Shown: in pieces, positions 1 through 59,320 of the stretch | Layout: every line of letters begins with the position of its first letter | Position numbering within the stretch: the first letter of the stretch is position 1 | DNA from: Gammaproteobacteria bacterium | GTDB taxonomy: Bacteria; Pseudomonadota; Gammaproteobacteria; SZUA-229 | Assembly (NCBI GenBank): GCA_029881035.1 | Contig: JAOUNI010000011.1 | Location: forward strand, 1-59,320 | DNA: 59,320 nt | Reading direction: 5' to 3' | The notes under the pieces: model-generated | The model's input: the letters and a program-made list of their open reading frames with translations, nothing else | Database searches by the model: none | Told to the model about the DNA's origin: nothing | Made by a program: the position numbers and the translations under genes

Positions 1-113
1 ACTGCGTGTATGAGAAAGTTTATTACCATCTTAAATACGATGATAAAGAACAAAACAGAATGGGCTTTTTAGTTAATTTTAATAGGTGTTGACATCACAG
101 TCGCTTGTTAGGC
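1..113 (-). other. Partial attC-like recombination site (integron cassette end)
   Basis: Read on the minus strand, 16 nt after the stop of the gene at 130-774 comes GCCTAACAAG (104-113), which matches the usual 5' end of chromosomal attC sites (core RYYYAAC followed by an imperfect palindrome). The next ACTG (position 101 downwards) has a counterpart at the extreme left edge, where the plus strand begins ACTG. This suggests an imperfect palindrome of about 120-130 bp whose second core lies just outside the window. The partner core (GTTRRRY on the minus strand) is not visible, so the site is incomplete as seen. Core recognition is direct; the attC assignment is inference. Confidence 0.4.
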
Positions 114-129
114 GATTTTGATTTCAACT

Positions 130-774
130 TTATAGTCCATTTAGATTATGAGGTAAGGAATATAAGTTTGTTTGTATTCTCCAGCTACCTCTGTCTGGTC
201 TTATACCATAATTACGTAAAATGGCACAAAAAATAACCCATGTTGCTTTTGAAAACATGTAAGCAGATTTGAAATCTAACGAAGTGATTGGGGCTGTTTT
301 TTTATCACCTTCAACCAAATGCATTATTGTATTTCTCATATTATGTAGTTTTTCTGCATAAGAAATAATATTTTTAGGTAAGTTTAGTTCAGTCGCTATC
401 GCTTGAGGCGTACTGGTTTTATTTATAATGCTTTCGCATTTTAAATAATTACCTTTAGTTGATGAATTATTACAAGATAACCTATAGTAATTAGCAACAC
501 TTAACAGCCAGACATGAGAAAAAATTGTTGATGCCATTGCTTGTGTGTATTCTTCGCTTTCATATGCATTAAAATGCGTACGTGAAGTTAAGTACTCACC
601 CTTTCCCCACGCTGGATCTTCATTTGTAATGTTTTTTACCCATTTGTGCTGTTGCTTTTTATTGTGGTTTTCCCATGCACCAGTTAGATGACGAAATGAT
701 ATGTCCGCCATTCTTCGATTGTGGTCATCTTGAGTATCTAATGGCGCATGTATAGATGGTTTATGGAATTGCAT
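130..774 (-). CDS. Hypothetical protein in cassette-like context
   Basis: A 214-residue soluble protein that I do not recognise. It has no signal peptide or obvious membrane segment and is rich in Asn, Lys, His and Thr. It is clearly more AT-rich than the housekeeping genes to its right, which suggests acquisition by transfer. I start it at the ATG at 772-774; the open frame continues upstream to 945, but that stretch contains a 10-bp inverted repeat (807-816 with 841-850) and reads as non-coding. GTTAGGC cores (minus-strand sense GTTAGGC at 793-799 before the start, GCCTAAC at 107-113 after the stop) frame it closely, as in an integron gene cassette. A segment near the C-terminus (EKLHNMRNTIMHLVEG) resembles the helix of HEPN or abortive-infection-like proteins (RNxxxH-type), but this is only a hint. 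Confidence 0.6.
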   Translation of the reverse strand: MQFHKPSIHAPLDTQDDHNRRMADISFRHLTGAWENHNKKQQHKWVKNITNEDPAWGKGEYLTSRTHFNAYESEEYTQAMASTIFSHVWLLSVANYYRLSCNNSSTKGNYLKCESIINKTSTPQAIATELNLPKNIISYAEKLHNMRNTIMHLVEGDKKTAPITSLDFKSAYMFSKATWVIFCAILRNYGIRPDRGSWRIQTNLYSLPHNLNGL

Positions 775-792
775 TTTTATTTTTCTATTTTC

Positions 793-799
793 GCCTAAC
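793..799 (-). other. attI/attC-type core site (GTTAGGC) before cassette gene
   Basis: Minus-strand GTTAGGC lies 18 nt upstream of the ATG at 774, the normal distance between an integron recombination junction and the first cassette gene. I found no matching RYYYAAC within about 140 bp to the right, so it may be an attI junction (single core) rather than a complete attC. A 7-mer can occur by chance; the weight comes from its pairing with 107-113 and the integrase-like remnant at 1013-1125. Confidence 0.35.
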
Positions 800-1012
800 A
801 GTGTATTAGACAGAAAATTGGGTTTTCGGGGATAGGTGGATTTCTGTCTATTCCCTTGACGACTTACTGCCTTGTTAATTTGTGCAATTGTTTTACAGGA
901 AATCATTATTTCTGGCAAGGAATTAACAATTATGTATGGTGCCATAACCCATTTCTGTGTAATTACATTGCAGAATCAGTAGATTACGGTGTGTAAGGGT
1001 GCGAGCAGGTAG

Positions 1013-1125
1013 TATGTGGAATCTGTCGAGCACTTCATCAAGAGCTTCCCGGAGACACGGTTACAGTTGATTTCTAGTGATGATTTGACTAATTGCCTCA
1101 AGGGGATAGGCAGAAAGTTGGATTG
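1013..1125 (+). pseudogene. Remnant resembling the N-terminus of an integron-type tyrosine recombinase
   Basis: An open fragment of about 46 codons follows a stop codon at 1010-1012 and runs into the 3' end of hrpA (stop at 1151-1153). Its translation contains YVESVEHFIKSFPE and then SSDDLTNCLKGIGRK. This pattern (W/YVxxxExFIKxFP, then S-xDDVTxYLxxIGRK) is what I recall from the N-terminal core-binding region of integron integrases from marine gammaproteobacteria. There is no start codon with a ribosome site and no catalytic domain, so it is a truncated relic. Its orientation, away from the leftward cassette gene, is that of intI relative to attI. The family assignment is from memory and needs a search. 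Confidence 0.35.
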
Positions 1126-4100
1126 TCAAACATCCTCAATCCCACTCCAGTAAGTCTTCAACCTTTTTTCGGAAACAGGGAACTGGGTTTTCAATTCCTG
1201 GGCAAACAGTGAGACACGATATTCTTCCAGCATCCAGCGGTAATGTTCCAGTTGTGCTGAAACCAGATGCTGCTTTTCCAGCGTGTTGTGGCGTTTTAAA
1301 TAAGCCTCCCATAAATCGGCGATGTGTAAACGGGGCTGGCGATCACGACTGGCATCACCACGGGCTTTTTCCATGCGTTTGTTAATGGCAGTCAGGTAAC
1401 GTGGGTAGTGTTTTAACCATTGCTTATCAATGCATGTTAAAAAATGTGCCGGGAATAAATAACTGAGCTGGTTCTGGATGTCGGAAACAATATCGAGCAG
1501 TGACAGCGGCGGGTTTTTCAGGGCTTTTTTCAGGTCTTTATATTGATCAAGAATGTTTGTCAGTAGCTGGCACCATTCGGTTGCTGCTTTCATTAGTTCA
1601 CTTCGACCGGATTCAAGTGCGATTTCGAAATCTGACTGACTGTGGATAGGCTTTTGCATGCAGCACTGTTCGATGACAACATGCAGGATGTCCTGCTTCA
1701 GTTCATCGCAGCGACCGAAGTCGGTATATTTGAGGCACAGGGTTTGTATGTGGGGGATGTTGTTTTTCAGATGTTTGATCTGTTGCGGCAGCGCATTGAT
1801 AAACATCTGCCTCAAGCCTTTTAGTGTCTCTTCATCGGCAAGATGTTTTGAATTAATGAGTTTCAGGCCAACTTTGTTGCCATTGACGACCAGTGCGGGA
1901 TAGGCTTTTATTTTTACTCCGTGCTGTTCGATTTCAATGATCTGGTCGAGCAGGTCAATCGCCTCTGTGCCAACTTCGTCCTGTTCAATGCTGTGCTTTT
2001 TATTTTCGGATGGCTGCGCAGCATTGAGCGGAACAGGACGGGGCTGATCGGTCTGGACGGAGCCATCATGGCTTAATTGTTCTTTTAAAGCGGGCAGGTC
2101 ACGGCTTTCGCGGATCATTTTTCCATTGCTATCGATCACACGGAAATTCATAAACAGGTGGCTATCAATCAGCTCGGTGCGCCATGCATCGTAGGGGATC
2201 TCCACGCCGGTCATTTGCTTGAGTTGTTTGGTCATGGCCGTGGTCAGCGGAGAGTTCGACACTTCCAGCGCTTCCATGCAGGCGTCGGCAAAATTCGGTG
2301 CCGGTACAAAGTTGCGGCGGATTGATTTCGGCAGCGAGCGTAGCAGCGCAATCATTTTTTCCCGTAACATGCCGGGCACCAGCCATTCGCAGCGTTGCGC
2401 ATTGATGGCGTGCAGGGCTGCGACTGGCGTCGTCAGCGTGATGCCGTCACGATGGTGGTTAATGTCGAAGTGATAATCGAGCGGGTAACTGACCTCGTTC
2501 ATGTCCAGATGATCAGGGAACTGTTCGCTGCAGACGTGGCTGGCGTCCTGTCGCATCAGGTCCTGTTCGCTGAGCAGCAGGTGCTTTAATTGTGCAGGAT
2601 CATTTTTTCCGCATTGCTTCAGCCAGGTTTCAAGTAAAACACCGTTGTGTATATGTTCGGGAATCCGTTCGTCATAAAACTGAAACAAAATGGCATCATC
2701 GACCAGAATGTCCTGCCGCCTCGATTTGGCTTCGAGCTTTTCCAACTGCGCGATTAGCTTGCGGTTATGGTTAAAAAAATCTGCCTTGCAGTCGAAGTCC
2801 TGCTGCACCAGTGCCGACTGGATAAATATTTCGCGTGATAGTTTCGGGTCAACCTTGCCGTAATTAACATTTTTTTCCGGATTGATAATCAGGCCGTAAA
2901 GGCTGGTCTGCTCTGAGGCGACCACCTGCGCCGGGCGTTTTTCCCAGTGCGGGTTGCTGTAACTGCGTTTTAACAGGTGCGGGGCTTTTTGTTCGATCCA
3001 CTCCGGTTCTATTTTTGCATTGGTGCGGGCGAACACGCGCGAAGTCTCGACAATTTCTGCCGCCATGAGCCATTTGGGTGCGTTTTTAAATAAGCCGGAG
3101 CCCGGAAAGATTTGAAACTTTTTATTGCGCGCGCCCAGGTATTCGTTGTTTTCCTGTTTGAGGCCGAGATTGCCGAGCAGGCCGGTTAACAGGGCGCGGT
3201 GGATGGCATCATAATCACCCGTGCTGTTGTTGAAGGAGATGTTCAGTTCCTGCAACATTTTTTTTACCTGTCTGTGGGTGTCGATCCACTCGCGGATGCG
3301 CAGCCAGGACAAATAATTCTGCGTACACCATTTGCGCAACTGGTTGTTCGAGAGCGTTTTATTTTGTGCATGGAACTCATCCCACAGGTTGAGATAAAAA
3401 ATAAAATCGGACTTCACGTCTTTCCAGGGCTGGTGCTTCTGATCAGCCGCCTGCTGTTTGGCCAGGGGGCGTTCTCTCGGGTCCTGCGTCGCCAGTGCGG
3501 CGATGATGATCAGTACTTCGTTGAGTGATGATTCTTTTTCGGCCTCAATTAACATGCGCCCCAGCTTCGGATCAATCGGCAGGCGCGCGAGTTTTTTACC
3601 GATGCCGGTGAGTTTTCTTTTTGCATCAATGGCGCCGAGTTCGAACAACAGTTTGTAGCCGTCGCTAATTAAACGCTCATCGGGCGCTTCAACAAAAGGG
3701 AAGTCATCAACATGGCCGAGCTGCAGGTTTTCCATTTGCAGTATCACGGCGGCCAGATTGGTGCGCTGAATCTCGGGCGGGGTGAATTCAGCACGCGCGT
3801 TGAAGTCTTCCTCGTCATAGAGCCGGATACAGATGCCATTGGAGACACGGCCGCATCGTCCCTTGCGCTGGTTGGCCGAAGCCTGTGATATTTTTTCTAT
3901 CGGCAGTCGCTGAATTTTGCTGCGCCATGAATAACGTGATATGCGCGCCAGTCCGGTGTCGATGACATATTTGATGCCAGGTACGGTGAGCGAGGTTTCG
4001 GCCACGTTGGTGGCAAGAATAATTCTGCGCTGGCTGGAGCCCTTGAAGATTTTGTTCTGTTCACTGGCAGAGAGCCGGGCCAGCAGCGGCAGAATTTCGG

Positions 4101-5055
4101 TATGTTGTAGATGCTGTTTTTTCAGCGCCTCGGTGGTTTCCCGGATATCACGCTCGCCGGAGAGAAATACCAGAATATCACCGCGATCAATTTTGGTGGT
4201 TTCCAGCACCGCATCAACAATGCCCTGCTGCATATCTTTGGGATCGTTGTCTTCGTCGTCATCATTCGTTTTATGTAATGGGCGATACCAGACATCGACC
4301 GGATAAGTGCGCCCGGAAACATTAATGATTGGTGCATTGTTGAAGTGTTTAGAAAAGCGTTCCGGGTCAATCGTCGCTGAAGTGATGATCACTTTCAGGT
4401 CGCGGCGCTTCTCTATCAGCTGCTTGATGTAGCCGAGCAGGAAATCAATATTGAGGCTTCGTTCGTGTGCCTCGTCGATGATGATGGTGTCGTACTGGTT
4501 CAGGTACGGATCATGGTGGCACTCGGCGAGCAGGATGCCATCGGTCATCAGCTTGATGTAACTGTGTTCGCTGGTCTGGTCGGAAAAGCGGACTTTGAAG
4601 CCGACCTGCTGACCGAGTTCGGTGTTTAATTCTTCGGCAATGCGTGTCGCCACCGAGCGCGCCGCCAGTCGTCGCGGTTGGGTATGGCCAATCAGGCCAC
4701 GCACACCCAGACCCAGTTGCAGGCAGATTTTGGGCAGCTGTGTGGTTTTGCCCGAGCCGGTTTCACCGCACAGGATGGTGACCTGGTTGGCTTTGATCGC
4801 CTCCAGAATTTCATCGCGCTTCTGGCTGATGGGCAGTTCTTCGGGAAAGCTGAGCGCCGGGCTCTGTTGCTGGCGAAGCCTGGCCTGTTCGACTGACCGT
4901 TCCAGATCATCGGCGAGTTTTTTTAATGCTTTATCAAAGCCCTGTTTATCGCCATTTTTCTGAAGTTGACGCAGCCGCCGGTAAAAGCCCTGACGGTCTT
5001 TCAATATGCAACAATCCAGTTGTTGAAAATAGGTCTGTAGGGCGGGTGTAGTCAT
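1126..5055 (-). CDS. hrpA: ATP-dependent RNA helicase HrpA
   Basis: DEAH-box RNA helicase of 1309 residues, the usual length for the bacterial HrpA family (about 1300). Walker A GETGSGKTTQ lies at residues 97-106, DEAH at 194-197, SAT at 226-228 and motif VI QRKGRCGR at 396-403. Behind the helicase core come the helicase-associated and OB-like regions and the long C-terminal DUF3418-type domain. In Escherichia coli HrpA acts in mRNA processing and rescue of stalled ribosomes. The gene is transcribed leftward, divergently from qmcA, with 183 bp between the starts. Its last 9 codons overlap the end of the open frame of the integrase-like remnant at 1013. The ATG at 5053-5055 suits the family N-terminus. 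Confidence 0.97.
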   Translation of the reverse strand: MTTPALQTYFQQLDCCILKDRQGFYRRLRQLQKNGDKQGFDKALKKLADDLERSVEQARLRQQQSPALSFPEELPISQKRDEILEAIKANQVTILCGETGSGKTTQLPKICLQLGLGVRGLIGHTQPRRLAARSVATRIAEELNTELGQQVGFKVRFSDQTSEHSYIKLMTDGILLAECHHDPYLNQYDTIIIDEAHERSLNIDFLLGYIKQLIEKRRDLKVIITSATIDPERFSKHFNNAPIINVSGRTYPVDVWYRPLHKTNDDDEDNDPKDMQQGIVDAVLETTKIDRGDILVFLSGERDIRETTEALKKQHLQHTEILPLLARLSASEQNKIFKGSSQRRIILATNVAETSLTVPGIKYVIDTGLARISRYSWRSKIQRLPIEKISQASANQRKGRCGRVSNGICIRLYDEEDFNARAEFTPPEIQRTNLAAVILQMENLQLGHVDDFPFVEAPDERLISDGYKLLFELGAIDAKRKLTGIGKKLARLPIDPKLGRMLIEAEKESSLNEVLIIIAALATQDPRERPLAKQQAADQKHQPWKDVKSDFIFYLNLWDEFHAQNKTLSNNQLRKWCTQNYLSWLRIREWIDTHRQVKKMLQELNISFNNSTGDYDAIHRALLTGLLGNLGLKQENNEYLGARNKKFQIFPGSGLFKNAPKWLMAAEIVETSRVFARTNAKIEPEWIEQKAPHLLKRSYSNPHWEKRPAQVVASEQTSLYGLIINPEKNVNYGKVDPKLSREIFIQSALVQQDFDCKADFFNHNRKLIAQLEKLEAKSRRQDILVDDAILFQFYDERIPEHIHNGVLLETWLKQCGKNDPAQLKHLLLSEQDLMRQDASHVCSEQFPDHLDMNEVSYPLDYHFDINHHRDGITLTTPVAALHAINAQRCEWLVPGMLREKMIALLRSLPKSIRRNFVPAPNFADACMEALEVSNSPLTTAMTKQLKQMTGVEIPYDAWRTELIDSHLFMNFRVIDSNGKMIRESRDLPALKEQLSHDGSVQTDQPRPVPLNAAQPSENKKHSIEQDEVGTEAIDLLDQIIEIEQHGVKIKAYPALVVNGNKVGLKLINSKHLADEETLKGLRQMFINALPQQIKHLKNNIPHIQTLCLKYTDFGRCDELKQDILHVVIEQCCMQKPIHSQSDFEIALESGRSELMKAATEWCQLLTNILDQYKDLKKALKNPPLSLLDIVSDIQNQLSYLFPAHFLTCIDKQWLKHYPRYLTAINKRMEKARGDASRDRQPRLHIADLWEAYLKRHNTLEKQHLVSAQLEHYRWMLEEYRVSLFAQELKTQFPVSEKRLKTYWSGIEDV

Positions 5056-5238
5056 GAATGGCGTAAAAGTGTCACAGGCAGCGTATTATGCGGTCGTGGC
5101 TGAGAGATGCAAGTGTATAGGTGCGATGATCAGCAATGACAAAGCAGGGTGATTCCGCTATTCTAGCTTCGACCTTTTATATGGTCAGAGTTCACAATAA
5201 TAAACAGCTGTTTAGCAGCATGATGAGGGAGAAAGGTT

Positions 5239-6192
5239 ATGCAGGATCTATTTGGTCTGATTTTTAATTTCTGGGTAGGCTTCGCGGTTCTGGCGGTGGT
5301 CCTGGCCAAAACCTCAATCAAGTTTGTGCCACAGAATCGTGCCTACGTGGTCGAGCGCTTTGGTAAATACAACAAAACCATGGTCGCGGGGCTGAATTTT
5401 CTGCTGCCGTTCTTCGATAAAGTTGCTTATGACCGCTCATTGAAAGAGCAGGCCTTTGACGTGCCCAGCCAGTCGGCGATTACCCGGGATAATATTTCCC
5501 TGGTGGTCGATGGTGTGCTCTATCTCAAGGTGCTGGATCCCTACAAAGCCTCCTACGGTGTCGATGATTATGTTTATGCCGTGACCCAGCTGGCACAAAC
5601 CACCATGCGTAGTGAGATTGGCAAGATCGAGCTTGATAAAACCTTCGAGGAACGCGAGGTTTTGAATATTAATATTGTGGCATCGATCAATGAGGCCGCG
5701 GGCCCGTGGGGTGTGCAGGTGTTGCGTTATGAAATCAAGGATATCGAGCCGCCGCGTACCGTGCTCGAAGCGATGGAACGCCAGATGAAAGCCGAGCGTG
5801 AAAAACGCGCGGTGATTCTGGAATCGGAAGGTGAGCGTCAGTCGGCAATCAACGTCGCTGAGGGTAATAAACAGGCGATCGTGCTGGCGGCCGAGGCGGA
5901 CAAGGCGCAACAGATTCTGCGCGCCGAAGGTGAGGCGCAGGCGATTATTGCGGTGGCTGATGCCAAAGCCAGGGCGCTGGAAGTGGTCGGTAATATTGCG
6001 ATTGAAGAGAGAGGCCAGAAAGCCATTCAGCTGGATCTGGCTGGGCAGGCGATTGCTGCAAAAGCCGCCATCGCCAAAGAGTCTTCGGTGGTGCTGCTGA
6101 GTGATGAGAAAACCAGTGCAGCAAACATTGTGGCCGAGGCGATGACGATTATTAATTCGCTGAACAGGAATAAACCGGGTGGTGCCGCATGA
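5239..6192 (+). CDS. qmcA: SPFH/Band 7 membrane protein (QmcA/paraslipin type)
   Basis: A 317-residue stomatin-like protein. One N-terminal membrane segment (about residues 8-25) is followed by the Band 7 domain starting at VPQNRAYVVERFGKYNK, then an Ala/Glu-rich coiled coil (about 190-260). The length agrees with E. coli QmcA (305 residues). SPFH proteins of this group oligomerise into membrane microdomains and influence protease access and membrane quality control. A good ribosome site (GGAGAAAGG) precedes the ATG. The stop overlaps the next gene by 4 bp (ATGA), and that partner is NfeD-like, the classical arrangement for the family. Confidence 0.93.
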   Translation: MQDLFGLIFNFWVGFAVLAVVLAKTSIKFVPQNRAYVVERFGKYNKTMVAGLNFLLPFFDKVAYDRSLKEQAFDVPSQSAITRDNISLVVDGVLYLKVLDPYKASYGVDDYVYAVTQLAQTTMRSEIGKIELDKTFEEREVLNINIVASINEAAGPWGVQVLRYEIKDIEPPRTVLEAMERQMKAEREKRAVILESEGERQSAINVAEGNKQAIVLAAEADKAQQILRAEGEAQAIIAVADAKARALEVVGNIAIEERGQKAIQLDLAGQAIAAKAAIAKESSVVLLSDEKTSAANIVAEAMTIINSLNRNKPGGAA

Positions 6193-6662
6193 TTGAGTAT
6201 ATTCAGACGCATCAATCCGGCTTCTGGATTGCGCTAGGTTTTTTGCTGCTGGCAACCGAAGTGCTGGTGTTTGGTTTTACCACCATTATCTTTCTGTTCG
6301 CGGGTATCGGCGCACTGGTCACTGGACTGTTGATGAGCGTCGGCATCCTGCCCGAAACCTGGATCGCAGGTGTTGCCAGTTTTGGTATATCAACAGGTGT
6401 CACCAGCATAGTGTTATGGAAGCCGATGAGAAAAATGCAGGACGATCATACCCCTGCGCAGAGCCATAGCAGCGATCTGATTGGTTATCAATTTGTGCTA
6501 CAGGAAGACATCAGCCTGATGAGCTCAGGCAGTCACCGCTATTCTGGGGTGGACTGGAAGATCGAGCTGGATCCAAGTGCCGATGCTGATAGCCTGTCTT
6601 CAGGTCAGCGTGTCGTCGTGGTTTCGGTCGATGCGGGTATTTTCAGGGTAAAAGCAGCTTAG
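6189..6662 (+). CDS. NfeD family membrane protein (YbbJ-like)
   Basis: A 157-residue protein with two or three N-terminal hydrophobic helices (about residues 10-75) and a C-terminal small beta-barrel (OB-like) domain ending GQRVVVVSVDAGIFRVKAA, the standard layout of short NfeD proteins. These act with the neighbouring SPFH protein in the inner membrane, probably as an assembly partner. It is translationally coupled to qmcA through a 4-bp overlap. The E. coli equivalent of the pair is qmcA-ybbJ. Confidence 0.9.
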   Translation: MIEYIQTHQSGFWIALGFLLLATEVLVFGFTTIIFLFAGIGALVTGLLMSVGILPETWIAGVASFGISTGVTSIVLWKPMRKMQDDHTPAQSHSSDLIGYQFVLQEDISLMSSGSHRYSGVDWKIELDPSADADSLSSGQRVVVVSVDAGIFRVKAA

Positions 6663-6679
6663 TTTCGATGGTAGTGTGA

Positions 6680-7147
6680 TCAGGCCTCAAAATCCCTGAT
6701 GACACCGGTGACCACGCCCAGAACCTGTACTTCTTCATTCTTCAGGCGAATCGGTTCCATCTCCGGATTAGCGGGTTGCAGGCGGATGCCATCCGCTTCG
6801 ATATAGAATTTTTTCAACGTTACCTGCTCACCATTGATGAGCGCGACCACTGACTGGCCATTTTCGGCCCACTCGCGTTTTTCAACAATGATAATGTCAC
6901 CATCCTGGATATTGTCATCAATCATTGAGTGGCCAGTGACTTTCAGTGCATAGGTGTTTTTACGCACCATATTAGCAGGGACTTTGATGCGTTCATCCTG
7001 CTCAACACGTTCAATGGGCTGGCCAGCAGTGATAGTGCCCAGTAAAGGAATTTCGACCATCTGACTCGATTCACTGTCGATTTCATCCAGAGCATCTATC
7101 CAGACAGGGCGTTTATTTTTAGGTATTAATAAACTGAGGTTATTCAT
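6680..7147 (-). CDS. LexA/UmuD-like S24 autoprotease without DNA-binding domain
   Basis: A 155-residue protein that aligns by eye to the C-terminal half of LexA. It has the Ala41-Gly42 cleavage pair (GTITAGQPIE), the nucleophile Ser74 in GHSMID, and general base Lys112 in VTLKKFY, 38 residues apart as in LexA. The N-terminal 30 residues are too short for the LexA winged helix, and no such domain is encoded in the 114 bp upstream, so this is not a simple frameshift. No umuC-like polymerase lies beside it, which separates it from a standard umuDC operon, and I see no CTGT-N8-ACAG SOS box in front. It may be a stand-alone UmuD-type protein or a LexA-like regulator working through another partner. 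It is convergent with nfeD. Confidence 0.85.
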   Translation of the reverse strand: MNNLSLLIPKNKRPVWIDALDEIDSESSQMVEIPLLGTITAGQPIERVEQDERIKVPANMVRKNTYALKVTGHSMIDDNIQDGDIIIVEKREWAENGQSVVALINGEQVTLKKFYIEADGIRLQPANPEMEPIRLKNEEVQVLGVVTGVIRDFEA

Positions 7148-7261
7148 TGTTATTATTCTTGTTAATGAGTTAGAAAAAGAATATAGATGATATGACTACT
7201 AAAATCACGACTTATATGCATAATTATTTAGCGTGCAGAAGATAACAATGAGGGAATAAAA

Positions 7262-7666
7262 ATGAATGATTTAATGAAGTGTGATGATACGGGTAAATTG
7301 ATCTTGCGTCTGACGCTAGGCATATTGATGCTATTTCATGGTGTGGCAAAAATTCAAAGCCCCAGCATTGTTGAGTTTTTAGCAGGCAGTTTGTCTACCA
7401 ACGGATTGCCTTCTTTTTTTTCTTACGGGGTGTATATCGGTGAATTGCTCGCACCTGCATTGATTATACTGGGCATTTTTACTCGATACGGTGCAATGCT
7501 TATCATCATTAATATGTTATTCGCCATTCTTCTGATGCACAGTGGTGAGATTTTTGCGTTATCACAGCATGGCGGCTGGAAACTTGAGCTGCAGGGGTTC
7601 TATTTATTTATTGCTGCAGCAATCGTATTTTTAGGCAGTGGTCGGTATGCAATAAAGCCTGATTAG
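7262..7666 (+). CDS. DoxX family inner-membrane protein
   Basis: A 134-residue protein with four predicted membrane helices. It carries the DoxX-family pattern: a first helix with LRLTLGILMLFHGVAKI, a second with YGVYIGELLAPALIILG, and a final helix before GSGRYAI. The biochemical role of most DoxX proteins is unsettled; some form complexes linked to thiol or oxidative stress. The start is supported by GAGGGA 8 nt before the ATG. The gene stands alone, divergent from the LexA-like gene and ended by a shared bidirectional terminator with the PilZ gene on its right. Confidence 0.88.
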   Translation: MNDLMKCDDTGKLILRLTLGILMLFHGVAKIQSPSIVEFLAGSLSTNGLPSFFSYGVYIGELLAPALIILGIFTRYGAMLIIINMLFAILLMHSGEIFALSQHGGWKLELQGFYLFIAAAIVFLGSGRYAIKPD

Positions 7667-7677
7667 TTGTGCTATAT

Positions 7678-7720
7678 AAAAACACCTGTTTCCTTTGCTC
7701 ATAAGGAAACAGGTGTTTTT
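7678..7720. terminator. Bidirectional rho-independent terminator
   Basis: An 18-bp perfect stem (7678-7695 with 7703-7720, core ACACCTGTTTCCTT) closes a 7-nt loop (TGCTCAT). It is A-rich on its left side and T-rich on its right, so it can terminate both doxX (+) and the convergent PilZ gene (-). Confidence 0.92.
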
Positions 7721-7725
7721 ATTTT

Positions 7726-8082
7726 TTATTTAACGGTTTTCCGCCAGCGTTTGTAATCAGTGTCGGTATTGTATAAGTCCTGAAGAGCAATCCCGATCTG
7801 ATAAGTGCCAGGTTCTTCGGCTGACTTGCACCAGCGTACTTTTCCAGATAAAAAGAATTTATCAGGATCATCTTTAAGCGCTATCGACATGTCGATGGTG
7901 CTATCCGGTTCCAGTGCAGTAGTCAGCATGATGCGCAGGCCGGATGAGGAAATATCAATGGTAGAACCTTTCAACCTTTTGCCTAACAGGCCTGGATTCT
8001 GAGAACTGAAAACAATGGTCAGGCTTAATGCTTCCTGTTGAAGATGGCGACTCTCGGATCGGCGATTGATATTATCAGACAT
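7726..8082 (-). CDS. PilZ domain protein, copy 1
   Basis: A 118-residue single-domain PilZ protein. The c-di-GMP motifs are present: RxxxR near the N-terminus (R8-x3-R12) and DxSxxG in IDISSSGLRI. It would bind c-di-GMP and signal to an unidentified partner. It has a paralogue of identical length and about 60 percent identity (hand count) at 13661-14017 on the same strand, and the two bracket the kinase/vWA island. Confidence 0.9.
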   Translation of the reverse strand: MSDNINRRSESRHLQQEALSLTIVFSSQNPGLLGKRLKGSTIDISSSGLRIMLTTALEPDSTIDMSIALKDDPDKFFLSGKVRWCKSAEEPGTYQIGIALQDLYNTDTDYKRWRKTVK

Positions 8083-8258
8083 AGTGTTGACTCTTCCTTT
8101 ACTGAAACTGTTTTGATATGTTATTAAATATTTAAAAAAGGCGATAATTACCGCAGGATTATTGCACGTATTCTGAGATTAATAAACCGCGCATCTATTT
8201 AGCGTGTCCAGAAAATCATGCTAATTTTAAAAATGTTTATAGTTTGTAAGGAGTGATT

Positions 8259-8564
8259 ATGGCATCGACATTACCTGAAATGCATTTAATACCGACTGAG
8301 TTACAGTCAATTATAGATCTGGTCAGAACTCATAACCGTGAAATTGCGGCAAAGCTCGATGATTCTTATCATGCGGCCAGTTTTAATGTTACTTTTAATC
8401 CGGGACATGTGTGTTTTATCAATAAAGAACTCACACATGAAGAAGCTGCTCAAGTGCAGGAGTGGCTACTGTATGCAGAAACCAAAGGTGATACAGCAGA
8501 TGAAGTCAGGTATTTTGGTCAGCTGGTCGATGCCTGGCGTCCTATCTCAGGTAAACATTTGTGA
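8259..8564 (+). CDS. Small hypothetical protein
   Basis: A 101-residue acidic soluble protein with no family I recognise. The ATG at 8259 is preferred to the in-frame GTG at 8253 because AAGGAG (8248-8253) sits 5 nt before it. There is no signal peptide, membrane segment or cysteine pair; the single Cys lies in HVCFINKEL. It stands alone between PilZ copy 1 (divergent) and the convergent kinase gene. Confidence 0.72.
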   Translation: MASTLPEMHLIPTELQSIIDLVRTHNREIAAKLDDSYHAASFNVTFNPGHVCFINKELTHEEAAQVQEWLLYAETKGDTADEVRYFGQLVDAWRPISGKHL

Positions 8565-8632
8565 GAGTCATTATTGAGCTATTACTGTACAGTAACGACA
8601 ATACTGTATAGTCAGGGTTGATTTGAATTCGT

Positions 8633-11011
8633 CTATATACCTTCCTCGATTTCCCGCTTTAATGCATTCGCCATGGCGATACCGCTGGCGTAACGTTTTT
8701 CTGGATCTTTCTGTAACGCCTTATTAATGATGCGCGAAGCACTCGCAGGTAAGTCAGCTCGTAAGTCTTTTACGGGTCTATGTTTTTCATTGGCTATTTT
8801 ATAAGCCAGATTGCCCAGACTATCACCGCTGAATGGAAGTTTGCCGGTTAATAATTGATAAAAACTAATGCCCAGAGAATAGATATCGGCTCGTCCATCA
8901 ACATGCTTACCGGTAATCTGCTCCGGCGACATATAAGAAGGGCTGCCCAAAAAACTACCAGTTTTTGTTTTAACCGAATCAGTAATGCGCGCAATGCCGA
9001 AGTCGGTAATTTTCACACGTTGGTCTTCCGGGTTATACATAATATTGCCGGGTTTGATATCGCGATGAACAATATTTTGTTTGTGCGCGTAATCCAGGGC
9101 TGTGGCGACCACCAGAATAATGCGATAAACCTCATTCACGGGCAGTAATTTTTCCGATTGAGTAAAATCAGACAGAGGTACGCCTGCCGCATAGTCCATG
9201 GCGATAAAAGCAAAGTCATGCTCTTCGCCGACATCATAAACAGTGACAATATCACTGTGACTCAACCGTCCAGCCGCCTCGGCTTCACGGAAAAAACGTG
9301 ATTTAACGGTTTTTAATTCTTTGGCTGTAAATTGCGTGTAATCGAGTGTTTTGATGGCAACCTTGCGATTTATTTTTGGGTCTATACCGAGATAGACTAC
9401 GCCCATAGCGCCACGACCTAATTCTCTTTCAATTTTATAGCGACCAAATTCAGGCATTTCCATTTGTGACATGACTAACGTTTTCTGTGCCTGGACAGGT
9501 GATGAAATATGAGAAGGTGTTTCTGATATGCCAATAATGGAGTGAAGACGCTTCTCTATGTCTTTATAATTTTTACGCCGAGTATTTATTTCCGAATAAA
9601 TTTGTAAAGCTCTATCATATTTTCGTTTGCGTTCAAAACGTAAACCAATTTCATATAAATCTGATAAGACTTCATCGTCAGCGTTACATTTTAACAAACT
9701 GGTAATAGCTGTCTCATAATCGCCCTTTTCGTATTGGTAGTGGCCCAGCTGAAACCAGGCGTTATGCTGTTTCTGTAATAGGTTATTTAAAATTTCCTTG
9801 CCCGATAAATAAACATAAACAGCCAGCTGACCGATCAGCATTAGCAATAGAATATTGATGGTAGGCCACCATATTCCCTTGAGGATCAACAGTACCGGTT
9901 GCGCAGAAACAATGCCCATGATCAGGAAGGCACCTAGAAACAGGCCACTTTGTTTTGAAAACAGGGGTAATAGCCATAACAGGTAAATAGAAACCAGTGC
10001 CAGCAGCAGTGGCAGCAACCACCAGCTTTTAGCGGGTGTGTAATATGTTGCGTTGGCCTGTAGGCTGCTGATTGAATCAGCCAGAATCTGAAGCTGATTA
10101 ATGTCCTGAGCAATTAGTACTATCTTATTTTTAAAATAAACGCCTGGTTTATCAGATGCAGATTCGAGAGAGAGGAGATCTATTTCTGTATGGCGTCCAG
10201 TTAGTGAGGAAAAATAGCTAAACACTTTACCCGAAAGATTGGCATGAATTTGCGATGCATCAAGTTCAATCAGACCATTTTCACTCCAGTGTAATTTTTT
10301 ACTGTTTTGGAATCGACTAAATACGGCAAGACTTAAATCGGGTAGAGTAAAAGCTCTGACTTCGTCATACCAGATTAAAGCCTGTTCATTTGATATGTGT
10401 AAATCAAAAGGGTAAACACGATAAGGCAGTTGAGTGTTGGTCAGTCTAAAAGTTTGTGCCTCTGGTAAAAATAATGATGGAATATATTTCCGCCAACCAT
10501 CTTTATAGAGCAATGTTTCGTTATAGGTAATATTGTTTTGCTGTTGTGGTGAGCTGTTATATTGAGTTAAGAATACATGCTGGTTTTCCAGCATCCACGC
10601 AAGCTTGTTTCGTTCACCCTCAGTAGGTTGCCATTTTGTCACTTCATCTTTGTTGTCAGAAGTTGATGAGGGTTTCTTCTTACCAGTATCAGTTCCTTCT
10701 TCATCAAGTTGTACATAATCCATTTGTGGGAAATCATCACTGAGCCAGACAATTTCTGCTGCATCTGATTTTTTTAACTTACGTAAAAGGAAGCGAAGTT
10801 CACGTATCCCCTGGGGTGTTTGCAGGTGTGCATCGTCCAGTTGTATTGTACGAATGTCGCTTGATTGTGTTTTTGTGGGCAATAAATAACTGGCAAAGCG
10901 AAACATCTGCGCATCCAGCCAGCGAATATTGCTATTCTGTGATATCAACAATGTCATCATAAAACAGATGACTATGAATAGAGAAAAATAAAGTCGACGA
11001 TGCTGATTCAA
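8633..11011 (-). CDS. Membrane Ser/Thr protein kinase with CHASE2-like sensor and TPR linker
   Basis: A 792-residue receptor kinase. It has an N-terminal helix (about 7-24), a periplasmic region of about 300 residues with CHASE2-like features (a FLLRKL/IVWLSDD start and a KIVLIAQ end), then three closely spaced membrane helices (about 329-350, 355-378, 382-402), the typical CHASE2 layout. Two TPR-like repeats follow at 417-480. The Hanks-type kinase domain lies at about 525-785 with glycine loop GRGAMG (532-537), Lys554, HRDIKPGN (649-656), DFG (670-672) and GSPSYMSPEQ. All catalytic residues are present. Unusually, the kinase is C-terminal and cytoplasmic behind the sensor. It is divergent from the membrane-protein/vWA pair at 11280-13400, suggesting a shared pathway. 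Confidence 0.9.
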   Translation of the reverse strand: MNQHRRLYFSLFIVICFMMTLLISQNSNIRWLDAQMFRFASYLLPTKTQSSDIRTIQLDDAHLQTPQGIRELRFLLRKLKKSDAAEIVWLSDDFPQMDYVQLDEEGTDTGKKKPSSTSDNKDEVTKWQPTEGERNKLAWMLENQHVFLTQYNSSPQQQNNITYNETLLYKDGWRKYIPSLFLPEAQTFRLTNTQLPYRVYPFDLHISNEQALIWYDEVRAFTLPDLSLAVFSRFQNSKKLHWSENGLIELDASQIHANLSGKVFSYFSSLTGRHTEIDLLSLESASDKPGVYFKNKIVLIAQDINQLQILADSISSLQANATYYTPAKSWWLLPLLLALVSIYLLWLLPLFSKQSGLFLGAFLIMGIVSAQPVLLILKGIWWPTINILLLMLIGQLAVYVYLSGKEILNNLLQKQHNAWFQLGHYQYEKGDYETAITSLLKCNADDEVLSDLYEIGLRFERKRKYDRALQIYSEINTRRKNYKDIEKRLHSIIGISETPSHISSPVQAQKTLVMSQMEMPEFGRYKIERELGRGAMGVVYLGIDPKINRKVAIKTLDYTQFTAKELKTVKSRFFREAEAAGRLSHSDIVTVYDVGEEHDFAFIAMDYAAGVPLSDFTQSEKLLPVNEVYRIILVVATALDYAHKQNIVHRDIKPGNIMYNPEDQRVKITDFGIARITDSVKTKTGSFLGSPSYMSPEQITGKHVDGRADIYSLGISFYQLLTGKLPFSGDSLGNLAYKIANEKHRPVKDLRADLPASASRIINKALQKDPEKRYASGIAMANALKREIEEGI

Positions 11012-11056
11012 TGGGAAACCTGTGGTGTAATACAGCCTTAAAGCCAGTTAAGTATA

Positions 11057-11068
11057 GTATAGCTATAC
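11057..11068. promoter_or_regulatory. 12-bp palindrome in divergent promoter region
   Basis: GTATAGCTATAC is a perfect palindrome lying between the divergent kinase and membrane-protein genes (gap 11012-11279), 46 bp before the kinase start. A second hairpin (TCAAG/CTTGA around 11078-11095) follows. The gap is AT-rich and otherwise holds no gene. The palindrome may be an operator for a regulator of both transcripts; this is inference from position. Confidence 0.3.
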
Positions 11069-11279
11069 ATTTTGTCATCAAGATAAAAGCTTGATAAGTT
11101 ATTTGTTAGTTGCTAATGTGGTATCGGTTGATGTGATATAAAGCATAACCATCTGCCACTAAATAATAAAATTACTTCAAGCTAATATATCAAATGGTAG
11201 CCATTAATATCCGGCTACATCTAAAGCTCATAATTAATAAAATAAGTTAATAAGCACATGCTAACGCATGGAGGTTGTT

Positions 11280-12719
11280 ATGTCATTTTCAGAAATTATG
11301 TCCATTTGGTGGCCAGCTCAACCCGGTGTATCAATATTGATCTGGTCAATTGTTATGATTTTATTGATGTGGATGGCTCGTACACCTGCACACAGAACTA
11401 TTAGAAGTTTTAGTCTGGTTATCCGTAATGCCATGCGAATGGCAGCGCACTCAGTCACTGCAATTGAACGCCGCTTGCTTGAACGTAACAGGGAGGTTCT
11501 GTTAACTACAGGCCTGCAAGAAACCGAACGATATATTGAGCGTGAATTTCAGCGTGTAGAAGATGTAGTTACCCGTGATTTAAGTGGCTACCCCTCATTG
11601 CAACGTGATTTGAAAGAACAGATTATAAAGATTGACGAAGATTATCGTGAGTCGGCAGAAGTCCCGCCAGTACCAAAAAATTATATAGATGCCATTGAAG
11701 CTGTAAATAAAATTAATAGCAATGGTGATTCAATGGTGTCCAATATCCTCAAAGCAATTCATGCTACGATGAAACGTAATTGCGAAAAAGAGACAGCTGA
11801 GTATCGTCGTTCAAGCAAGCAACGCCATAAACTGCTAAAAGTGATGATGCCCTATTGGCGAAATTTGAGTAAAACTCTGGAGAGTGTTGAAAGAAAAATC
11901 GTTGGTCTTGAAGAACGCTCAAAAGTTATTGATGCTCAAATAGAAAAATACGAACAGATAATGGCAAAAACGAGTCTGGCTGAAAGAGTATTGACTTCAT
12001 CATCAATGACACAGTTTTTCACCTCAGGCCTGGTATTAGTCATTGCGTTATTGGGCGCTTATGTCAATTTTCAGTTAATTGCGCTACCTATGTCAGAAAT
12101 GGTTGGTGGTGCCAGTCGGTTGGGGCCAATGCGGGCATCGGACGTGGCGGCACTGGTGCTGGTATTTTTTGAGATAGTGCTGGGTCTATTTCTGATGGAG
12201 GCTTTTCAGATTACCCGGCTGTTTCCGATTATCAGTGCGCTTAATGACAAGCTACGGAAGAATATGGCGTTGATTGCATTTATATTCCTGTTTATTTTTG
12301 CTGGCGTTGAATCATCATTGGCCTACATGCGAGACCTGCTAGCAGCTGATCGCGAAGCATTGACACAATCATTAGCTGGAGTGGCAGTAGTTGCTCCAGA
12401 GTTTCGCTGGATTACTACAGTAGGGCAAATGGTTATGGGTTTCATTTTACCTTTTGCATTAATGCTGGTGGCGATCCCTTTAGAATCATTTGTACATTCA
12501 CTAAGAACAGTTATAGGCATGGTCGGCGTTTTTCTGTTGCAGATGCTTGCTTTCTTTATCAGGCAGCTGGGTAGTCTTTCCAGTAATGTGGGTTACATCC
12601 TGCTAAATGTTTATGATCTGATTATTTTTATACCACTGAAAATAGAAGAAATGGTCGGCAATAAAAAATCGAAATCAGTAGTCGATATTAAAGATGCAGT
12701 TTCATCGATGACAAGTTAA
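11280..12719 (+). CDS. Large coiled-coil inner-membrane protein, function unknown
   Basis: A 479-residue protein I cannot assign to a named family. One membrane helix near the N-terminus (about 16-34) is followed by a charged, largely helical cytoplasmic region (about 40-245) with coiled-coil character, then at least five further membrane helices (around 248-270, 290-315, 335-355, 395-415, 420-440) and a short hydrophilic tail. I choose the ATG at 11280 because GGAGG (11270-11274) precedes it by 5 nt; an in-frame ATG at 11268 overlaps that ribosome site. The next gene (vWA lipoprotein) starts 12 bp after its stop, so the two are co-transcribed. A link to the divergent CHASE2-like kinase is suggested by position. 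Confidence 0.75.
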   Translation: MSFSEIMSIWWPAQPGVSILIWSIVMILLMWMARTPAHRTIRSFSLVIRNAMRMAAHSVTAIERRLLERNREVLLTTGLQETERYIEREFQRVEDVVTRDLSGYPSLQRDLKEQIIKIDEDYRESAEVPPVPKNYIDAIEAVNKINSNGDSMVSNILKAIHATMKRNCEKETAEYRRSSKQRHKLLKVMMPYWRNLSKTLESVERKIVGLEERSKVIDAQIEKYEQIMAKTSLAERVLTSSSMTQFFTSGLVLVIALLGAYVNFQLIALPMSEMVGGASRLGPMRASDVAALVLVFFEIVLGLFLMEAFQITRLFPIISALNDKLRKNMALIAFIFLFIFAGVESSLAYMRDLLAADREALTQSLAGVAVVAPEFRWITTVGQMVMGFILPFALMLVAIPLESFVHSLRTVIGMVGVFLLQMLAFFIRQLGSLSSNVGYILLNVYDLIIFIPLKIEEMVGNKKSKSVVDIKDAVSSMTS

Positions 12720-12731
12720 CAGGTGGACGTT

Positions 12732-13400
12732 ATGAAAAACACAATATTAAATAAAATATCGAAACTAATTATTCTAATGGTATTTTCTGTACTGCCTGCC
12801 TGCTCTGGTGGTGGATCGCATGCAACCTCAGTTGTGTTGTTGCTGGATACGTCAGGCACTTATACTAACGAGCTGGAAAAAGCTCAGTCAATAATCAATT
12901 ATATTTTGGGTACACTAAGTAGTGGCGATTCCTTTACTGTGGCTCGCATAGATAGTGGTAGTTTCAGTGAGAAGGATATCGTTGCAAAAATGACTTTTGA
13001 TGACAGGCCGTCAGCGGCCAATTCACAGAAGCGTACTTTTCAGGCTGCTATTAATAAAATGGTAGCCGAGGTAAAAAGCAGTACTTATACTGATATTAGT
13101 GGTGGCATGTTGCAGGCAATAGAGTTTCTCGAAGAATCGGGTGCAGGCAATCGGCATGTATTTGTGTTCTCGGATATGAAAGAAGAAATCCCGGAGGGGC
13201 ATATACGTGATTTCCCAATTAATTTTGCCGGGGTGACTGTTACTGCATTGAACGTGACCAAACTACGTTCAGATAATGTTGATCCACGTGAATACCTCGA
13301 TAGATTAGCTGACTGGAAGAGTCGGGTTGAATCGAATGGTGGTGCATGGCGTGTGGTGAATGATCTTGAGCGCATAGAGGGGTTGCTGCAAAACGACTAG
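12732..13400 (+). CDS. von Willebrand factor A-like lipoprotein
   Basis: A 222-residue predicted lipoprotein. Its signal peptide ends in lipobox LPAC with Cys24, followed by a Gly/Ser spacer. The mature part starts as a vWA fold: VVLLLDTSGTY carries the DxSxT metal-site motif (Asp39, Ser41, Thr43), a later Thr lies in SSTYTDISGGM, and an Asp in HVFVFSDMKEE, together the expected MIDAS positions. Such domains bind a protein ligand through a metal ion. The ATG at 12732 follows AGGTGG; the GTG at 12723 is less likely. It forms an operon with the membrane protein upstream, and both may form one envelope complex sensed or controlled by the divergent kinase. Confidence 0.85.
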   Translation: MKNTILNKISKLIILMVFSVLPACSGGGSHATSVVLLLDTSGTYTNELEKAQSIINYILGTLSSGDSFTVARIDSGSFSEKDIVAKMTFDDRPSAANSQKRTFQAAINKMVAEVKSSTYTDISGGMLQAIEFLEESGAGNRHVFVFSDMKEEIPEGHIRDFPINFAGVTVTALNVTKLRSDNVDPREYLDRLADWKSRVESNGGAWRVVNDLERIEGLLQND

Positions 13401-13660
13401 GTTTTTCTGAATCGTTTTGTTTGTGGGGTAGCAGAATTTCTAGTGTGTCGATTGAAAGTTTAATTAAGTAGAATTAATGATCTGATTAAGCAAGGCAAGT
13501 TAGATGTTGATTGCTCAGCGGAGTGGTTGTGTGGCGGCAATAAAATATTTCGGGAAGTTGACTGTAGCTGTTTTCAAATTGCAGTTGTTCAAGTTTTTTA
13601 TGTTGCCATTACGAATGGGAGCCAACTTTCTACAACCAGATATTTATGTGGGTTTGCTTA

Positions 13661-14017
13661 TTATTTAACTATTTCGCGCCAGCGTTTGTAGTCAGTTTCT
13701 GTATTCATTATTGCATGAAGAACAACGCCTGCCTGATAGGTGTCTTCCGCTTCGATTACACGACACCAGCGTACCTTGCCGGATAAAAAGAATTCACTGG
13801 GATCATCCTTAAGTTCTATCGACATATTAATTGTGCTATCTGCGGGTAACGCGCTGCTTAATTTGATTCGTAGGCCTGTAGCGGAAATATCAACGGTAGA
13901 GCCATTAAGTTTTTTACCTAGTAGCTCAGGATTACGAGAGGTAGAGATAATAGTCAGGCTTAATACTTCCTGTTGATCACGACGAGTACTAATTCTACGG
14001 TTATTCTGATCAGGCAT
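13661..14017 (-). CDS. PilZ domain protein, copy 2
   Basis: A 118-residue PilZ protein, the paralogue of the gene at 7726-8082: same length, about 60 percent identical, both ending TDYKRWR-x2-VK. The RxxxR (R8-x3-R12) and DxSxxG (DISATG) motifs are intact, so it should bind c-di-GMP. The 260 bp to its left (13401-13660) holds no gene that I can see. It is monocistronic, convergent with the vWA gene. Confidence 0.9.
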   Translation of the reverse strand: MPDQNNRRISTRRDQQEVLSLTIISTSRNPELLGKKLNGSTVDISATGLRIKLSSALPADSTINMSIELKDDPSEFFLSGKVRWCRVIEAEDTYQAGVVLHAIMNTETDYKRWREIVK

Positions 14018-14175
14018 GGAGTTTATTCTTCAGGTAATGAAACAGTTTTTATTGTTATTTACGTTTGTAATATTATTATAAATATAGTGGTATTTATACA
14101 CGATAGATTAATTTTAACAATATAATTTGTAGGTTAATGTATGCTTTTTTCTGGATGACTCTGAGCTTGATCATG

Positions 14176-14982
14176 CTACATCTGTAATACGTTGACTGTT
14201 TCCCCCCATAATTGACTAATTTGTTTTTGCGCTATATCGGGTGCACCGCTACTCCAGAATTCATCTTTGCCGGGTACTGTATTTGTTGTTAATAAAGACG
14301 CATTGTCTAAACGTCTGGCGGCCTCTTTGGCAACTGCAAGATCGGTATTTATTATTTCTACATTGGGGCCTGCTATTTTTTTTATACTCTGTTCTAAATA
14401 AGCGTAATGTGTGCAGCCAAGTACAATATTGTCAGCACCCCTGGCCAGGAGAGGAGAGACATATTCTTTAATGAGTTGTTCGGTGATATCGCTGTCCAGG
14501 TTCAGCGCTTCAACCTGTTCCATTAAACCGGGGCAGGGCTGAACTTCTATTTTTACATGGGTGGAAAAGCTGTTGGCCAAAGCGTTGAATGAAGTGCTTT
14601 TGAGAGTCTGTGTTGTCGCCAGTACACCAATAATGCCGCTTCTGGTTTTAAATGCCGCAGGCTTAACACCGGGTTCAACACCCACAATGGGAATTGAATA
14701 ATTAGCGCGAAGCTGTTTTATCGACGAAACGGTTGCTGTGTTGCAGGCGATCACCACCGCCTTGGCATTTCGTTCTAACAGGAATTCAATGATTGAGGAT
14801 GATCTCTGGTAAATATACGACTCTGATTTGTCACCGTAGGGCGCATGAGCAGAATCAGCGATATACAGCAGGTTTTCATTGGGCAGTATTTCCCGGATTC
14901 GCCGTGCTATCGATAAGCCGCCGATGCCAGAATCAAAAATTCCAATAGGATTTGCATTAATCATAAATTGCAGTGATGCCAT
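14176..14982 (-). CDS. murI: Glutamate racemase
   Basis: A 268-residue enzyme (family 250-290) that converts L-glutamate to D-glutamate for peptidoglycan. Motifs are GIFDSGIGGLS near the N-terminus, DSAHAPYGDKS, the first catalytic cysteine in IACNTAT and the second in LGCTHYAYL. It may start at the ATG at 14982 or six codons later (MINANPIG); neither has a strong ribosome site. It lies downstream of, and on the same strand as, the mtn genes, 83 bp after mtnA. Confidence 0.95.
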   Translation of the reverse strand: MASLQFMINANPIGIFDSGIGGLSIARRIREILPNENLLYIADSAHAPYGDKSESYIYQRSSSIIEFLLERNAKAVVIACNTATVSSIKQLRANYSIPIVGVEPGVKPAAFKTRSGIIGVLATTQTLKSTSFNALANSFSTHVKIEVQPCPGLMEQVEALNLDSDITEQLIKEYVSPLLARGADNIVLGCTHYAYLEQSIKKIAGPNVEIINTDLAVAKEAARRLDNASLLTTNTVPGKDEFWSSGAPDIAQKQISQLWGETVNVLQM

Positions 14983-15065
14983 AGAGGCCTAACAGCTTGG
15001 TGAAGACTTCGGTCAGAAAAACAGGCCAGGTGACGATTTCTCTGTGCCTTCGCGGTTAGCGCATC

Positions 15066-16097
15066 TTACACGTTTAATAGTGCATTTTCCTTAACATCAT
15101 TTTGATTGAATACACCTTTATCCAGTACCCAGCCGGTGACCAGTTTGGCGGGGGTGACATCGAAGGCGGGATTGTAGACAGGGGCATTTTTCGGCGTCCA
15201 GTGGCATTCGCCGGAGCTGCCGCTGACGCCTCTGACGCCTCTGACTTCCTGCGCATTTCTCTGTTCGATGGGGATGTCGCGGCCATGACCACAATTGGGG
15301 TCGATGGTGGTGACCGGGGCGACGACGTAAAACGGGATCTGGTGATAGCTGGCCAGCACAGCCAGAGCGTAGGTGCCGACTTTGTTGGCGAAGTCGCCGT
15401 TGGTGGCGATGCGGTCGGCGCCGACGAAGATGATATCGACTTCGCCTGCGGCCATTAAGCTGCCAGCAACGTTGTCGCAGATCAGCTGGTAGGGCACACC
15501 GGCTTTTTCCAGCTCCCAGCTGGTCAGGCGGCCGCCCTGTAATAATGGCCGGGTTTCATCAACCCAGACCTTGATGTTCTTGCCCTGCTGATGAGCAGTG
15601 GTGATGACGCCGAGCGCGGTGCCGACACCGGCGGTGGCGAGGCTGCCGGTATTGCAGTGGGTCAGGATGCGTGCATTCGGTTTTACCAGTGCGGCGCCGT
15701 GTGCCGACATCGCGGCGCACAGTCTCACATCTTCTTCAAAAATGGCCACGGCTTCATCGCTGATGGTTTTAGCCAGCGCGCCCTGATCGACTTTGTTTTG
15801 CAGGCGATCGAGGTAGTTCATCAAATTCACGGCGGTCGGGCGAGCGGCGCGCAGTTTGGCGATCAACTCGGTCAGTTGTAATTTGTCAGCCCCCTGTTCG
15901 GCAATGTGGCCGACCCAGAGCGAGGCGGCGATGCCGATCAGGGGCGCACCGCGGATCGCCAGCCCCTGAATCAGCGAGACCAGATCATCGGCGTGTGTAC
16001 ACACCTGCCAGTCTTCTTCGGCGGGCAGCCGGCGCTGGTCGAGTACGTGCAGCTGGCCGTTTCGATAACGTAGGCTGGTAGCGAGTAAATCTTGCAT
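15066..16097 (-). CDS. mtnA: S-methyl-5-thioribose-1-phosphate isomerase
   Basis: A 343-residue enzyme of the methionine salvage pathway that isomerises methylthioribose-1-phosphate to methylthioribulose-1-phosphate. Family motifs are IRGAPLIGI, the catalytic Cys in [10 protein letters not shown], and the catalytic Asp in [12 protein letters not shown]. It is the last gene of a leftward operon mtnB-mtnC-mtnD-mtnA, 2 bp after mtnD. No mtnK kinase is present, so the substrate probably comes from an MTA phosphorylase coded elsewhere. Confidence 0.96.
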
Positions 16098-16099
16098 GT

Positions 16100-16645
16100 T
16101 TAGTTGTCGAGTGTCGGAAAGTTTTTGGCGATGTCATCGCCGGTAAAGTTGGCGACCCAGCCTTCCGGATTATTGAATAACCGGATCGCGGTAAACACCG
16201 GGTTCGGTCCCATGTCGAACCAGTGCCGGGTATTGGCGGGCACCGAAATCAAATCATCCTTTTCACACAGCAGGGCATAAACCTTGTCAACGAGATGGAC
16301 GACGAACAGGCCATGGCCACGTACGAAGAAACGTACTTCGTCTTCGCTGTGGGTATGTTCGGCAAGAAATTTTTCGCGGAATTCTTTTTTCTGTGGATGC
16401 GCCGGGTTCATGCTGACGACGTCATAAGACTGAAAGCCCTGCTCTGCAACCAGTCGATCAATCTCGTTTTTGTAAGCGGCAAGTATAGTGTCATTGTCGG
16501 CGTCGGCGGCCAGAGGCTGATTTGCCTGCCAGCGTTCAAAACGCATACCTGCCTGCTGCAGTTCGGTGGCGATGCTGGTGAAATCCTGCGTCACCAGCAG
16601 TGGTTTCTCGGGTGCATTTTCTGCATAAATGGTGAGCTGGCTCAT
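16100..16645 (-). CDS. mtnD: Acireductone dioxygenase
   Basis: A 181-residue cupin enzyme that oxidises the acireductone to 2-keto-4-methylthiobutyrate and formate with iron, or takes the off-pathway route with nickel. The metal ligands are in place: His97, His99 and Glu103 in [12 protein letters not shown], and His141 in NTRHWFDMG. The length is typical. It is the third gene of the mtn operon, 21 bp after mtnC. Confidence 0.96.
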
Positions 16646-16666
16646 ACTTTTATAACCTGAATAAAT

Positions 16667-17344
16667 TTAAAAGTTAATCTCGTTAAAGTTATGCGCAATG
16701 GCATGTGTGCCAGTGATCATATTCGGTTCGCGCAGCAGTTGTATCGTCTGCATACCGGCCTGGGCGGCGGCGTCCAGTTCTTCGACGATGTCGGATAAAA
16801 ATAGAATATCCTGCGCCGGCATCGCCAGTTCGGTAACAATATTTTGGTACGATTGTACTTCGCGTTTATGGCCGATGCGGGTGTCGAAATAACCTTTGAA
16901 TAATTTGGTCAGATCACCCGCATCACTATAACCAAAAAGCAATTTCTGCGCGGCTACCGAACCGCTGGAATAAACGTACAAGCTTATGCCCTGGGCAAAC
17001 CATTTTTTTAGATTCGGTTTGACATCATCGTAAACATGGCCGGTAAATGCGCCGTTTTCATAACCATGCTGCCAGATCAGACCCTGCAGGGCTTTCAGCG
17101 GTGTTGCCTTGTTATCGTCTTTGATCCACTGCAACAGGGTTTCGATTAAAACTTCAACGTCAGCATTCGGTTGATTGATGAGCTGACGAATTTCCTGCAA
17201 AAGTGAAACGACCGCGGCATCGTTTTGATATTCGTGCACATAAGTCGGCAGTTGTTTGCTGGCATAAGGAAATAATTCTTTATGCACAAAATCAATTGAG
17301 GTGGTAGTACCTTCGATGTCAGTGACAATAGCGCGGATATTCAT
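16667..17344 (-). CDS. mtnC: Enolase-phosphatase E1
   Basis: A 225-residue HAD-superfamily bifunctional enzyme that enolises and dephosphorylates 2,3-diketo-5-methylthiopentyl-1-phosphate. HAD motif I reads TDIEGTTTS (E1 enzymes have DIEGT), motif II YSSGSVAAQ, and motif III/IV FLSDIVEELDAA. The length matches the family (about 225-230). Its start overlaps the mtnB stop by 4 bp, so translation is coupled. Confidence 0.96.
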   Translation of the reverse strand: MNIRAIVTDIEGTTTSIDFVHKELFPYASKQLPTYVHEYQNDAAVVSLLQEIRQLINQPNADVEVLIETLLQWIKDDNKATPLKALQGLIWQHGYENGAFTGHVYDDVKPNLKKWFAQGISLYVYSSGSVAAQKLLFGYSDAGDLTKLFKGYFDTRIGHKREVQSYQNIVTELAMPAQDILFLSDIVEELDAAAQAGMQTIQLLREPNMITGTHAIAHNFNEINF

Positions 17345-17979
17345 TTGTGTTCCCGTAATTTTTCCTGCCAGGCGCAGGCGAATAAAAACTCAAGCCCTTC
17401 GACATGGCGCCGGGCTTCTGCCAGATCTGTGCCCCAGGCGTATAAACCGTGACCACGTACCAGCAAGCCCGGTTGCGTAATTGAATTTTGTGCCCAGCGC
17501 TGTTGCACACATTCTGCCAGCGCCGTCATGTCCTGATCATTATCGAAAATGGCGATGCTGATTTCATCTTCATGCGTGAGATTACCGGCTAGCGCTTTCT
17601 GCATTTCGAAGCCCTGCAAATGCAGATCACCTTCAGTGGCACGAGATAGAACCGTCGACGTTACCGAATGGGTGTGAAGCACTGCACCGATGCTGGCATC
17701 CAGTTGATATAAACAGGTATGCAAAGCCAGCTCGGCGGAAGGCCGTAGTGCAGGGTCGAGCGCCCGGCCGGACAGATTACAGACCATCAGGTCGTCGGTA
17801 TTCAGCTTTGTTTTATCCCGACCGGATTGCGTGATCAGGCAATGCGCTTTATCCAGTCGCACCGAAAAATTCCCGCCGGTGGCCGGTGCCCAGTCACGCG
17901 CGCCCAGAAAGTGGCAGACCTCGACTAATGCCTGTGCCTTTTCGGGAAAAGCGGTCGGTGTGAATTGTTTGGCTGACAT
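17341..17979 (-). CDS. mtnB: Methylthioribulose-1-phosphate dehydratase
   Basis: A 212-residue class II aldolase-fold enzyme that dehydrates methylthioribulose-1-phosphate. The zinc ligands appear as VLHTHSVTS and LLVRGHGLYAWG, with substrate loop GNFSVR near the N-terminus. It is the first gene of the mtn operon, so a promoter should lie in 17980-18061; I see no clear riboswitch there. Confidence 0.95.
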   Translation of the reverse strand: MSAKQFTPTAFPEKAQALVEVCHFLGARDWAPATGGNFSVRLDKAHCLITQSGRDKTKLNTDDLMVCNLSGRALDPALRPSAELALHTCLYQLDASIGAVLHTHSVTSTVLSRATEGDLHLQGFEMQKALAGNLTHEDEISIAIFDNDQDMTALAECVQQRWAQNSITQPGLLVRGHGLYAWGTDLAEARRHVEGLEFLFACAWQEKLREHK

Positions 17980-18061
17980 AATCTTTGATTGTTAAATAAT
18001 GTGCGGGTATCTTAAAACATATTAACGGCAGAGGTCATTATCGTGACTATTCTTACCGGCA

Positions 18062-19018
18062 TTAATCTTTTTGTGTGCCAAACCAGAAGTCGGTACTTTT
18101 TTCTAGAAATTCATCGAAGCGCATGTAGTGCGAACCATCACAGGAAAAATTCAGCCCGACCATGCCATTGATGAGGTTCAGGGAACCGGCTCTTAAATAA
18201 ATATTTTCATCAGCAAAACGTAGCCTGCGAAAAAGTTCGAATACCGGCATAATTTTGTCCGCAGGCACGATGGCTCTTTCGTGATAGGCATGGCGTGGAT
18301 AGGCCAGGCAAATATCCGGGTCGATCAACTCATCAATGCTTAAAATCCGGTAACTGAATGGATCTTCGATCAGCCACAGCGTGGCGCGGCTGCTGGAAAA
18401 ATGCAGCTTGCCGTGAAACACGCCATGCTCGCTCATCAATTCGCTGATGATTGGGATGACTTCATCAAGATGTTTGTCCATCTCGCTGTCAGCACGCTGT
18501 TGGCGCATCACCGCACTGCGAATCGCCGGGTCACCTTTTATCTGTCGCCAGTTATTCGGCTCCTGATAGATTTCTTTGATTCCGGGTAATTCTCTTAAAT
18601 CAAAATCTGCGCCGAGAAAGCCGACCCGTTCACCCGCTTCATTGCGTATCACCTGAATAGCGGTAAATGACGGACGTTTTTTATTGCGGCTGATGTAAGC
18701 ATCCGATAATTTAAAATCTGTAGTGCCAATAATGCCTTCCATATAAGGCCGGTCCATCCGATCACGTCCAAAATGTGAATCATCTTTACCGGTTTGAGTA
18801 ACGTTATCTGTTATTTGTACACCATCGGAATTTAATATGTAAAGATGTTTACAGAATGAGAGTTCGGGTAACGTATCAGTTAGTAATGAATCCAGTGCTT
18901 CGCGATCTTTCAGTAGTGGTACTGATCTTAAAGCCAGCTCGTGCATTTCTTCAGCCAGCATAGCTGTAAGTTTCTCACGTTGTGTGCGAATGGTATTTTT
19001 AAGATTGCTGCTGCTCAT
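18062..19018 (-). CDS. PDC/Cache-type sensory protein without output domain
   Basis: A 318-residue protein from the ATG at 19018; a TTG start at 19078 would add 20 residues but lies inside a large inverted repeat. Residues about 60-160 resemble a PDC (Cache) sensor fold, with FCKHLYILNSDGVQITDN, FGRDRMDRPYMEG and the closing GFLGADFDLRELP, the pattern found in periplasmic ligand sensors and in EAL or GGDEF proteins. No membrane helix and no known output domain are visible; the second half (about 180-318) is unassigned. It lies just downstream of a diguanylate cyclase on the same strand, so the two may work together. Confidence 0.65.
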   Translation of the reverse strand: MSSSNLKNTIRTQREKLTAMLAEEMHELALRSVPLLKDREALDSLLTDTLPELSFCKHLYILNSDGVQITDNVTQTGKDDSHFGRDRMDRPYMEGIIGTTDFKLSDAYISRNKKRPSFTAIQVIRNEAGERVGFLGADFDLRELPGIKEIYQEPNNWRQIKGDPAIRSAVMRQQRADSEMDKHLDEVIPIISELMSEHGVFHGKLHFSSSRATLWLIEDPFSYRILSIDELIDPDICLAYPRHAYHERAIVPADKIMPVFELFRRLRFADENIYLRAGSLNLINGMVGLNFSCDGSHYMRFDEFLEKSTDFWFGTQKD

Positions 19019-19055
19019 GGGGCTATTGTAGCTGAAAAAATAAAAGCTTTTTATC

Positions 19056-19185
19056 GCGTTCAAATTTGAATGGCTCAAATTTGAACGCTCGTAGTTTTTG
19101 TAGGCCAGGCACGCGGTCTGTGGCTACGCAGTTGTTAAATAAATTGGGGTGCGAGGGTAGGTAAAAAGCTTGCACACCCTACGTG
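19056..19185. repeat. Intergenic palindromes between PDC and GGDEF genes
   Basis: The gap holds a perfect 14-bp inverted repeat (GCGTTCAAATTTGA 19056-19069 with its complement 19075-19088, 5-nt spacer). Next to it are a hairpin-like block around 19096-19127 (GTAGGCCAGGCACGCGGTCT) and GTGCGAG/CTTGCAC around 19150-19176. They look like REP-type extragenic palindromes. The first also lies in the likely 5' leader of the PDC gene, where it could act as an operator or attenuator. Confidence 0.45.
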
Positions 19186-19194
19186 GATTTAATA

Positions 19195-20502
19195 TCAGAT
19201 GATGGAGTTAGCGCAATCAACACGGTTTCGGCCACCATGTTTGGCCAGGTATAGAGCTTTGTCAGCAGTATCAATAATCTCTTTTTCAGATGTGCCGTGC
19301 TCTGGGTAGTTAGCAATACCAGCACTGATTGTGATATGCACAGGTTCGCCATTGGTATCACCAAAGTTGATATCTTCAACCAGCGCTCTAATTCGTTCTG
19401 CCAGTATGCACGCCCCCTCTCTGTTAGCCTCAGGCAGGATTAATACAAACTCTTCACCACCATAACGGGCAAATTGATCAATATCACGAATTGTTTCCTT
19501 TACTAGTTTAGCGAATATTTGTAATACGCTATCACCTGTTAAATGGCCATGTTTATCATTGATCTCTTTGAAATGATCAAGATCAATCATAACTAAAGAC
19601 AGATTTTTCTTATATCTAACTGCACGGCTAAACTCGATAGGAAACAGGCGGTCGAACTCACGGCGATTTAATATTCCAGTCAGGCCATCATGCCGTGATA
19701 ACAATTCCAGTTTAGTATGTGTTTGCTCCAGATGTTCTGTCATGGCGTCAAAAGACTGTGATAACTCACCAATTTCGTCCTGACGTTGCCACGATAAGCG
19801 AGTGTTATAATCACCATCACTAACCCGGTTGGCTGCACTTTTTAAACAGCAAATGGGTCTTACGATGGCATTTGCCAGCCTCGTATTAAGCCACAGGATC
19901 ATCAATGCAGTTATTGAGGCGCCTCCAATGATCAGTGCTATCATGATGGTCCTTAAATATTCCGCTTCTTCTACTTCTTCAGCCATTTCTAGTGTGGCAA
20001 TCTTAAAAACTTGCTCAAGAACTGATATTGCCTGTTCAGCCACTGCGTCCAGTAACTCCATCTCTTCTGCTATGGCCATATCACCAATAGGATTTGTCGA
20101 TGCCAGAACCTTATATGCTTTTTGATCGATTTGTCTCCAGAGTTGGTCGACTTTTATTATCAGGTCGCGCTCATTTTGATGGCGTGCCATAAGTTTGATC
20201 ATATTGTTTATAGTCATTGAGACTTTGCTGGACAGGGCGGCATAGTTTTCACGTTCTGTTTTTTTGCCATGAATCAGGTAGTCATTGGGCGCCATTATTG
20301 CCAGGTGCATTTTGTGCTGTAACTGTTTGATGCCGGTCAACTCACTTGAGCCATGCTCAATGACATTATTAAGGTGTGCGATAGTGTTATTAAATACTAA
20401 ATACTGAATCACTACTAGAATGACCAGTGGCACCAGCATCATTACGGCAGTCACTGTAAAACGTTGTTGTAGGGAGTGCTTGTATGTGAAAAGTTGTTTC
20501 AT
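19195..20502 (-). CDS. Membrane diguanylate cyclase (HAMP-GGDEF)
   Basis: A 435-residue protein with membrane helices at about 19-38 and 184-205 around a helical periplasmic sensor of about 145 residues, then HAMP (206-258) and a GGDEF domain (about 265-430). The active site GGEEF is at 348-352, and the inhibitory I-site RxxD (RDID, 339-342) sits exactly 5 residues before it, so it should make c-di-GMP and be product-inhibited. This is the only cyclic-di-GMP synthase in the window; two PilZ receptors lie about 5-12 kb away. The upstream gap (20503-20749) contains a 10-bp imperfect inverted repeat at 20591-20621 but no gene. Confidence 0.93.
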   Translation of the reverse strand: MKQLFTYKHSLQQRFTVTAVMMLVPLVILVVIQYLVFNNTIAHLNNVIEHGSSELTGIKQLQHKMHLAIMAPNDYLIHGKKTERENYAALSSKVSMTINNMIKLMARHQNERDLIIKVDQLWRQIDQKAYKVLASTNPIGDMAIAEEMELLDAVAEQAISVLEQVFKIATLEMAEEVEEAEYLRTIMIALIIGGASITALMILWLNTRLANAIVRPICCLKSAANRVSDGDYNTRLSWQRQDEIGELSQSFDAMTEHLEQTHTKLELLSRHDGLTGILNRREFDRLFPIEFSRAVRYKKNLSLVMIDLDHFKEINDKHGHLTGDSVLQIFAKLVKETIRDIDQFARYGGEEFVLILPEANREGACILAERIRALVEDINFGDTNGEPVHITISAGIANYPEHGTSEKEIIDTADKALYLAKHGGRNRVDCANSII

Positions 20503-20749
20503 TGCTGCCCGGCTAGTTTTTTAAAAATTAGAATATTGTGGATATATCGGTAAGCAGCCGTGCCAATTAATTAAACCTTTTAAGTACCTGTATTGCTATA
20601 TCATCATTTTTTATAGCAGTATAGCAGGAAGAAATGAGAATGAAATTGTGAAGAATGAGAACGATGTGAAGATTTGATTAATACAGTGTAATTGAATGAT
20701 GGCTAACCATCTCTAAAGATGTTTTCTCGGTATTTTTTGTGGTTAGTTT

Positions 20750-21109
20750 TTAATACAAAACCCCAATCCAGATAATTACCGCCATGGTAATAGCAATAAA
20801 CACCGCCGTTGATCCCATGTCCTTGGCGCGGCCGGATAATTCGTGCACTTCGTCGCCGATGCGATCAACTACAGCTTCGATGGCGGAGTTTATTAATTCT
20901 ACGATCAGAATAAATAACAGGCTGCAGATTAATATCGCTTTGTCCATCAGGGTTTCGCCGAGGTACAGGGCGATGGGTGCGAGTACGATGCACAGCCATA
21001 ATTCCTGACGGAAGGCGGCTTCGTGCCTGTAGGCGGCTTTAAAACCCAGCCATGAATAGCCGCCTGCTTTGATGATTCGGGTGAGTCCTGTTGCGCCGGT
21101 TTTTGCCAT
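20750..21109 (-). CDS. dgkA: Diacylglycerol kinase
   Basis: A 119-residue integral membrane enzyme of the DgkA family (E. coli 122 residues) that phosphorylates diacylglycerol to phosphatidic acid for lipid recycling. It has three membrane helices and the signature ELINSAIEAVVDRI, and Glu residues at the expected catalytic positions. It follows murU by 27 bp on the same strand and may be co-transcribed with amgK-murU. Confidence 0.95.
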   Translation of the reverse strand: MAKTGATGLTRIIKAGGYSWLGFKAAYRHEAAFRQELWLCIVLAPIALYLGETLMDKAILICSLLFILIVELINSAIEAVVDRIGDEVHELSGRAKDMGSTAVFIAITMAVIIWIGVLY

Positions 21110-21136
21110 GAGATATTTTCCGTTGTTTCTATTTTT

Positions 21137-21802
21137 TTAGGAATTTAATTGATTGTATAACTGTTGCAGACGTTCGGCGGTGCCGACATCGGTCCATTCG
21201 CCTTTGTATAATTCGCCGCTGACTTTATGTTGCGCCATTTTTTCTTTCAGGATCGGCGCAAGTGCTCTAATGCCTTCGGCGTAACCGGAAAAAAATTGTG
21301 GTGTGTAAATACCAATGCCGCTGTAAGTATAAAGTGTATCGCCGGTGTTTTTTAAGTAACCATTTTCCAGTGCAAAATCACCTTTGTGATTGTGGTCGGG
21401 GTTTTCGACCATGACCAGATGGGCTTCGCACTTTATTTTTAATTCAATCAGTTGTTTGAAATCGTAATCGGTGAAGATGTCGCCGTTGATGATTAAAAAT
21501 GGTTCGTCATTGAGCAGGGGCAGGGCCTTGATGATGCCGCCAGCGGTTTCCAGTGCCTGGCTGCCTTCGTCGGAGTAGTGAATGTTTAAATTATATTTTT
21601 CACCGTTACCGAGTGTTTGTCGTATTTTTTCGCCCAGCCAGGCGGTGTTGATAACGATGTCATGAATGCCAGATTGTGCGAGTTTGTATAAATGATGTTC
21701 GATGAGACTGTGCTTGCCGGTTTTGAGTAAAGGTTTTGGTGTGTGATCGGTGAGCGGGCGTAAACGCTCACCACGGCCAGCGGCCAGAATCATCGCTCTC
21801 AT
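21137..21802 (-). CDS. murU: N-acetylmuramate-1-phosphate uridylyltransferase
   Basis: A 221-residue nucleotidyltransferase. The N-terminus MILAAGRGERLRPLTDHTPKPLL is the nucleotide-binding signature, with IINGDIF as the metal site. In Pseudomonas, MurU turns MurNAc-1-phosphate into UDP-MurNAc, bypassing de novo synthesis and thereby fosfomycin inhibition. The assignment rests on pairing with the amgK-type kinase, which it overlaps by 4 bp; alone, the sequence only shows a sugar-1-phosphate nucleotidyltransferase. Confidence 0.9.
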   Translation of the reverse strand: MRAMILAAGRGERLRPLTDHTPKPLLKTGKHSLIEHHLYKLAQSGIHDIVINTAWLGEKIRQTLGNGEKYNLNIHYSDEGSQALETAGGIIKALPLLNDEPFLIINGDIFTDYDFKQLIELKIKCEAHLVMVENPDHNHKGDFALENGYLKNTGDTLYTYSGIGIYTPQFFSGYAEGIRALAPILKEKMAQHKVSGELYKGEWTDVGTAERLQQLYNQLNS

Positions 21803-22827
21803 ACGTTTTCCACTTTGGAGTGATGCAGTACAGTCTGTTCGAGCAGTTGTTGCAGTGGGGTCAGCTCTTCATAACGCCGACAGGCATCGATGACATACTT
21901 GAGCGTTAACGGCAGGTCATTCAGGTATTGTGCTTTGCCGTCGCGATAGTTTAGGCGGGCAAAGATTCCGAGTACTTTGAGGTGGCGTTGTACCCCCATT
22001 AGATCAAACCATTTAATGAGTTTCGGTAGTCGGATTTCCTGTTTGTAGGCAACTTCGGATTTTAATAAAAATTCTTCCAGCCAGTGCACTACCCATTCTC
22101 GTGGCCATTCAATGTAACAATCTTTGAACAGTGAAACCAGGTCATAGGTGAGTGGGCCAATGACGGCATCCTGGAAATCGATCACGCCAGGATTATCGAT
22201 TTGAGTGAGCATTAAGTTGCGCGAATGAAAATCGCGGTGTACAAATACCTGCGGTTGTTCAAGTGCGTTTTTTATCAATAAATTAAAAGTGTTTTCAAGG
22301 ACGCTTTTTTGTTGGTCATCAAGCTGGGTATTAAGATGTTTATTTAAATACCAGTTTTCAAACAGTTCCATTTCATTGCGTAGGCGTAGTGCATCATAAT
22401 GCGGTAAATTCGCCATGCTTTTATCTTTGATATTTTGCATGCGAACCAGGGATGACAGCGCATCAATATAAAGGGTCGATGCGTGTCGTTCATTTAAGTG
22501 ATTGAGATAGGGTTGATCACCCAGATCAGTCAATAGTAGAAAGCCCTGTTCGGTATTTTGTGCCAGGATGTCCGGCGCATTAATGTTAGCATTGCGTAAT
22601 ATTTTTGATATGTGCATGAACGGGCCGCAATCTTCTTTATCGGGCGGAGCATCCATAACCACGTATGTCTGGCCAGTGTTTTCATCGGTGCTGCGGAAGT
22701 ATCGTCGAAAGCTGGCATCTGCTGAAGCGGGTGTAATAGCCGAAAACTGATAACCGGGAAGACTGACTAGCCATTCCTGTAACAGTGTTTTGCGATCCTG
22801 GTCGCTATCTGGGTGTGAAGGATTCAA
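21799..22827 (-). CDS. amgK: N-acetylmuramate/N-acetylglucosamine anomeric kinase
   Basis: A 342-residue aminoglycoside-phosphotransferase-fold kinase. The catalytic loop is VFVHRDFHSRNLML and the metal motif VIDFQDAVIGPLTYDLVSL. AmgK phosphorylates the anomeric position of MurNAc and GlcNAc in cell-wall recycling. It is the first gene of amgK-murU(-dgkA), and its start faces the Rossmann-fold gene at 22914, 86 bp away. With ampD at 25249-25797, the entry and exit steps of the anhydro-MurNAc salvage route are both present locally. Confidence 0.92.
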   Translation of the reverse strand: MNPSHPDSDQDRKTLLQEWLVSLPGYQFSAITPASADASFRRYFRSTDENTGQTYVVMDAPPDKEDCGPFMHISKILRNANINAPDILAQNTEQGFLLLTDLGDQPYLNHLNERHASTLYIDALSSLVRMQNIKDKSMANLPHYDALRLRNEMELFENWYLNKHLNTQLDDQQKSVLENTFNLLIKNALEQPQVFVHRDFHSRNLMLTQIDNPGVIDFQDAVIGPLTYDLVSLFKDCYIEWPREWVVHWLEEFLLKSEVAYKQEIRLPKLIKWFDLMGVQRHLKVLGIFARLNYRDGKAQYLNDLPLTLKYVIDACRRYEELTPLQQLLEQTVLHHSKVENV

Positions 22828-22913
22828 TTTATTGATAACTTATGTTTAAAATGTATTGGTCGTAATTCTAGCAGTAGTTTAATGAATAATCGGATTAATA
22901 AAGTGGGTAATAA

Positions 22914-23693
22914 ATGAGAAATTCAGTCGTTGTTGTTGGTATGGGGGAAATGGGTAGTGTATTTGCGCGTGGATTTCTACGTGCAGGTCACCCAGTTTTT
23001 CCTGTTACAAGAAGTATGAATATGGATGTCGTAGCTGAGGAACTTGCTGCTAAACAGGTTATGCCCAGCTTGGTATTGATTGCCGTTGCGGAAACAGATT
23101 TGCATCCGGTATTGCAGAAATTACCGGCGGCCTGGTCTGATCGGGTAGTTCTTTTACAGAATGAACTGCTACCTAATGACTGGTCGCAATATGGCCTTGA
23201 ACCGACGGTGGCTTCGGTCTGGTTTGAAAAGAAAAAAGGCATGGATTCGAAGGTAATTATTCCATCGCCGGTTTATGGGAAACATGCCGGAGGTATTGCT
23301 GAAGCATTGGTCTCTATTGATATTGCGACCCATATACTGTTGAGTCGTGAAGCGTTGTTATTTGAGCTGGTGCTGAAAAATGTTTATATCCTTACCACCA
23401 ATATTGCCGGTCTGCAGGTGGGTGGTAATGTCGGTGAACTGTGGACTCATCATCGTGATTTGGCGACTGCGATTGCTAGTGATGTGATTAAATTGCAGCA
23501 GGCACTGACTGGTCAGCAATTTGATTCATCTGCACTGATTGAAGGTATGGTGAAGGCTTTTAATGGTGATTTGAATCATCAGTGTATGGGGCGTAGCGCA
23601 CCGGGCCGTCTGGCAAGAGCGCTTGATCTGGCAGAGAAAAATGGACTGAATCTGGCAACGCTGAAAAATATCGGCGCACTTAGTCCGGCCTGA
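22914..23693 (+). CDS. Rossmann-fold NAD(P)-binding protein, possibly ketopantoate reductase-like
   Basis: A 259-residue soluble protein. The N-terminus VVVVGMGEMGSVFARGFLRAGH is a dinucleotide-binding beta-alpha-beta unit. The C-terminal half is helical with SAPGRLARALDLAEKNGL near the end, similar in layout to 6-phosphogluconate dehydrogenase or PanE-type reductases. I see no clear catalytic lysine signature, so the substrate is open. It lies between amgK (divergent) and a histidine phosphatase (convergent). Confidence 0.7.
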   Translation: MRNSVVVVGMGEMGSVFARGFLRAGHPVFPVTRSMNMDVVAEELAAKQVMPSLVLIAVAETDLHPVLQKLPAAWSDRVVLLQNELLPNDWSQYGLEPTVASVWFEKKKGMDSKVIIPSPVYGKHAGGIAEALVSIDIATHILLSREALLFELVLKNVYILTTNIAGLQVGGNVGELWTHHRDLATAIASDVIKLQQALTGQQFDSSALIEGMVKAFNGDLNHQCMGRSAPGRLARALDLAEKNGLNLATLKNIGALSPA

Positions 23694-23707
23694 AATCAGG
23701 TCGGAAC

Positions 23708-24295
23708 CTAGGCTGTCATCACCAGTTTTGGTGGTGATCCGTCTTTGATTACAGTGGAAATTATCGCCGCGTATTCAACTCCAAGACTGCTGTAAACATC
23801 ATCCAGCGACATGTGTAACACATTCGCAGCAACGGCACGTACCACCCCGGCATGACCGACGATGAGAATGTGTTTGTTTTTATAGGTCGAGGCAATCGCC
23901 TGGTAAGCATTCCAGACGCGCTGCGAAAAAGCATCCAGATCTTCTGCACCTTCGGGGCGGTTATGTACCGGATCTTTGTAAAAATGATCCAGTGCCTGAC
24001 TGTCTTTTGCCAGAATTTGTTCCGGGGTTAAGCCTTCCCAGACGCCGAAACCGATTTCTTTTATGTCCTCTTCGACGATGCAGGTAGTACCGATTTTTGC
24101 TGACAATGCCTGTGCAAAATCCAGGCAGCGAGCCAGAGGTGAAGAAACGATCACGTCCCAGGTAGGCTGTTCCGGCATCGACGCCCACATCTGCTGCCAG
24201 CCTTTTTCGGTGAGCGGGTCATTCACGCCGTAACCTCGATAACGGCGGCCACCTTCGGGTTCGCCGTGGCGTATTACATCAATTTTAGTAGTCAT
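23708..24295 (-). CDS. Histidine phosphatase family protein
   Basis: A 195-residue phosphoglycerate mutase-like phosphatase. The phosphohistidine motif IDVIRHGEPEGG is near the N-terminus, SSPLARCLDFA gives the second arginine, and LIVGHAGVVRAVAANVL the second histidine; Glu sits in FGVWEGLT. Members near AmpE/CobD-like genes are often called CobC (alpha-ribazole phosphatase), but no cobalamin gene is seen here, and the neighbours concern cell-wall recycling. It precedes nothing else on its strand; ampE lies 42 bp upstream. Confidence 0.88.
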   Translation of the reverse strand: MTTKIDVIRHGEPEGGRRYRGYGVNDPLTEKGWQQMWASMPEQPTWDVIVSSPLARCLDFAQALSAKIGTTCIVEEDIKEIGFGVWEGLTPEQILAKDSQALDHFYKDPVHNRPEGAEDLDAFSQRVWNAYQAIASTYKNKHILIVGHAGVVRAVAANVLHMSLDDVYSSLGVEYAAIISTVIKDGSPPKLVMTA

Positions 24296-24337
24296 ATGTT
24301 TTATTTAATTTACTGGGTGCTTTGTGCAATGAACTCA

Positions 24338-25183
24338 TTAGCCGAGCCATCCGCCCAGCGTCAGCAATGCCAGTACCGCAATCCATATGAGGATTGAACG
24401 GCTGACTAAACTGCGGGCAGAGCGGATACTGGAAATTTCATCGGTGCTTTCCTGACCTTGCAAAGCACCTAGACCGGTGCTGATTAGAATATCGTAATTA
24501 GCCAGTGCAATGTTGTCCTCATGGGGCCGACTTCGGTAGGCATGGACAGCACCGTCAAAATGTCCGGTTAGTGCATAGCCAATGGCAAGCAAACGTGCCG
24601 GTGCCCAGGCCATGCCGGCATGAACCAGCGTTGCCGTATCACGTAGTTTTGGCTCTTCATTATCCTGTTTACTCAAGTGAGTGGTCAGGTGATAAAGCAC
24701 GGCGCCTAATGGACCGAGCAGTACAAACCAGAACAATACCGAGAAAACGCGTTCATTGGTGGCGGTAAGGATGGCACGGGTAACATCGGTAGTTTGTTGA
24801 TCCGGTGCAGTTGAAGCGGATTGCCCGGTGAGCACGCCAGCATAATGCAATGCTTCATCATCATCACCCAGACTGCGGGCATCAAGATAGGCGTCTACTT
24901 CGTTGATCAGGCAGTCCGGACCCAGGCAGTAGAACAGCACCGGAATGCTGAGTAGAAAATAAAGGATGCCCCAGAGAATATTAAACATAACAAACTGGAA
25001 CAGACCGAGTATTGATAAAGGCAAAGCCAGTACGAGTACCAATTTAAGCCAGCTACTGTTTGTTTTTGCAAAACTACAGACTCTGTGAGTGTAGTGTTCG
25101 AACCATGAAAGATCACGCCAATGGTGTAGATGTCTGAAGGCATGATCGAGCATTAAGCTGATAATAATAGTGATGAGAGCCAT
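24338..25183 (-). CDS. ampE: AmpE-like inner-membrane protein
   Basis: A 281-residue membrane protein of the AmpE/CobD-like family (E. coli AmpE 284 residues) with about five membrane helices (near 1-20, 48-66, 70-90, 145-168 and 258-279). The N-terminal ALITIIISLMLDHAFRHLHHWRDLSWFEHY and the central FSVLFWFVLLGPLGAVLYHL segment are typical. AmpE is linked to AmpD in the beta-lactamase induction/cell-wall recycling locus, though its activity is not established. It lies 65 bp downstream of ampD on the same strand, the E. coli order. Confidence 0.88.
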   Translation of the reverse strand: MALITIIISLMLDHAFRHLHHWRDLSWFEHYTHRVCSFAKTNSSWLKLVLVLALPLSILGLFQFVMFNILWGILYFLLSIPVLFYCLGPDCLINEVDAYLDARSLGDDDEALHYAGVLTGQSASTAPDQQTTDVTRAILTATNERVFSVLFWFVLLGPLGAVLYHLTTHLSKQDNEEPKLRDTATLVHAGMAWAPARLLAIGYALTGHFDGAVHAYRSRPHEDNIALANYDILISTGLGALQGQESTDEISSIRSARSLVSRSILIWIAVLALLTLGGWLG

Positions 25184-25248
25184 ATTTTTTAGTATTTATT
25201 TAAATTCTTCTCAAATGATAACATTACTCGTATTTATAACACCTGTGT

Positions 25249-25797
25249 TTATGCTAATAAACTTTTGAGCTGGTTCCAGTCGAAACCGGTACCGGGGTCG
25301 GTTTTGCGTCCCGGGGCAATATCACTGTGACCGGTCAGACGAGTCTTATTGATGCCGGGATAACTAGCGCTCAGGGCATCGATCAGTTCAGCCAGTTTTT
25401 GATACTGGATATCTTCGAAAGTGGAATTATCCGTACCTTCCAGTTCAATTCCAATCGAAAAATTATTGCAGGTTTCACGGCCTTCATAACAGGATTGTCC
25501 GGCATGCCAGGCACGCTGATGAAAAGGCACAAATTGCTGCACCGTGCCGTCTCTGCGAATCAGTACGTGTGAGGAGACCTTCATCTGGTGAACCTCCTGA
25601 AAGTAGGGGTGCTGATCAGCAGGTAACTGGTTGGTGAACAGTTTTTCGATCCACGGGCCGCCGTATTCACCCGGCGGTAGGCTGATGGAGTGGATGACAA
25701 TAAGGTCGATATCCGCATCAGCAGGGCGAGCATCCGCATTCGGTGAGGCGATGTATGGTGAATTTTCAATCAGGCCGGTTTCAGTATTTATCTGCAC
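25249..25797 (-). CDS. ampD: 1,6-anhydro-N-acetylmuramyl-L-alanine amidase AmpD
   Basis: A 182-residue cytoplasmic zinc amidase that removes the stem peptide from anhydro-MurNAc peptides during peptidoglycan recycling. Zinc ligands appear to be His36 (VIHSISLPPGEYG), His157 (LTGHSDIAPGRKTDPG) and Asp167, with Glu118 and Lys165 in catalytic positions. There is no signal peptide, consistent with AmpD rather than periplasmic AmiD. It is first in ampD-ampE-histidine phosphatase. Confidence 0.96.
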   Translation of the reverse strand: MQINTETGLIENSPYIASPNADARPADADIDLIVIHSISLPPGEYGGPWIEKLFTNQLPADQHPYFQEVHQMKVSSHVLIRRDGTVQQFVPFHQRAWHAGQSCYEGRETCNNFSIGIELEGTDNSTFEDIQYQKLAELIDALSASYPGINKTRLTGHSDIAPGRKTDPGTGFDWNQLKSLLA

Positions 25798-25948
25798 GAA
25801 TATTTATTTATCTTTTTTTGAATAGGTTTGATTATAGTTGCTGATAGCTAAGGTGGTGATTGTAATAAGGTATTTTCTCAAAAAGACAGTTCTCGAATAA
25901 ATCAATCCCCCATCACGCAGTAATGACAATCGTTTTCCAGTCGGTACA

Positions 25949-27988
25949 ATGGGCGGCTCATTTCAGGGCGCAAAGTTGAATATATCTAGTACACCAAAAT
26001 TAAATCCTCAGCAGGCCAAGGCGGTGCGTACCATCGATGGCCCGATGCTGGTACTGGCCGGTGCAGGCAGTGGCAAAACCCGCGTGATTACCGAAAAGAT
26101 CGCTTATCTGATTGGCCCCTGCGGCATCGCGGCGAACCGCATCGCGGCGGTGACGTTTACCAACAAGGCCGCCGAAGAGATGAAAAAACGCGTCAAAAAG
26201 CTGACCGGCAAGAAAGAATCCAAGGGACTCAGGGTGTCGACTTTCCACCGGCTGGCGCTGAATATTCTGCATAAGGAATATGCGGCGCTGGATTACAAGG
26301 CTGGGTTCTCGGTGTTCGCTCAGGCGGACAGCATCTCCACGTTGCAGGAATTGCTGCGTAGCAGCGGTGACCGTGGCCTGGATCTGGCGAGTGCGGCGCA
26401 GGCGCAGATTTCCCAATGGAAGAATGACGGCATCATGCCTGAGCAGGCTGCCACCATTGCCACCGATGACCGGCAGCTGCAGTTCGCCAAGCTCTACGTG
26501 AAATACCAGCGCCAGCTGCACGCCTACAATGCCTTCGATCTGGATGACCTGATTCTGCAAACGGCCCAGCTGTTCATGAGGCATCCGGATATTCTGGAAG
26601 CCTGGCAGAACCGTATTCACTATCTGCTGGTGGATGAGTATCAGGACACCAACGCCATGCAGTACCAGCTGGTGAAAATGCTGGCCGACCGCCGCCGCTG
26701 CCTGACCGCGGTGGGTGATGATGATCAGTCGGTCTATGCCTGGCGCGGCGCACGCCCGGAGAATCTGGAGCAGCTGTCGAAGGACTTCCCCGACCTTGAG
26801 CTGATCAAGCTGGAGCAAAATTACCGTTCTACCAGTCGCATTCTCAAGGTGGCCAACGAACTGATCAAAAATAATCCACACGTTTATGAAAAACGCCTGT
26901 GGAGCGATCTGGGTTACGGTGATCCGATCCGGGTGATCCAGTGCAACAGCGCCGAGGATGAAGGCGAGCGGGTGTGCATCGAACTGCAGTCGCACAAGAT
27001 CCAGAACGGCACGAAATACGAGCATTACGCGATTCTGTACCGTGGTAATTTTCAGGCGCGGATTTTTGAAACCTATTTGCGTGCGATGAATATCCCTTAC
27101 GTGGTCAGTGGCGGCATTTCGTTTTTCGAGCGCACCGAAATCAAGGATGTGGTTTCCTATTTGCGCCTGCTGGCCAACCCCGATGACGATGCGGCTTTCC
27201 TGCGCGTCATCAACACCCCGCGCCGCAATATCGGACCGCCGACGCTGGAAAAGCTCAGCAAGTACGCGGTTAGTCGTGAAGTCAGCTTGCTCACCGCCTG
27301 CGGTGAAGTTGGCATGCAGAGCCATCTTTCAGCTTCAGCGTATAAAAACCTCACCCAGTTTTGTGACTGGTTGCTGCGTCTGGCAGACCGTGCCGAAAAT
27401 GAACCTGCCACTACCATCGCTCAGCAACTGCTCGATGATCTGGGTTATGAAACCTGGCTGCTGGAACAGAGCCCGGATGTGGAAACCGCTGAGCGTCGCT
27501 GGGCGAATGTGCTGGAACTGCTGGAATGGATCAACCGGCTGCAGACCAAGGACCCCGAAGCAGGTGTGGCCGAGTTGATGTCGCGGCTGGCGCTGATGGA
27601 TATCCTGCAGCGCAAGGAAGATGACAATGCGCAGGATGCGGTTAGATTGATGACCTTGCATGCGGCCAAGGGCCTTGAGTTCCCGTATGTTTATCTGGTC
27701 GGGTTTGAAGAAGACCTGATTCCGCATCAGGTTAGCATTCAGGAAGACAGTATCGAAGAAGAGCGGCGTCTGGCTTATGTCGGTATTACACGTGCGCAAC
27801 GTACTCTATGTATAACTATGGCACGGGTACGTAAGCGTTATGGTGATAAAGTGATTTGTGAGCCCAGCCGTTTTCTGGAAGAACTGCCTACTGATGATCT
27901 GGAATGGTCGGGTGGCGGACGTGAAGAAAAATCGACTCCTGAGACAGGAAGATCTCATTTGGCAGGATTAAAGGCATTGCTGGGTTAG
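25949..27988 (+). CDS. rep: ATP-dependent DNA helicase Rep
   Basis: A 679-residue superfamily 1A 3'-5' helicase (E. coli Rep 673). Walker A GAGSGKTRVIT is near residue 40, FTNKAAEEMKKRV motif Ia follows, LVDEYQDTNAMQY is motif II, VGDDDQSVYAWRGA motif III, LEQNYRST motif IV, LMTLHAAKGLEFPYVYLVG motif V and YVGITRAQ motif VI. Rep helps replication forks pass protein roadblocks. The ATG at 25949 has a weak ribosome site; a TTG at 25976 just before the conserved core is an alternative. The gene is visibly more GC-rich than its neighbours. Confidence 0.95.
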   Translation: MGGSFQGAKLNISSTPKLNPQQAKAVRTIDGPMLVLAGAGSGKTRVITEKIAYLIGPCGIAANRIAAVTFTNKAAEEMKKRVKKLTGKKESKGLRVSTFHRLALNILHKEYAALDYKAGFSVFAQADSISTLQELLRSSGDRGLDLASAAQAQISQWKNDGIMPEQAATIATDDRQLQFAKLYVKYQRQLHAYNAFDLDDLILQTAQLFMRHPDILEAWQNRIHYLLVDEYQDTNAMQYQLVKMLADRRRCLTAVGDDDQSVYAWRGARPENLEQLSKDFPDLELIKLEQNYRSTSRILKVANELIKNNPHVYEKRLWSDLGYGDPIRVIQCNSAEDEGERVCIELQSHKIQNGTKYEHYAILYRGNFQARIFETYLRAMNIPYVVSGGISFFERTEIKDVVSYLRLLANPDDDAAFLRVINTPRRNIGPPTLEKLSKYAVSREVSLLTACGEVGMQSHLSASAYKNLTQFCDWLLRLADRAENEPATTIAQQLLDDLGYETWLLEQSPDVETAERRWANVLELLEWINRLQTKDPEAGVAELMSRLALMDILQRKEDDNAQDAVRLMTLHAAKGLEFPYVYLVGFEEDLIPHQVSIQEDSIEEERRLAYVGITRAQRTLCITMARVRKRYGDKVICEPSRFLEELPTDDLEWSGGGREEKSTPETGRSHLAGLKALLG

Positions 27989-28102
27989 ATAAGAATTACT
28001 GTCATTTGTAAACAATCAGTTAAATTAAGTGGTTATGATGGTTTTGGTTTAGAATAGCGGGTACAGGGGAATGCGATACTTGACAGGATTGTTGATACTT
28101 AA

Positions 28103-28121
28103 GATAATGCGAATCATTATC
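28103..28121. promoter_or_regulatory. Fur box overlapping the promoter of the iron permease gene
   Basis: GATAATGCGAATCATTATC matches the 19-bp Fur consensus GATAATGATAATCATTATC at 17 positions. It overlaps a plausible promoter (TTGATA at 28092-28097, 17-bp spacer, CATTAT at 28115-28120) and ends 25 bp before the start codon at 28147, so iron-replete Fur should block transcription. Confidence 0.85.
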
Positions 28122-28146
28122 ATTTACAAACTTAAGACTTATTCTA

Positions 28147-30066
28147 ATGTTGCTACAATTTTTAAGACCGTTTTCCCTGCTGATGGCGGTTATGTTTTCG
28201 GCTGCGCCTGCTATTTCACAAGCAGATTCTTCCCAACGCCTGATTCAAATGCTGGATTATATTGGTGTAGATTACCCGCCCACGATTGAAAATGGCAAAG
28301 TGATTAATGAGGTCGAATATGCGGAAATGCAGGAATTTTCTGGTGAATTACGCAACCTGATTTTGGCTATGCCAGAAAATGCAGATAAAGCCGTATTAGT
28401 TGAAGAAGCCGAAAGAATTCGTAGTGGTATTGCAAATCTGGTTACTGGTGAGCTGATAACAACGCTCACTCAGCAGCTTAAAGTAGACTTAATTGCTACT
28501 TATCAAATATCGGTAGGTCCTTCGAAAGCTCCTGATCTTTCCGACATACAGGCTTTATACGAAGCCGAGTGTTCAATCTGTCACGGTATTATGGGTTATG
28601 GTGATGGCCCAATGGCTAGTGTGCAGGAAATTCCACCCAGTGATTTCCACGATATGGATCGTCAGTACACCCGTAGTATCTTCGATTTGTATAACACTAT
28701 CTCGCTAGGTGTGAATGGTACACCGATGAAAGCTTTTGACAAACTTAGTGATGAACAACGCTGGGCACTGGCTATTAGCGTGAGTCGTTTTTCAGGTACA
28801 CAAGAGCAGCGTGAAGCCGGGAAATCATTATGGCAGCAGGGTTATCTGCACGATTACTTCAAGTCGCTGCATAACCTGACGGGCATGTCATATGCCAAAG
28901 CTGATGAGTTGGGAAAAGATGTCAATATTGATGGCAAAGCGGTACTCGCTTATTTACGGAGCGAACCTTCAATTCTCGATATCTCAGACCACTCTGCACT
29001 CGATACCAGTATTGCCATGCTGGCGGTCAGTCTGGAACACGCTAAAGCCGGCGATCATAAAGCTTCTTATAAGGCGGCATTATCAGCTTATCTTGATGGC
29101 TTTGAAATAGCAGAACCTTCATTGGTGATGATTGATAAAAAACTTAAATTAAAAGTCGAGAAGGAAATGATCGCTTTTCGCGAGTTATCCAAAACTGGCG
29201 ATGTTGAACAGATGATAATTGTGCAGTCAGGTCTGATTGATTTATTGAATGAAGCAAAGAACATAATTGGTTCGAATCAAATGTCACCGGGTGCCGCTTT
29301 TTTTGGTTCCTTTATTATTTTATTGCGAGAAGGCGTGGAAGCAATTCTGGTATTGGCTGCGATCATGGCGGCGCTGATAAAAACCGGTCGCCGTGAAGCC
29401 GTGAAATATATTCACGTGGGCTGGTTGTCAGCCGTTGTGCTGGGTATAGCAACCTGGTGGGCAGCAGAAAATCTGATTTCTATTAGTGGCGCCAGTCGTG
29501 AAGTGACCGAGGGAGCGGCAGCACTGTTTGCAGCTTTGATACTGGTTTATGTTGGTTTCTGGTTGCACAGCGCCAGTAGCAGTAAACGCTGGAAACAATT
29601 TGTCGAGCATAAGATTGATAATGCGATGGAGAGCAGTACTTTATGGGTATTGGCTACGGTTTCATTTATTGCGGTCTATCGTGAAATGTTTGAAACAGTT
29701 CTGTTTTATCAGGCCATGTGGGTGCAAATCGACACTGGTGAATCACAACAGGGTTTCCTGCTGGGCATTCTGGTCGCAATTGCATTGTTGGTCATCCTTG
29801 CTATCGTGGTGTTACGCTTTGGTACACGTTTACCAATCAAGCAATTTTTCCAGATTAATGCAGTGTTGTTATTCCTCCTCGCCGTTGTTTTTTCCGGTCA
29901 GGGCATAGCTGCTTTTCAGGAAGCCGGCATGATAGCTGCCAGCAGGATTGAATTCCCCAGGGTTGAAATGCTGGGTATTTATCCCACTTTGCAGAGTCTC
30001 GGTTTACAACTATTGGTATTAATGATTGGTGCGGGTTTGCTGTCGTATCAGCGCAAGAGTAATTAG
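28147..30066 (+). CDS. FTR1-family iron permease fused to a cytochrome c domain
   Basis: A 639-residue protein. A signal peptide (MLLQFL to about residue 26) leads to a periplasmic part with one c-type haem site CSICH (142-146) in a cytochrome c domain (about 130-215), then a helical region (about 220-375), then an FTR1 permease of about seven membrane helices (380-635). The iron-binding motif REGVE is at 394-398; the second motif is degenerate, REMFE at 512-516 instead of REGxE. The fusion suggests that electron transfer or iron oxidation is coupled to uptake. Expression is probably iron-regulated (Fur box at 28103). The start has no strong ribosome site but gives a proper signal peptide. 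Confidence 0.88.
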   Translation: MLLQFLRPFSLLMAVMFSAAPAISQADSSQRLIQMLDYIGVDYPPTIENGKVINEVEYAEMQEFSGELRNLILAMPENADKAVLVEEAERIRSGIANLVTGELITTLTQQLKVDLIATYQISVGPSKAPDLSDIQALYEAECSICHGIMGYGDGPMASVQEIPPSDFHDMDRQYTRSIFDLYNTISLGVNGTPMKAFDKLSDEQRWALAISVSRFSGTQEQREAGKSLWQQGYLHDYFKSLHNLTGMSYAKADELGKDVNIDGKAVLAYLRSEPSILDISDHSALDTSIAMLAVSLEHAKAGDHKASYKAALSAYLDGFEIAEPSLVMIDKKLKLKVEKEMIAFRELSKTGDVEQMIIVQSGLIDLLNEAKNIIGSNQMSPGAAFFGSFIILLREGVEAILVLAAIMAALIKTGRREAVKYIHVGWLSAVVLGIATWWAAENLISISGASREVTEGAAALFAALILVYVGFWLHSASSSKRWKQFVEHKIDNAMESSTLWVLATVSFIAVYREMFETVLFYQAMWVQIDTGESQQGFLLGILVAIALLVILAIVVLRFGTRLPIKQFFQINAVLLFLLAVVFSGQGIAAFQEAGMIAASRIEFPRVEMLGIYPTLQSLGLQLLVLMIGAGLLSYQRKSN

Positions 30067-30118
30067 TGTTGTACCGTTTTAAAAGACGATTGGTGATCAG
30101 ACTGGAAGTCTGACTACG

Positions 30119-30144
30119 GCGGGCTTTATAGCCCGCTTTTTTTT
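30119..30144 (+). terminator. Rho-independent terminator after the iron permease gene
   Basis: GCGGGC (30119-30124) pairs with GCCCGC (30131-30136) across a 6-nt loop and is followed by eight T residues. Confidence 0.92.
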
Positions 30145-30222
30145 GGCCTGATTTTTTCGTCATCGACTATTTATGATAATGTGTCGCCAGGAAACATAAT
30201 ACGATTATCAGGTGGATAGCGC

Positions 30223-31695
30223 ATGCCCGATCAAAAAGATCTGGAACTTTTAATTCTGGGGCATACCCCCATTCTTCAAATTGAATCGCATGAAGAGAAA
30301 CGTGCGCTCAATCTTCTGGTACGCATTGCCGTGGCTAACCGGTTACCGGTTTATCAATGGTCGGTGACAGAAGGTCTCAAACGCCTCGACATCGACCTCG
30401 GTACCCAACGCCATAATGCCGAACCGTCGGATGTGCTGGGGCATATCAAGTCAGCCAATGTCGAAGGTATTTTTGTGCTGCTCGATTTTGATCCCTATCT
30501 CAGTGAACCGACCAATACGCGTTACATCAAGGAAATCGCCATGAAGTTTGATGGTGGTCGTAACAAGCTGGTGTTCATCAGTCATAAAATAAATATGCCG
30601 ATCAGCCTCAATCACAGCGTCGCGCGTTTTGATTTGAGCCTGCCCAATGAAGAGGCACTGATTAATATCGTTAAAGAAGAGGCACTGAGCTGGCAGCGGG
30701 AATCGGGCCAGAAAGTTTCAGTTGAAAAAAAAGCCGTGTCACGTTTAGTCAGTAATTTAAAAGGCTTAACCTTCAAAGATTCAAGACGTTTGATCCGAAA
30801 TGCCATTATCCACGATAACGCGATTACCGAAAGCGACATCGACGAGGTGATGAAAGCCAAGTACCAATTGCTGAATCGTGATGGTGTGATTTCATATGAA
30901 TACGATACTGCCCGCTTTGGTGATGTCGGCGGTATGAAAAAATTAAAACACTGGTTACATCAACGCGAAAAAGTATTTCATGGCGAAGGTGATATCCAGG
31001 GCATGGATGCGCCTAAGGGCCTGTTGCTGCTGGGTGTGCAGGGTTGTGGAAAAAGCCTCGCCGCCAAAGCCATCGCCGGAATCTGGAATGTACCTTTGTT
31101 ACGTTTTGATTTTGCCGCCCTGTACGACAAATACATTGGTGAGTCAGAAAATAATTTGCGCTCGTCATTAAAAACCGCAGAGATGATGGCGCCCTGTGTA
31201 TTGTGGATCGATGAAATCGAAAAAGGTATTTCTGGCGGTAATGACGACGGCACCTCCAAACGCATACTGGGTGCATTCCTGACCTGGCTGGCCGAAAACA
31301 AGGCACACGTGTTTGTTGTCGCCACGGCCAACAACATTGAAGACCTGCCTCCGGAACTGATACGCAAAGGCAGGCTGGATGAAATATTTTTTGTCGATTT
31401 GCCGAACGCGGAAATTCGAAAACAGATTTTTTCGATTCATCTGGACAAGCGCAAAGTCGCAAGTGCCAATGTGAACCTGGGTGAAGTGGCGCAGGCCTGT
31501 GAAGGTTTTTCCGGTGCTGAGATCGAGCAAGTTGTGGTCAGCGCGTTATATGCGGTGCGCGCGGGTAGCGGTGAAATGAACACGCAATATTTAATCGACG
31601 AAATAAAAGCCACACGGCCTCTGTCAGTCGTGATGGCAGAGCAGATCGGACGTTTACGGGAGTGGGCTGCGAATAGAACGGTGCCTGTTGATTAA
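30223..31695 (+). CDS. AAA ATPase, Ycf46-like
   Basis: A 490-residue protein with an N-terminal alpha/beta region (1-215) of the type seen in Ycf46, then a AAA domain. Walker A GVQGCGKS is at 271-278, Walker B with WIDEIEKG at 328-335, a sensor 1 region VVATANN, and the arginine-finger region IRKGRLDEIFFVDLP. Ycf46 homologues occur in cyanobacteria, plastids and many proteobacteria; a role in carbon or photosynthetic metabolism has been reported in cyanobacteria, but none is certain here. The ATG follows AGGTGG. It stands alone downstream of the terminator at 30144. Confidence 0.88.
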   Translation: MPDQKDLELLILGHTPILQIESHEEKRALNLLVRIAVANRLPVYQWSVTEGLKRLDIDLGTQRHNAEPSDVLGHIKSANVEGIFVLLDFDPYLSEPTNTRYIKEIAMKFDGGRNKLVFISHKINMPISLNHSVARFDLSLPNEEALINIVKEEALSWQRESGQKVSVEKKAVSRLVSNLKGLTFKDSRRLIRNAIIHDNAITESDIDEVMKAKYQLLNRDGVISYEYDTARFGDVGGMKKLKHWLHQREKVFHGEGDIQGMDAPKGLLLLGVQGCGKSLAAKAIAGIWNVPLLRFDFAALYDKYIGESENNLRSSLKTAEMMAPCVLWIDEIEKGISGGNDDGTSKRILGAFLTWLAENKAHVFVVATANNIEDLPPELIRKGRLDEIFFVDLPNAEIRKQIFSIHLDKRKVASANVNLGEVAQACEGFSGAEIEQVVVSALYAVRAGSGEMNTQYLIDEIKATRPLSVVMAEQIGRLREWAANRTVPVD

Positions 31696-31710
31696 GTTAT
31701 TTTTATTATG

Positions 31711-32061
31711 CTAAGAATTTGGTTTGTCACGTAAGTTTCTCAATCTATAAGCATCAACAATGCCGATTAGCCAGCAGATGATTATTATTGCCATCGCAAT
31801 ATCCAGTGATTGAGCTTCCGCGCCGGCAGCCTGTTTTTCCAGTAGTTCTGTAATGGCCAAAACATCTGGCGTTATATCACCGCTCTCTATTTTTTCAACT
31901 ATCTGTAGCGCCCTTTCTACAGACTTTGAAATTAAGTAATAGCTCGCAGCAAAAGCAGTGCCTGCTAAAACGACAGCCTGAATATATTTCTTTAAGAAAA
32001 GATGACCTGTGCCCGGAAATATAAAAGCTGATAACAGGGCTGCTTTGGTTGATTTTTTCAT
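31711..32061 (-). CDS. Small membrane protein of unknown function
   Basis: A 116-residue protein. The N-terminal hydrophobic stretch carries a TM2-like motif FPGTGHLFLKKYIQA, with helices at about 6-22, 28-46 and 85-103, and an acidic helical loop between. It lies 15 bp upstream of mreD's stop on the same strand, so it is the last gene after mreBCD, but no role in shape control can be claimed. It is convergent with the AAA ATPase gene. Confidence 0.65.
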   Translation of the reverse strand: MKKSTKAALLSAFIFPGTGHLFLKKYIQAVVLAGTAFAASYYLISKSVERALQIVEKIESGDITPDVLAITELLEKQAAGAEAQSLDIAMAIIIICWLIGIVDAYRLRNLRDKPNS

Positions 32062-32076
32062 TGGAATTTTAAAAAT

Positions 32077-32565
32077 CTAGAAATGCGTTTTGTACGCAAA
32101 CTTCCTTCTCAGATCCCGCAAAATAATATAAACCCAGGGCCAGAATATTGCGCTAGTGACCGATGGCATAAAATACAACCAGCTATCCGGTGCATGTCCC
32201 ATGATACCGCTCACCCATAGCACCAGGGCCTGTTTGATTAAAAGTAAAAATAAAATAACCAGAGCCTGTTGTAATAGTGAGGCCACACGTAATCGTTGAT
32301 GTTGTGCATGAATAACATAGATTACCAGCACCAGTCCGAGTGCATGTTGGCCGAGTAATGCGCCGTGAGTGACATCTAGCATTAATCCAGCAAACCAGGC
32401 GACGGTAACGCCAATGTTGTCGGGTAAAGCCATGGTCCAGTAAATTAAAACCAGTGTCACCCAGTCCGGGCGAAAGGCCTGTGCCCAGTCGGGCAAGGGC
32501 ATCATGGCGAGCATGTATGCGGCAATAATGGTGAGCACACCGATGCGGGTATTAGGGTTCATCAT
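32077..32565 (-). CDS. mreD: Rod shape-determining protein MreD
   Basis: A 162-residue inner-membrane protein with five or six helices (E. coli MreD 162 residues). The start MMNPNTRIGVLTIIAAYMLAMMPLPDWAQAFRPDW fits the family, as does GLMLDVTHGALLGQHAL. It joins MreC, RodZ and the RodA-PBP2 complex in lateral wall synthesis. Its start overlaps the end of mreC by 14 bp. Confidence 0.95.
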   Translation of the reverse strand: MMNPNTRIGVLTIIAAYMLAMMPLPDWAQAFRPDWVTLVLIYWTMALPDNIGVTVAWFAGLMLDVTHGALLGQHALGLVLVIYVIHAQHQRLRVASLLQQALVILFLLLIKQALVLWVSGIMGHAPDSWLYFMPSVTSAIFWPWVYIILRDLRRKFAYKTHF

Positions 32566-33406
32566 TGGTCTTCGGTATTATTTGTGGCTGGTTATGCCAG
32601 ACCAGAAGGACTTCGCGGCTGCGATCAAGCAGAGCGAGGGGTTCGGCTCTGACTGTGACGAAGGCTTCATCGGGTGAACGTTCGATGTGGGTAACCACGG
32701 CGACAGGGTAGTTGGCGGGGAAACGCCCACCCAGCCCTGAGGTGATTAAGGTATCGCCTTCACGGATATCGGCATTGTGAGGGATATGGCGTAAATCAAG
32801 TTGATCGATTTTACCGGTACCAAAGGCGACGGCACGTAGGCCGGTACGGTCTATCTGTACTGGCATGGCGTGACTGGCATCGGTGATCAGCATAGCAGTA
32901 GATGATGACGTGTTAACGTGAACAGTCTGCCCCATGACGCCATGAGCATCAATAATGGGTTGTGAGATATAAACATTATCGTTGCTGCCTTTATTGATGA
33001 CGATGAGTTGTCGATAGGGATCGACATCAACATTGATGATTTCGGCAATCAGTATTTCTTCGCCGGTTTTAGGTGTTGCGTGTAGTAACTCACGTAAACG
33101 GAAGTTTTCTCTTTCAAGGATATCCAGTTTTTGCAAACGAACCTTGTTTTGTAAGTTCAGATCTTCGAGTTTGCGGTTTTCATCTAATAAAGTTTGATGC
33201 GTGCTGATAGTTTCATCAGTCCAGTGGTACATCCGAATGGGCAGGTCGATAGTGTATTGCAGGGGGTAAAGCACGTATGACAGGGTATTACGCACATTCT
33301 CCATCTGTCCCCAGCGGTGATCCAGCGTCATCAGGCCAATGCTGGCAATGATCAGAATGATTGCCCGCAGGGTGACTGATGGGCCTTGTAGGAAAAGCGT
33401 TTGCAT
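32552..33406 (-). CDS. mreC: Rod shape-determining protein MreC
   Basis: A 284-residue bitopic protein. The N-terminal helix (about 10-30) is followed by a periplasmic coiled coil (about 65-105) and the beta-rich MreC domain. Conserved elements include VYISQPIIDAHGVMGQTV, VDPYRQLIVINKG and GDTLITSGLGGRFPANYPVAVV. It scaffolds the elongasome. It lies between mreB (61 bp upstream) and mreD (overlapping). Confidence 0.96.
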   Translation of the reverse strand: MQTLFLQGPSVTLRAIILIIASIGLMTLDHRWGQMENVRNTLSYVLYPLQYTIDLPIRMYHWTDETISTHQTLLDENRKLEDLNLQNKVRLQKLDILERENFRLRELLHATPKTGEEILIAEIINVDVDPYRQLIVINKGSNDNVYISQPIIDAHGVMGQTVHVNTSSSTAMLITDASHAMPVQIDRTGLRAVAFGTGKIDQLDLRHIPHNADIREGDTLITSGLGGRFPANYPVAVVTHIERSPDEAFVTVRAEPLALLDRSREVLLVWHNQPQIIPKTNDEP

Positions 33407-33467
33407 TGGTTAGCAGCAAGCAGCCTGTTTGTGACAAAGGAGTGACAGTGCGGTTACTGTCACGTTA

Positions 33468-34541
<1,074 letters not shown>

Positions 34542-34745
34542 TTATCGTAATTAACCTAAATAATATAGGCTAATTTTGAAGATTTTGGTGAAAACTCGCG
34601 CGTACTCTAACAACAGGGTTTGATTCCGGCAAGCAAAACAGTGCGATAAAGTCCGGTTTATGCTAACTTTCCGCTTTTTGCAGGCAGCTTTCGGCTGTCG
34701 TGCTGTAATACCGATTATTTCATAGCTGAATTTGGAGAGAGCTCG

Positions 34746-35033
34746 ATGTCCCTTGATGCGGATGCAGTGAAAAAAATTGCCTATCTGGCTCGTCTGAAAA
34801 TAGACGAGGCAGATGTACCGGTTTATGCGAATAACCTGTCGAATATTATCGATCTGGTTGAACAGATGAATGCAGTTAATACCGATGGGGTCGTGCCGAT
34901 GTCGCATCCACTGGATGCCGTGCAGCGTTTACGTGATGATGTGGTCACTGAAATAAATCAGCGTGAAATTTTTCAGGCGATTGCACCAAAGACCGAAGAT
35001 GGACTCTATTTAGTACCGCAGGTCATTGAATGA
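34746..35033 (+). CDS. gatC: Asp-tRNA(Asn)/Glu-tRNA(Gln) amidotransferase subunit C
   Basis: A 95-residue subunit that stabilises the GatCAB complex. The start [21 protein letters not shown] and central [25 protein letters not shown] are typical. GGAGAG precedes the ATG by about 7 nt. It is first in gatC-gatA-gatB, each overlapping the next by 4 bp. Confidence 0.96.
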
Positions 35034-36511
35034 TGAGCCAGAAGGAAATGAAAAAGTACCACGAAAAAACTATCGCTGAATTATCGACCATGTTGCAGGC
35101 GGGAGAAGTTACGAGTGTTGAGTTAACGCAATATTTTCTCAATCGTATCAAAGCCCATGATGGCAGGTTAAACAGTTTTATCACCGTGACTGAAGAGCTG
35201 GCACTGGCTGCGGCAAAAGATGCAGATGCAGCGATTAAAAATGGTACAGCAGGTCCATTAACCGGCGTGCCTATCGCGCACAAAGATATTTTCTGTACGC
35301 AGGGCGTGCGCACCAGCTGTGGTTCGAAAATGCTGGATAATTTTATTTCGCCCTACGATGCCACCGTGGTAACGAAGATGAAACAGGCGGGCGTGGTCAT
35401 GCTGGGCAAGACCAACATGGATGAATTCGCCATGGGTTCATCGAATGAAACCAGTTTTTACGGCGCGGTTAAAAATCCATGGAATACCGATACTGTTCCC
35501 GGTGGATCATCGGGTGGTTCAGCGGCCGCGGTGGCCGCGCGTCTGGCTCCAGCAGCAACCGGTACTGATACCGGCGGTTCAATTCGCCAGCCAGCCTCGA
35601 TGTGCGGCATCACCGGTATTAAACCCACTTATGGCCGAGTTTCGCGTTACGGCATGATCGCCTTTGCTTCTAGCCTCGACCAGGCCGGACCGATGGGGCA
35701 GAGCGCACACGACTGTGCCCTGCTGCTGAACGCAATGGCCGGTTTTGATGAAAAAGACTCGACCTGTCTGGACATGGAAGTGCCTGACTATACCGCTGAA
35801 CTGGATAAACCACTGAAGGGGCTGCGCATCGGTCTGCCGAAAGAATATTTCGGTGAAGGCTTGAATGTCGATGTAGAAAAAGTCATCAGAGCGGCACTCG
35901 ATGAATATAAAAAACTGGGCGCGGAACTGGTCGATATCGAATTGCCCAACAGTGGTTTATCGGTGCCGGTTTATTACGTGGTGGCACCGGCCGAGTGTTC
36001 GGCTAACCTGTCACGTTTTGATGGCGTGCGTTACGGTTACCGTTGTGAGAATCCGGTGGACCTGATGGATCTGTACACACGCTCGCGTGGTGAAGGTTTT
36101 GGCGCGGAAGTAAAGCGTCGCATTATGGTTGGCACCTATGCGTTGTCATCCGGTTACTACGATGCTTATTATCTTAAGTCGCAGCAGTTGCGCCACAAAA
36201 TCAGTGATGATTTTAAAAACGCATTCGAAAAAGTCGATGTCATTATGGGCCCGACTGCACCGGATACGGCGTTCAATATTGGTGAGAAGTCGGATGATCC
36301 GATTTCAATGTACTTGTCCGATATCTACACCATCGCGGTGAACCTGGCTGGCTTGCCGGGCATGTCGGTACCGGCTGGTTTTGTTAACGGCAAACCGGTG
36401 GGTTTGCAAATTGCCGGTAACTATTTCAAAGAAAGCCAGTTGTTAAATGTGGCGCACCAGTATCAGTTGCACACCGACTGGCATCGCGCCATTCCGGAGG
36501 CTTTTGTATGA
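35030..36511 (+). CDS. gatA: Asp-tRNA(Asn)/Glu-tRNA(Gln) amidotransferase subunit A
   Basis: A 493-residue amidase that frees ammonia from glutamine for the transamidation of mischarged tRNA. The Ser-cisSer-Lys triad is visible: Lys in PIAHKDIF and the two serines in [14 protein letters not shown]. The start overlaps gatC; ATG codons at 35030, 35033 and 35048 are all possible, and family comparison (HEKTIAEL near the N-terminus) favours a protein a few residues shorter. Confidence 0.97.
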
Positions 36512-37956
36512 GTTACGATACCAGTAAATGGGAAGTCGTTATTGGTCTGGAAATTCATTGCCAGCTGGCGACCAGGTCTAAAATATTTTCAGGCGCCAGC
36601 ACCGCCTACGGTGCCGAACCCAATACCCAGGCCTGTGCCGTTGATCTGGCCTTACCCGGCGTGTTGCCTGTATTCAATAAAGAAGCATTACGTCTGGCGG
36701 TTAAATTTGGTCTGGCAGTTGAGGCTGAAATTGGCATGCGTTCGGTGTTCGACAGGAAAAATTATTTTTATCCTGATTCGCCCAAGGCTTACCAGATTAC
36801 GCAGATGGATCATCCCATTGTCGGCAAGGGCCACATGGATATCGAACTGGAAAATGGCGAGACCAAACGCATTGGCATTACCCGTGCACATCTGGAAGAA
36901 GATGCCGGTAAATCCATGCACGGTAGCTATCACGGTATGACCGGTATTGATTTAAACCGCGCCGGCACACCTTTGATTGAAATTGTTTCTGAACCGGACA
37001 TGCGCTCAGCGAAAGAAGCTGTCGCTTACATGAAAAAAATCCATTCACTGGTTCGATATATTGAAATTAGCGATGGCAACATGCAGGAAGGTTCATTCCG
37101 CTGTGACGCTAACGTTTCAGTACGCCCACACGGCCAGAAAGAATTTGGCACACGTGCTGAACTGAAAAATATTAATTCATTCCGCTTCGTCGAGAAGGCC
37201 ATCAATATTGAAATTGAGCGCCAGATCGACGTCATCGAAGATGGCGGTAAAGTGATTCAGGAAACGCGTTTATACGATGCGGATAAAAATGAAACTCGCT
37301 CTATGCGCAGTAAGGAAGAAGCTAACGATTACCGTTACTTCCCCGATCCTGATTTGTTGCCGGTAGTTATTGACGAAGCTTACATCGAGCAGATCAGAAA
37401 AGAACTGCCGGAATTGCCCGAGCAGAAAAAACAGCGTTATATGGCCGAGTATGAACTGTCGGCTTATGATGCTGCGGTGATTACAACTTCGAGAGAACTG
37501 GCGGCTTATTTTGAAACGGTCGCCAAAGAATGCGGTGATGCTAAATTATCCGCCAATTGGGTGACCGGTGAACTGGCGGCAAGACTGAATAAAGAAGAGC
37601 TGGAAATCACTGAATCAAAAGTAGATGCGGAAGCGTTTGCCGGCTTGTTGAAGCGCATTAAAGACAATACGATTTCCGGTAAAATTGCCAAGGATGTTTT
37701 TGAGGCTATGTGGCAGGGTGAAGGCAGTGCCGATCAAGTCATCGAAAGCAAAGGCCTGAAACAGATCACCGATAGTTCTGCGATTGAAGCCATGGTTGAT
37801 GAAGTCATTGCCAACAACCCGGCACAGTTTGCCGAGTTGAAAGGCGGCAAGGACAAGATGATGGGCTTCTTTGTCGGCCAGATCATGAAAGCTTCCGGCG
37901 GTAAAGCTAACCCCGGTCAGGTTAATCAATTGATGCAGAAAAAATTAAAAGATTAA
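36508..37956 (+). CDS. gatB: Asp-tRNA(Asn)/Glu-tRNA(Gln) amidotransferase subunit B
   Basis: A 482-residue kinase-like subunit that activates the tRNA-bound Glu or Asp and receives ammonia from GatA. It has [11 protein letters not shown] at the start, [16 protein letters not shown] in the core, [10 protein letters not shown], and a C-terminal helical YqeY-like tail ending [13 protein letters not shown]. Together with GatC and GatA it gives a complete complex. Whether it serves tRNA-Gln, tRNA-Asn or both depends on which synthetases the genome has. Confidence 0.97.
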
Positions 37957-37983
37957 CAATGTCATCACGGCGAGAATTTAAAT

Positions 37984-38319
37984 ATGAATGAATCTGAATT
38001 TATTGATCTGGCCGATGAAACTATCGAAGCCATTCAGGCCGCGATTGACGACAGCGGTGCCGACATTGATTACGATGAAGTTGGTGGTGTTTTGACGCTG
38101 GAGTTTGAAAACGGCAGCAAGATTATTTTCAGCAAACAGACGCCGTTAAAACAATTGTGGATGGCGGCCAAAGCCGGTGGCTTTCATTTTGAGTACGATG
38201 AAGTAGGCCAGCAGTGGCGGTGTGATAGCGGTGATAATGAAGAACTCTATGCCATGTTGAGCCGGCTCGCCTCCGAGCAGGCCGATGAATCAATCGAAAT
38301 AACACAGTTGATCGGGTGA
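37984..38319 (+). CDS. cyaY: Iron donor protein CyaY (bacterial frataxin)
   Basis: A 111-residue acidic frataxin (E. coli CyaY 106 residues) that binds iron and modulates iron-sulfur cluster assembly by IscS. It opens MNESEFIDLADETIEAIQAAID and has the acidic first helix and the conserved beta-sheet motif GSKIIFSKQTPLKQLWMAA followed by a Trp (QQWRCD). It lies 27 bp after gatB on the same strand, possibly as a fourth co-transcribed gene. Confidence 0.95.
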   Translation: MNESEFIDLADETIEAIQAAIDDSGADIDYDEVGGVLTLEFENGSKIIFSKQTPLKQLWMAAKAGGFHFEYDEVGQQWRCDSGDNEELYAMLSRLASEQADESIEITQLIG

Positions 38320-38389
38320 TTCTTCTGATAATCCATCATTTTCCTAAATTTTAAGCATGTATTAAGGTTAGCTCGTAAACTCCGTATCT

Positions 38390-39997
38390 ATGAATAATTA
38401 TCATTCAAATGCGCGGGTTATTGTCTTCAGGCTTGTTCTCCTGCTACTGATTTTAGTGCCTGCCACTTTAATGAGTTACAAGCTGTATGTGCTGGATTAT
38501 CCCCTCAAGGGATTGATGCCGGTGGTCAGTTATCAGGTTGAGCTGGCGATGCAGCTGGAAGGTTATGGCGAGGATATCAATGTCCGTACCTTCCTGCCTC
38601 GCACCGATTCACGGCAGCGAATACTGAGTGAGCTAAACGCCTCGGGCCAGTTTGTGCTCGACCAGCAAACCGACGGGCTTAACCGTCTGGCGGCATGGAA
38701 GGCAGACGCCGTAGAAGGGCAACAAAACATTCGTTATGTCTACCAGATTCAAACCAAACAATTGCGTTATGAATTACCGGTTGGTTCATTAATTCCTGAC
38801 AAATACCCGAGTAAACTGTCGAGCTATCTTCAGGCTGAGGACGGCATTCAGGTCGACGATCCACTCATTGCGCAGGAACTGACGAACATTCTGCCGCAGG
38901 GCGAACTTTATATTGCGGACGTTTTGGCACGCATCCACCGGCATCTGCAGGATAAGTTTGAGAATCGCAATTTCTCCGGCTTCACCGATGCCCTGACCGC
39001 ACTCAAATTAGGCGAGGCCAGTTGTAACGGCAAAAGTCGACTGTTTGTGGCGATGGCCAGGAAGATGAATATCCCGGCGCGTCTGGTCGGTGGTTTTATT
39101 ATGGACACGGGCAGCAAGCGCACCAGCCATCAATGGGTTGAGGCTTATGTGAATGGTTTCTGGGTGCCTTTTGATACCATCAATGATCACTTCGCAGAAA
39201 TTCCAGCCAACTACCTCACGCTTTATTATGGCGACGAGTCGCTATTCACACACAGTAAAAATATCAATTTCCAGTATGCCTTCACCACCAGTAAAAAAAT
39301 GGTACCGCGTGGTGATGCTCAGGAAGCCCTGGATGGTTCTGCACTGAACGTGTTAAATTTGTACAGCATGTTTGAACGTGTCGGTATTTCGCTGGACTTG
39401 CTGAAAGTGCTGCTGATGATCCCCATTGGCGCGCTGGTCACGGTGGTTTTCCGGAATGTCATTGGTCTGGAAACCTTTGGTACTTTTTTACCCGCCCTGA
39501 TCGCGGCCGCGGCCAGGGAAACGGGCCTGCTATGGGGATTGATTGGCTTCGTGCTGATTATTTTAATTACCGCCGTCATTCGCAAAGGCCTGGACTGGTT
39601 GCAGTTGCTGCATTCACCGAAGATGGCCGTGATCCTCGCTGTCGTGGTGTGGGTGATGATGAGCATGACCGTTACAGGCGTACACTTTGGTCTGTTCGAA
39701 CTGGCGCAGATGACTTTATTCCCGATTGCAATTTTGGCCATTACCGCAGAGCGTTTTTCGATTATGGTCGAAGAAGACGGTTACATTAAGTCGTTAAAAA
39801 TTATGCTGATGACATTGCTGGTAATTGCAGCGGCGTACGCGGTGATGTCTTCATTGTTTTTACAGGCATTATTTCTGGCTTTCCCCGAGTTGTTGTTTGT
39901 GGTGATGGCGTTGAACATCTGGCTGGGAAAATGGGTGGGCATGCGGCTGATGGAATTCTACCGATTCCGTCACCTTATCTTTGCGGGTAAACGCTGA
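38390..39997 (+). CDS. Membrane protein with transglutaminase-like domain and 7TM region
   Basis: A 535-residue protein. One N-terminal helix (about 10-30), a periplasmic part with a transglutaminase-like domain (about 170-290), and about seven C-terminal helices (340-520). In the transglutaminase fold a Cys occurs in LGEASCNGKSRLFVAMAR and a His in TSHQWVEAYVNGFWVPFDT, so the Cys/His/Asp triad may still be present, although the family is often annotated as inactive transglutaminase fused to 7TM. It is first in a four-gene chain: its stop overlaps the ATP-grasp gene. The start at 38390 lacks a strong ribosome site. Confidence 0.85.
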   Translation: MNNYHSNARVIVFRLVLLLLILVPATLMSYKLYVLDYPLKGLMPVVSYQVELAMQLEGYGEDINVRTFLPRTDSRQRILSELNASGQFVLDQQTDGLNRLAAWKADAVEGQQNIRYVYQIQTKQLRYELPVGSLIPDKYPSKLSSYLQAEDGIQVDDPLIAQELTNILPQGELYIADVLARIHRHLQDKFENRNFSGFTDALTALKLGEASCNGKSRLFVAMARKMNIPARLVGGFIMDTGSKRTSHQWVEAYVNGFWVPFDTINDHFAEIPANYLTLYYGDESLFTHSKNINFQYAFTTSKKMVPRGDAQEALDGSALNVLNLYSMFERVGISLDLLKVLLMIPIGALVTVVFRNVIGLETFGTFLPALIAAAARETGLLWGLIGFVLIILITAVIRKGLDWLQLLHSPKMAVILAVVVWVMMSMTVTGVHFGLFELAQMTLFPIAILAITAERFSIMVEEDGYIKSLKIMLMTLLVIAAAYAVMSSLFLQALFLAFPELLFVVMALNIWLGKWVGMRLMEFYRFRHLIFAGKR

Positions 39998-40923
39998 TGA
40001 TATTTTTGCGCTGGCTTAAATCCCTGAAGGAAATCCAGAATCGGGCCGCCGGCGTGCTTTCGATTAACAATCGCAATCTCGGTTTTATCTATCCGCATAA
40101 TCAGCGGCGTGATTTTCCCATTGCCAATAATAAATTGCTATGCAAAGAGACATTGTCAGCCGTCGGGGTTGCGGTTCCTGATACTCATTTTAGTTACAGT
40201 TATTTTTATGAGTTAAGAGATATTCATCACGACCTGTCGTCACTGGCTGATTTTGTCATCAAACCCGCCAATGGTAGCGGTGGCAACGGCATCATTGTGA
40301 TCGTGAAAAAAGCGGAGGGCGGCTGGTGTTCTGCAGGCGGCAGTTTTTATGGTGTCGAAGAGATAAAGAAGCATATATCTGACATTATCTTTGGTGTGTA
40401 TTCACACGGCATGCAGGACACTGCCGTGATCGAACAGCGTATCGTGCAGCATGAACGTATGAATGCAATTTGCGACCTCGGTCTGGCAGATGTCAGGATA
40501 ATTTTATTCAACGAACAGCCGGTGATGGCGATGTCGCGCATTCCCACCAGTGAGTCAGATGGCAAAGCTAATTTACATCAGGGCGCTATCGGTCTTGGTA
40601 TCAACATCGAAACCGGTAGAACGCAACATGCAATCAAAGCCGGCAAGTCAATTACACATCATCCGGACAGTCAGCAGGCATTGCTGGATATCGCGATTCC
40701 TTACTGGCAGGAAGCGATGATAATGGCAGTGAAGTCGGCCAAAGCCGTACCGTTAAAGTATTTAGGCGTAGATATCGCGATCGCAGAGCAGGGGCCGGTG
40801 ATGATAGAAATCAATGCCCGGCCCGGCATCGAAATACAGAACGCGAATAACACACCCATGCGCCTGCCACTCGATAAAATTCTTAATAATAGTAAAGCAA
40901 TGGCGGGTGGTTCGAGTCAGTGA
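39997..40923 (+). CDS. ATP-grasp ligase, alpha-L-glutamate ligase-like (RimK-related)
   Basis: A 308-residue ATP-grasp protein. Nucleotide-binding elements are FVIKPANGSGGNGI, LADVRIILFNEQPV and the metal site YLGVDIAI followed by PVMIEINARPGIEIQNAN. The family is related to RimK (adds glutamate to ribosomal protein S6) and, by family knowledge, is usually encoded with a transglutaminase-like 7TM protein, as here. The acceptor of the amide bond is unknown. Overlaps with both neighbours (1 bp before, 4 bp after) show one transcription and translation unit. Confidence 0.9.
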   Translation: MIFLRWLKSLKEIQNRAAGVLSINNRNLGFIYPHNQRRDFPIANNKLLCKETLSAVGVAVPDTHFSYSYFYELRDIHHDLSSLADFVIKPANGSGGNGIIVIVKKAEGGWCSAGGSFYGVEEIKKHISDIIFGVYSHGMQDTAVIEQRIVQHERMNAICDLGLADVRIILFNEQPVMAMSRIPTSESDGKANLHQGAIGLGINIETGRTQHAIKAGKSITHHPDSQQALLDIAIPYWQEAMIMAVKSAKAVPLKYLGVDIAIAEQGPVMIEINARPGIEIQNANNTPMRLPLDKILNNSKAMAGGSSQ

Positions 40924-42848
40924 CACGTTTATTAAAAGAAAGTTTTGTACCGGTGTTGCTGGTGGTAGCGGCTATATTTATGCTCGTCTACTACTCCAAC
41001 TATGTAGCAGACCTTGATGCTGATCAGGTGACAGTGATAGAAATTCCGGTGCAGGTCATTCAGCAGGATAGTGATTCGGATGAGGCTCTTGCTGATGAAA
41101 CCTCGGTTGATGAAGGTATTGATGAGCTGGCAGTGATGCGGCAGGATGAACCAGAGTCTGCTCATGCTTATGCACTGTTAAAAAGCAAACAGTGGAAAAT
41201 GGCAGAGGAAGCCTATCTCGAATTAATTAAAAATCATGATAGCTCACAGATCAGGGCGGACCTTGCTTATATTTATTACAAACAGAAATTGTATGAGCAA
41301 GCTTTGCCGCAGTTGACTCTGGCGTTAGCCCATGAGCCAGTTTATCTGTCGGCTTATTACTATCGGGCAAAAGTGTATTCAAGAATGGAACGCCTGGTCG
41401 AGGCTGAAAAAGATTATTTGTCATTCATCAAGGCATCGCCGCAGCATTATTACGCACATTTTTATCTGGGTTACATCAAGTATAAGCAGGGAAGTTTTAA
41501 CGAGGCGATAGATTTTTTTATACTGGCATCGAAGTTGGCCTCAGGAAAAAATAAATCAAAAGCATTTAACTATCTGGCAAAAAGTTATCAGCGCATGGGT
41601 GAAGAATTTTATCCGCAGGCCAGAGAGGCTTACCAGTCCTCGATCAGGCTTTCGCCCGGTGATGTTAATCCACGCCTGGGTATTGCCAGTCTGTTGCCTG
41701 ATACCGAGCAAGGAAGGCTTGAGGCGGAAGAGTTATATCTTCAGGTTTTAAATCTAAAGCCTAATGAGGCACGCGCCTATTCACGTCTTGCGGCTATTTA
41801 TAAAAAACAGGGCCGAGATCTGGAAGCGCAAAAAGCCTATGAACAGGCTGTTGAGTTTAATCCATCGAATGTGTCATCAAGGTATAACCTGGGGCTGGTG
41901 CTGCTGGGTAAGGAAAAATGGCAGGAAGCGGCGGATCAGTTTCAGTCGGTGGTCAATATTAAATCGAATCATGCCCGGGCGGTGTTTAATCTGGGACGTG
42001 CTTATTATAAATTGAAAAACTATGATCAGGCGCTGTCGCATTATCAGAAAGCGCTGGACATTCGAAAAGGCGATTATCCCGAGGTAGCGATTAATATTGG
42101 CCTGATTTACAGCGCCAAAAAAGATTACCAGAAAGCTATTGAGATTTATAAAACGGCTTTGCAGAAGGATGCTAAATCTGCCAAGTTGTATTACAACCTG
42201 GGTCTGGCTTATAGCAAATCGGGCCAGGAAGAAAAAGGCATGAGTTCATACCTGTTGGCCATTAAATATAAACCGGATTACGCACAGGCCTGGTATAACG
42301 TGGCAAAAATTCATAGCAAAAAAGATCAATTCAAAGAAGCGGTAACGGCTTATAAAAAGGCGCTGGAGATAAAGCCGGGCTATCTTACGGCGCAACTGAA
42401 TCTGGCCGTGGCTTTGAGCCGGATAGGTGAGCTCGAGCAGGCAGAAATGGTTTATCGACAGGTGCTGTCGGAGAGTCCTCGATATTTTTCTGCCTGGCTT
42501 AATCTTGGTTTAGTGTTATTGGATCAGCACCGGGACAATGAAGCGGAAGATGTTTTTTACCAGGCTGCACAGCTCGATACGGAAGATCATAAGGTGATTA
42601 GTTTATTGGCCAGAGCACTGCTCAATCAGGATAAATTAGCAGAAGCTGAAAATTATTACCGTATTGCGCTTGATATGAAGCCGGATAGTCATAGCTATCG
42701 TCTGGAATATATCCGGGTATTAATGAAGAGAGAAAAATACGACATAGCGACCATTGAGGCAGAAAAAGGCATGAAACTTTTTCCCGATGACGAACAGATA
42801 AAAGAAGAAAATAACAAGATAAACATAAAACTAGATATACAGTCATGA
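40920..42848 (+). CDS. Large TPR protein with N-terminal membrane anchor
   Basis: A 642-residue protein starting at a GTG that overlaps the ATP-grasp stop (GTGA). A hydrophobic helix (about 10-28) anchors an acidic linker (about 35-75), then around fifteen TPR repeats run to the C-terminus (for example ARAVFNLGRAYYKLKNYDQA and AQAWYNVAKIHSKKDQFKEA). The topology suggests a periplasmic TPR solenoid attached to the inner membrane, which could scaffold assembly or bridge to the outer-membrane protein coded next. Confidence 0.88.
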   Translation: MTRLLKESFVPVLLVVAAIFMLVYYSNYVADLDADQVTVIEIPVQVIQQDSDSDEALADETSVDEGIDELAVMRQDEPESAHAYALLKSKQWKMAEEAYLELIKNHDSSQIRADLAYIYYKQKLYEQALPQLTLALAHEPVYLSAYYYRAKVYSRMERLVEAEKDYLSFIKASPQHYYAHFYLGYIKYKQGSFNEAIDFFILASKLASGKNKSKAFNYLAKSYQRMGEEFYPQAREAYQSSIRLSPGDVNPRLGIASLLPDTEQGRLEAEELYLQVLNLKPNEARAYSRLAAIYKKQGRDLEAQKAYEQAVEFNPSNVSSRYNLGLVLLGKEKWQEAADQFQSVVNIKSNHARAVFNLGRAYYKLKNYDQALSHYQKALDIRKGDYPEVAINIGLIYSAKKDYQKAIEIYKTALQKDAKSAKLYYNLGLAYSKSGQEEKGMSSYLLAIKYKPDYAQAWYNVAKIHSKKDQFKEAVTAYKKALEIKPGYLTAQLNLAVALSRIGELEQAEMVYRQVLSESPRYFSAWLNLGLVLLDQHRDNEAEDVFYQAAQLDTEDHKVISLLARALLNQDKLAEAENYYRIALDMKPDSHSYRLEYIRVLMKREKYDIATIEAEKGMKLFPDDEQIKEENNKINIKLDIQS

Positions 42849-42859
42849 GGACTTTGAGA

Positions 42860-44071
42860 ATGAATAACAAGTTGTTGTTAAAAATACTGCCGTTTTCAGT
42901 GTACATGGTAAGCATGCCTGTATTTGGACAAGACATAAACTGGTCAATAGAAACGGGTCTGGGTTATGAGAGCAATGTTTTTCATGCGCCCGATCACGCA
43001 TATGTTGATACTGCATTGCCATCAACACGTCCTGCTGGCATTGCGGTTACGCCAGTTGAAAAAGATGGCATGTTTGTGCCAATAGATGTTCAGGTCGATC
43101 TAAGAAATAAAATAAATGACAGCTCGAATTTCATCAGTGGAATTGGCCTGGATACAAAATTTATGCTGGACTCAGATCTATCGGACGCAAGCCAGACCAA
43201 TGTCGATCTTGATCTGGGTTTTGAATATCTGTTAACAAAAACCATGAAGAGTAAAAAAATTAAAAAGGCGGGCAATGCTTATATTGGTGCTTTTGTATCT
43301 ACGCATAATCAGGTTTATGTTGACAGCGATAGCGGTTTGCCAAAAACCACGACAGGCGGCACCAGTTTGTCGGACAAATACAGCTATCAGAGCATTGGTC
43401 TGAAAGCGTCGTATGATCGTAGTGTCGGCAAGATGTGGTATATGGCTGGATTCGTTTATGAAAACCTGAATTACGAAGCGCCAGCTTCGGGTGCGGAGTA
43501 CGATCATACTCTCAATAAAATTGAGTTAGGCATTGGTCGTGAATTAACCAGGTCCACAGACCTGAAGTTTAATTATAGCCATTCTGTACGCGATTACAGC
43601 AAACGTTATTCGCGAGATGCGGCCACAGGGACCTACAACTCGACGCTGAATGATCTGCTCAACTATACCTATGATGACTTCGGTTTGACCCTGGCGCATA
43701 AAGCGACCGATGATTTGAAGCTGTATCTGGATATGAGTAATACCACACGTACCGATGCATTCGAAGCTTATAATGATTACTCAAAAACAGATTTCGCTAT
43801 TCGTGCACGTTATAAATATTCCGACAAAATAAAAATACGCGCCAAAATAAAATCATCGTCTACAAATTATGACAATGCTTATAATTTCGATGATAACACT
43901 CGTGGAGGCAAAGAAAATTCAGGCTTTGATCTGGATCTAAAAGTTGAGCATGAATGGAATAAGAATAAAGTTTATTATGTCGAGTTAAATCATACTGATC
44001 GTAAGTCAACGGATGATCGATATGATTACACGGATGAAGTGGTAATGATTGGAGCGAAGTGGGAATATTAA
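42860..44071 (+). CDS. Outer-membrane beta-barrel protein
   Basis: A 403-residue protein with signal peptide (MNNKLLLKILPFSVYMVSMPVFGQ) and a mature sequence rich in alternating Tyr/Asp/Lys beta strands ending in an aromatic pattern (VMIGAKWEY, C-terminal Tyr), typical of an outer-membrane barrel of about 16-18 strands. I start it at 42860 because GAGGA (42847-42851) is correctly spaced; the ATG at 42845 that overlaps the previous stop is an alternative. Last in the four-gene operon. Substrate unknown; barrels of this size with TPR partners can export or modify surface polymers. Confidence 0.82.
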   Translation: MNNKLLLKILPFSVYMVSMPVFGQDINWSIETGLGYESNVFHAPDHAYVDTALPSTRPAGIAVTPVEKDGMFVPIDVQVDLRNKINDSSNFISGIGLDTKFMLDSDLSDASQTNVDLDLGFEYLLTKTMKSKKIKKAGNAYIGAFVSTHNQVYVDSDSGLPKTTTGGTSLSDKYSYQSIGLKASYDRSVGKMWYMAGFVYENLNYEAPASGAEYDHTLNKIELGIGRELTRSTDLKFNYSHSVRDYSKRYSRDAATGTYNSTLNDLLNYTYDDFGLTLAHKATDDLKLYLDMSNTTRTDAFEAYNDYSKTDFAIRARYKYSDKIKIRAKIKSSSTNYDNAYNFDDNTRGGKENSGFDLDLKVEHEWNKNKVYYVELNHTDRKSTDDRYDYTDEVVMIGAKWEY

Positions 44072-44091
44072 TTAATCGCTATTAATTAGTT

Positions 44092-44120
44092 CTCGTTCCC
44101 GTGCTCTGCGTGGGAACGAG
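44092..44120. repeat. Intergenic palindrome, CTCGTTCCC type
   Basis: CTCGTTCCC (44092-44100) and GGGAACGAG (44112-44120) form a 9-bp stem with loop GTGCTCTGCGT. The type CTCGTTCCCACGCTCTGCGTGGGAACG is, to my recollection, a widespread extragenic repeat in proteobacteria; here one or two bases differ. No clear T-run follows, so it is not a good terminator. Confidence 0.7.
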
Positions 44121-44156
44121 ATAGTCGCTGTCATTTCGATAAAGTGTAGCTCTAGT

Positions 44157-44187
44157 AGCCCGGATGAAGTGTAATGAAATCCGGGCT
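44157..44187. repeat. Intergenic palindrome, AGCCCGGAT type
   Basis: AGCCCGGAT (44157-44165) pairs with ATCCGGGCT (44179-44187). GTAGCCCGGAT-gaagcg-ATCCGGGC elements are common extragenic repeats in proteobacteria (family knowledge). Together with the palindrome at 44092 it fills the gap 44072-44289; the remainder (44190-44289) shows nothing clear. Confidence 0.7.
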
Positions 44188-44289
44188 GCCTGAATTATGA
44201 TGATGTTGTCTGTTTCCGGCGGCGGGTTCATCTGGTCGAAAGCAGTCACTCATTTCAGTGTAATGCCGTTTTCTCTGCGGGAATCGCTT

Positions 44290-45264
44290 TTATTCCGGAA
44301 ACTGATTAAACGCCGTAACAAACTCATCCCATTCCTTAAACTGGTTGTTTTGTAATTTCTCTATCCACGCACTCGTTTTTCTGTTGTCAGATATTTTCGC
44401 CAGGCTGTTAAGCGTTTTCAGGCTGTTGTTTCTGTCTTGCAGTGACTGCCTGATGTAGAGGGCGCGTAGTAGTTTGTCCTGTGCGGCTTCCGGCTGGTTT
44501 TGTTGTATAAGTACGTCGGCCCATTCCTGCAGGGTGGCGGCGATGCCGGGGCGGTTGGTTTGTTTTCGGTAGATGTCGAGCGCTTCGGCAAACAGTGTTT
44601 CCTGTTCTTTCGGGTCGCTACTGAGTGCGGCTTTGAAGCGGGCGAGTCGGGCTTTATTTGCTGGGTTTTGTTCGCTCGATTTTATTTGCTGTTCGAACTT
44701 TTCTGTCCATTGTTTTACTTCGCCGTTATTGTTGGCAGTCATTTCTGCGATGGCGATGCGGGTGCGGTTTTGCATGGCAGCCAGGGTGTAGGCATTGTTG
44801 CTGTTATTAGCCAGCAGTGGTTGCAGAATTTCTTTGGCCTGATTTAGTTGATTGTTTTCGATGGCGATGGAGGATTCGATAATGCGGATATGGTCATTGA
44901 GTGATGCCATGTTTTCGCGCTCGATAATATTTTTTGCCTGCTTGAGGTAGGCTTCGGCGGTGTCTATGTTGCCGAGGCTCAAATGGCTTTTTGACAGATT
45001 GAGGCAGCTGGAAGCGATACCGTACTGATGGTCAATGCTGCGAAAATCGCGCAGGGCATTGTTGAAGTAGGAAATTGCCAGTTCCTGTTTGCTGTCGTTG
45101 TAGTGATTAACGCCAATACTGAGTGCATTGTTAGCCGCTTCAATGGCCTCAGGCTGTTTTTCGTCGGGACCACTGACGCAGGCCGTGGTGACTGCGGTGA
45201 TAACCATAACAGCGAGAATATTTTTTATTTTTCCGGCGATGTGTTTCATAGTGATGTTAGTCAT
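44290..45264 (-). CDS. TPR-containing lipoprotein of an MCE operon
   Basis: A 324-residue predicted lipoprotein: N-terminal hydrophobic segment then lipobox TTAC at about Cys29, and several TPR-like helices (about 40-300). It overlaps the MCE gene by 8 bp and is last in mlaE-ATPase-mlaD-TPR. In many lipid-transport operons the final gene codes for an outer-membrane or periplasmic lipoprotein partner; the TPR solenoid could bind the MCE protein or the outer membrane. No specific family name is recognised. Confidence 0.75.
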   Translation of the reverse strand: MTNITMKHIAGKIKNILAVMVITAVTTACVSGPDEKQPEAIEAANNALSIGVNHYNDSKQELAISYFNNALRDFRSIDHQYGIASSCLNLSKSHLSLGNIDTAEAYLKQAKNIIERENMASLNDHIRIIESSIAIENNQLNQAKEILQPLLANNSNNAYTLAAMQNRTRIAIAEMTANNNGEVKQWTEKFEQQIKSSEQNPANKARLARFKAALSSDPKEQETLFAEALDIYRKQTNRPGIAATLQEWADVLIQQNQPEAAQDKLLRALYIRQSLQDRNNSLKTLNSLAKISDNRKTSAWIEKLQNNQFKEWDEFVTAFNQFPE

Positions 45265-46171
45265 TCGCGGGTGCTGGCGCGGTTAATGTATCGGTGCTGT
45301 CAGTGGGTTTCATGGCCGAAGAAAGTGGCCAGATACGCTGAGTTGCTTTGATAGTTTTATCGGCTTCTTTTAATAGTGGTCCGATTTTATTGACCAGTTC
45401 AGGCATATCGGCAATTTGTTTGTTGATTTGTTGGAGAGTGGTTCTGAGTTCTTCGGTGACATCGACCATGTTAGTGGCAATAGTCTTAACATTGTGTTCC
45501 ATTTCTTTTTCGTAGAGCGCGCTGCCGATGAGACCTTTACCAGCAATCATGTGCTGGGTGATGTTACGAATATCGGTTGTCAGTACATTCATATTGTCGA
45601 GCGTGACTTTCAGTTTGTTGTGATCAATGGCGGAAAGCACGTTGTTCATTTTCTTGATGGAGTCTTCCAGTGAAAAAAATATAGGCTCTATTTTTGCCAT
45701 CATCTCTTTAATGTTGAAGGCTTCGTTGATGGCTATAGTGCTGCCGTCTTCCAGTAGTTCTTTGCGGGTTGATCCGGGGGTGATTTCAATTACCGATTTT
45801 TGTACCACGGCAAAGTTGAAACTGCTGAGTGTAGCTACAGAATCTTCACGCAACAGGTTGTGATATTTTTTGAGAATTTGCATCGTCAGAATAACTTTAT
45901 TATTGTCGGTAATATCTACCGAGGTGACAGTGCCCGCAGGCAGGCCAGAAATAACGACTTCAGTGTCCTTGTTGACGGCTTGAATGGACTGAAGTTCGCC
46001 GTATATAGTGATGTTGTCTTCAAACAGGTTTTTGGTTTTACCTGATGACAGCAGTAGTCCAAGTAGAATGAACATGGCGACTAGTACAAAGATGCCTACA
46101 ATACGTTCCTGAGTGCTGTAACTGATTCGGTGTATATAATGTGTGCGGGGCTCCTGACGTCTTTCTTGCAT
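45257..46171 (-). CDS. MlaD-like MCE domain protein
   Basis: A 304-residue MCE protein. One membrane helix (about 25-43) is followed by an MCE domain (about 48-130; DTEVVISGLPAGTVTSVDI and VATLSSFNFAVVQKSVIEITPGS), then a long coiled-coil-like region (about 150-275) and a Pro/Thr-rich tail. MCE proteins form hexameric rings that conduct lipids across the periplasm. The long C-terminal helix is more like the PqiB/tubular MCE type or Mycobacterium Mce than short E. coli MlaD (183 residues). It lies 40 bp after the ATPase gene. Confidence 0.9.
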   Translation of the reverse strand: MQERRQEPRTHYIHRISYSTQERIVGIFVLVAMFILLGLLLSSGKTKNLFEDNITIYGELQSIQAVNKDTEVVISGLPAGTVTSVDITDNNKVILTMQILKKYHNLLREDSVATLSSFNFAVVQKSVIEITPGSTRKELLEDGSTIAINEAFNIKEMMAKIEPIFFSLEDSIKKMNNVLSAIDHNKLKVTLDNMNVLTTDIRNITQHMIAGKGLIGSALYEKEMEHNVKTIATNMVDVTEELRTTLQQINKQIADMPELVNKIGPLLKEADKTIKATQRIWPLSSAMKPTDSTDTLTAPAPAND

Positions 46172-46211
46172 AATTTTTATTTCCTGTTCAAGGGGCCTCT
46201 ATTAATTTACT

Positions 46212-46952
46212 TTAAATGGTCAGGTAGTCACGAACTTCCGGGTCATCACAATCCTGTATACGATGATTTTTATCAAATTGAAGCATCTGTTGTTCTGATA
46301 TGTATATTATTTGATCAGAGTATTTCAGCGCGAATTTGATATCGTGTGTAGCTAATATTAGCAGCAAGTTGTTTTCTCTGACGTGATTAAGTAGAAATTG
46401 CTTGAATTGACTGACGGATGATAACTCTAGTGCGGTAAAGGGGGAGCTTAGTAGTAGTGCTTTTGGTTCAAGCATCAGTGCTCTGGCAACGGCAATTTTG
46501 TAGCGTTGTTCTTTTTTTAGATGAGCGGGCAGTTGTTCGAGGTGGTTGCCGGCATCGATGTCTTTGAGTAATTTCTCTGCCCTGGCTCTGACTTCACTGG
46601 CTTCAGCTATTTTGTGATACAGCGCCGGTAACATCAGGTTTTGAACGGCATTGGCGGCGGACAGTATGGTGGTGAGGGCATGCATAAAGGCAAACTGGGT
46701 ACGTACGCGTACCCAGTCATCTTTTTCAAATTGTGTAATTTCCTTGCCGGCCAGAAATAGTTGGCCGGATTTGGCCTGTATAATGCCGCCAATAGTTTTG
46801 ATCCAGTTAATTTTGCCATCCTGGTCAGGGCCGATAATAGAGATGATGTCGCCTGCACGGGCTTGTAGATTTAACTGATGTTCAGCTTTTCCGCCTTCTT
46901 CACTATCAACGACCAGGTGCTCACATTGAATAAGTAGCTCATTTTTCATCAC
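46212..46952 (-). CDS. Degenerate ABC-type ATPase subunit of an MCE transporter
   Basis: A 246-residue protein with the ABC ATPase fold but broken catalytic motifs. The Walker A region reads GPDQDGKI (41-48): the lysine is kept but the fourth Gly is Gln and the final Ser/Thr is Ile. The signature is LKKEQ (145-149) instead of LSGGQ. Walker B is ALLLSSP (165-171), with Ser169 and Ser170 in place of the essential Asp and Glu. Only the switch His203 (ATHDI) survives. The frame is intact and overlaps mlaE by 4 bp, so it is a maintained gene, not a pseudogene. It probably binds like MlaF but cannot hydrolyse ATP in the usual way; a separate ATPase may be recruited. Confidence 0.85.
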   Translation of the reverse strand: MMKNELLIQCEHLVVDSEEGGKAEHQLNLQARAGDIISIIGPDQDGKINWIKTIGGIIQAKSGQLFLAGKEITQFEKDDWVRVRTQFAFMHALTTILSAANAVQNLMLPALYHKIAEASEVRARAEKLLKDIDAGNHLEQLPAHLKKEQRYKIAVARALMLEPKALLLSSPFTALELSSVSQFKQFLLNHVRENNLLLILATHDIKFALKYSDQIIYISEQQMLQFDKNHRIQDCDDPEVRDYLTI

Positions 46953-47752
46953 AATAGGGCCACCGCTAGCAGACCTTCAATTATAAAAATTGCTACCAGA
47001 CTGTTCACGATGGCGCGAGTAGCCTGTTGAGGAACTTCAGTTGGCGAAGTTCTGATATTCAAGCCGCTGTAACAGGCAGTGGCAGCGATGACATAACCGA
47101 ATAACAGATTTTTGATGACAAATACCATGACCAGAAAGGGTGTGAAAGCGGTGCCGATCTCGTAGATGAACTCGAAGTGGCTGGTCGATACCATCAGGCC
47201 GCTGAGAGTAATGCCAAAGACCAGTGCGATAAAAGTAAAATAAACTGTAATTGCCAGTTGTGAGATAGCCGTACCAATAAGGCGTGGTGCAATTAAATAA
47301 TTGTTGATATTGATGCCCAGCATTTCCAGACCTTCAATTTCACCATGCAATTTCATATTGCCAATATCAACCACGATGGCGGAGCCGGTACGACTAATTA
47401 AGATAATAGCTGACAGAAATGGGCCTATGCCCAGACAAATAATATTGACCAGTAGATTAACAATGTCATCAGCAGCACCGACTGAGTCGAGTATTGAAAT
47501 TAATCGGAAAGTGAAAACAAAACCCGCAGCCAGTCCCAGAAAGGTGATAGTGGGCAGGGCATCGACGCCGGTAAAAATAATCTGCGCGATCATTGAGGAA
47601 TAACTTCTTTTGTTGAATATTCGGTTATTGTTATACCAGTCGCGCAAAGCGAGTGAACTGAATGTTACAAGATTGATCACGTATAGACTGGTCTGTATTA
47701 GAAAACGTCCTGGTAGTCCTGTCAAAATAGCAGTGAGTGAGTTTTTTTTCAT
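46949..47752 (-). CDS. MlaE-like permease of an MCE transporter
   Basis: A 267-residue membrane protein of the MlaE/YrbE family (about 260 residues). Conserved elements are the central RTGSAIVVDIGNMKLHGEIEGLEMLGI coupling loop and the C-terminal helices containing FGYVIAATACYSG. It forms the inner-membrane transmembrane dimer beneath the MCE ring. First gene of the operon mlaE-ATPase-mlaD-TPR lipoprotein, with the next start overlapping by 4 bp. Confidence 0.92.
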   Translation of the reverse strand: MKKNSLTAILTGLPGRFLIQTSLYVINLVTFSSLALRDWYNNNRIFNKRSYSSMIAQIIFTGVDALPTITFLGLAAGFVFTFRLISILDSVGAADDIVNLLVNIICLGIGPFLSAIILISRTGSAIVVDIGNMKLHGEIEGLEMLGININNYLIAPRLIGTAISQLAITVYFTFIALVFGITLSGLMVSTSHFEFIYEIGTAFTPFLVMVFVIKNLLFGYVIAATACYSGLNIRTSPTEVPQQATRAIVNSLVAIFIIEGLLAVALL

Positions 47753-47784
47753 TCTTTATATTGTGATGAACCGGTGGGCAGTTA

Positions 47785-48219
47785 TTAGCTAACAGGATGT
47801 TCGAGAATAAGTTCAACGGGTTCAAATTTTTGCTTAATCTGTTTGAAAGCACGTAGCTCCAGAACGCCAACAGTATTGAGTGAAACAATCAGGTAATAGG
47901 CATCGGGATACTGGTGCTGAGCCTGATCCAGTGCAGAGGGTTCGGCGATGCTGTGAGGATGAGAGTGCACAATCGCCAGTAATTCCTCATTTTGCTCACG
48001 CATATTTTTCATTGTTGCGATTTGAGCCTGTTCATCCATTTTGAATAGTGTTGCACTATTGGTAGCAACATTGGCTACCGGATAATAATGTTTGGCAAGA
48101 CCATTTTGTGCACTGATCAGGCCACAAATTTCTGTTTCTGGATTCTGTTGAGCATGAGTCAGAATCAGGTTGGCTAATTTGCGAGGTAATATCAGTGTCG
48201 GATTTATTTTAGTGTTCAT
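47785..48219 (-). CDS. JAMM/MPN metallopeptidase (M67 family)
   Basis: A 144-residue zinc peptidase. Active-site motif IVHSHPHSIAEPSALDQAQ provides the two histidines and Asp of the JAMM signature (HxH-x7-S-x2-D), and Glu in TEICGLIS is the general base. Prokaryotic members remove a C-terminal residue or peptide from ubiquitin-like sulfur carrier proteins. It lies 12 bp downstream of an E1-like gene on the same strand, which supports a common sulfur-carrier role. Confidence 0.9.
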   Translation of the reverse strand: MNTKINPTLILPRKLANLILTHAQQNPETEICGLISAQNGLAKHYYPVANVATNSATLFKMDEQAQIATMKNMREQNEELLAIVHSHPHSIAEPSALDQAQHQYPDAYYLIVSLNTVGVLELRAFKQIKQKFEPVELILEHPVS

Positions 48220-48231
48220 ATTTTTTTCTTA

Positions 48232-48984
48232 TTATGAAGCGGCTGAGCCACAAACTGGGCAGCCGGGGTCTTTTTTGAGATTCATGGTACGCCATTGTAA
48301 TGATAGTGCGTCAAATAATAATAAACGACCATAAAGAGGCTGGCCAATCTGGCAGATGAGTTTGATGGTTTCCAGTGCCTGCATGCTGCCGATAATACCA
48401 ACGACGGGCGCGAGTATGCCATTGCCGCTACAGGTTAGATCCTCTTCTCCTTTACTGGGATATAAGCAACTGTAACATGGGCAAGTTTCATTTCGACTAT
48501 CGAAGACGCTGATTTGTCCTTCGAACTGAATAGCGGCACCAGAGACCAGGGGTTTTTTTTGAGCTACACAGGCGCGGTTGATGGCAAAACGGGTGTCAAA
48601 ATTATCCGAGGCATCGAGTACCACATCGGCCAGTTGAATTTGTTGGATCAGTGCAGATTCATCGAGTCGATGGTCGATAGTGACAATATCAATTTCCTGG
48701 TTGATGGCTAATAAATTATTTTTGGCTGAGTCCACTTTCTTTTCACCAATATTCTGCTGACGGTGAATGATCTGGCGTTGCAGATTACTGAGTTCAACGG
48801 CATCGTCATCGACTAGTGTTAGTTGACCAACGCCCGCGGTGGCTAGATACATGGCGGCGGGTGAACCCAGACCACCCAGCCCAATAATTAAGATATGGGC
48901 GTCATGGAGTTTTTGCTGACCTTCAATACCTATTTGCGGCAGCATGATGTGACGGTTATAACGGAGGAGTTGCTCATCGTTCAT
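48232..48984 (-). CDS. E1-like adenylyltransferase (MoeB/ThiF/HesA family)
   Basis: A 250-residue protein with the MoeB core: LRYNRHIMLPQIGIEGQQKL start, ATP-binding GLGGLGSPAAMYLATAGVG, substrate Asp in DASDNFDTRFAINRAC, and zinc Cys pairs CPCYSC and CPVCG. It adenylates the C-terminus of a sulfur carrier (MoaD or ThiS type). Without a moaD or thiS neighbour I cannot choose between molybdopterin, thiamine or another pathway. It is first of the pair with the JAMM protease. Confidence 0.92.
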   Translation of the reverse strand: MNDEQLLRYNRHIMLPQIGIEGQQKLHDAHILIIGLGGLGSPAAMYLATAGVGQLTLVDDDAVELSNLQRQIIHRQQNIGEKKVDSAKNNLLAINQEIDIVTIDHRLDESALIQQIQLADVVLDASDNFDTRFAINRACVAQKKPLVSGAAIQFEGQISVFDSRNETCPCYSCLYPSKGEEDLTCSGNGILAPVVGIIGSMQALETIKLICQIGQPLYGRLLLFDALSLQWRTMNLKKDPGCPVCGSAAS

Positions 48985-49068
48985 GTGGCTTATTGTAGCA
49001 AAACGCTGGCATTAAATTAGTCGTTTGCTTTGATTGGTATTATTTTGTGATGATTAATAGCAGGGCGA

Positions 49069-49467
49069 CTAAATATAGTTCCGCCAGTTGTCTGGTCTGG
49101 GGTCAAGATTATGACGAAGTGGGGTTGCTTTGGTGAATGTGAGTGGTGGTTGCTGGTTATCTGCTTCTATACCCAGGCTTGATCTCAATGCATCTTCGCA
49201 ATATGCAATCACTTCACGTTTAAGTTGCAGTGTCAGGCTGGTCTGCAGGGTAAAGCCGACATCAATCAGCGCGGACTCCAGCGCCTGCATGGTTATTTCA
49301 CGAATGTCATAACGAACACGCAGAATATTGATTCGGATTGGTACAACGAGCTCTATACCGACGATACCTGCCAGTAGCCGAACAGCCTTTTCAGCCTGGT
49401 CAGCTTCCGTCAGGGAGTAGGTGAAACGTATCTCCCGCTCTTTGATGATATCGTTACATAACGGCAT
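49069..49467 (-). CDS. Conserved hypothetical, possibly HMA-like fold
   Basis: A 132-residue soluble protein. The N-terminal 75 residues run strand-helix-strand-strand-helix-strand (RFTYSL, AEKAVRLLAGI, GIELVVPIR, ILRVRYD, ALESALIDVGFTL), resembling the ferredoxin-like fold of heavy-metal-associated domains, but the CxxC metal motif is absent. A helix and a Pro-rich tail follow. Function unknown. It stands alone 84 bp after the E1-like gene's start region; the adjacent gap 49468-49621 shows no feature. Confidence 0.6.
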   Translation of the reverse strand: MPLCNDIIKEREIRFTYSLTEADQAEKAVRLLAGIVGIELVVPIRINILRVRYDIREITMQALESALIDVGFTLQTSLTLQLKREVIAYCEDALRSSLGIEADNQQPPLTFTKATPLRHNLDPRPDNWRNYI

Positions 49468-49621
49468 TAGACAAATCTAGGACAGATGAAAATTAATAGC
49501 AAGAGGTTTGTATATGGTACAGGGCGGCTGCTGAAGTGGAATGTTGATTTAATTTGGATTAAATAAAAGTTAAATCAATGTGTTATGTGGATGTTTTGTC
49601 GTTTTTTATGTGTGGCCTGGA

Positions 49622-50146
49622 TCAGTAGAATTTATATCTGGGCTCAGTTCTGGTTTTGATCTCACCAGTTTTTCCAATCACTTTTACACCGGTGATGACC
49701 TGAACATTGCCTGTGCAGTAAAAATCAAATGGTTTACGATCCATGATTGCCGCACTATTGGATACAATGGTGATGGCCGCAGAAATAGTTGCACCACACT
49801 TGCCATCCAGGTTCTGGTTGAAAATCTGTGGTTCGAGAACAACCGTGTATTCTGCAGAGCTTAGTTTGCATGTTTTTTTAATTAAACTGGTGTCAATGAT
49901 CTTATTATTTTCGATTTTTACCATGTCCCAGGGGCTATAAGTACCATCAGCATCTGAATATTTAAAAGTCTTTTCTTTGCCGTCTTTAAGTAAGGTGTTG
50001 GTGACGAGAATAAAATCTTTTTCTGTATTGCACTCATAAGTGATGAGCGGAAAGCTGTCTTTGGCGAAAGTGTTAGGCGTACAGAAAAATGACAACCAGA
50101 AAAGGCAGGTAAAAAATATTGTTTTTGAATCTGTTTTAAAAAGCAT
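49622..50146 (-). CDS. Secreted protein of unknown function
   Basis: A 174-residue protein with a signal peptide (about residues 1-28, ending PNTFA) and a beta-rich mature part containing four cysteines (YECNT, KTCKL, GKCGA, FYCTG) that could form two disulfides in the periplasm. No family recognised. Monocistronic, with AT-rich flanks and no clear terminator. Confidence 0.65.
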   Translation of the reverse strand: MLFKTDSKTIFFTCLFWLSFFCTPNTFAKDSFPLITYECNTEKDFILVTNTLLKDGKEKTFKYSDADGTYSPWDMVKIENNKIIDTSLIKKTCKLSSAEYTVVLEPQIFNQNLDGKCGATISAAITIVSNSAAIMDRKPFDFYCTGNVQVITGVKVIGKTGEIKTRTEPRYKFY

Positions 50147-50289
50147 TAACTAGATCTCTTGAATTATGGTTTTTATGGTCGCATTATGATGGCGGGCATG
50201 GAGCCTGATGCGATTCACATCACCACTATACAAGTCCGATTATAGTAGATTTTAGGTAAGGCATTTAGGTTGCTGGTACTATTAAAAAC

Positions 50290-51141
50290 TTAAAGGAGTT
50301 TGTTGTAAATACCCGCGGTCACTCTTGGCTGTCCTGATAAGTCTTCCAGCTGAATTATTTCCTGAAAATGATAATGACGCAAGCAAGCATCGACCTGCCG
50401 TTGTTGATTGTAACCATGTTCAACTGCCAGCCAGCCACCCGGGTTTAAATATTCTATGGATTTTGATGTGATGCTTTCTATATCATCCATACCGGTTTCG
50501 CCAGATATGAGCGCGCTAACGGGTTCAAAGCGGACATCACCTTGCGACAGGTGTTCGTCCTGCGCGGCAATATAGGGTGGGTTACTAATGATGAGATCAA
50601 AATATTGTTTATTGATTTGTTCGAACCAGTTGCTTTCAGCGAATTTAATATTAGTGATTTGATGGGTCCGGGCATTTTCTCTGGCGACGGTGAGTGCTTC
50701 ACATGAAATATCTGTGGCAGTTATTACCCAGTCAGGTTTCTCACTGGCGATAGCAATGGCAATTGCGCCACTACCGGTTCCTAAATCAAGCAGGTTCAGT
50801 TTTTTTCGATCTGAAAACTGGTTCAGGACAAATTCGACCAGTATTTCTGTGTCGGGTCGGGGAATAAGTGTGGCCGTGGTGACCTTGAAATCCATTGACC
50901 AGAATTCTTTGCGGCCGGTTAGATAGGCAACGGGTGTGCCAGCCTGACGTTGTTCGACAAGTTGTCTGAATGTCTGGATCTGTTTTTCATTCAGGTTTTT
51001 TTCTGGCCATGCAATAAGGTGTGTGGCACTACAATTCAGAACATGACATAGCAACACTTCAGCATCAAGACGTGCGGAGTATGAGGTTTCCGCCAGTGCT
51101 TTTGATGCGTCTTTAAGTGCCTGTGCGATGCTGAGCATCAT
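50290..51141 (-). CDS. prmC: Release factor glutamine methyltransferase PrmC
   Basis: A 283-residue SAM-dependent enzyme that methylates the Gln of the GGQ motif of RF1 and RF2. It has an N-terminal helical domain, then SAM motif LLDLGTGSGAIAIAIA and the catalytic NPPY (LIISNPPYIAAQ). I place the start at 51141 (MMLSIAQAL), 7 bp after prfA's stop; the frame stays open upstream into prfA, but those residues are not family-like. It is the last gene of hemA-prfA-prmC. Confidence 0.96.
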   Translation of the reverse strand: MMLSIAQALKDASKALAETSYSARLDAEVLLCHVLNCSATHLIAWPEKNLNEKQIQTFRQLVEQRQAGTPVAYLTGRKEFWSMDFKVTTATLIPRPDTEILVEFVLNQFSDRKKLNLLDLGTGSGAIAIAIASEKPDWVITATDISCEALTVARENARTHQITNIKFAESNWFEQINKQYFDLIISNPPYIAAQDEHLSQGDVRFEPVSALISGETGMDDIESITSKSIEYLNPGGWLAVEHGYNQQRQVDACLRHYHFQEIIQLEDLSGQPRVTAGIYNKLL

Positions 51142-51148
51142 AGCGGTG

Positions 51149-52231
51149 TTATTCGGCGAGAGCAGCGAGCTGTTCGGCCTGATATTCGTTGACCAGAGGA
51201 TCGATAATTTGGTCCATTTCACCGGTAATAAATTCATCGAGCTTATACAGCGTTAAATTGATGCGGTGGTCAGTGATACGGCCCTGTGGAAAATTGTAGG
51301 TGCGAATTCTTTCTGAACGGTCGCCGCTGCCAACCAGGCTTTTTCGGGTCTGTGCCTGCTCTGATCGTTGTTTCTCAATTTTGGCATCCATGATGCGTGC
51401 TTGCAGCAGCGACATGGCGCGCGCCCTGTTTTTGTGCTGCGAACGTTCGTCCTGACATTCTACGACCGTGCCGGTAGGAATATGAGTAAGACGAACCGCT
51501 GAATCAGTTTTGTTGACGTGTTGCCCGCCGGCGCCGGAGGAGCGGTAGGTATCTACGCGTAAATCAGCCGGGTTGATTTCAATCTGTTCAACATCGGCCA
51601 CTTCAGGCATGACCGCTACCGTTGCCGCTGAAGTATGAACGCGCCCCTGTGATTCAGTTTCCGGTACACGTTGCACACGATGGGCACCTGATTCAAATTT
51701 CAATCTTGAATAAGCGCCATCACCAATAATACGTGCAACTATTTCTTTGTAACCGCCGTGTTCGCCCGGATTCTGATTAATGATTTCAATTTGCCAGCGT
51801 TTTATTTCGGCATAACGTGAGTACATACGAAATAAATCACCAGCAAAAATAGCCGCTTCATCGCCACCGGTACCAGCCCGAACTTCTAGAAATACATTGC
51901 TACTATCGTGCGGATCTGTAGGCAATAATAGTTTCTGTAGTTCCAGTTCTAACGTATCAATGTTTTTACTGGCTGATTTTCTTTCTTCTTCAGCCATCTC
52001 GCGTAGATCGGGATCTTTATCCCTGAGCATTTCTTCGGCGCTGGCAAAATCATCTTTTGCTCCAAGATATTTTTTGTAGCAGATGACCACAGGCTCAAGT
52101 TGAGCATATTCTTTTGACAGGTCTCTGAATTTGTTTTGATCAGACATGATGCCGGGCTCGGACATCAGGCCAGCTACTTCTTCATGACGGTCGATCAGAT
52201 TATTTAATTTATTGAGTATTGAGTCTTTCAA
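51149..52231 (-). CDS. prfA: Peptide chain release factor 1
   Basis: A 360-residue class I release factor (E. coli RF1 360) that reads UAA and UAG. The peptidyl hydrolysis motif [18 protein letters not shown] is intact, and the codon-recognition region includes [20 protein letters not shown]. It is followed by prmC, which modifies the Gln in its GGQ, and preceded by hemA with 16 bp between. Confidence 0.98.
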
Positions 52232-52247
52232 TTAGGAGATCCTGATT

Positions 52248-53534
52248 TTATTTGTTCTGGCTTTCGTCATCGGCATTCATCAGCAGTTGTTTGGCTGCAT
52301 TGATCAAATCCTGATCATTGTCTTCACTGGCTTTTCTAATATGGATGCAAGGTTTGTGTAAAAATTTGTTGGTCAGCGTATGGGCAAGAAATTCGAGTGT
52401 TTTTTCTGGAGACTCACCTGCGGCTAATTGCTTGAGTGCTTTATCAAGTACAGCCTGACTCATGTTTTGAGTAGTGGTACGCAGCTCCGAAATAAGATCA
52501 ACCGAATCCAGAGAACGTTGCCAGTTCAAATAGTGGTGAACTTCATCATTAATAATATCTTTGGCCTGTTCGGCAGCCTGTTGGCGTGATTGCAGATTTT
52601 CATCAATGACTTCCTGCAGATCATCGACAGCATAAAGATAAATATCATCCAGTGAGGCGACTTCGGGCTCAATGTCCCGGGGTACCGCCAGATCCACCAT
52701 AAAGATGGGTTGTCGTTTGCGTATTTTCAGCGCTCTTTCAACGGTACCTTTACCCAAAATCGGCAACGGACTGGCAGTTGAGGCGATCACAATATCGGCA
52801 CGATGAAGGTGATCGGCAATCTGTGGTAATCGTATGGCTTCACCGTTAAATTCAGCGGCCAGATTCTCTGCTCGTTCAATGCTACGGTTGGCAATAATCA
52901 TGTGTTTGATCTTCTGGCTATGCAGATGTCGGGCAGTCAGTTCGATGGTTTCACCGGCACCAATCAGCAAAGCAGTCGATTCATTGAGATCGCCAAAAAT
53001 TTGTTTAGCCAGACTGACGGCAGCAAAGGCGACCGAAACCGGGCTGGAGCCAATCGCTGTATCAGTACGAACCTGTTTGGCGACAGCAAAAGAATGCTGG
53101 AACAATTTGCCCAGCATGCGTCCCAGCGTGCCGTGTTGTTGGGCTATCGAATAGGCTTCTTTCATCTGACCGGCAATTTGCGGTTCGCCGAGCACCATGG
53201 AGTCAAGGCCACAGGTTACCGACATAGCGTGACGAATGGTTTCTTTGTGATCATAGGTGTACAGGTGACTTGTAATCATGGAAGATTCAAAGCCGTGATA
53301 GCGGCTGAACCAATCAATAATATCCTGGTCTGCCTCACCGTTTACTGCACAATATAACTCAGTGCGGTTACAGGTTGATACAATGGCGACTTCATCGATA
53401 TTCTTTAGTTTGTGAAGACTATTTAATGCATCGGGCAACGTTTGTGGTGTAAAAGCCAGACGTTCGCGCAACTCGAGTGGTGTGGTCTTGTGGTTTAGAC
53501 CTAGAGTAATCAGGCTCGAAGTTTTCAGAGACAT
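52248..53534 (-). CDS. hemA: Glutamyl-tRNA reductase
   Basis: A 428-residue enzyme (E. coli 418) that reduces Glu-tRNA to glutamate-1-semialdehyde, the first committed step of tetrapyrrole synthesis. Conserved: LGLNHKTTPLELRE, the active-site cysteine in VSTCNRTELY, LGEPQIAGQMKEAY and NADPH site LIGAGETIEL. The start at 53534 matches the family N-terminus; the frame extends upstream to 53678 without family-like sequence. Divergent from the TPR lipoprotein gene. Confidence 0.97.
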   Translation of the reverse strand: MSLKTSSLITLGLNHKTTPLELRERLAFTPQTLPDALNSLHKLKNIDEVAIVSTCNRTELYCAVNGEADQDIIDWFSRYHGFESSMITSHLYTYDHKETIRHAMSVTCGLDSMVLGEPQIAGQMKEAYSIAQQHGTLGRMLGKLFQHSFAVAKQVRTDTAIGSSPVSVAFAAVSLAKQIFGDLNESTALLIGAGETIELTARHLHSQKIKHMIIANRSIERAENLAAEFNGEAIRLPQIADHLHRADIVIASTASPLPILGKGTVERALKIRKRQPIFMVDLAVPRDIEPEVASLDDIYLYAVDDLQEVIDENLQSRQQAAEQAKDIINDEVHHYLNWQRSLDSVDLISELRTTTQNMSQAVLDKALKQLAAGESPEKTLEFLAHTLTNKFLHKPCIHIRKASEDNDQDLINAAKQLLMNADDESQNK

Positions 53535-53700
53535 ATGTAATTGTTGCTGGTGCGAAAACGCATAATTTTGCGAGAGATCGAATTTTAACTCAATTTTGAC
53601 TGTCTTGAGTAGCTGTGATGATGGGAGTGGTTGATTGTAGCGCGCGCAGTCATTATTAAAGTGGGTTATATTTAACATTATGGTTAATCAGAAGAGAAAA

Positions 53701-55434
53701 ATGCTTGAAATGCACATAGTTATGTCAGGGGTTTTACGTCAGGTACTGTTAATAGGCTTGCTGTCTATAGTGGTATTTTCCGCAGCCTGTACCTCTTTGA
53801 AGACGCAACCCGCTGAAGCAGAGTTGCCTGAGTCAAAAGGAATGACGCTGGATGAGAATTTGCTCTACGAATTGTTGGCCGCTGAATTTGCTGGCAATAC
53901 AGGTGATCTGGAGGCGGCAGCTGATTTTTACCGGCAGGCGGCTGAGCAGAGCGATGATAGTCGGATCGCGGCGAGGGCGGCTTATATTGCTTTGTACGGT
54001 AAGCAGTATGAACAGACTTTATCACTACTGGAGCGCTGGCGTGAACTGGAACCAGAAAATCAGGATATTGATCGTATTTATGCGATTAGTTATCTGCACT
54101 TGCATCGACCTCTAGATGCTTTGCCGTATGTACAGGCGGTGCTGGTACAGCACGATGGCTCCAATCAGCAAAAGGCAATGGCGGTAAAACATTTGCTGAG
54201 TGATGATATCGAGGCTAAAGATAGTCTGGATTTGTTAGCCGCACTAAATCAGAAGCAAACTGATAATCCTCAGATGCTGATTCTGCAGGCCAAGTTTTCC
54301 GCACAATTAGAACAGTATGAACAGTCGATTGAATTGCTGGATCGGGTGCTTGAGATTGATGCTTCACTGGTCGATGTGTATTTGATCAAAGCACGAATTT
54401 ATCAGGCCCAGGGAAAACGCGATGAGGCCAAAGCAGTGATTATGCAGGTGCTTGAAGATCATCCGGATAATTTGAGCCTGCGCATGCAGTACGCACACAT
54501 GCTGGTTGAGGATAAAGACTATGAAGGTGCGCGTGCACAGTATTTTTTATTACAGGAAAAACAGCCTGATAATGTCGAAATATTGTTGAATCTGGCTTTG
54601 CTCTATATCGAGACCGATCAGCTGGATGAGTCAGCCGAGCTGCTGGATCGGCTGATTGTGCTTGATCAAAAAACAGATATTGCCCATTACTATCTGGGGC
54701 GTATAGCGCAAAGTAAGGAGCAACACACAGCCGCTATTGCACATTATGTAAAGGTAAAAAATGGTGCTTATGTGTTTGAAGCAAAGTTACGTATCGCCAG
54801 CCTGTTTGCCCGGCTGGATCGTGTAGATGAAGGCATTGAGCAACTTGATATTCTTATTGAAGAAACTGAAAACTGGGAAGACCGAGTACGTATTTACCTG
54901 GTACAGGGTGAGATATTTAGAAGCCATCAAAGATATCAGGATGCCTTTGATATGTATAACAGGGCTCTAAGTCATAACCCGGAAGATATTAATTTATTGT
55001 ATGCGCGGGCATTAATTGCTGAAAAAGTGGATCGAGTCGACATTGCAGAGTCCGACCTGCTCAAGGTTTTATCGATGGAACCAAATAACTCTGATGCTCT
55101 GAATGCTTTGGGTTATACCCTGGCGGACAAGACTAAGCGATATCAGGAAGCCAGAGAATATATCCAGAAAGCAATTGAGCTGGTACCCGATGATCCGGCT
55201 ATCATGGATAGTTTGGGCTGGGTTAATTACCGGCTGGGAGAGTTGCAGGAAGCTTTGAAATGGCTATCCATGGCCTTTGAAAATCTGGTCGATGCTGAAA
55301 TCGCCGCTCATTATGGCGAGGTTTTGTGGCAGGCTAATCAAAGAGATAAAGCTAGAGAAATCTGGCAGAAAGGGCAGGCAGTCGATGCCAAACATCCGGT
55401 GCTGGTGGAGACTCTGAAAAGATTTAAACCATGA
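53701..55434 (+). CDS. TPR-repeat lipoprotein upstream of lolB
   Basis: A 577-residue protein (an ATG at 53680 would add 7). I prefer 53701 because GAAGAG (53691-53696) precedes it. The lipoprotein signal ends in lipobox SAAC, so the mature protein is probably outer-membrane anchored. The remainder is a solenoid of about fourteen TPR repeats (for example ALIAEKVDRVDIAESDLLKV and AREYIQKAIELVPDDPAIMD). Position directly before lolB, with 4-bp overlap, is conserved in many gammaproteobacteria, but a defined function is lacking. Confidence 0.9.
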   Translation: MLEMHIVMSGVLRQVLLIGLLSIVVFSAACTSLKTQPAEAELPESKGMTLDENLLYELLAAEFAGNTGDLEAAADFYRQAAEQSDDSRIAARAAYIALYGKQYEQTLSLLERWRELEPENQDIDRIYAISYLHLHRPLDALPYVQAVLVQHDGSNQQKAMAVKHLLSDDIEAKDSLDLLAALNQKQTDNPQMLILQAKFSAQLEQYEQSIELLDRVLEIDASLVDVYLIKARIYQAQGKRDEAKAVIMQVLEDHPDNLSLRMQYAHMLVEDKDYEGARAQYFLLQEKQPDNVEILLNLALLYIETDQLDESAELLDRLIVLDQKTDIAHYYLGRIAQSKEQHTAAIAHYVKVKNGAYVFEAKLRIASLFARLDRVDEGIEQLDILIEETENWEDRVRIYLVQGEIFRSHQRYQDAFDMYNRALSHNPEDINLLYARALIAEKVDRVDIAESDLLKVLSMEPNNSDALNALGYTLADKTKRYQEAREYIQKAIELVPDDPAIMDSLGWVNYRLGELQEALKWLSMAFENLVDAEIAAHYGEVLWQANQRDKAREIWQKGQAVDAKHPVLVETLKRFKP

Positions 55435-56075
55435 AGCAGGGCTGTCAGGTTTTGTTGGTGGGATTTCGTGGCGCGGTATTGACCGTGCTGCTGGCGGCTC
55501 AGCTCTCGTGCAGCTATCTGCCCAGAACGACCAGTCAGATTCCAGAGCACTGGTTGCAGTCGGTGGCACAAAAACAGCAACTTTCATCGTGGAAACTAAC
55601 CGGTCGCCTGGGTATTCAAACCGAAAATAATGGCGGCAGCATGGACCTTTTCTGGAATCAGCTGGATGATGCCTACAAAATTCGTCTGATTGCGGCCATG
55701 GGCCAGGGCTCTATTCTGATCCAGGGAGATGCTCATGGCGTTATGCTTAGAACCGACAAGGGTGAAACTTACGCTGATAATGCCGATGAGTTACTGACTT
55801 CCAGCCTGGGTGTCAGCGTGCCACTTTCAGGTCTGCACGACTGGTTACGTGGGGTACCGGTAGCCGATCGACCAGTATATAAGCAGTTATGGGATCAACA
55901 GGGCCAATTATATAAGCTGGTTCAGGACGGCTGGAATATAGAAATGTCGGCTTACAAAAAAGTGGGAGAATATACCTTGCCACATGCTTTTTATCTGAGC
56001 CGTAATGATCAGCCCGAGCTGGGTATTCGTCTAGTGATTCGGCAATGGACATTGAATGGCAGGGAAGTATCTTGA
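55431..56075 (+). CDS. lolB: Outer-membrane lipoprotein receptor LolB
   Basis: A 214-residue lipoprotein that takes lipoproteins from LolA and inserts them in the outer membrane. Lipobox QLSC at about Cys27 and the opening WKLTGRLGIQTENNGGSMDLFWNQ are family features; the length matches E. coli LolB (207). It overlaps the previous gene by 4 bp and ispE by 4 bp or more. Confidence 0.94.
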   Translation: MKQGCQVLLVGFRGAVLTVLLAAQLSCSYLPRTTSQIPEHWLQSVAQKQQLSSWKLTGRLGIQTENNGGSMDLFWNQLDDAYKIRLIAAMGQGSILIQGDAHGVMLRTDKGETYADNADELLTSSLGVSVPLSGLHDWLRGVPVADRPVYKQLWDQQGQLYKLVQDGWNIEMSAYKKVGEYTLPHAFYLSRNDQPELGIRLVIRQWTLNGREVS

Positions 56076-56944
56076 CCGGATTACCATTGACCTGGCCGGC
56101 ACCGGCCAAACTTAACCTTATGCTGCATATTACCGGCCGGCGCGCCGACGGTTATCATGAGCTGCAAACGGTGTTTCAGTTTCTGGACTATGGCGATGAG
56201 CTGAGGTTTACACCGAGAACGGATGCCATAGTGCGGCGGGCGCAAAATATTGCAGGCATTGCTGCTGAGGATGATCTGGTGGTCAAGGCAGCCAGAGCTT
56301 TACAGCAGGCATGCGGTTGCCAGCTGGGTGTTGATATTTATCTCAATAAAAAACTGCCCATGGGTGCTGGCCTGGGTGGTGGTAGTTCTGATGCGGCAAC
56401 CACGTTACACGCGCTAAATCGAATCTGGGCCTGCGGTCTGAACGATGCTCAGCTGGCCGAGATCGGCTTAAAACTGGGTGCCGATGTGCCCGTGTTTATA
56501 CATGGTTTTTCAGCCTTCGCAGAAGGCGTGGGTGAGCAATTAACTCCGGTCGAACTCGAACAGCCCTGGTATTTGGTGATTACCCCTGATATTCATGTCT
56601 CTACGGCCGCAATCTTCGGTGATTTAGAATTGACACGGGATAGTCCAGCCATCAAAATATGCGGCCTTCCAGATTCCGGCTGGGATAATGTGTGTGTGCC
56701 TGTGGTGACTAAGCATTATCCAAAGGTGGCTGAAGCGCTGGAACTGCTCGGACAATACGCCGAGGCGCGTATGAGTGGTACCGGGGCTTCGGTGTTTGCA
56801 GCCTTCGAAACCGAAGCACAGGCTCAACAAGTCCGCGCCAGTTTGAGAGACCCGGCGAAAGCAGGAATGCCTGAGTCGTGGAAAGATTTTATTGCCAGGG
56901 GTGTGAACACGTCGCCTTTGCGAATACAGCTAAGCAGCTGTTGA
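56072..56944 (+). CDS. ispE: 4-diphosphocytidyl-2-C-methyl-D-erythritol kinase
   Basis: A 290-residue GHMP kinase of the non-mevalonate isoprenoid pathway. It has WPAPAKLNLMLHITGRRADGYHEL, the ATP loop LPMGAGLGGGSSDAATTL and a C-terminal MSGTGASVFAAF. I choose the TTG at 56072 (overlapping lolB's stop as TTGA) because AGGGAAG precedes it and the protein then fits E. coli IspE (283); an in-frame ATG at 56045 adds 9 residues. Confidence 0.95.
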   Translation: MTGLPLTWPAPAKLNLMLHITGRRADGYHELQTVFQFLDYGDELRFTPRTDAIVRRAQNIAGIAAEDDLVVKAARALQQACGCQLGVDIYLNKKLPMGAGLGGGSSDAATTLHALNRIWACGLNDAQLAEIGLKLGADVPVFIHGFSAFAEGVGEQLTPVELEQPWYLVITPDIHVSTAAIFGDLELTRDSPAIKICGLPDSGWDNVCVPVVTKHYPKVAEALELLGQYAEARMSGTGASVFAAFETEAQAQQVRASLRDPAKAGMPESWKDFIARGVNTSPLRIQLSSC

Positions 56945-57006
56945 TTAATGGATTTGTGATCAATAGATAAACTGTTTTGTCCCATATGGGATAGCTAGAA
57001 GTTTAT

Positions 57007-57081
57007 TGGGCCGTCGCCAAGCGGTAAGGCACCAGGTTTTGATCCTGGCATGCGTAGGTTCGAATCCTACCGGCCCAGCCA
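57007..57081 (+). tRNA. tRNA-Gln (anticodon TTG)
   Basis: A 75-nt cloverleaf with acceptor TGGGCCG/CGGCCCA, D-arm GCCAAGCGGTAAGGC, anticodon stem ACCAGG...CCTGG with loop TTTTGAT (anticodon TTG), T-arm GTAGGTTCGAATCCTAC, discriminator G and an encoded CCA. It lies between ispE and prs, as in E. coli relatives. Confidence 0.97.
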
Positions 57082-57127
57082 TATACGAAGCTCACATAAC
57101 TATGAACTTCAATAGATAAATTGAGCA

Positions 57128-57251
57128 GGTAGGATGAGAACCGTAGTGGTTCGCCAAAATCGCCGGGAGCGATTTTGAACATCAGCGTTTTATGCTGATG
57201 GCCCGAAGGGTAAAATACAGGACGTATTTTATAATCCTACCGGCCCAGCCA
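57128..57251 (+). repeat. Multi-hairpin element with duplicated tRNA-Gln 3' end
   Basis: Positions 57233-57252 repeat exactly the last 19 nt of tRNA-Gln plus one base (57063-57082, AATCCTACCGGCCCAGCCAT). In front, GGTAGGAT (57128-57135) pairs with ATCCTACC (57234-57241), as an expanded tRNA T-stem. Between them lie hairpins: GAACC/GGTTC (57138-57152), CAAAATCGC/GCGATTTTG (57155-57177, loop CGGGA), CATCAGC/GCTGATG (57180-57200), CCC/GGG (57202-57210) and TAAAATAC/GTATTTTA (57211-57231, loop AGGAC). It looks like a mobile or propagated palindromic element built on the tRNA end. Confidence 0.8.
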
Positions 57252-57317
57252 TTTATGTATGCCTGTCTAATGGGTATTCTGCATTATTAGTAGTACACAA
57301 AACGAGACGCAACAGTG

Positions 57318-58274
57318 ATGCAAGAAGATAATCAACTAAGGATTTTTACCGGTAACGCAAATCCTGAGCTAGCAAAAAATATTGCTGGAAAGTTGAATAG
57401 TCCCTTAGGAAAGATCAGTGTTGATCGTTTTAGTGACGGTGAGATTTGTGTCGAAGTGATGGAAAATGTCCGCGGCAGGGATGTTTTTATTATCCAGCCG
57501 ACGTGTACACCCTGTAATGATAATTTGATGGAACTGATGGTGATGATTGACGCCATGCGTCGGGCATCAGCTAAACGTGTGACTGCCGTGGTTCCTTATT
57601 ATGGTTACTCGCGTCAGGATCGTAAGCCCCGTTCAGTCAGGGTACCGATCACGGCCAAGGTGGTGGCCAACATGCTGGCCAGTGTGAAACTGAATCGTTT
57701 GCTCACGGTCGATTTGCATGCGGATCAGATTCAGGGTTTTTTTGATATTCCTATCGACAATGTTTATGCATCGCCGATTTTGCTGGCCGATGTATGGCAG
57801 CAGCGCTATGAGAACCTGCTCGTGGTTTCGCCCGATGTCGGTGGCGTGGTGCGCGCCAGAGCACTGGCCAAACGTCTGGGTGATGCCGATCTGGCAATTA
57901 TTGATAAACGTCGCCCCAAGGCCAATGTTTCCGAAGTGATGAATATTATCGGTGACGTCGAAGGCAAAAACTGCGTGTTAGTGGACGACCTGGTTGATAC
58001 CGCCGGTACATTATGCAAAGCAGCGGCAGCGCTGAAAGCTAATGGTGCCTTGAGTGTCTCTGCTTATTGTACACACGCAGTGTTATCCGGTAGAGCGATT
58101 GAAAATATTTCCAGCTCCGTTTTGAATGAGCTGGTGGTGACTGACACTATACCTCTGAGTGAGGCTGCGCGGCACTGTCCGCAGATTCGCCAGGTGTCTA
58201 TTGCCAATATGCTGGCTGAAACGATTCGCCGAATCCATCAGGAAGAATCGGTCAGTGAGATGTATATCGACTAG
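57318..58274 (+). CDS. prs: Ribose-phosphate pyrophosphokinase
   Basis: A 318-residue PRPP synthetase (E. coli 315) that transfers pyrophosphate from ATP to ribose-5-phosphate. Motifs are [13 protein letters not shown], the ATP loop region ARQDRK-type ([10 protein letters not shown]), [14 protein letters not shown], and the PRPP loop [13 protein letters not shown]. Start at the ATG at 57318; a GTG at 57315 precedes it in frame. Follows the tRNA-Gln element by 66 bp. Confidence 0.97.
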
Positions 58275-58429
58275 CGATCGATGCAAAATTCTGGATCTGC
58301 CTGCAAAGGTTGATTCGAAGGACGGATGATCAGAGAAATCACTTTGGCATCCTGATAATGACTTCCCTGGTCGCGGGGAAGTGTTTATATAACCGCTGTC
58401 ATTAACAGGACAGTATTTTGGAGAAGATT

Positions 58430-59062
58430 ATGACTATTGAATTAAACGCCGTATTGCGTGATGACATGGGGAAAGGTGCGAGCCGCCGCCTGCGTCACGC
58501 TGGCAAAATACCTGCTATCGTTTACGGTGCAGGCAAAGACCCGGTGGCAATGACACTGGAGCAGAAAGACGTGCAGTATGTGTTGTCTGACGAAGCTTTT
58601 TATTCGCAAATTCTAAGCTTGAATGTTGGCGGTAAAAAACAAGATGTACTGTTGCGTGATTTGCAGCATCACCCATACAAACAGGACATCATGCATATCG
58701 ACTTCATGCGTTTTGATGCTACCCATGTTGTACATGTGCATGTTCCATTGCACTTTATGAACGAAGAAGTTGCACCTGGCGTAAAAACTGAAGGTGGTGC
58801 TGTGAACCACGTTATTATGGAAGTGGAAGTAGAATGTCTGCCTAAAGATATTCCTACATTCATTGAAGTTGACCTTTCACAGATGCACCTGAATGACATT
58901 CTGCATTTGTCAGACCTTAAGCTGCCTGCGGGCGTTGAAGTACTCGCACTGAAACAGGGTGAAGAACACGATACCGCTGTTGTTAGTATTCATGTTCGTA
59001 GAGGCGCTGCTTCAACTGAAGAGACTGGTGAAGCAGAAGCAGAAGGCGGAGCTGAAGGCTAG
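58430..59062 (+). CDS. rplY: 50S ribosomal protein L25/general stress protein Ctc
   Basis: A 210-residue L25 of the long (Ctc/TL5) type: the N-terminal 5S rRNA-binding domain (about 1-95, with GKGASRRLRHAGKIPAIVYGAG) and a C-terminal beta domain, unlike the 94-residue E. coli L25. An acidic Glu/Gly-rich tail follows. GGAGAAG (58419-58425) precedes the ATG at 58430 by 4 nt. The order prs-rplY-pth is conserved. Confidence 0.96.
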   Translation: MTIELNAVLRDDMGKGASRRLRHAGKIPAIVYGAGKDPVAMTLEQKDVQYVLSDEAFYSQILSLNVGGKKQDVLLRDLQHHPYKQDIMHIDFMRFDATHVVHVHVPLHFMNEEVAPGVKTEGGAVNHVIMEVEVECLPKDIPTFIEVDLSQMHLNDILHLSDLKLPAGVEVLALKQGEEHDTAVVSIHVRRGAASTEETGEAEAEGGAEG

Positions 59063-59092
59063 TCCTGTTTATGTTTGTATTACGGTACAGAT

Positions 59093-59320
59093 ATGGCTGA
59101 ACGAGTTATCGATCTTAAGCTCATAGTGGGTCTGGGTAATCCAGGCTCCGAATACACTGAAACCCGGCATAATGCCGGGTTTTGGTTTGTTGAGGAGCTT
59201 GCTGCCGCCTACGGGGCATCGTTCCGGCCGGAGAAAAAATTTCATGGTGAAGTGGCCAGAATTACTGTTGCGCATCGCGATATCTGGTTGCTTAAGCCGG
59301 AAACGTTTATGAATCGCAGT
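59093..59320 (+). CDS. pth: Peptidyl-tRNA hydrolase (cut by window end)
   Basis: The first 76 codons of a Pth enzyme, open to the window edge. Family motif [30 protein letters not shown] contains the catalytic His (TRHNAG) and the N-terminal Asn; KPETFMNRS begins the next conserved block. It recycles peptidyl-tRNA released prematurely. It starts 30 bp after rplY. The 227-residue-type C-terminal part is not in the window. Confidence 0.96.

Follow-up and report, generated by a model that had tools for sequence, protein, structure and literature searches.

A tRNA-linked repeat with GGA-bearing hairpin loops between tRNA-Gln and prs in a gammaproteobacterial genome

The locus between tRNA-Gln and prs

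The window (the whole stretch of DNA that was analysed, 59,320 nucleotides) contains an intact tRNA-Gln(ttg) gene and, downstream of it, a strongly folded block at 57128-57252 whose last 20 bp repeat the 3' end of tRNA-Gln without a mismatch. We take the neighbouring open reading frames to be lolB and ispE on the upstream side, and prs and rplY/ctc on the downstream side. The features of the locus are as follows, with the basis for each in brackets where one applies.

57007..57081, + strand: intact tRNA-Gln(ttg) gene, host gene of the repeat (ARAGORN; Rfam tRNA model, 64.3 bits)
57063..57082, + strand: copy 1 of the 20-bp direct repeat AATCCTACCGGCCCAGCCAT, comprising the T-arm 3' strand, the acceptor 3' strand and CCA
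57128..57135, + strand: 5' strand of the outer stem, a T-stem mimic GGTAGGAT whose partner is 57234-57241 (fold)
57138..57152, + strand: hairpin 0 (GAACCgtagtGGTTC), small and leading (fold)
57155..57233, + strand: four-hairpin unit (A-D), with borders that elsewhere read GA^CAAA...GTA^A (own-genome and tandem copies)
57155..57177, + strand: hairpin A, loop CGGGA with a CsrA-like GGA at 57166-57168 (fold, covariation, loop statistics)
57180..57200, + strand: hairpin B, variable in sequence, loop without GGA (fold, covariation)
57201..57211, + strand: hairpin C (GCCCGAAGGGT) (fold, covariation)
57212..57230, + strand: hairpin D, AAAATACAGGACGTATTTT, GGA at 57220-57222 within CA(N)GGA, the CsrA consensus type (fold, covariation; consensus from PMC4005645)
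57233..57252, + strand: copy 2 of the direct repeat, the closing element and a second tRNA-Gln 3' end
57315..58274, + strand: prs, the downstream gene, on the strand of tRNA-Gln

The two copies of the direct repeat lie on the same strand, 170 bp apart, and differ at no position. In the fold of 57125-57256, the outer stem resembles the T stem of a tRNA (GTAGG...CCTAC) and encloses five hairpins, with a minimum free energy of -52.9 kcal/mol compared to -32 +/- 3.3 for shuffled sequences (z -6.28; 0 of 200 shuffles were equally stable). No open reading frame of at least 90 amino acids was found inside the element. The perfect repeat, outer stem, five hairpins, two GGA loops and lack of an inner reading frame, all described in the initial annotation, are thereby confirmed.

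A simple scan detected no promoter-like or terminator-like site within 56900-57400, and likewise none of the latter kind in the interval from tRNA-Gln to prs. Because tRNA-Gln and the element share a strand with no terminator-like site between them, co-transcription is plausible, and the element is most likely transcribed together with tRNA-Gln. Across several families, about 25 loci have an element of the kind discussed below between ispE and prs, and the identity of ispE is as low as 43% among them. In addition, a 15-bp repeat (14 of 15 positions identical) is found upstream of tRNA-Gln at 56960-56974 and upstream of the element at 57109-57123, which hints that the element arose through tandem duplication of the entire tRNA-Gln gene.

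Family identity, covariation and range

The tRNA-linked repeats (TLRs) have been known since 1978, and to our knowledge they have no accepted function. Escherichia coli K-12 carries 22 of them, in which 18-19 bp at the 3' end match the upstream tRNA or 5S gene (PMC8144298, Stenum et al.). By its sequence and fold, the window element is evidently a TLR of the type represented by Rfam RtT and E. coli rttR: the match to the upstream tRNA is perfect over 20 bp on the same strand, and structural homology with the E. coli TLRs was found with two covariance models, both trained without E. coli. Model R1, whose training copies bear GGA, matches the window at 57150-57236 with 101.9 bits and recovers rttR (E 6e-7), while model R2, in which loops A and D are masked to N, recovers RrB (E 4e-13), the E. 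coli side of this comparison being the rttR and rrnB loci only. Rfam RtT itself (RF00391, gathering cut-off 45 bits) scores the window copy at 31.6 bits, the same locus in a congener at 50.4 and a Serratia copy at 56.6, so that, given the score in the congener, the window copy is a diverged relative rather than a formal member. The initial annotation had read the layout as a tRNA 3' half with a structured insert filling the T loop, which is supported; that the layout represents a new kind of element is not supported, since the architecture is the one known from TLRs (Rfam RtT; PMC8144298). RtT RNAs, with Northern signals, have also been reported in Actinobacillus (PMC4986893), and an early claim that rtT acts in the stringent response was withdrawn, as noted in PMC8144298. 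As a side observation, the widely used rrnB T1-T2 terminator region of E. coli contains RrB (positions 435-515 of our rrnB locus; see also PMC8144298).

Further copies are plentiful in the host genome (2.69 Mb), where R1 finds 30 at E below 1e-3, and in an alignment of 21 copies 97.6% of the cells are paired, with changes on both sides in 12 of the 22 pairs. Sliding the 3' partners by 1-3 columns lowers pairing to 30-39%, and no shuffle reached the observed covariation. Both results, second copies and compensatory changes, had been named at the outset as those whose absence would count against the element. The copies are DNA palindromes too, so covariation alone is no proof of a role as RNA; it is their bias toward the tRNA strand that points to such a role. 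That the outer T-stem mimic is shared across the class has weak support (paired at 66%, versus 57% for shuffles with a maximum of 64%). Elsewhere in the window, the unit model gives weak matches at 19059-19144 (17.1 bits) and 5632-5736 (13.7 bits), perhaps decayed copies or chance.

BLAST matches occur in 35 of 58 relatives. Among 369 genomes sampled evenly from the Gammaproteobacteria, 151 (about 40%) are positive with R1 and 128 with R2. Named genomes with the unit include Alteromonas, Bowmanella, Aliiglaciecola, Gilliamella, Serratia, Buttiauxella, Kangiella, Shewanella, Rhodanobacter and Dokdonella. In a set of named genomes, a tRNA gene on the same strand is found no more than 500 bp away for 93 of the 110 copies, and no copy has one on the opposite strand only; over 20 tRNA species are represented. 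The search pattern for this set starts with GTTCGA and thus favours T-loop sites. The loop-blind class sample of 86 copies was chosen without that pattern; here 56 are near a tRNA on its strand, 27 are away from any tRNA and 3 are on the opposite strand, two of these nested in another copy. Where the unit sits in a T loop (105 copies), it comes after the tRNA in 83 cases and before it in 22, at a median distance of 74 bp. Identity to the 3' end of that tRNA reaches 12 or more of 14 bases in 72 cases; with other tRNAs, this level is attained in 5 of 86 comparisons.

GGA loops and a possible link to CsrA

A high-affinity CsrA/RsmE site consists of ANGGAX in a hairpin loop on a stem, and the form without N is weaker (PMC4005645, Duss et al.). 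Loop D of the window copy (ACAGGACGT) fits A(N)GGAX without N and loop A (CGGGA) fits in its GGA only; both loop A, of the form CNGGA, and the pentaloop AGGAC deviate from the best consensus. The two loops are 54 nt apart, and csrA is present in the host genome. Since R1 was trained on GGA-bearing copies, the search was repeated with the loop-masked R2. Among the 86 distinct copies recovered, GGA occupies loop A in 72 and loop D in 73, compared to 8 for loop B and 12 for loop C (Fisher p ~1e-31, a nominal value because related copies are not independent). CA(N)GGA is found in 63 of the 86 D loops, and A(N)GGA in no B or C loop.

In E. coli, RrA, RrB and RrF, the TLRs that follow 5S genes, interact with Hfq and CsrA, and mutation of three GGA motifs of RrB, two of them in loops, abolished the CsrA shift (PMC8144298). 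Loops A and D of RrB (CCGGGAG and CAGGACG) are identical to those of the window copy. CsrA binding through the GGA loops, called speculative in the initial annotation, is the strongest functional lead, and its suggestion of a structured RNA transcribed with the tRNA gains support by analogy with the homologous rttR and RrB.

The explanation that we favour, and hold to be mildly probable, is that the window element is a TLR that is co-transcribed with its tRNA, released as a small RNA and used as a CsrA decoy that follows growth rate. In the element, a duplicated 3' half of tRNA-Gln is interrupted in the T arm, past ...TTCGA, by the four-hairpin RNA unit. The element would be transcribed with tRNA-Gln and, by analogy with E. 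coli rttR and RrB, a small RNA would be cut out during processing of the tRNA-like 3' ends. The GGA loops of hairpins A and D would then bind CsrA, and the RNA would titrate it as a small decoy, present in amounts that track the transcription of stable RNA and hence growth rate.

Several results stand against this decoy reading. A minority subfamily that includes rttR of the E. coli tRNA operons has the same scaffold with loops lacking GGA; no CsrA signature was found in the 19 tRNA-operon TLRs of E. coli (PMC8144298). About 15% of the class-wide copies lack GGA in loop A or D, and such copies occur at the prs locus too. Because the GGA-less subfamily keeps the scaffold, GGA appears dispensable for the scaffold and its spread. 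Most of the 30 copies in the host genome are not beside tRNAs. The tie between the unit and csrA is also weak, with the unit present in 136 of 313 genomes with csrA and in 15 of 56 without it (odds ratio 2.1, p 0.026, kinship and missing contigs uncorrected), and the copies in genomes without a csrA match mostly keep GGA, a result blurred by incomplete assemblies. Finally, deletion of rrA, B and F in E. coli has modest effects in vivo (PMC8144298). With regard to other decoys, no CsrB or RsmZ exceeded the cut-off in the host genome, using models that are narrow and, for RsmZ, weakly positive in many control genomes.

Class-wide, TLR copies mostly carry two CsrA-type loops and may thus widely tie CsrA activity to tRNA and rRNA transcription. 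Perhaps TLRs are class-wide mobile CsrA-decoy cassettes that enter duplicated ends of stable-RNA genes and couple their transcription to the Csr network, with RrA/B/F as survivors of a state that the tRNA-linked TLRs of E. coli have lost; we offer this broader scheme tentatively and rate it below the reading of the window element itself. The existence of TLRs was already known. As far as the literature shows, what is new is their dispersal outside stable-RNA operons and the presence of CsrA-type loops in tRNA-linked copies throughout the class, compared to the published suggestion of RrA/B/F only among the E. coli TLRs. The retention of GGA in exactly two loops, matching the RrB loops needed for CsrA binding, gives an orphan repeat a testable role and provides a testable link between stable-RNA synthesis, and hence growth rate, and the global regulator CsrA.

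Dispersal of the unit and comparison with known systems

About 9 of the 30 host-genome copies are tied to tRNA genes or ends, namely Gln(ttg), Gln(ctg), Pro, Ser(gct), Ser(gga), Arg and a Ser-like end at a contig edge; the remainder are in other intergenic repeats. By BLAST alone, the inner four hairpins (A-D) recur at five places besides the one in the window. In one case (L002/L069), the unit splits a complete extra tRNA-Pro precisely within the T loop (TTCGA^[unit]^ATC), beside an intact tRNA-Pro. In such cases the entered tRNA copy is lost and the intact copy stays beside it, which suggests that duplication probably accompanies or precedes insertion. Three loci (L017, L023, L082) have tandem head-to-tail copies, from which the unit can be delimited as CAAA...GTA with GA in front and A behind, and three others (L153, L066, L179) have nested copies. 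Another pair (L004 and L005) are two instances of a longer repeat; the unit occupies a different position in each, and each therefore shows the empty site of the other. Copies are also found away from tRNA loci, sharply bordered (GA^...GTA^A) and in tandem and nested arrays, and this argues that the unit has spread, in agreement with the small, dispersed, non-autonomous unit proposed in the initial annotation. These borders and arrays raise the question of how tRNA loops can be entered by such a unit while the cell keeps its tRNA.

Perhaps the unit is simply a selfish, non-autonomous mobile block without a cellular function, which enters tRNA loops, 5S rRNA and other repeats at sites with GA in front and A behind, its GGA loops serving the mobilising enzyme or being merely inherited. 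The number of copies in the host genome, most of them away from tRNAs, the tandem and nested arrays, and the sharp borders (outside T loops, GA precedes the unit at 70 of 98 sites and A follows at 75 of 98) all fit this explanation. So do the entry of the unit into the D loop of tRNA-Ser duplicates (L070, L170, L174, L278) and the many near-identical copies within longer repeats of three genomes (G282, G158, G377). However, GGA-less copies are also placed precisely in T loops, so GGA is unnecessary for spread, and the presence of the element between ispE, tRNA-Gln and prs across families, together with the compensatory changes, fits selection on RNA. Neither an autonomous copy nor a linked transposase was found for the unit. 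A general preference for hairpin loops is not claimed, since joined flanks folded in 15 of 98 cases compared to 15% at control points. On balance we consider a purely selfish unit unlikely, if well worth keeping in mind.

Mobilisation by a known transposase, as the initial annotation envisaged, was not found: the three Y1 transposase loci of the host genome have no copy of the unit, and no RAYT lies beside any copy. The unit was accordingly rejected as a plain REP or RAYT-driven element, and it does not share a REP consensus with RAYT flanks. One of the three loci (L120, contig C16) has a RAYT-like Y1 transposase gene flanked by ordinary REPs of the GTAGGTTGGGGTGAG type, a separate palindrome system. 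Carriage by phages or plasmids was also rejected, as no phage or viral contig matched and the best plasmid matches span only the tRNA part of the query.

Other arrangements were observed around the copies. On the minus strand of contig C71 of the host genome (L003/L070), a tRNA-Ser 5' piece is duplicated between csrA and tRNA-Ser(gct), with its D loop interrupted by the unit, and another copy follows the next tRNA-Arg. The longer repeat around the unit in one genome (L098-L104, G282) is MITE-like, with start TTAACGTGAAAGTCGCGAAGC and end near GAGAGTTAA. Two unit copies (L136 3314-3442 and L198 2429-2563) contain a different two-hairpin insert with GGA loops (e.g. CAGGGAAG, CAGGAG); that of L136 again follows GA, and the two are possibly a second family of GGA-hairpin inserts. 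Directly upstream of an intact tRNA-Pro, several genera (L016, L024, L029) have truncated copies of tRNA-Pro that show an altered D arm and a hairpin.

Alternatively, the element may govern processing or stability, either of the pre-tRNA or of the 5' untranslated region of prs, its duplicated 3' end and stable hairpins setting 3' ends or protecting the downstream message. The interval from tRNA-Gln to prs in which it sits does lack a terminator-like site, this position recurs in several families, and the repeated 3' end of RrB was proposed as a processing signal by its authors (PMC8144298). This role does not account, however, for the presence of GGA in just two of the unit's four loops, and copies are found at many other tRNA genes and 5S, where the downstream genes differ; we regard this role as distinctly improbable. 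A remnant attachment site of an integrative element is already disfavoured and can be practically set aside: integrases leave direct repeats similar to the tRNA 3' end and its duplicate, but the roughly 150 bp between the repeats hold no open reading frame, and hence no integrase, the same folded unit in the same layout recurs at dozens of tRNA genes and 5S, and viral contigs and phages gave no match.

The known systems closest to the element compare with it as follows. Like REP/BIME elements moved by RAYT, the unit is small, dispersed, intergenic and palindromic, but it lacks the REP consensus of the resident RAYT. Like the decoys CsrB/CsrC and RsmX/Y/Z, the window element presents GGA in several hairpin loops; those RNAs, however, have many such loops and their own promoters, while the window element has two and is linked to tRNA genes. 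The E. coli TLRs, such as rttR in tyrTV, share with it the duplicated 3' end of the upstream tRNA, the tRNA strand, a related four-hairpin unit that the models match in both directions, and a T arm opened at ..GG[ATGAGAA..GG]TTCGA[hairpins]ATCC... They differ in that the rttR loops lack GGA, whereas the window copy has GGA loops and falls under the Rfam cut-off, and in that the E. coli TLRs are described in tRNA and rRNA operons while the host genome of the window also has dispersed copies. RrA, RrB and RrF contain the same unit with the same two GGA loops; their host gene is 5S rRNA rather than a tRNA, and the CsrA binding measured for them is what we would expect of the window element.
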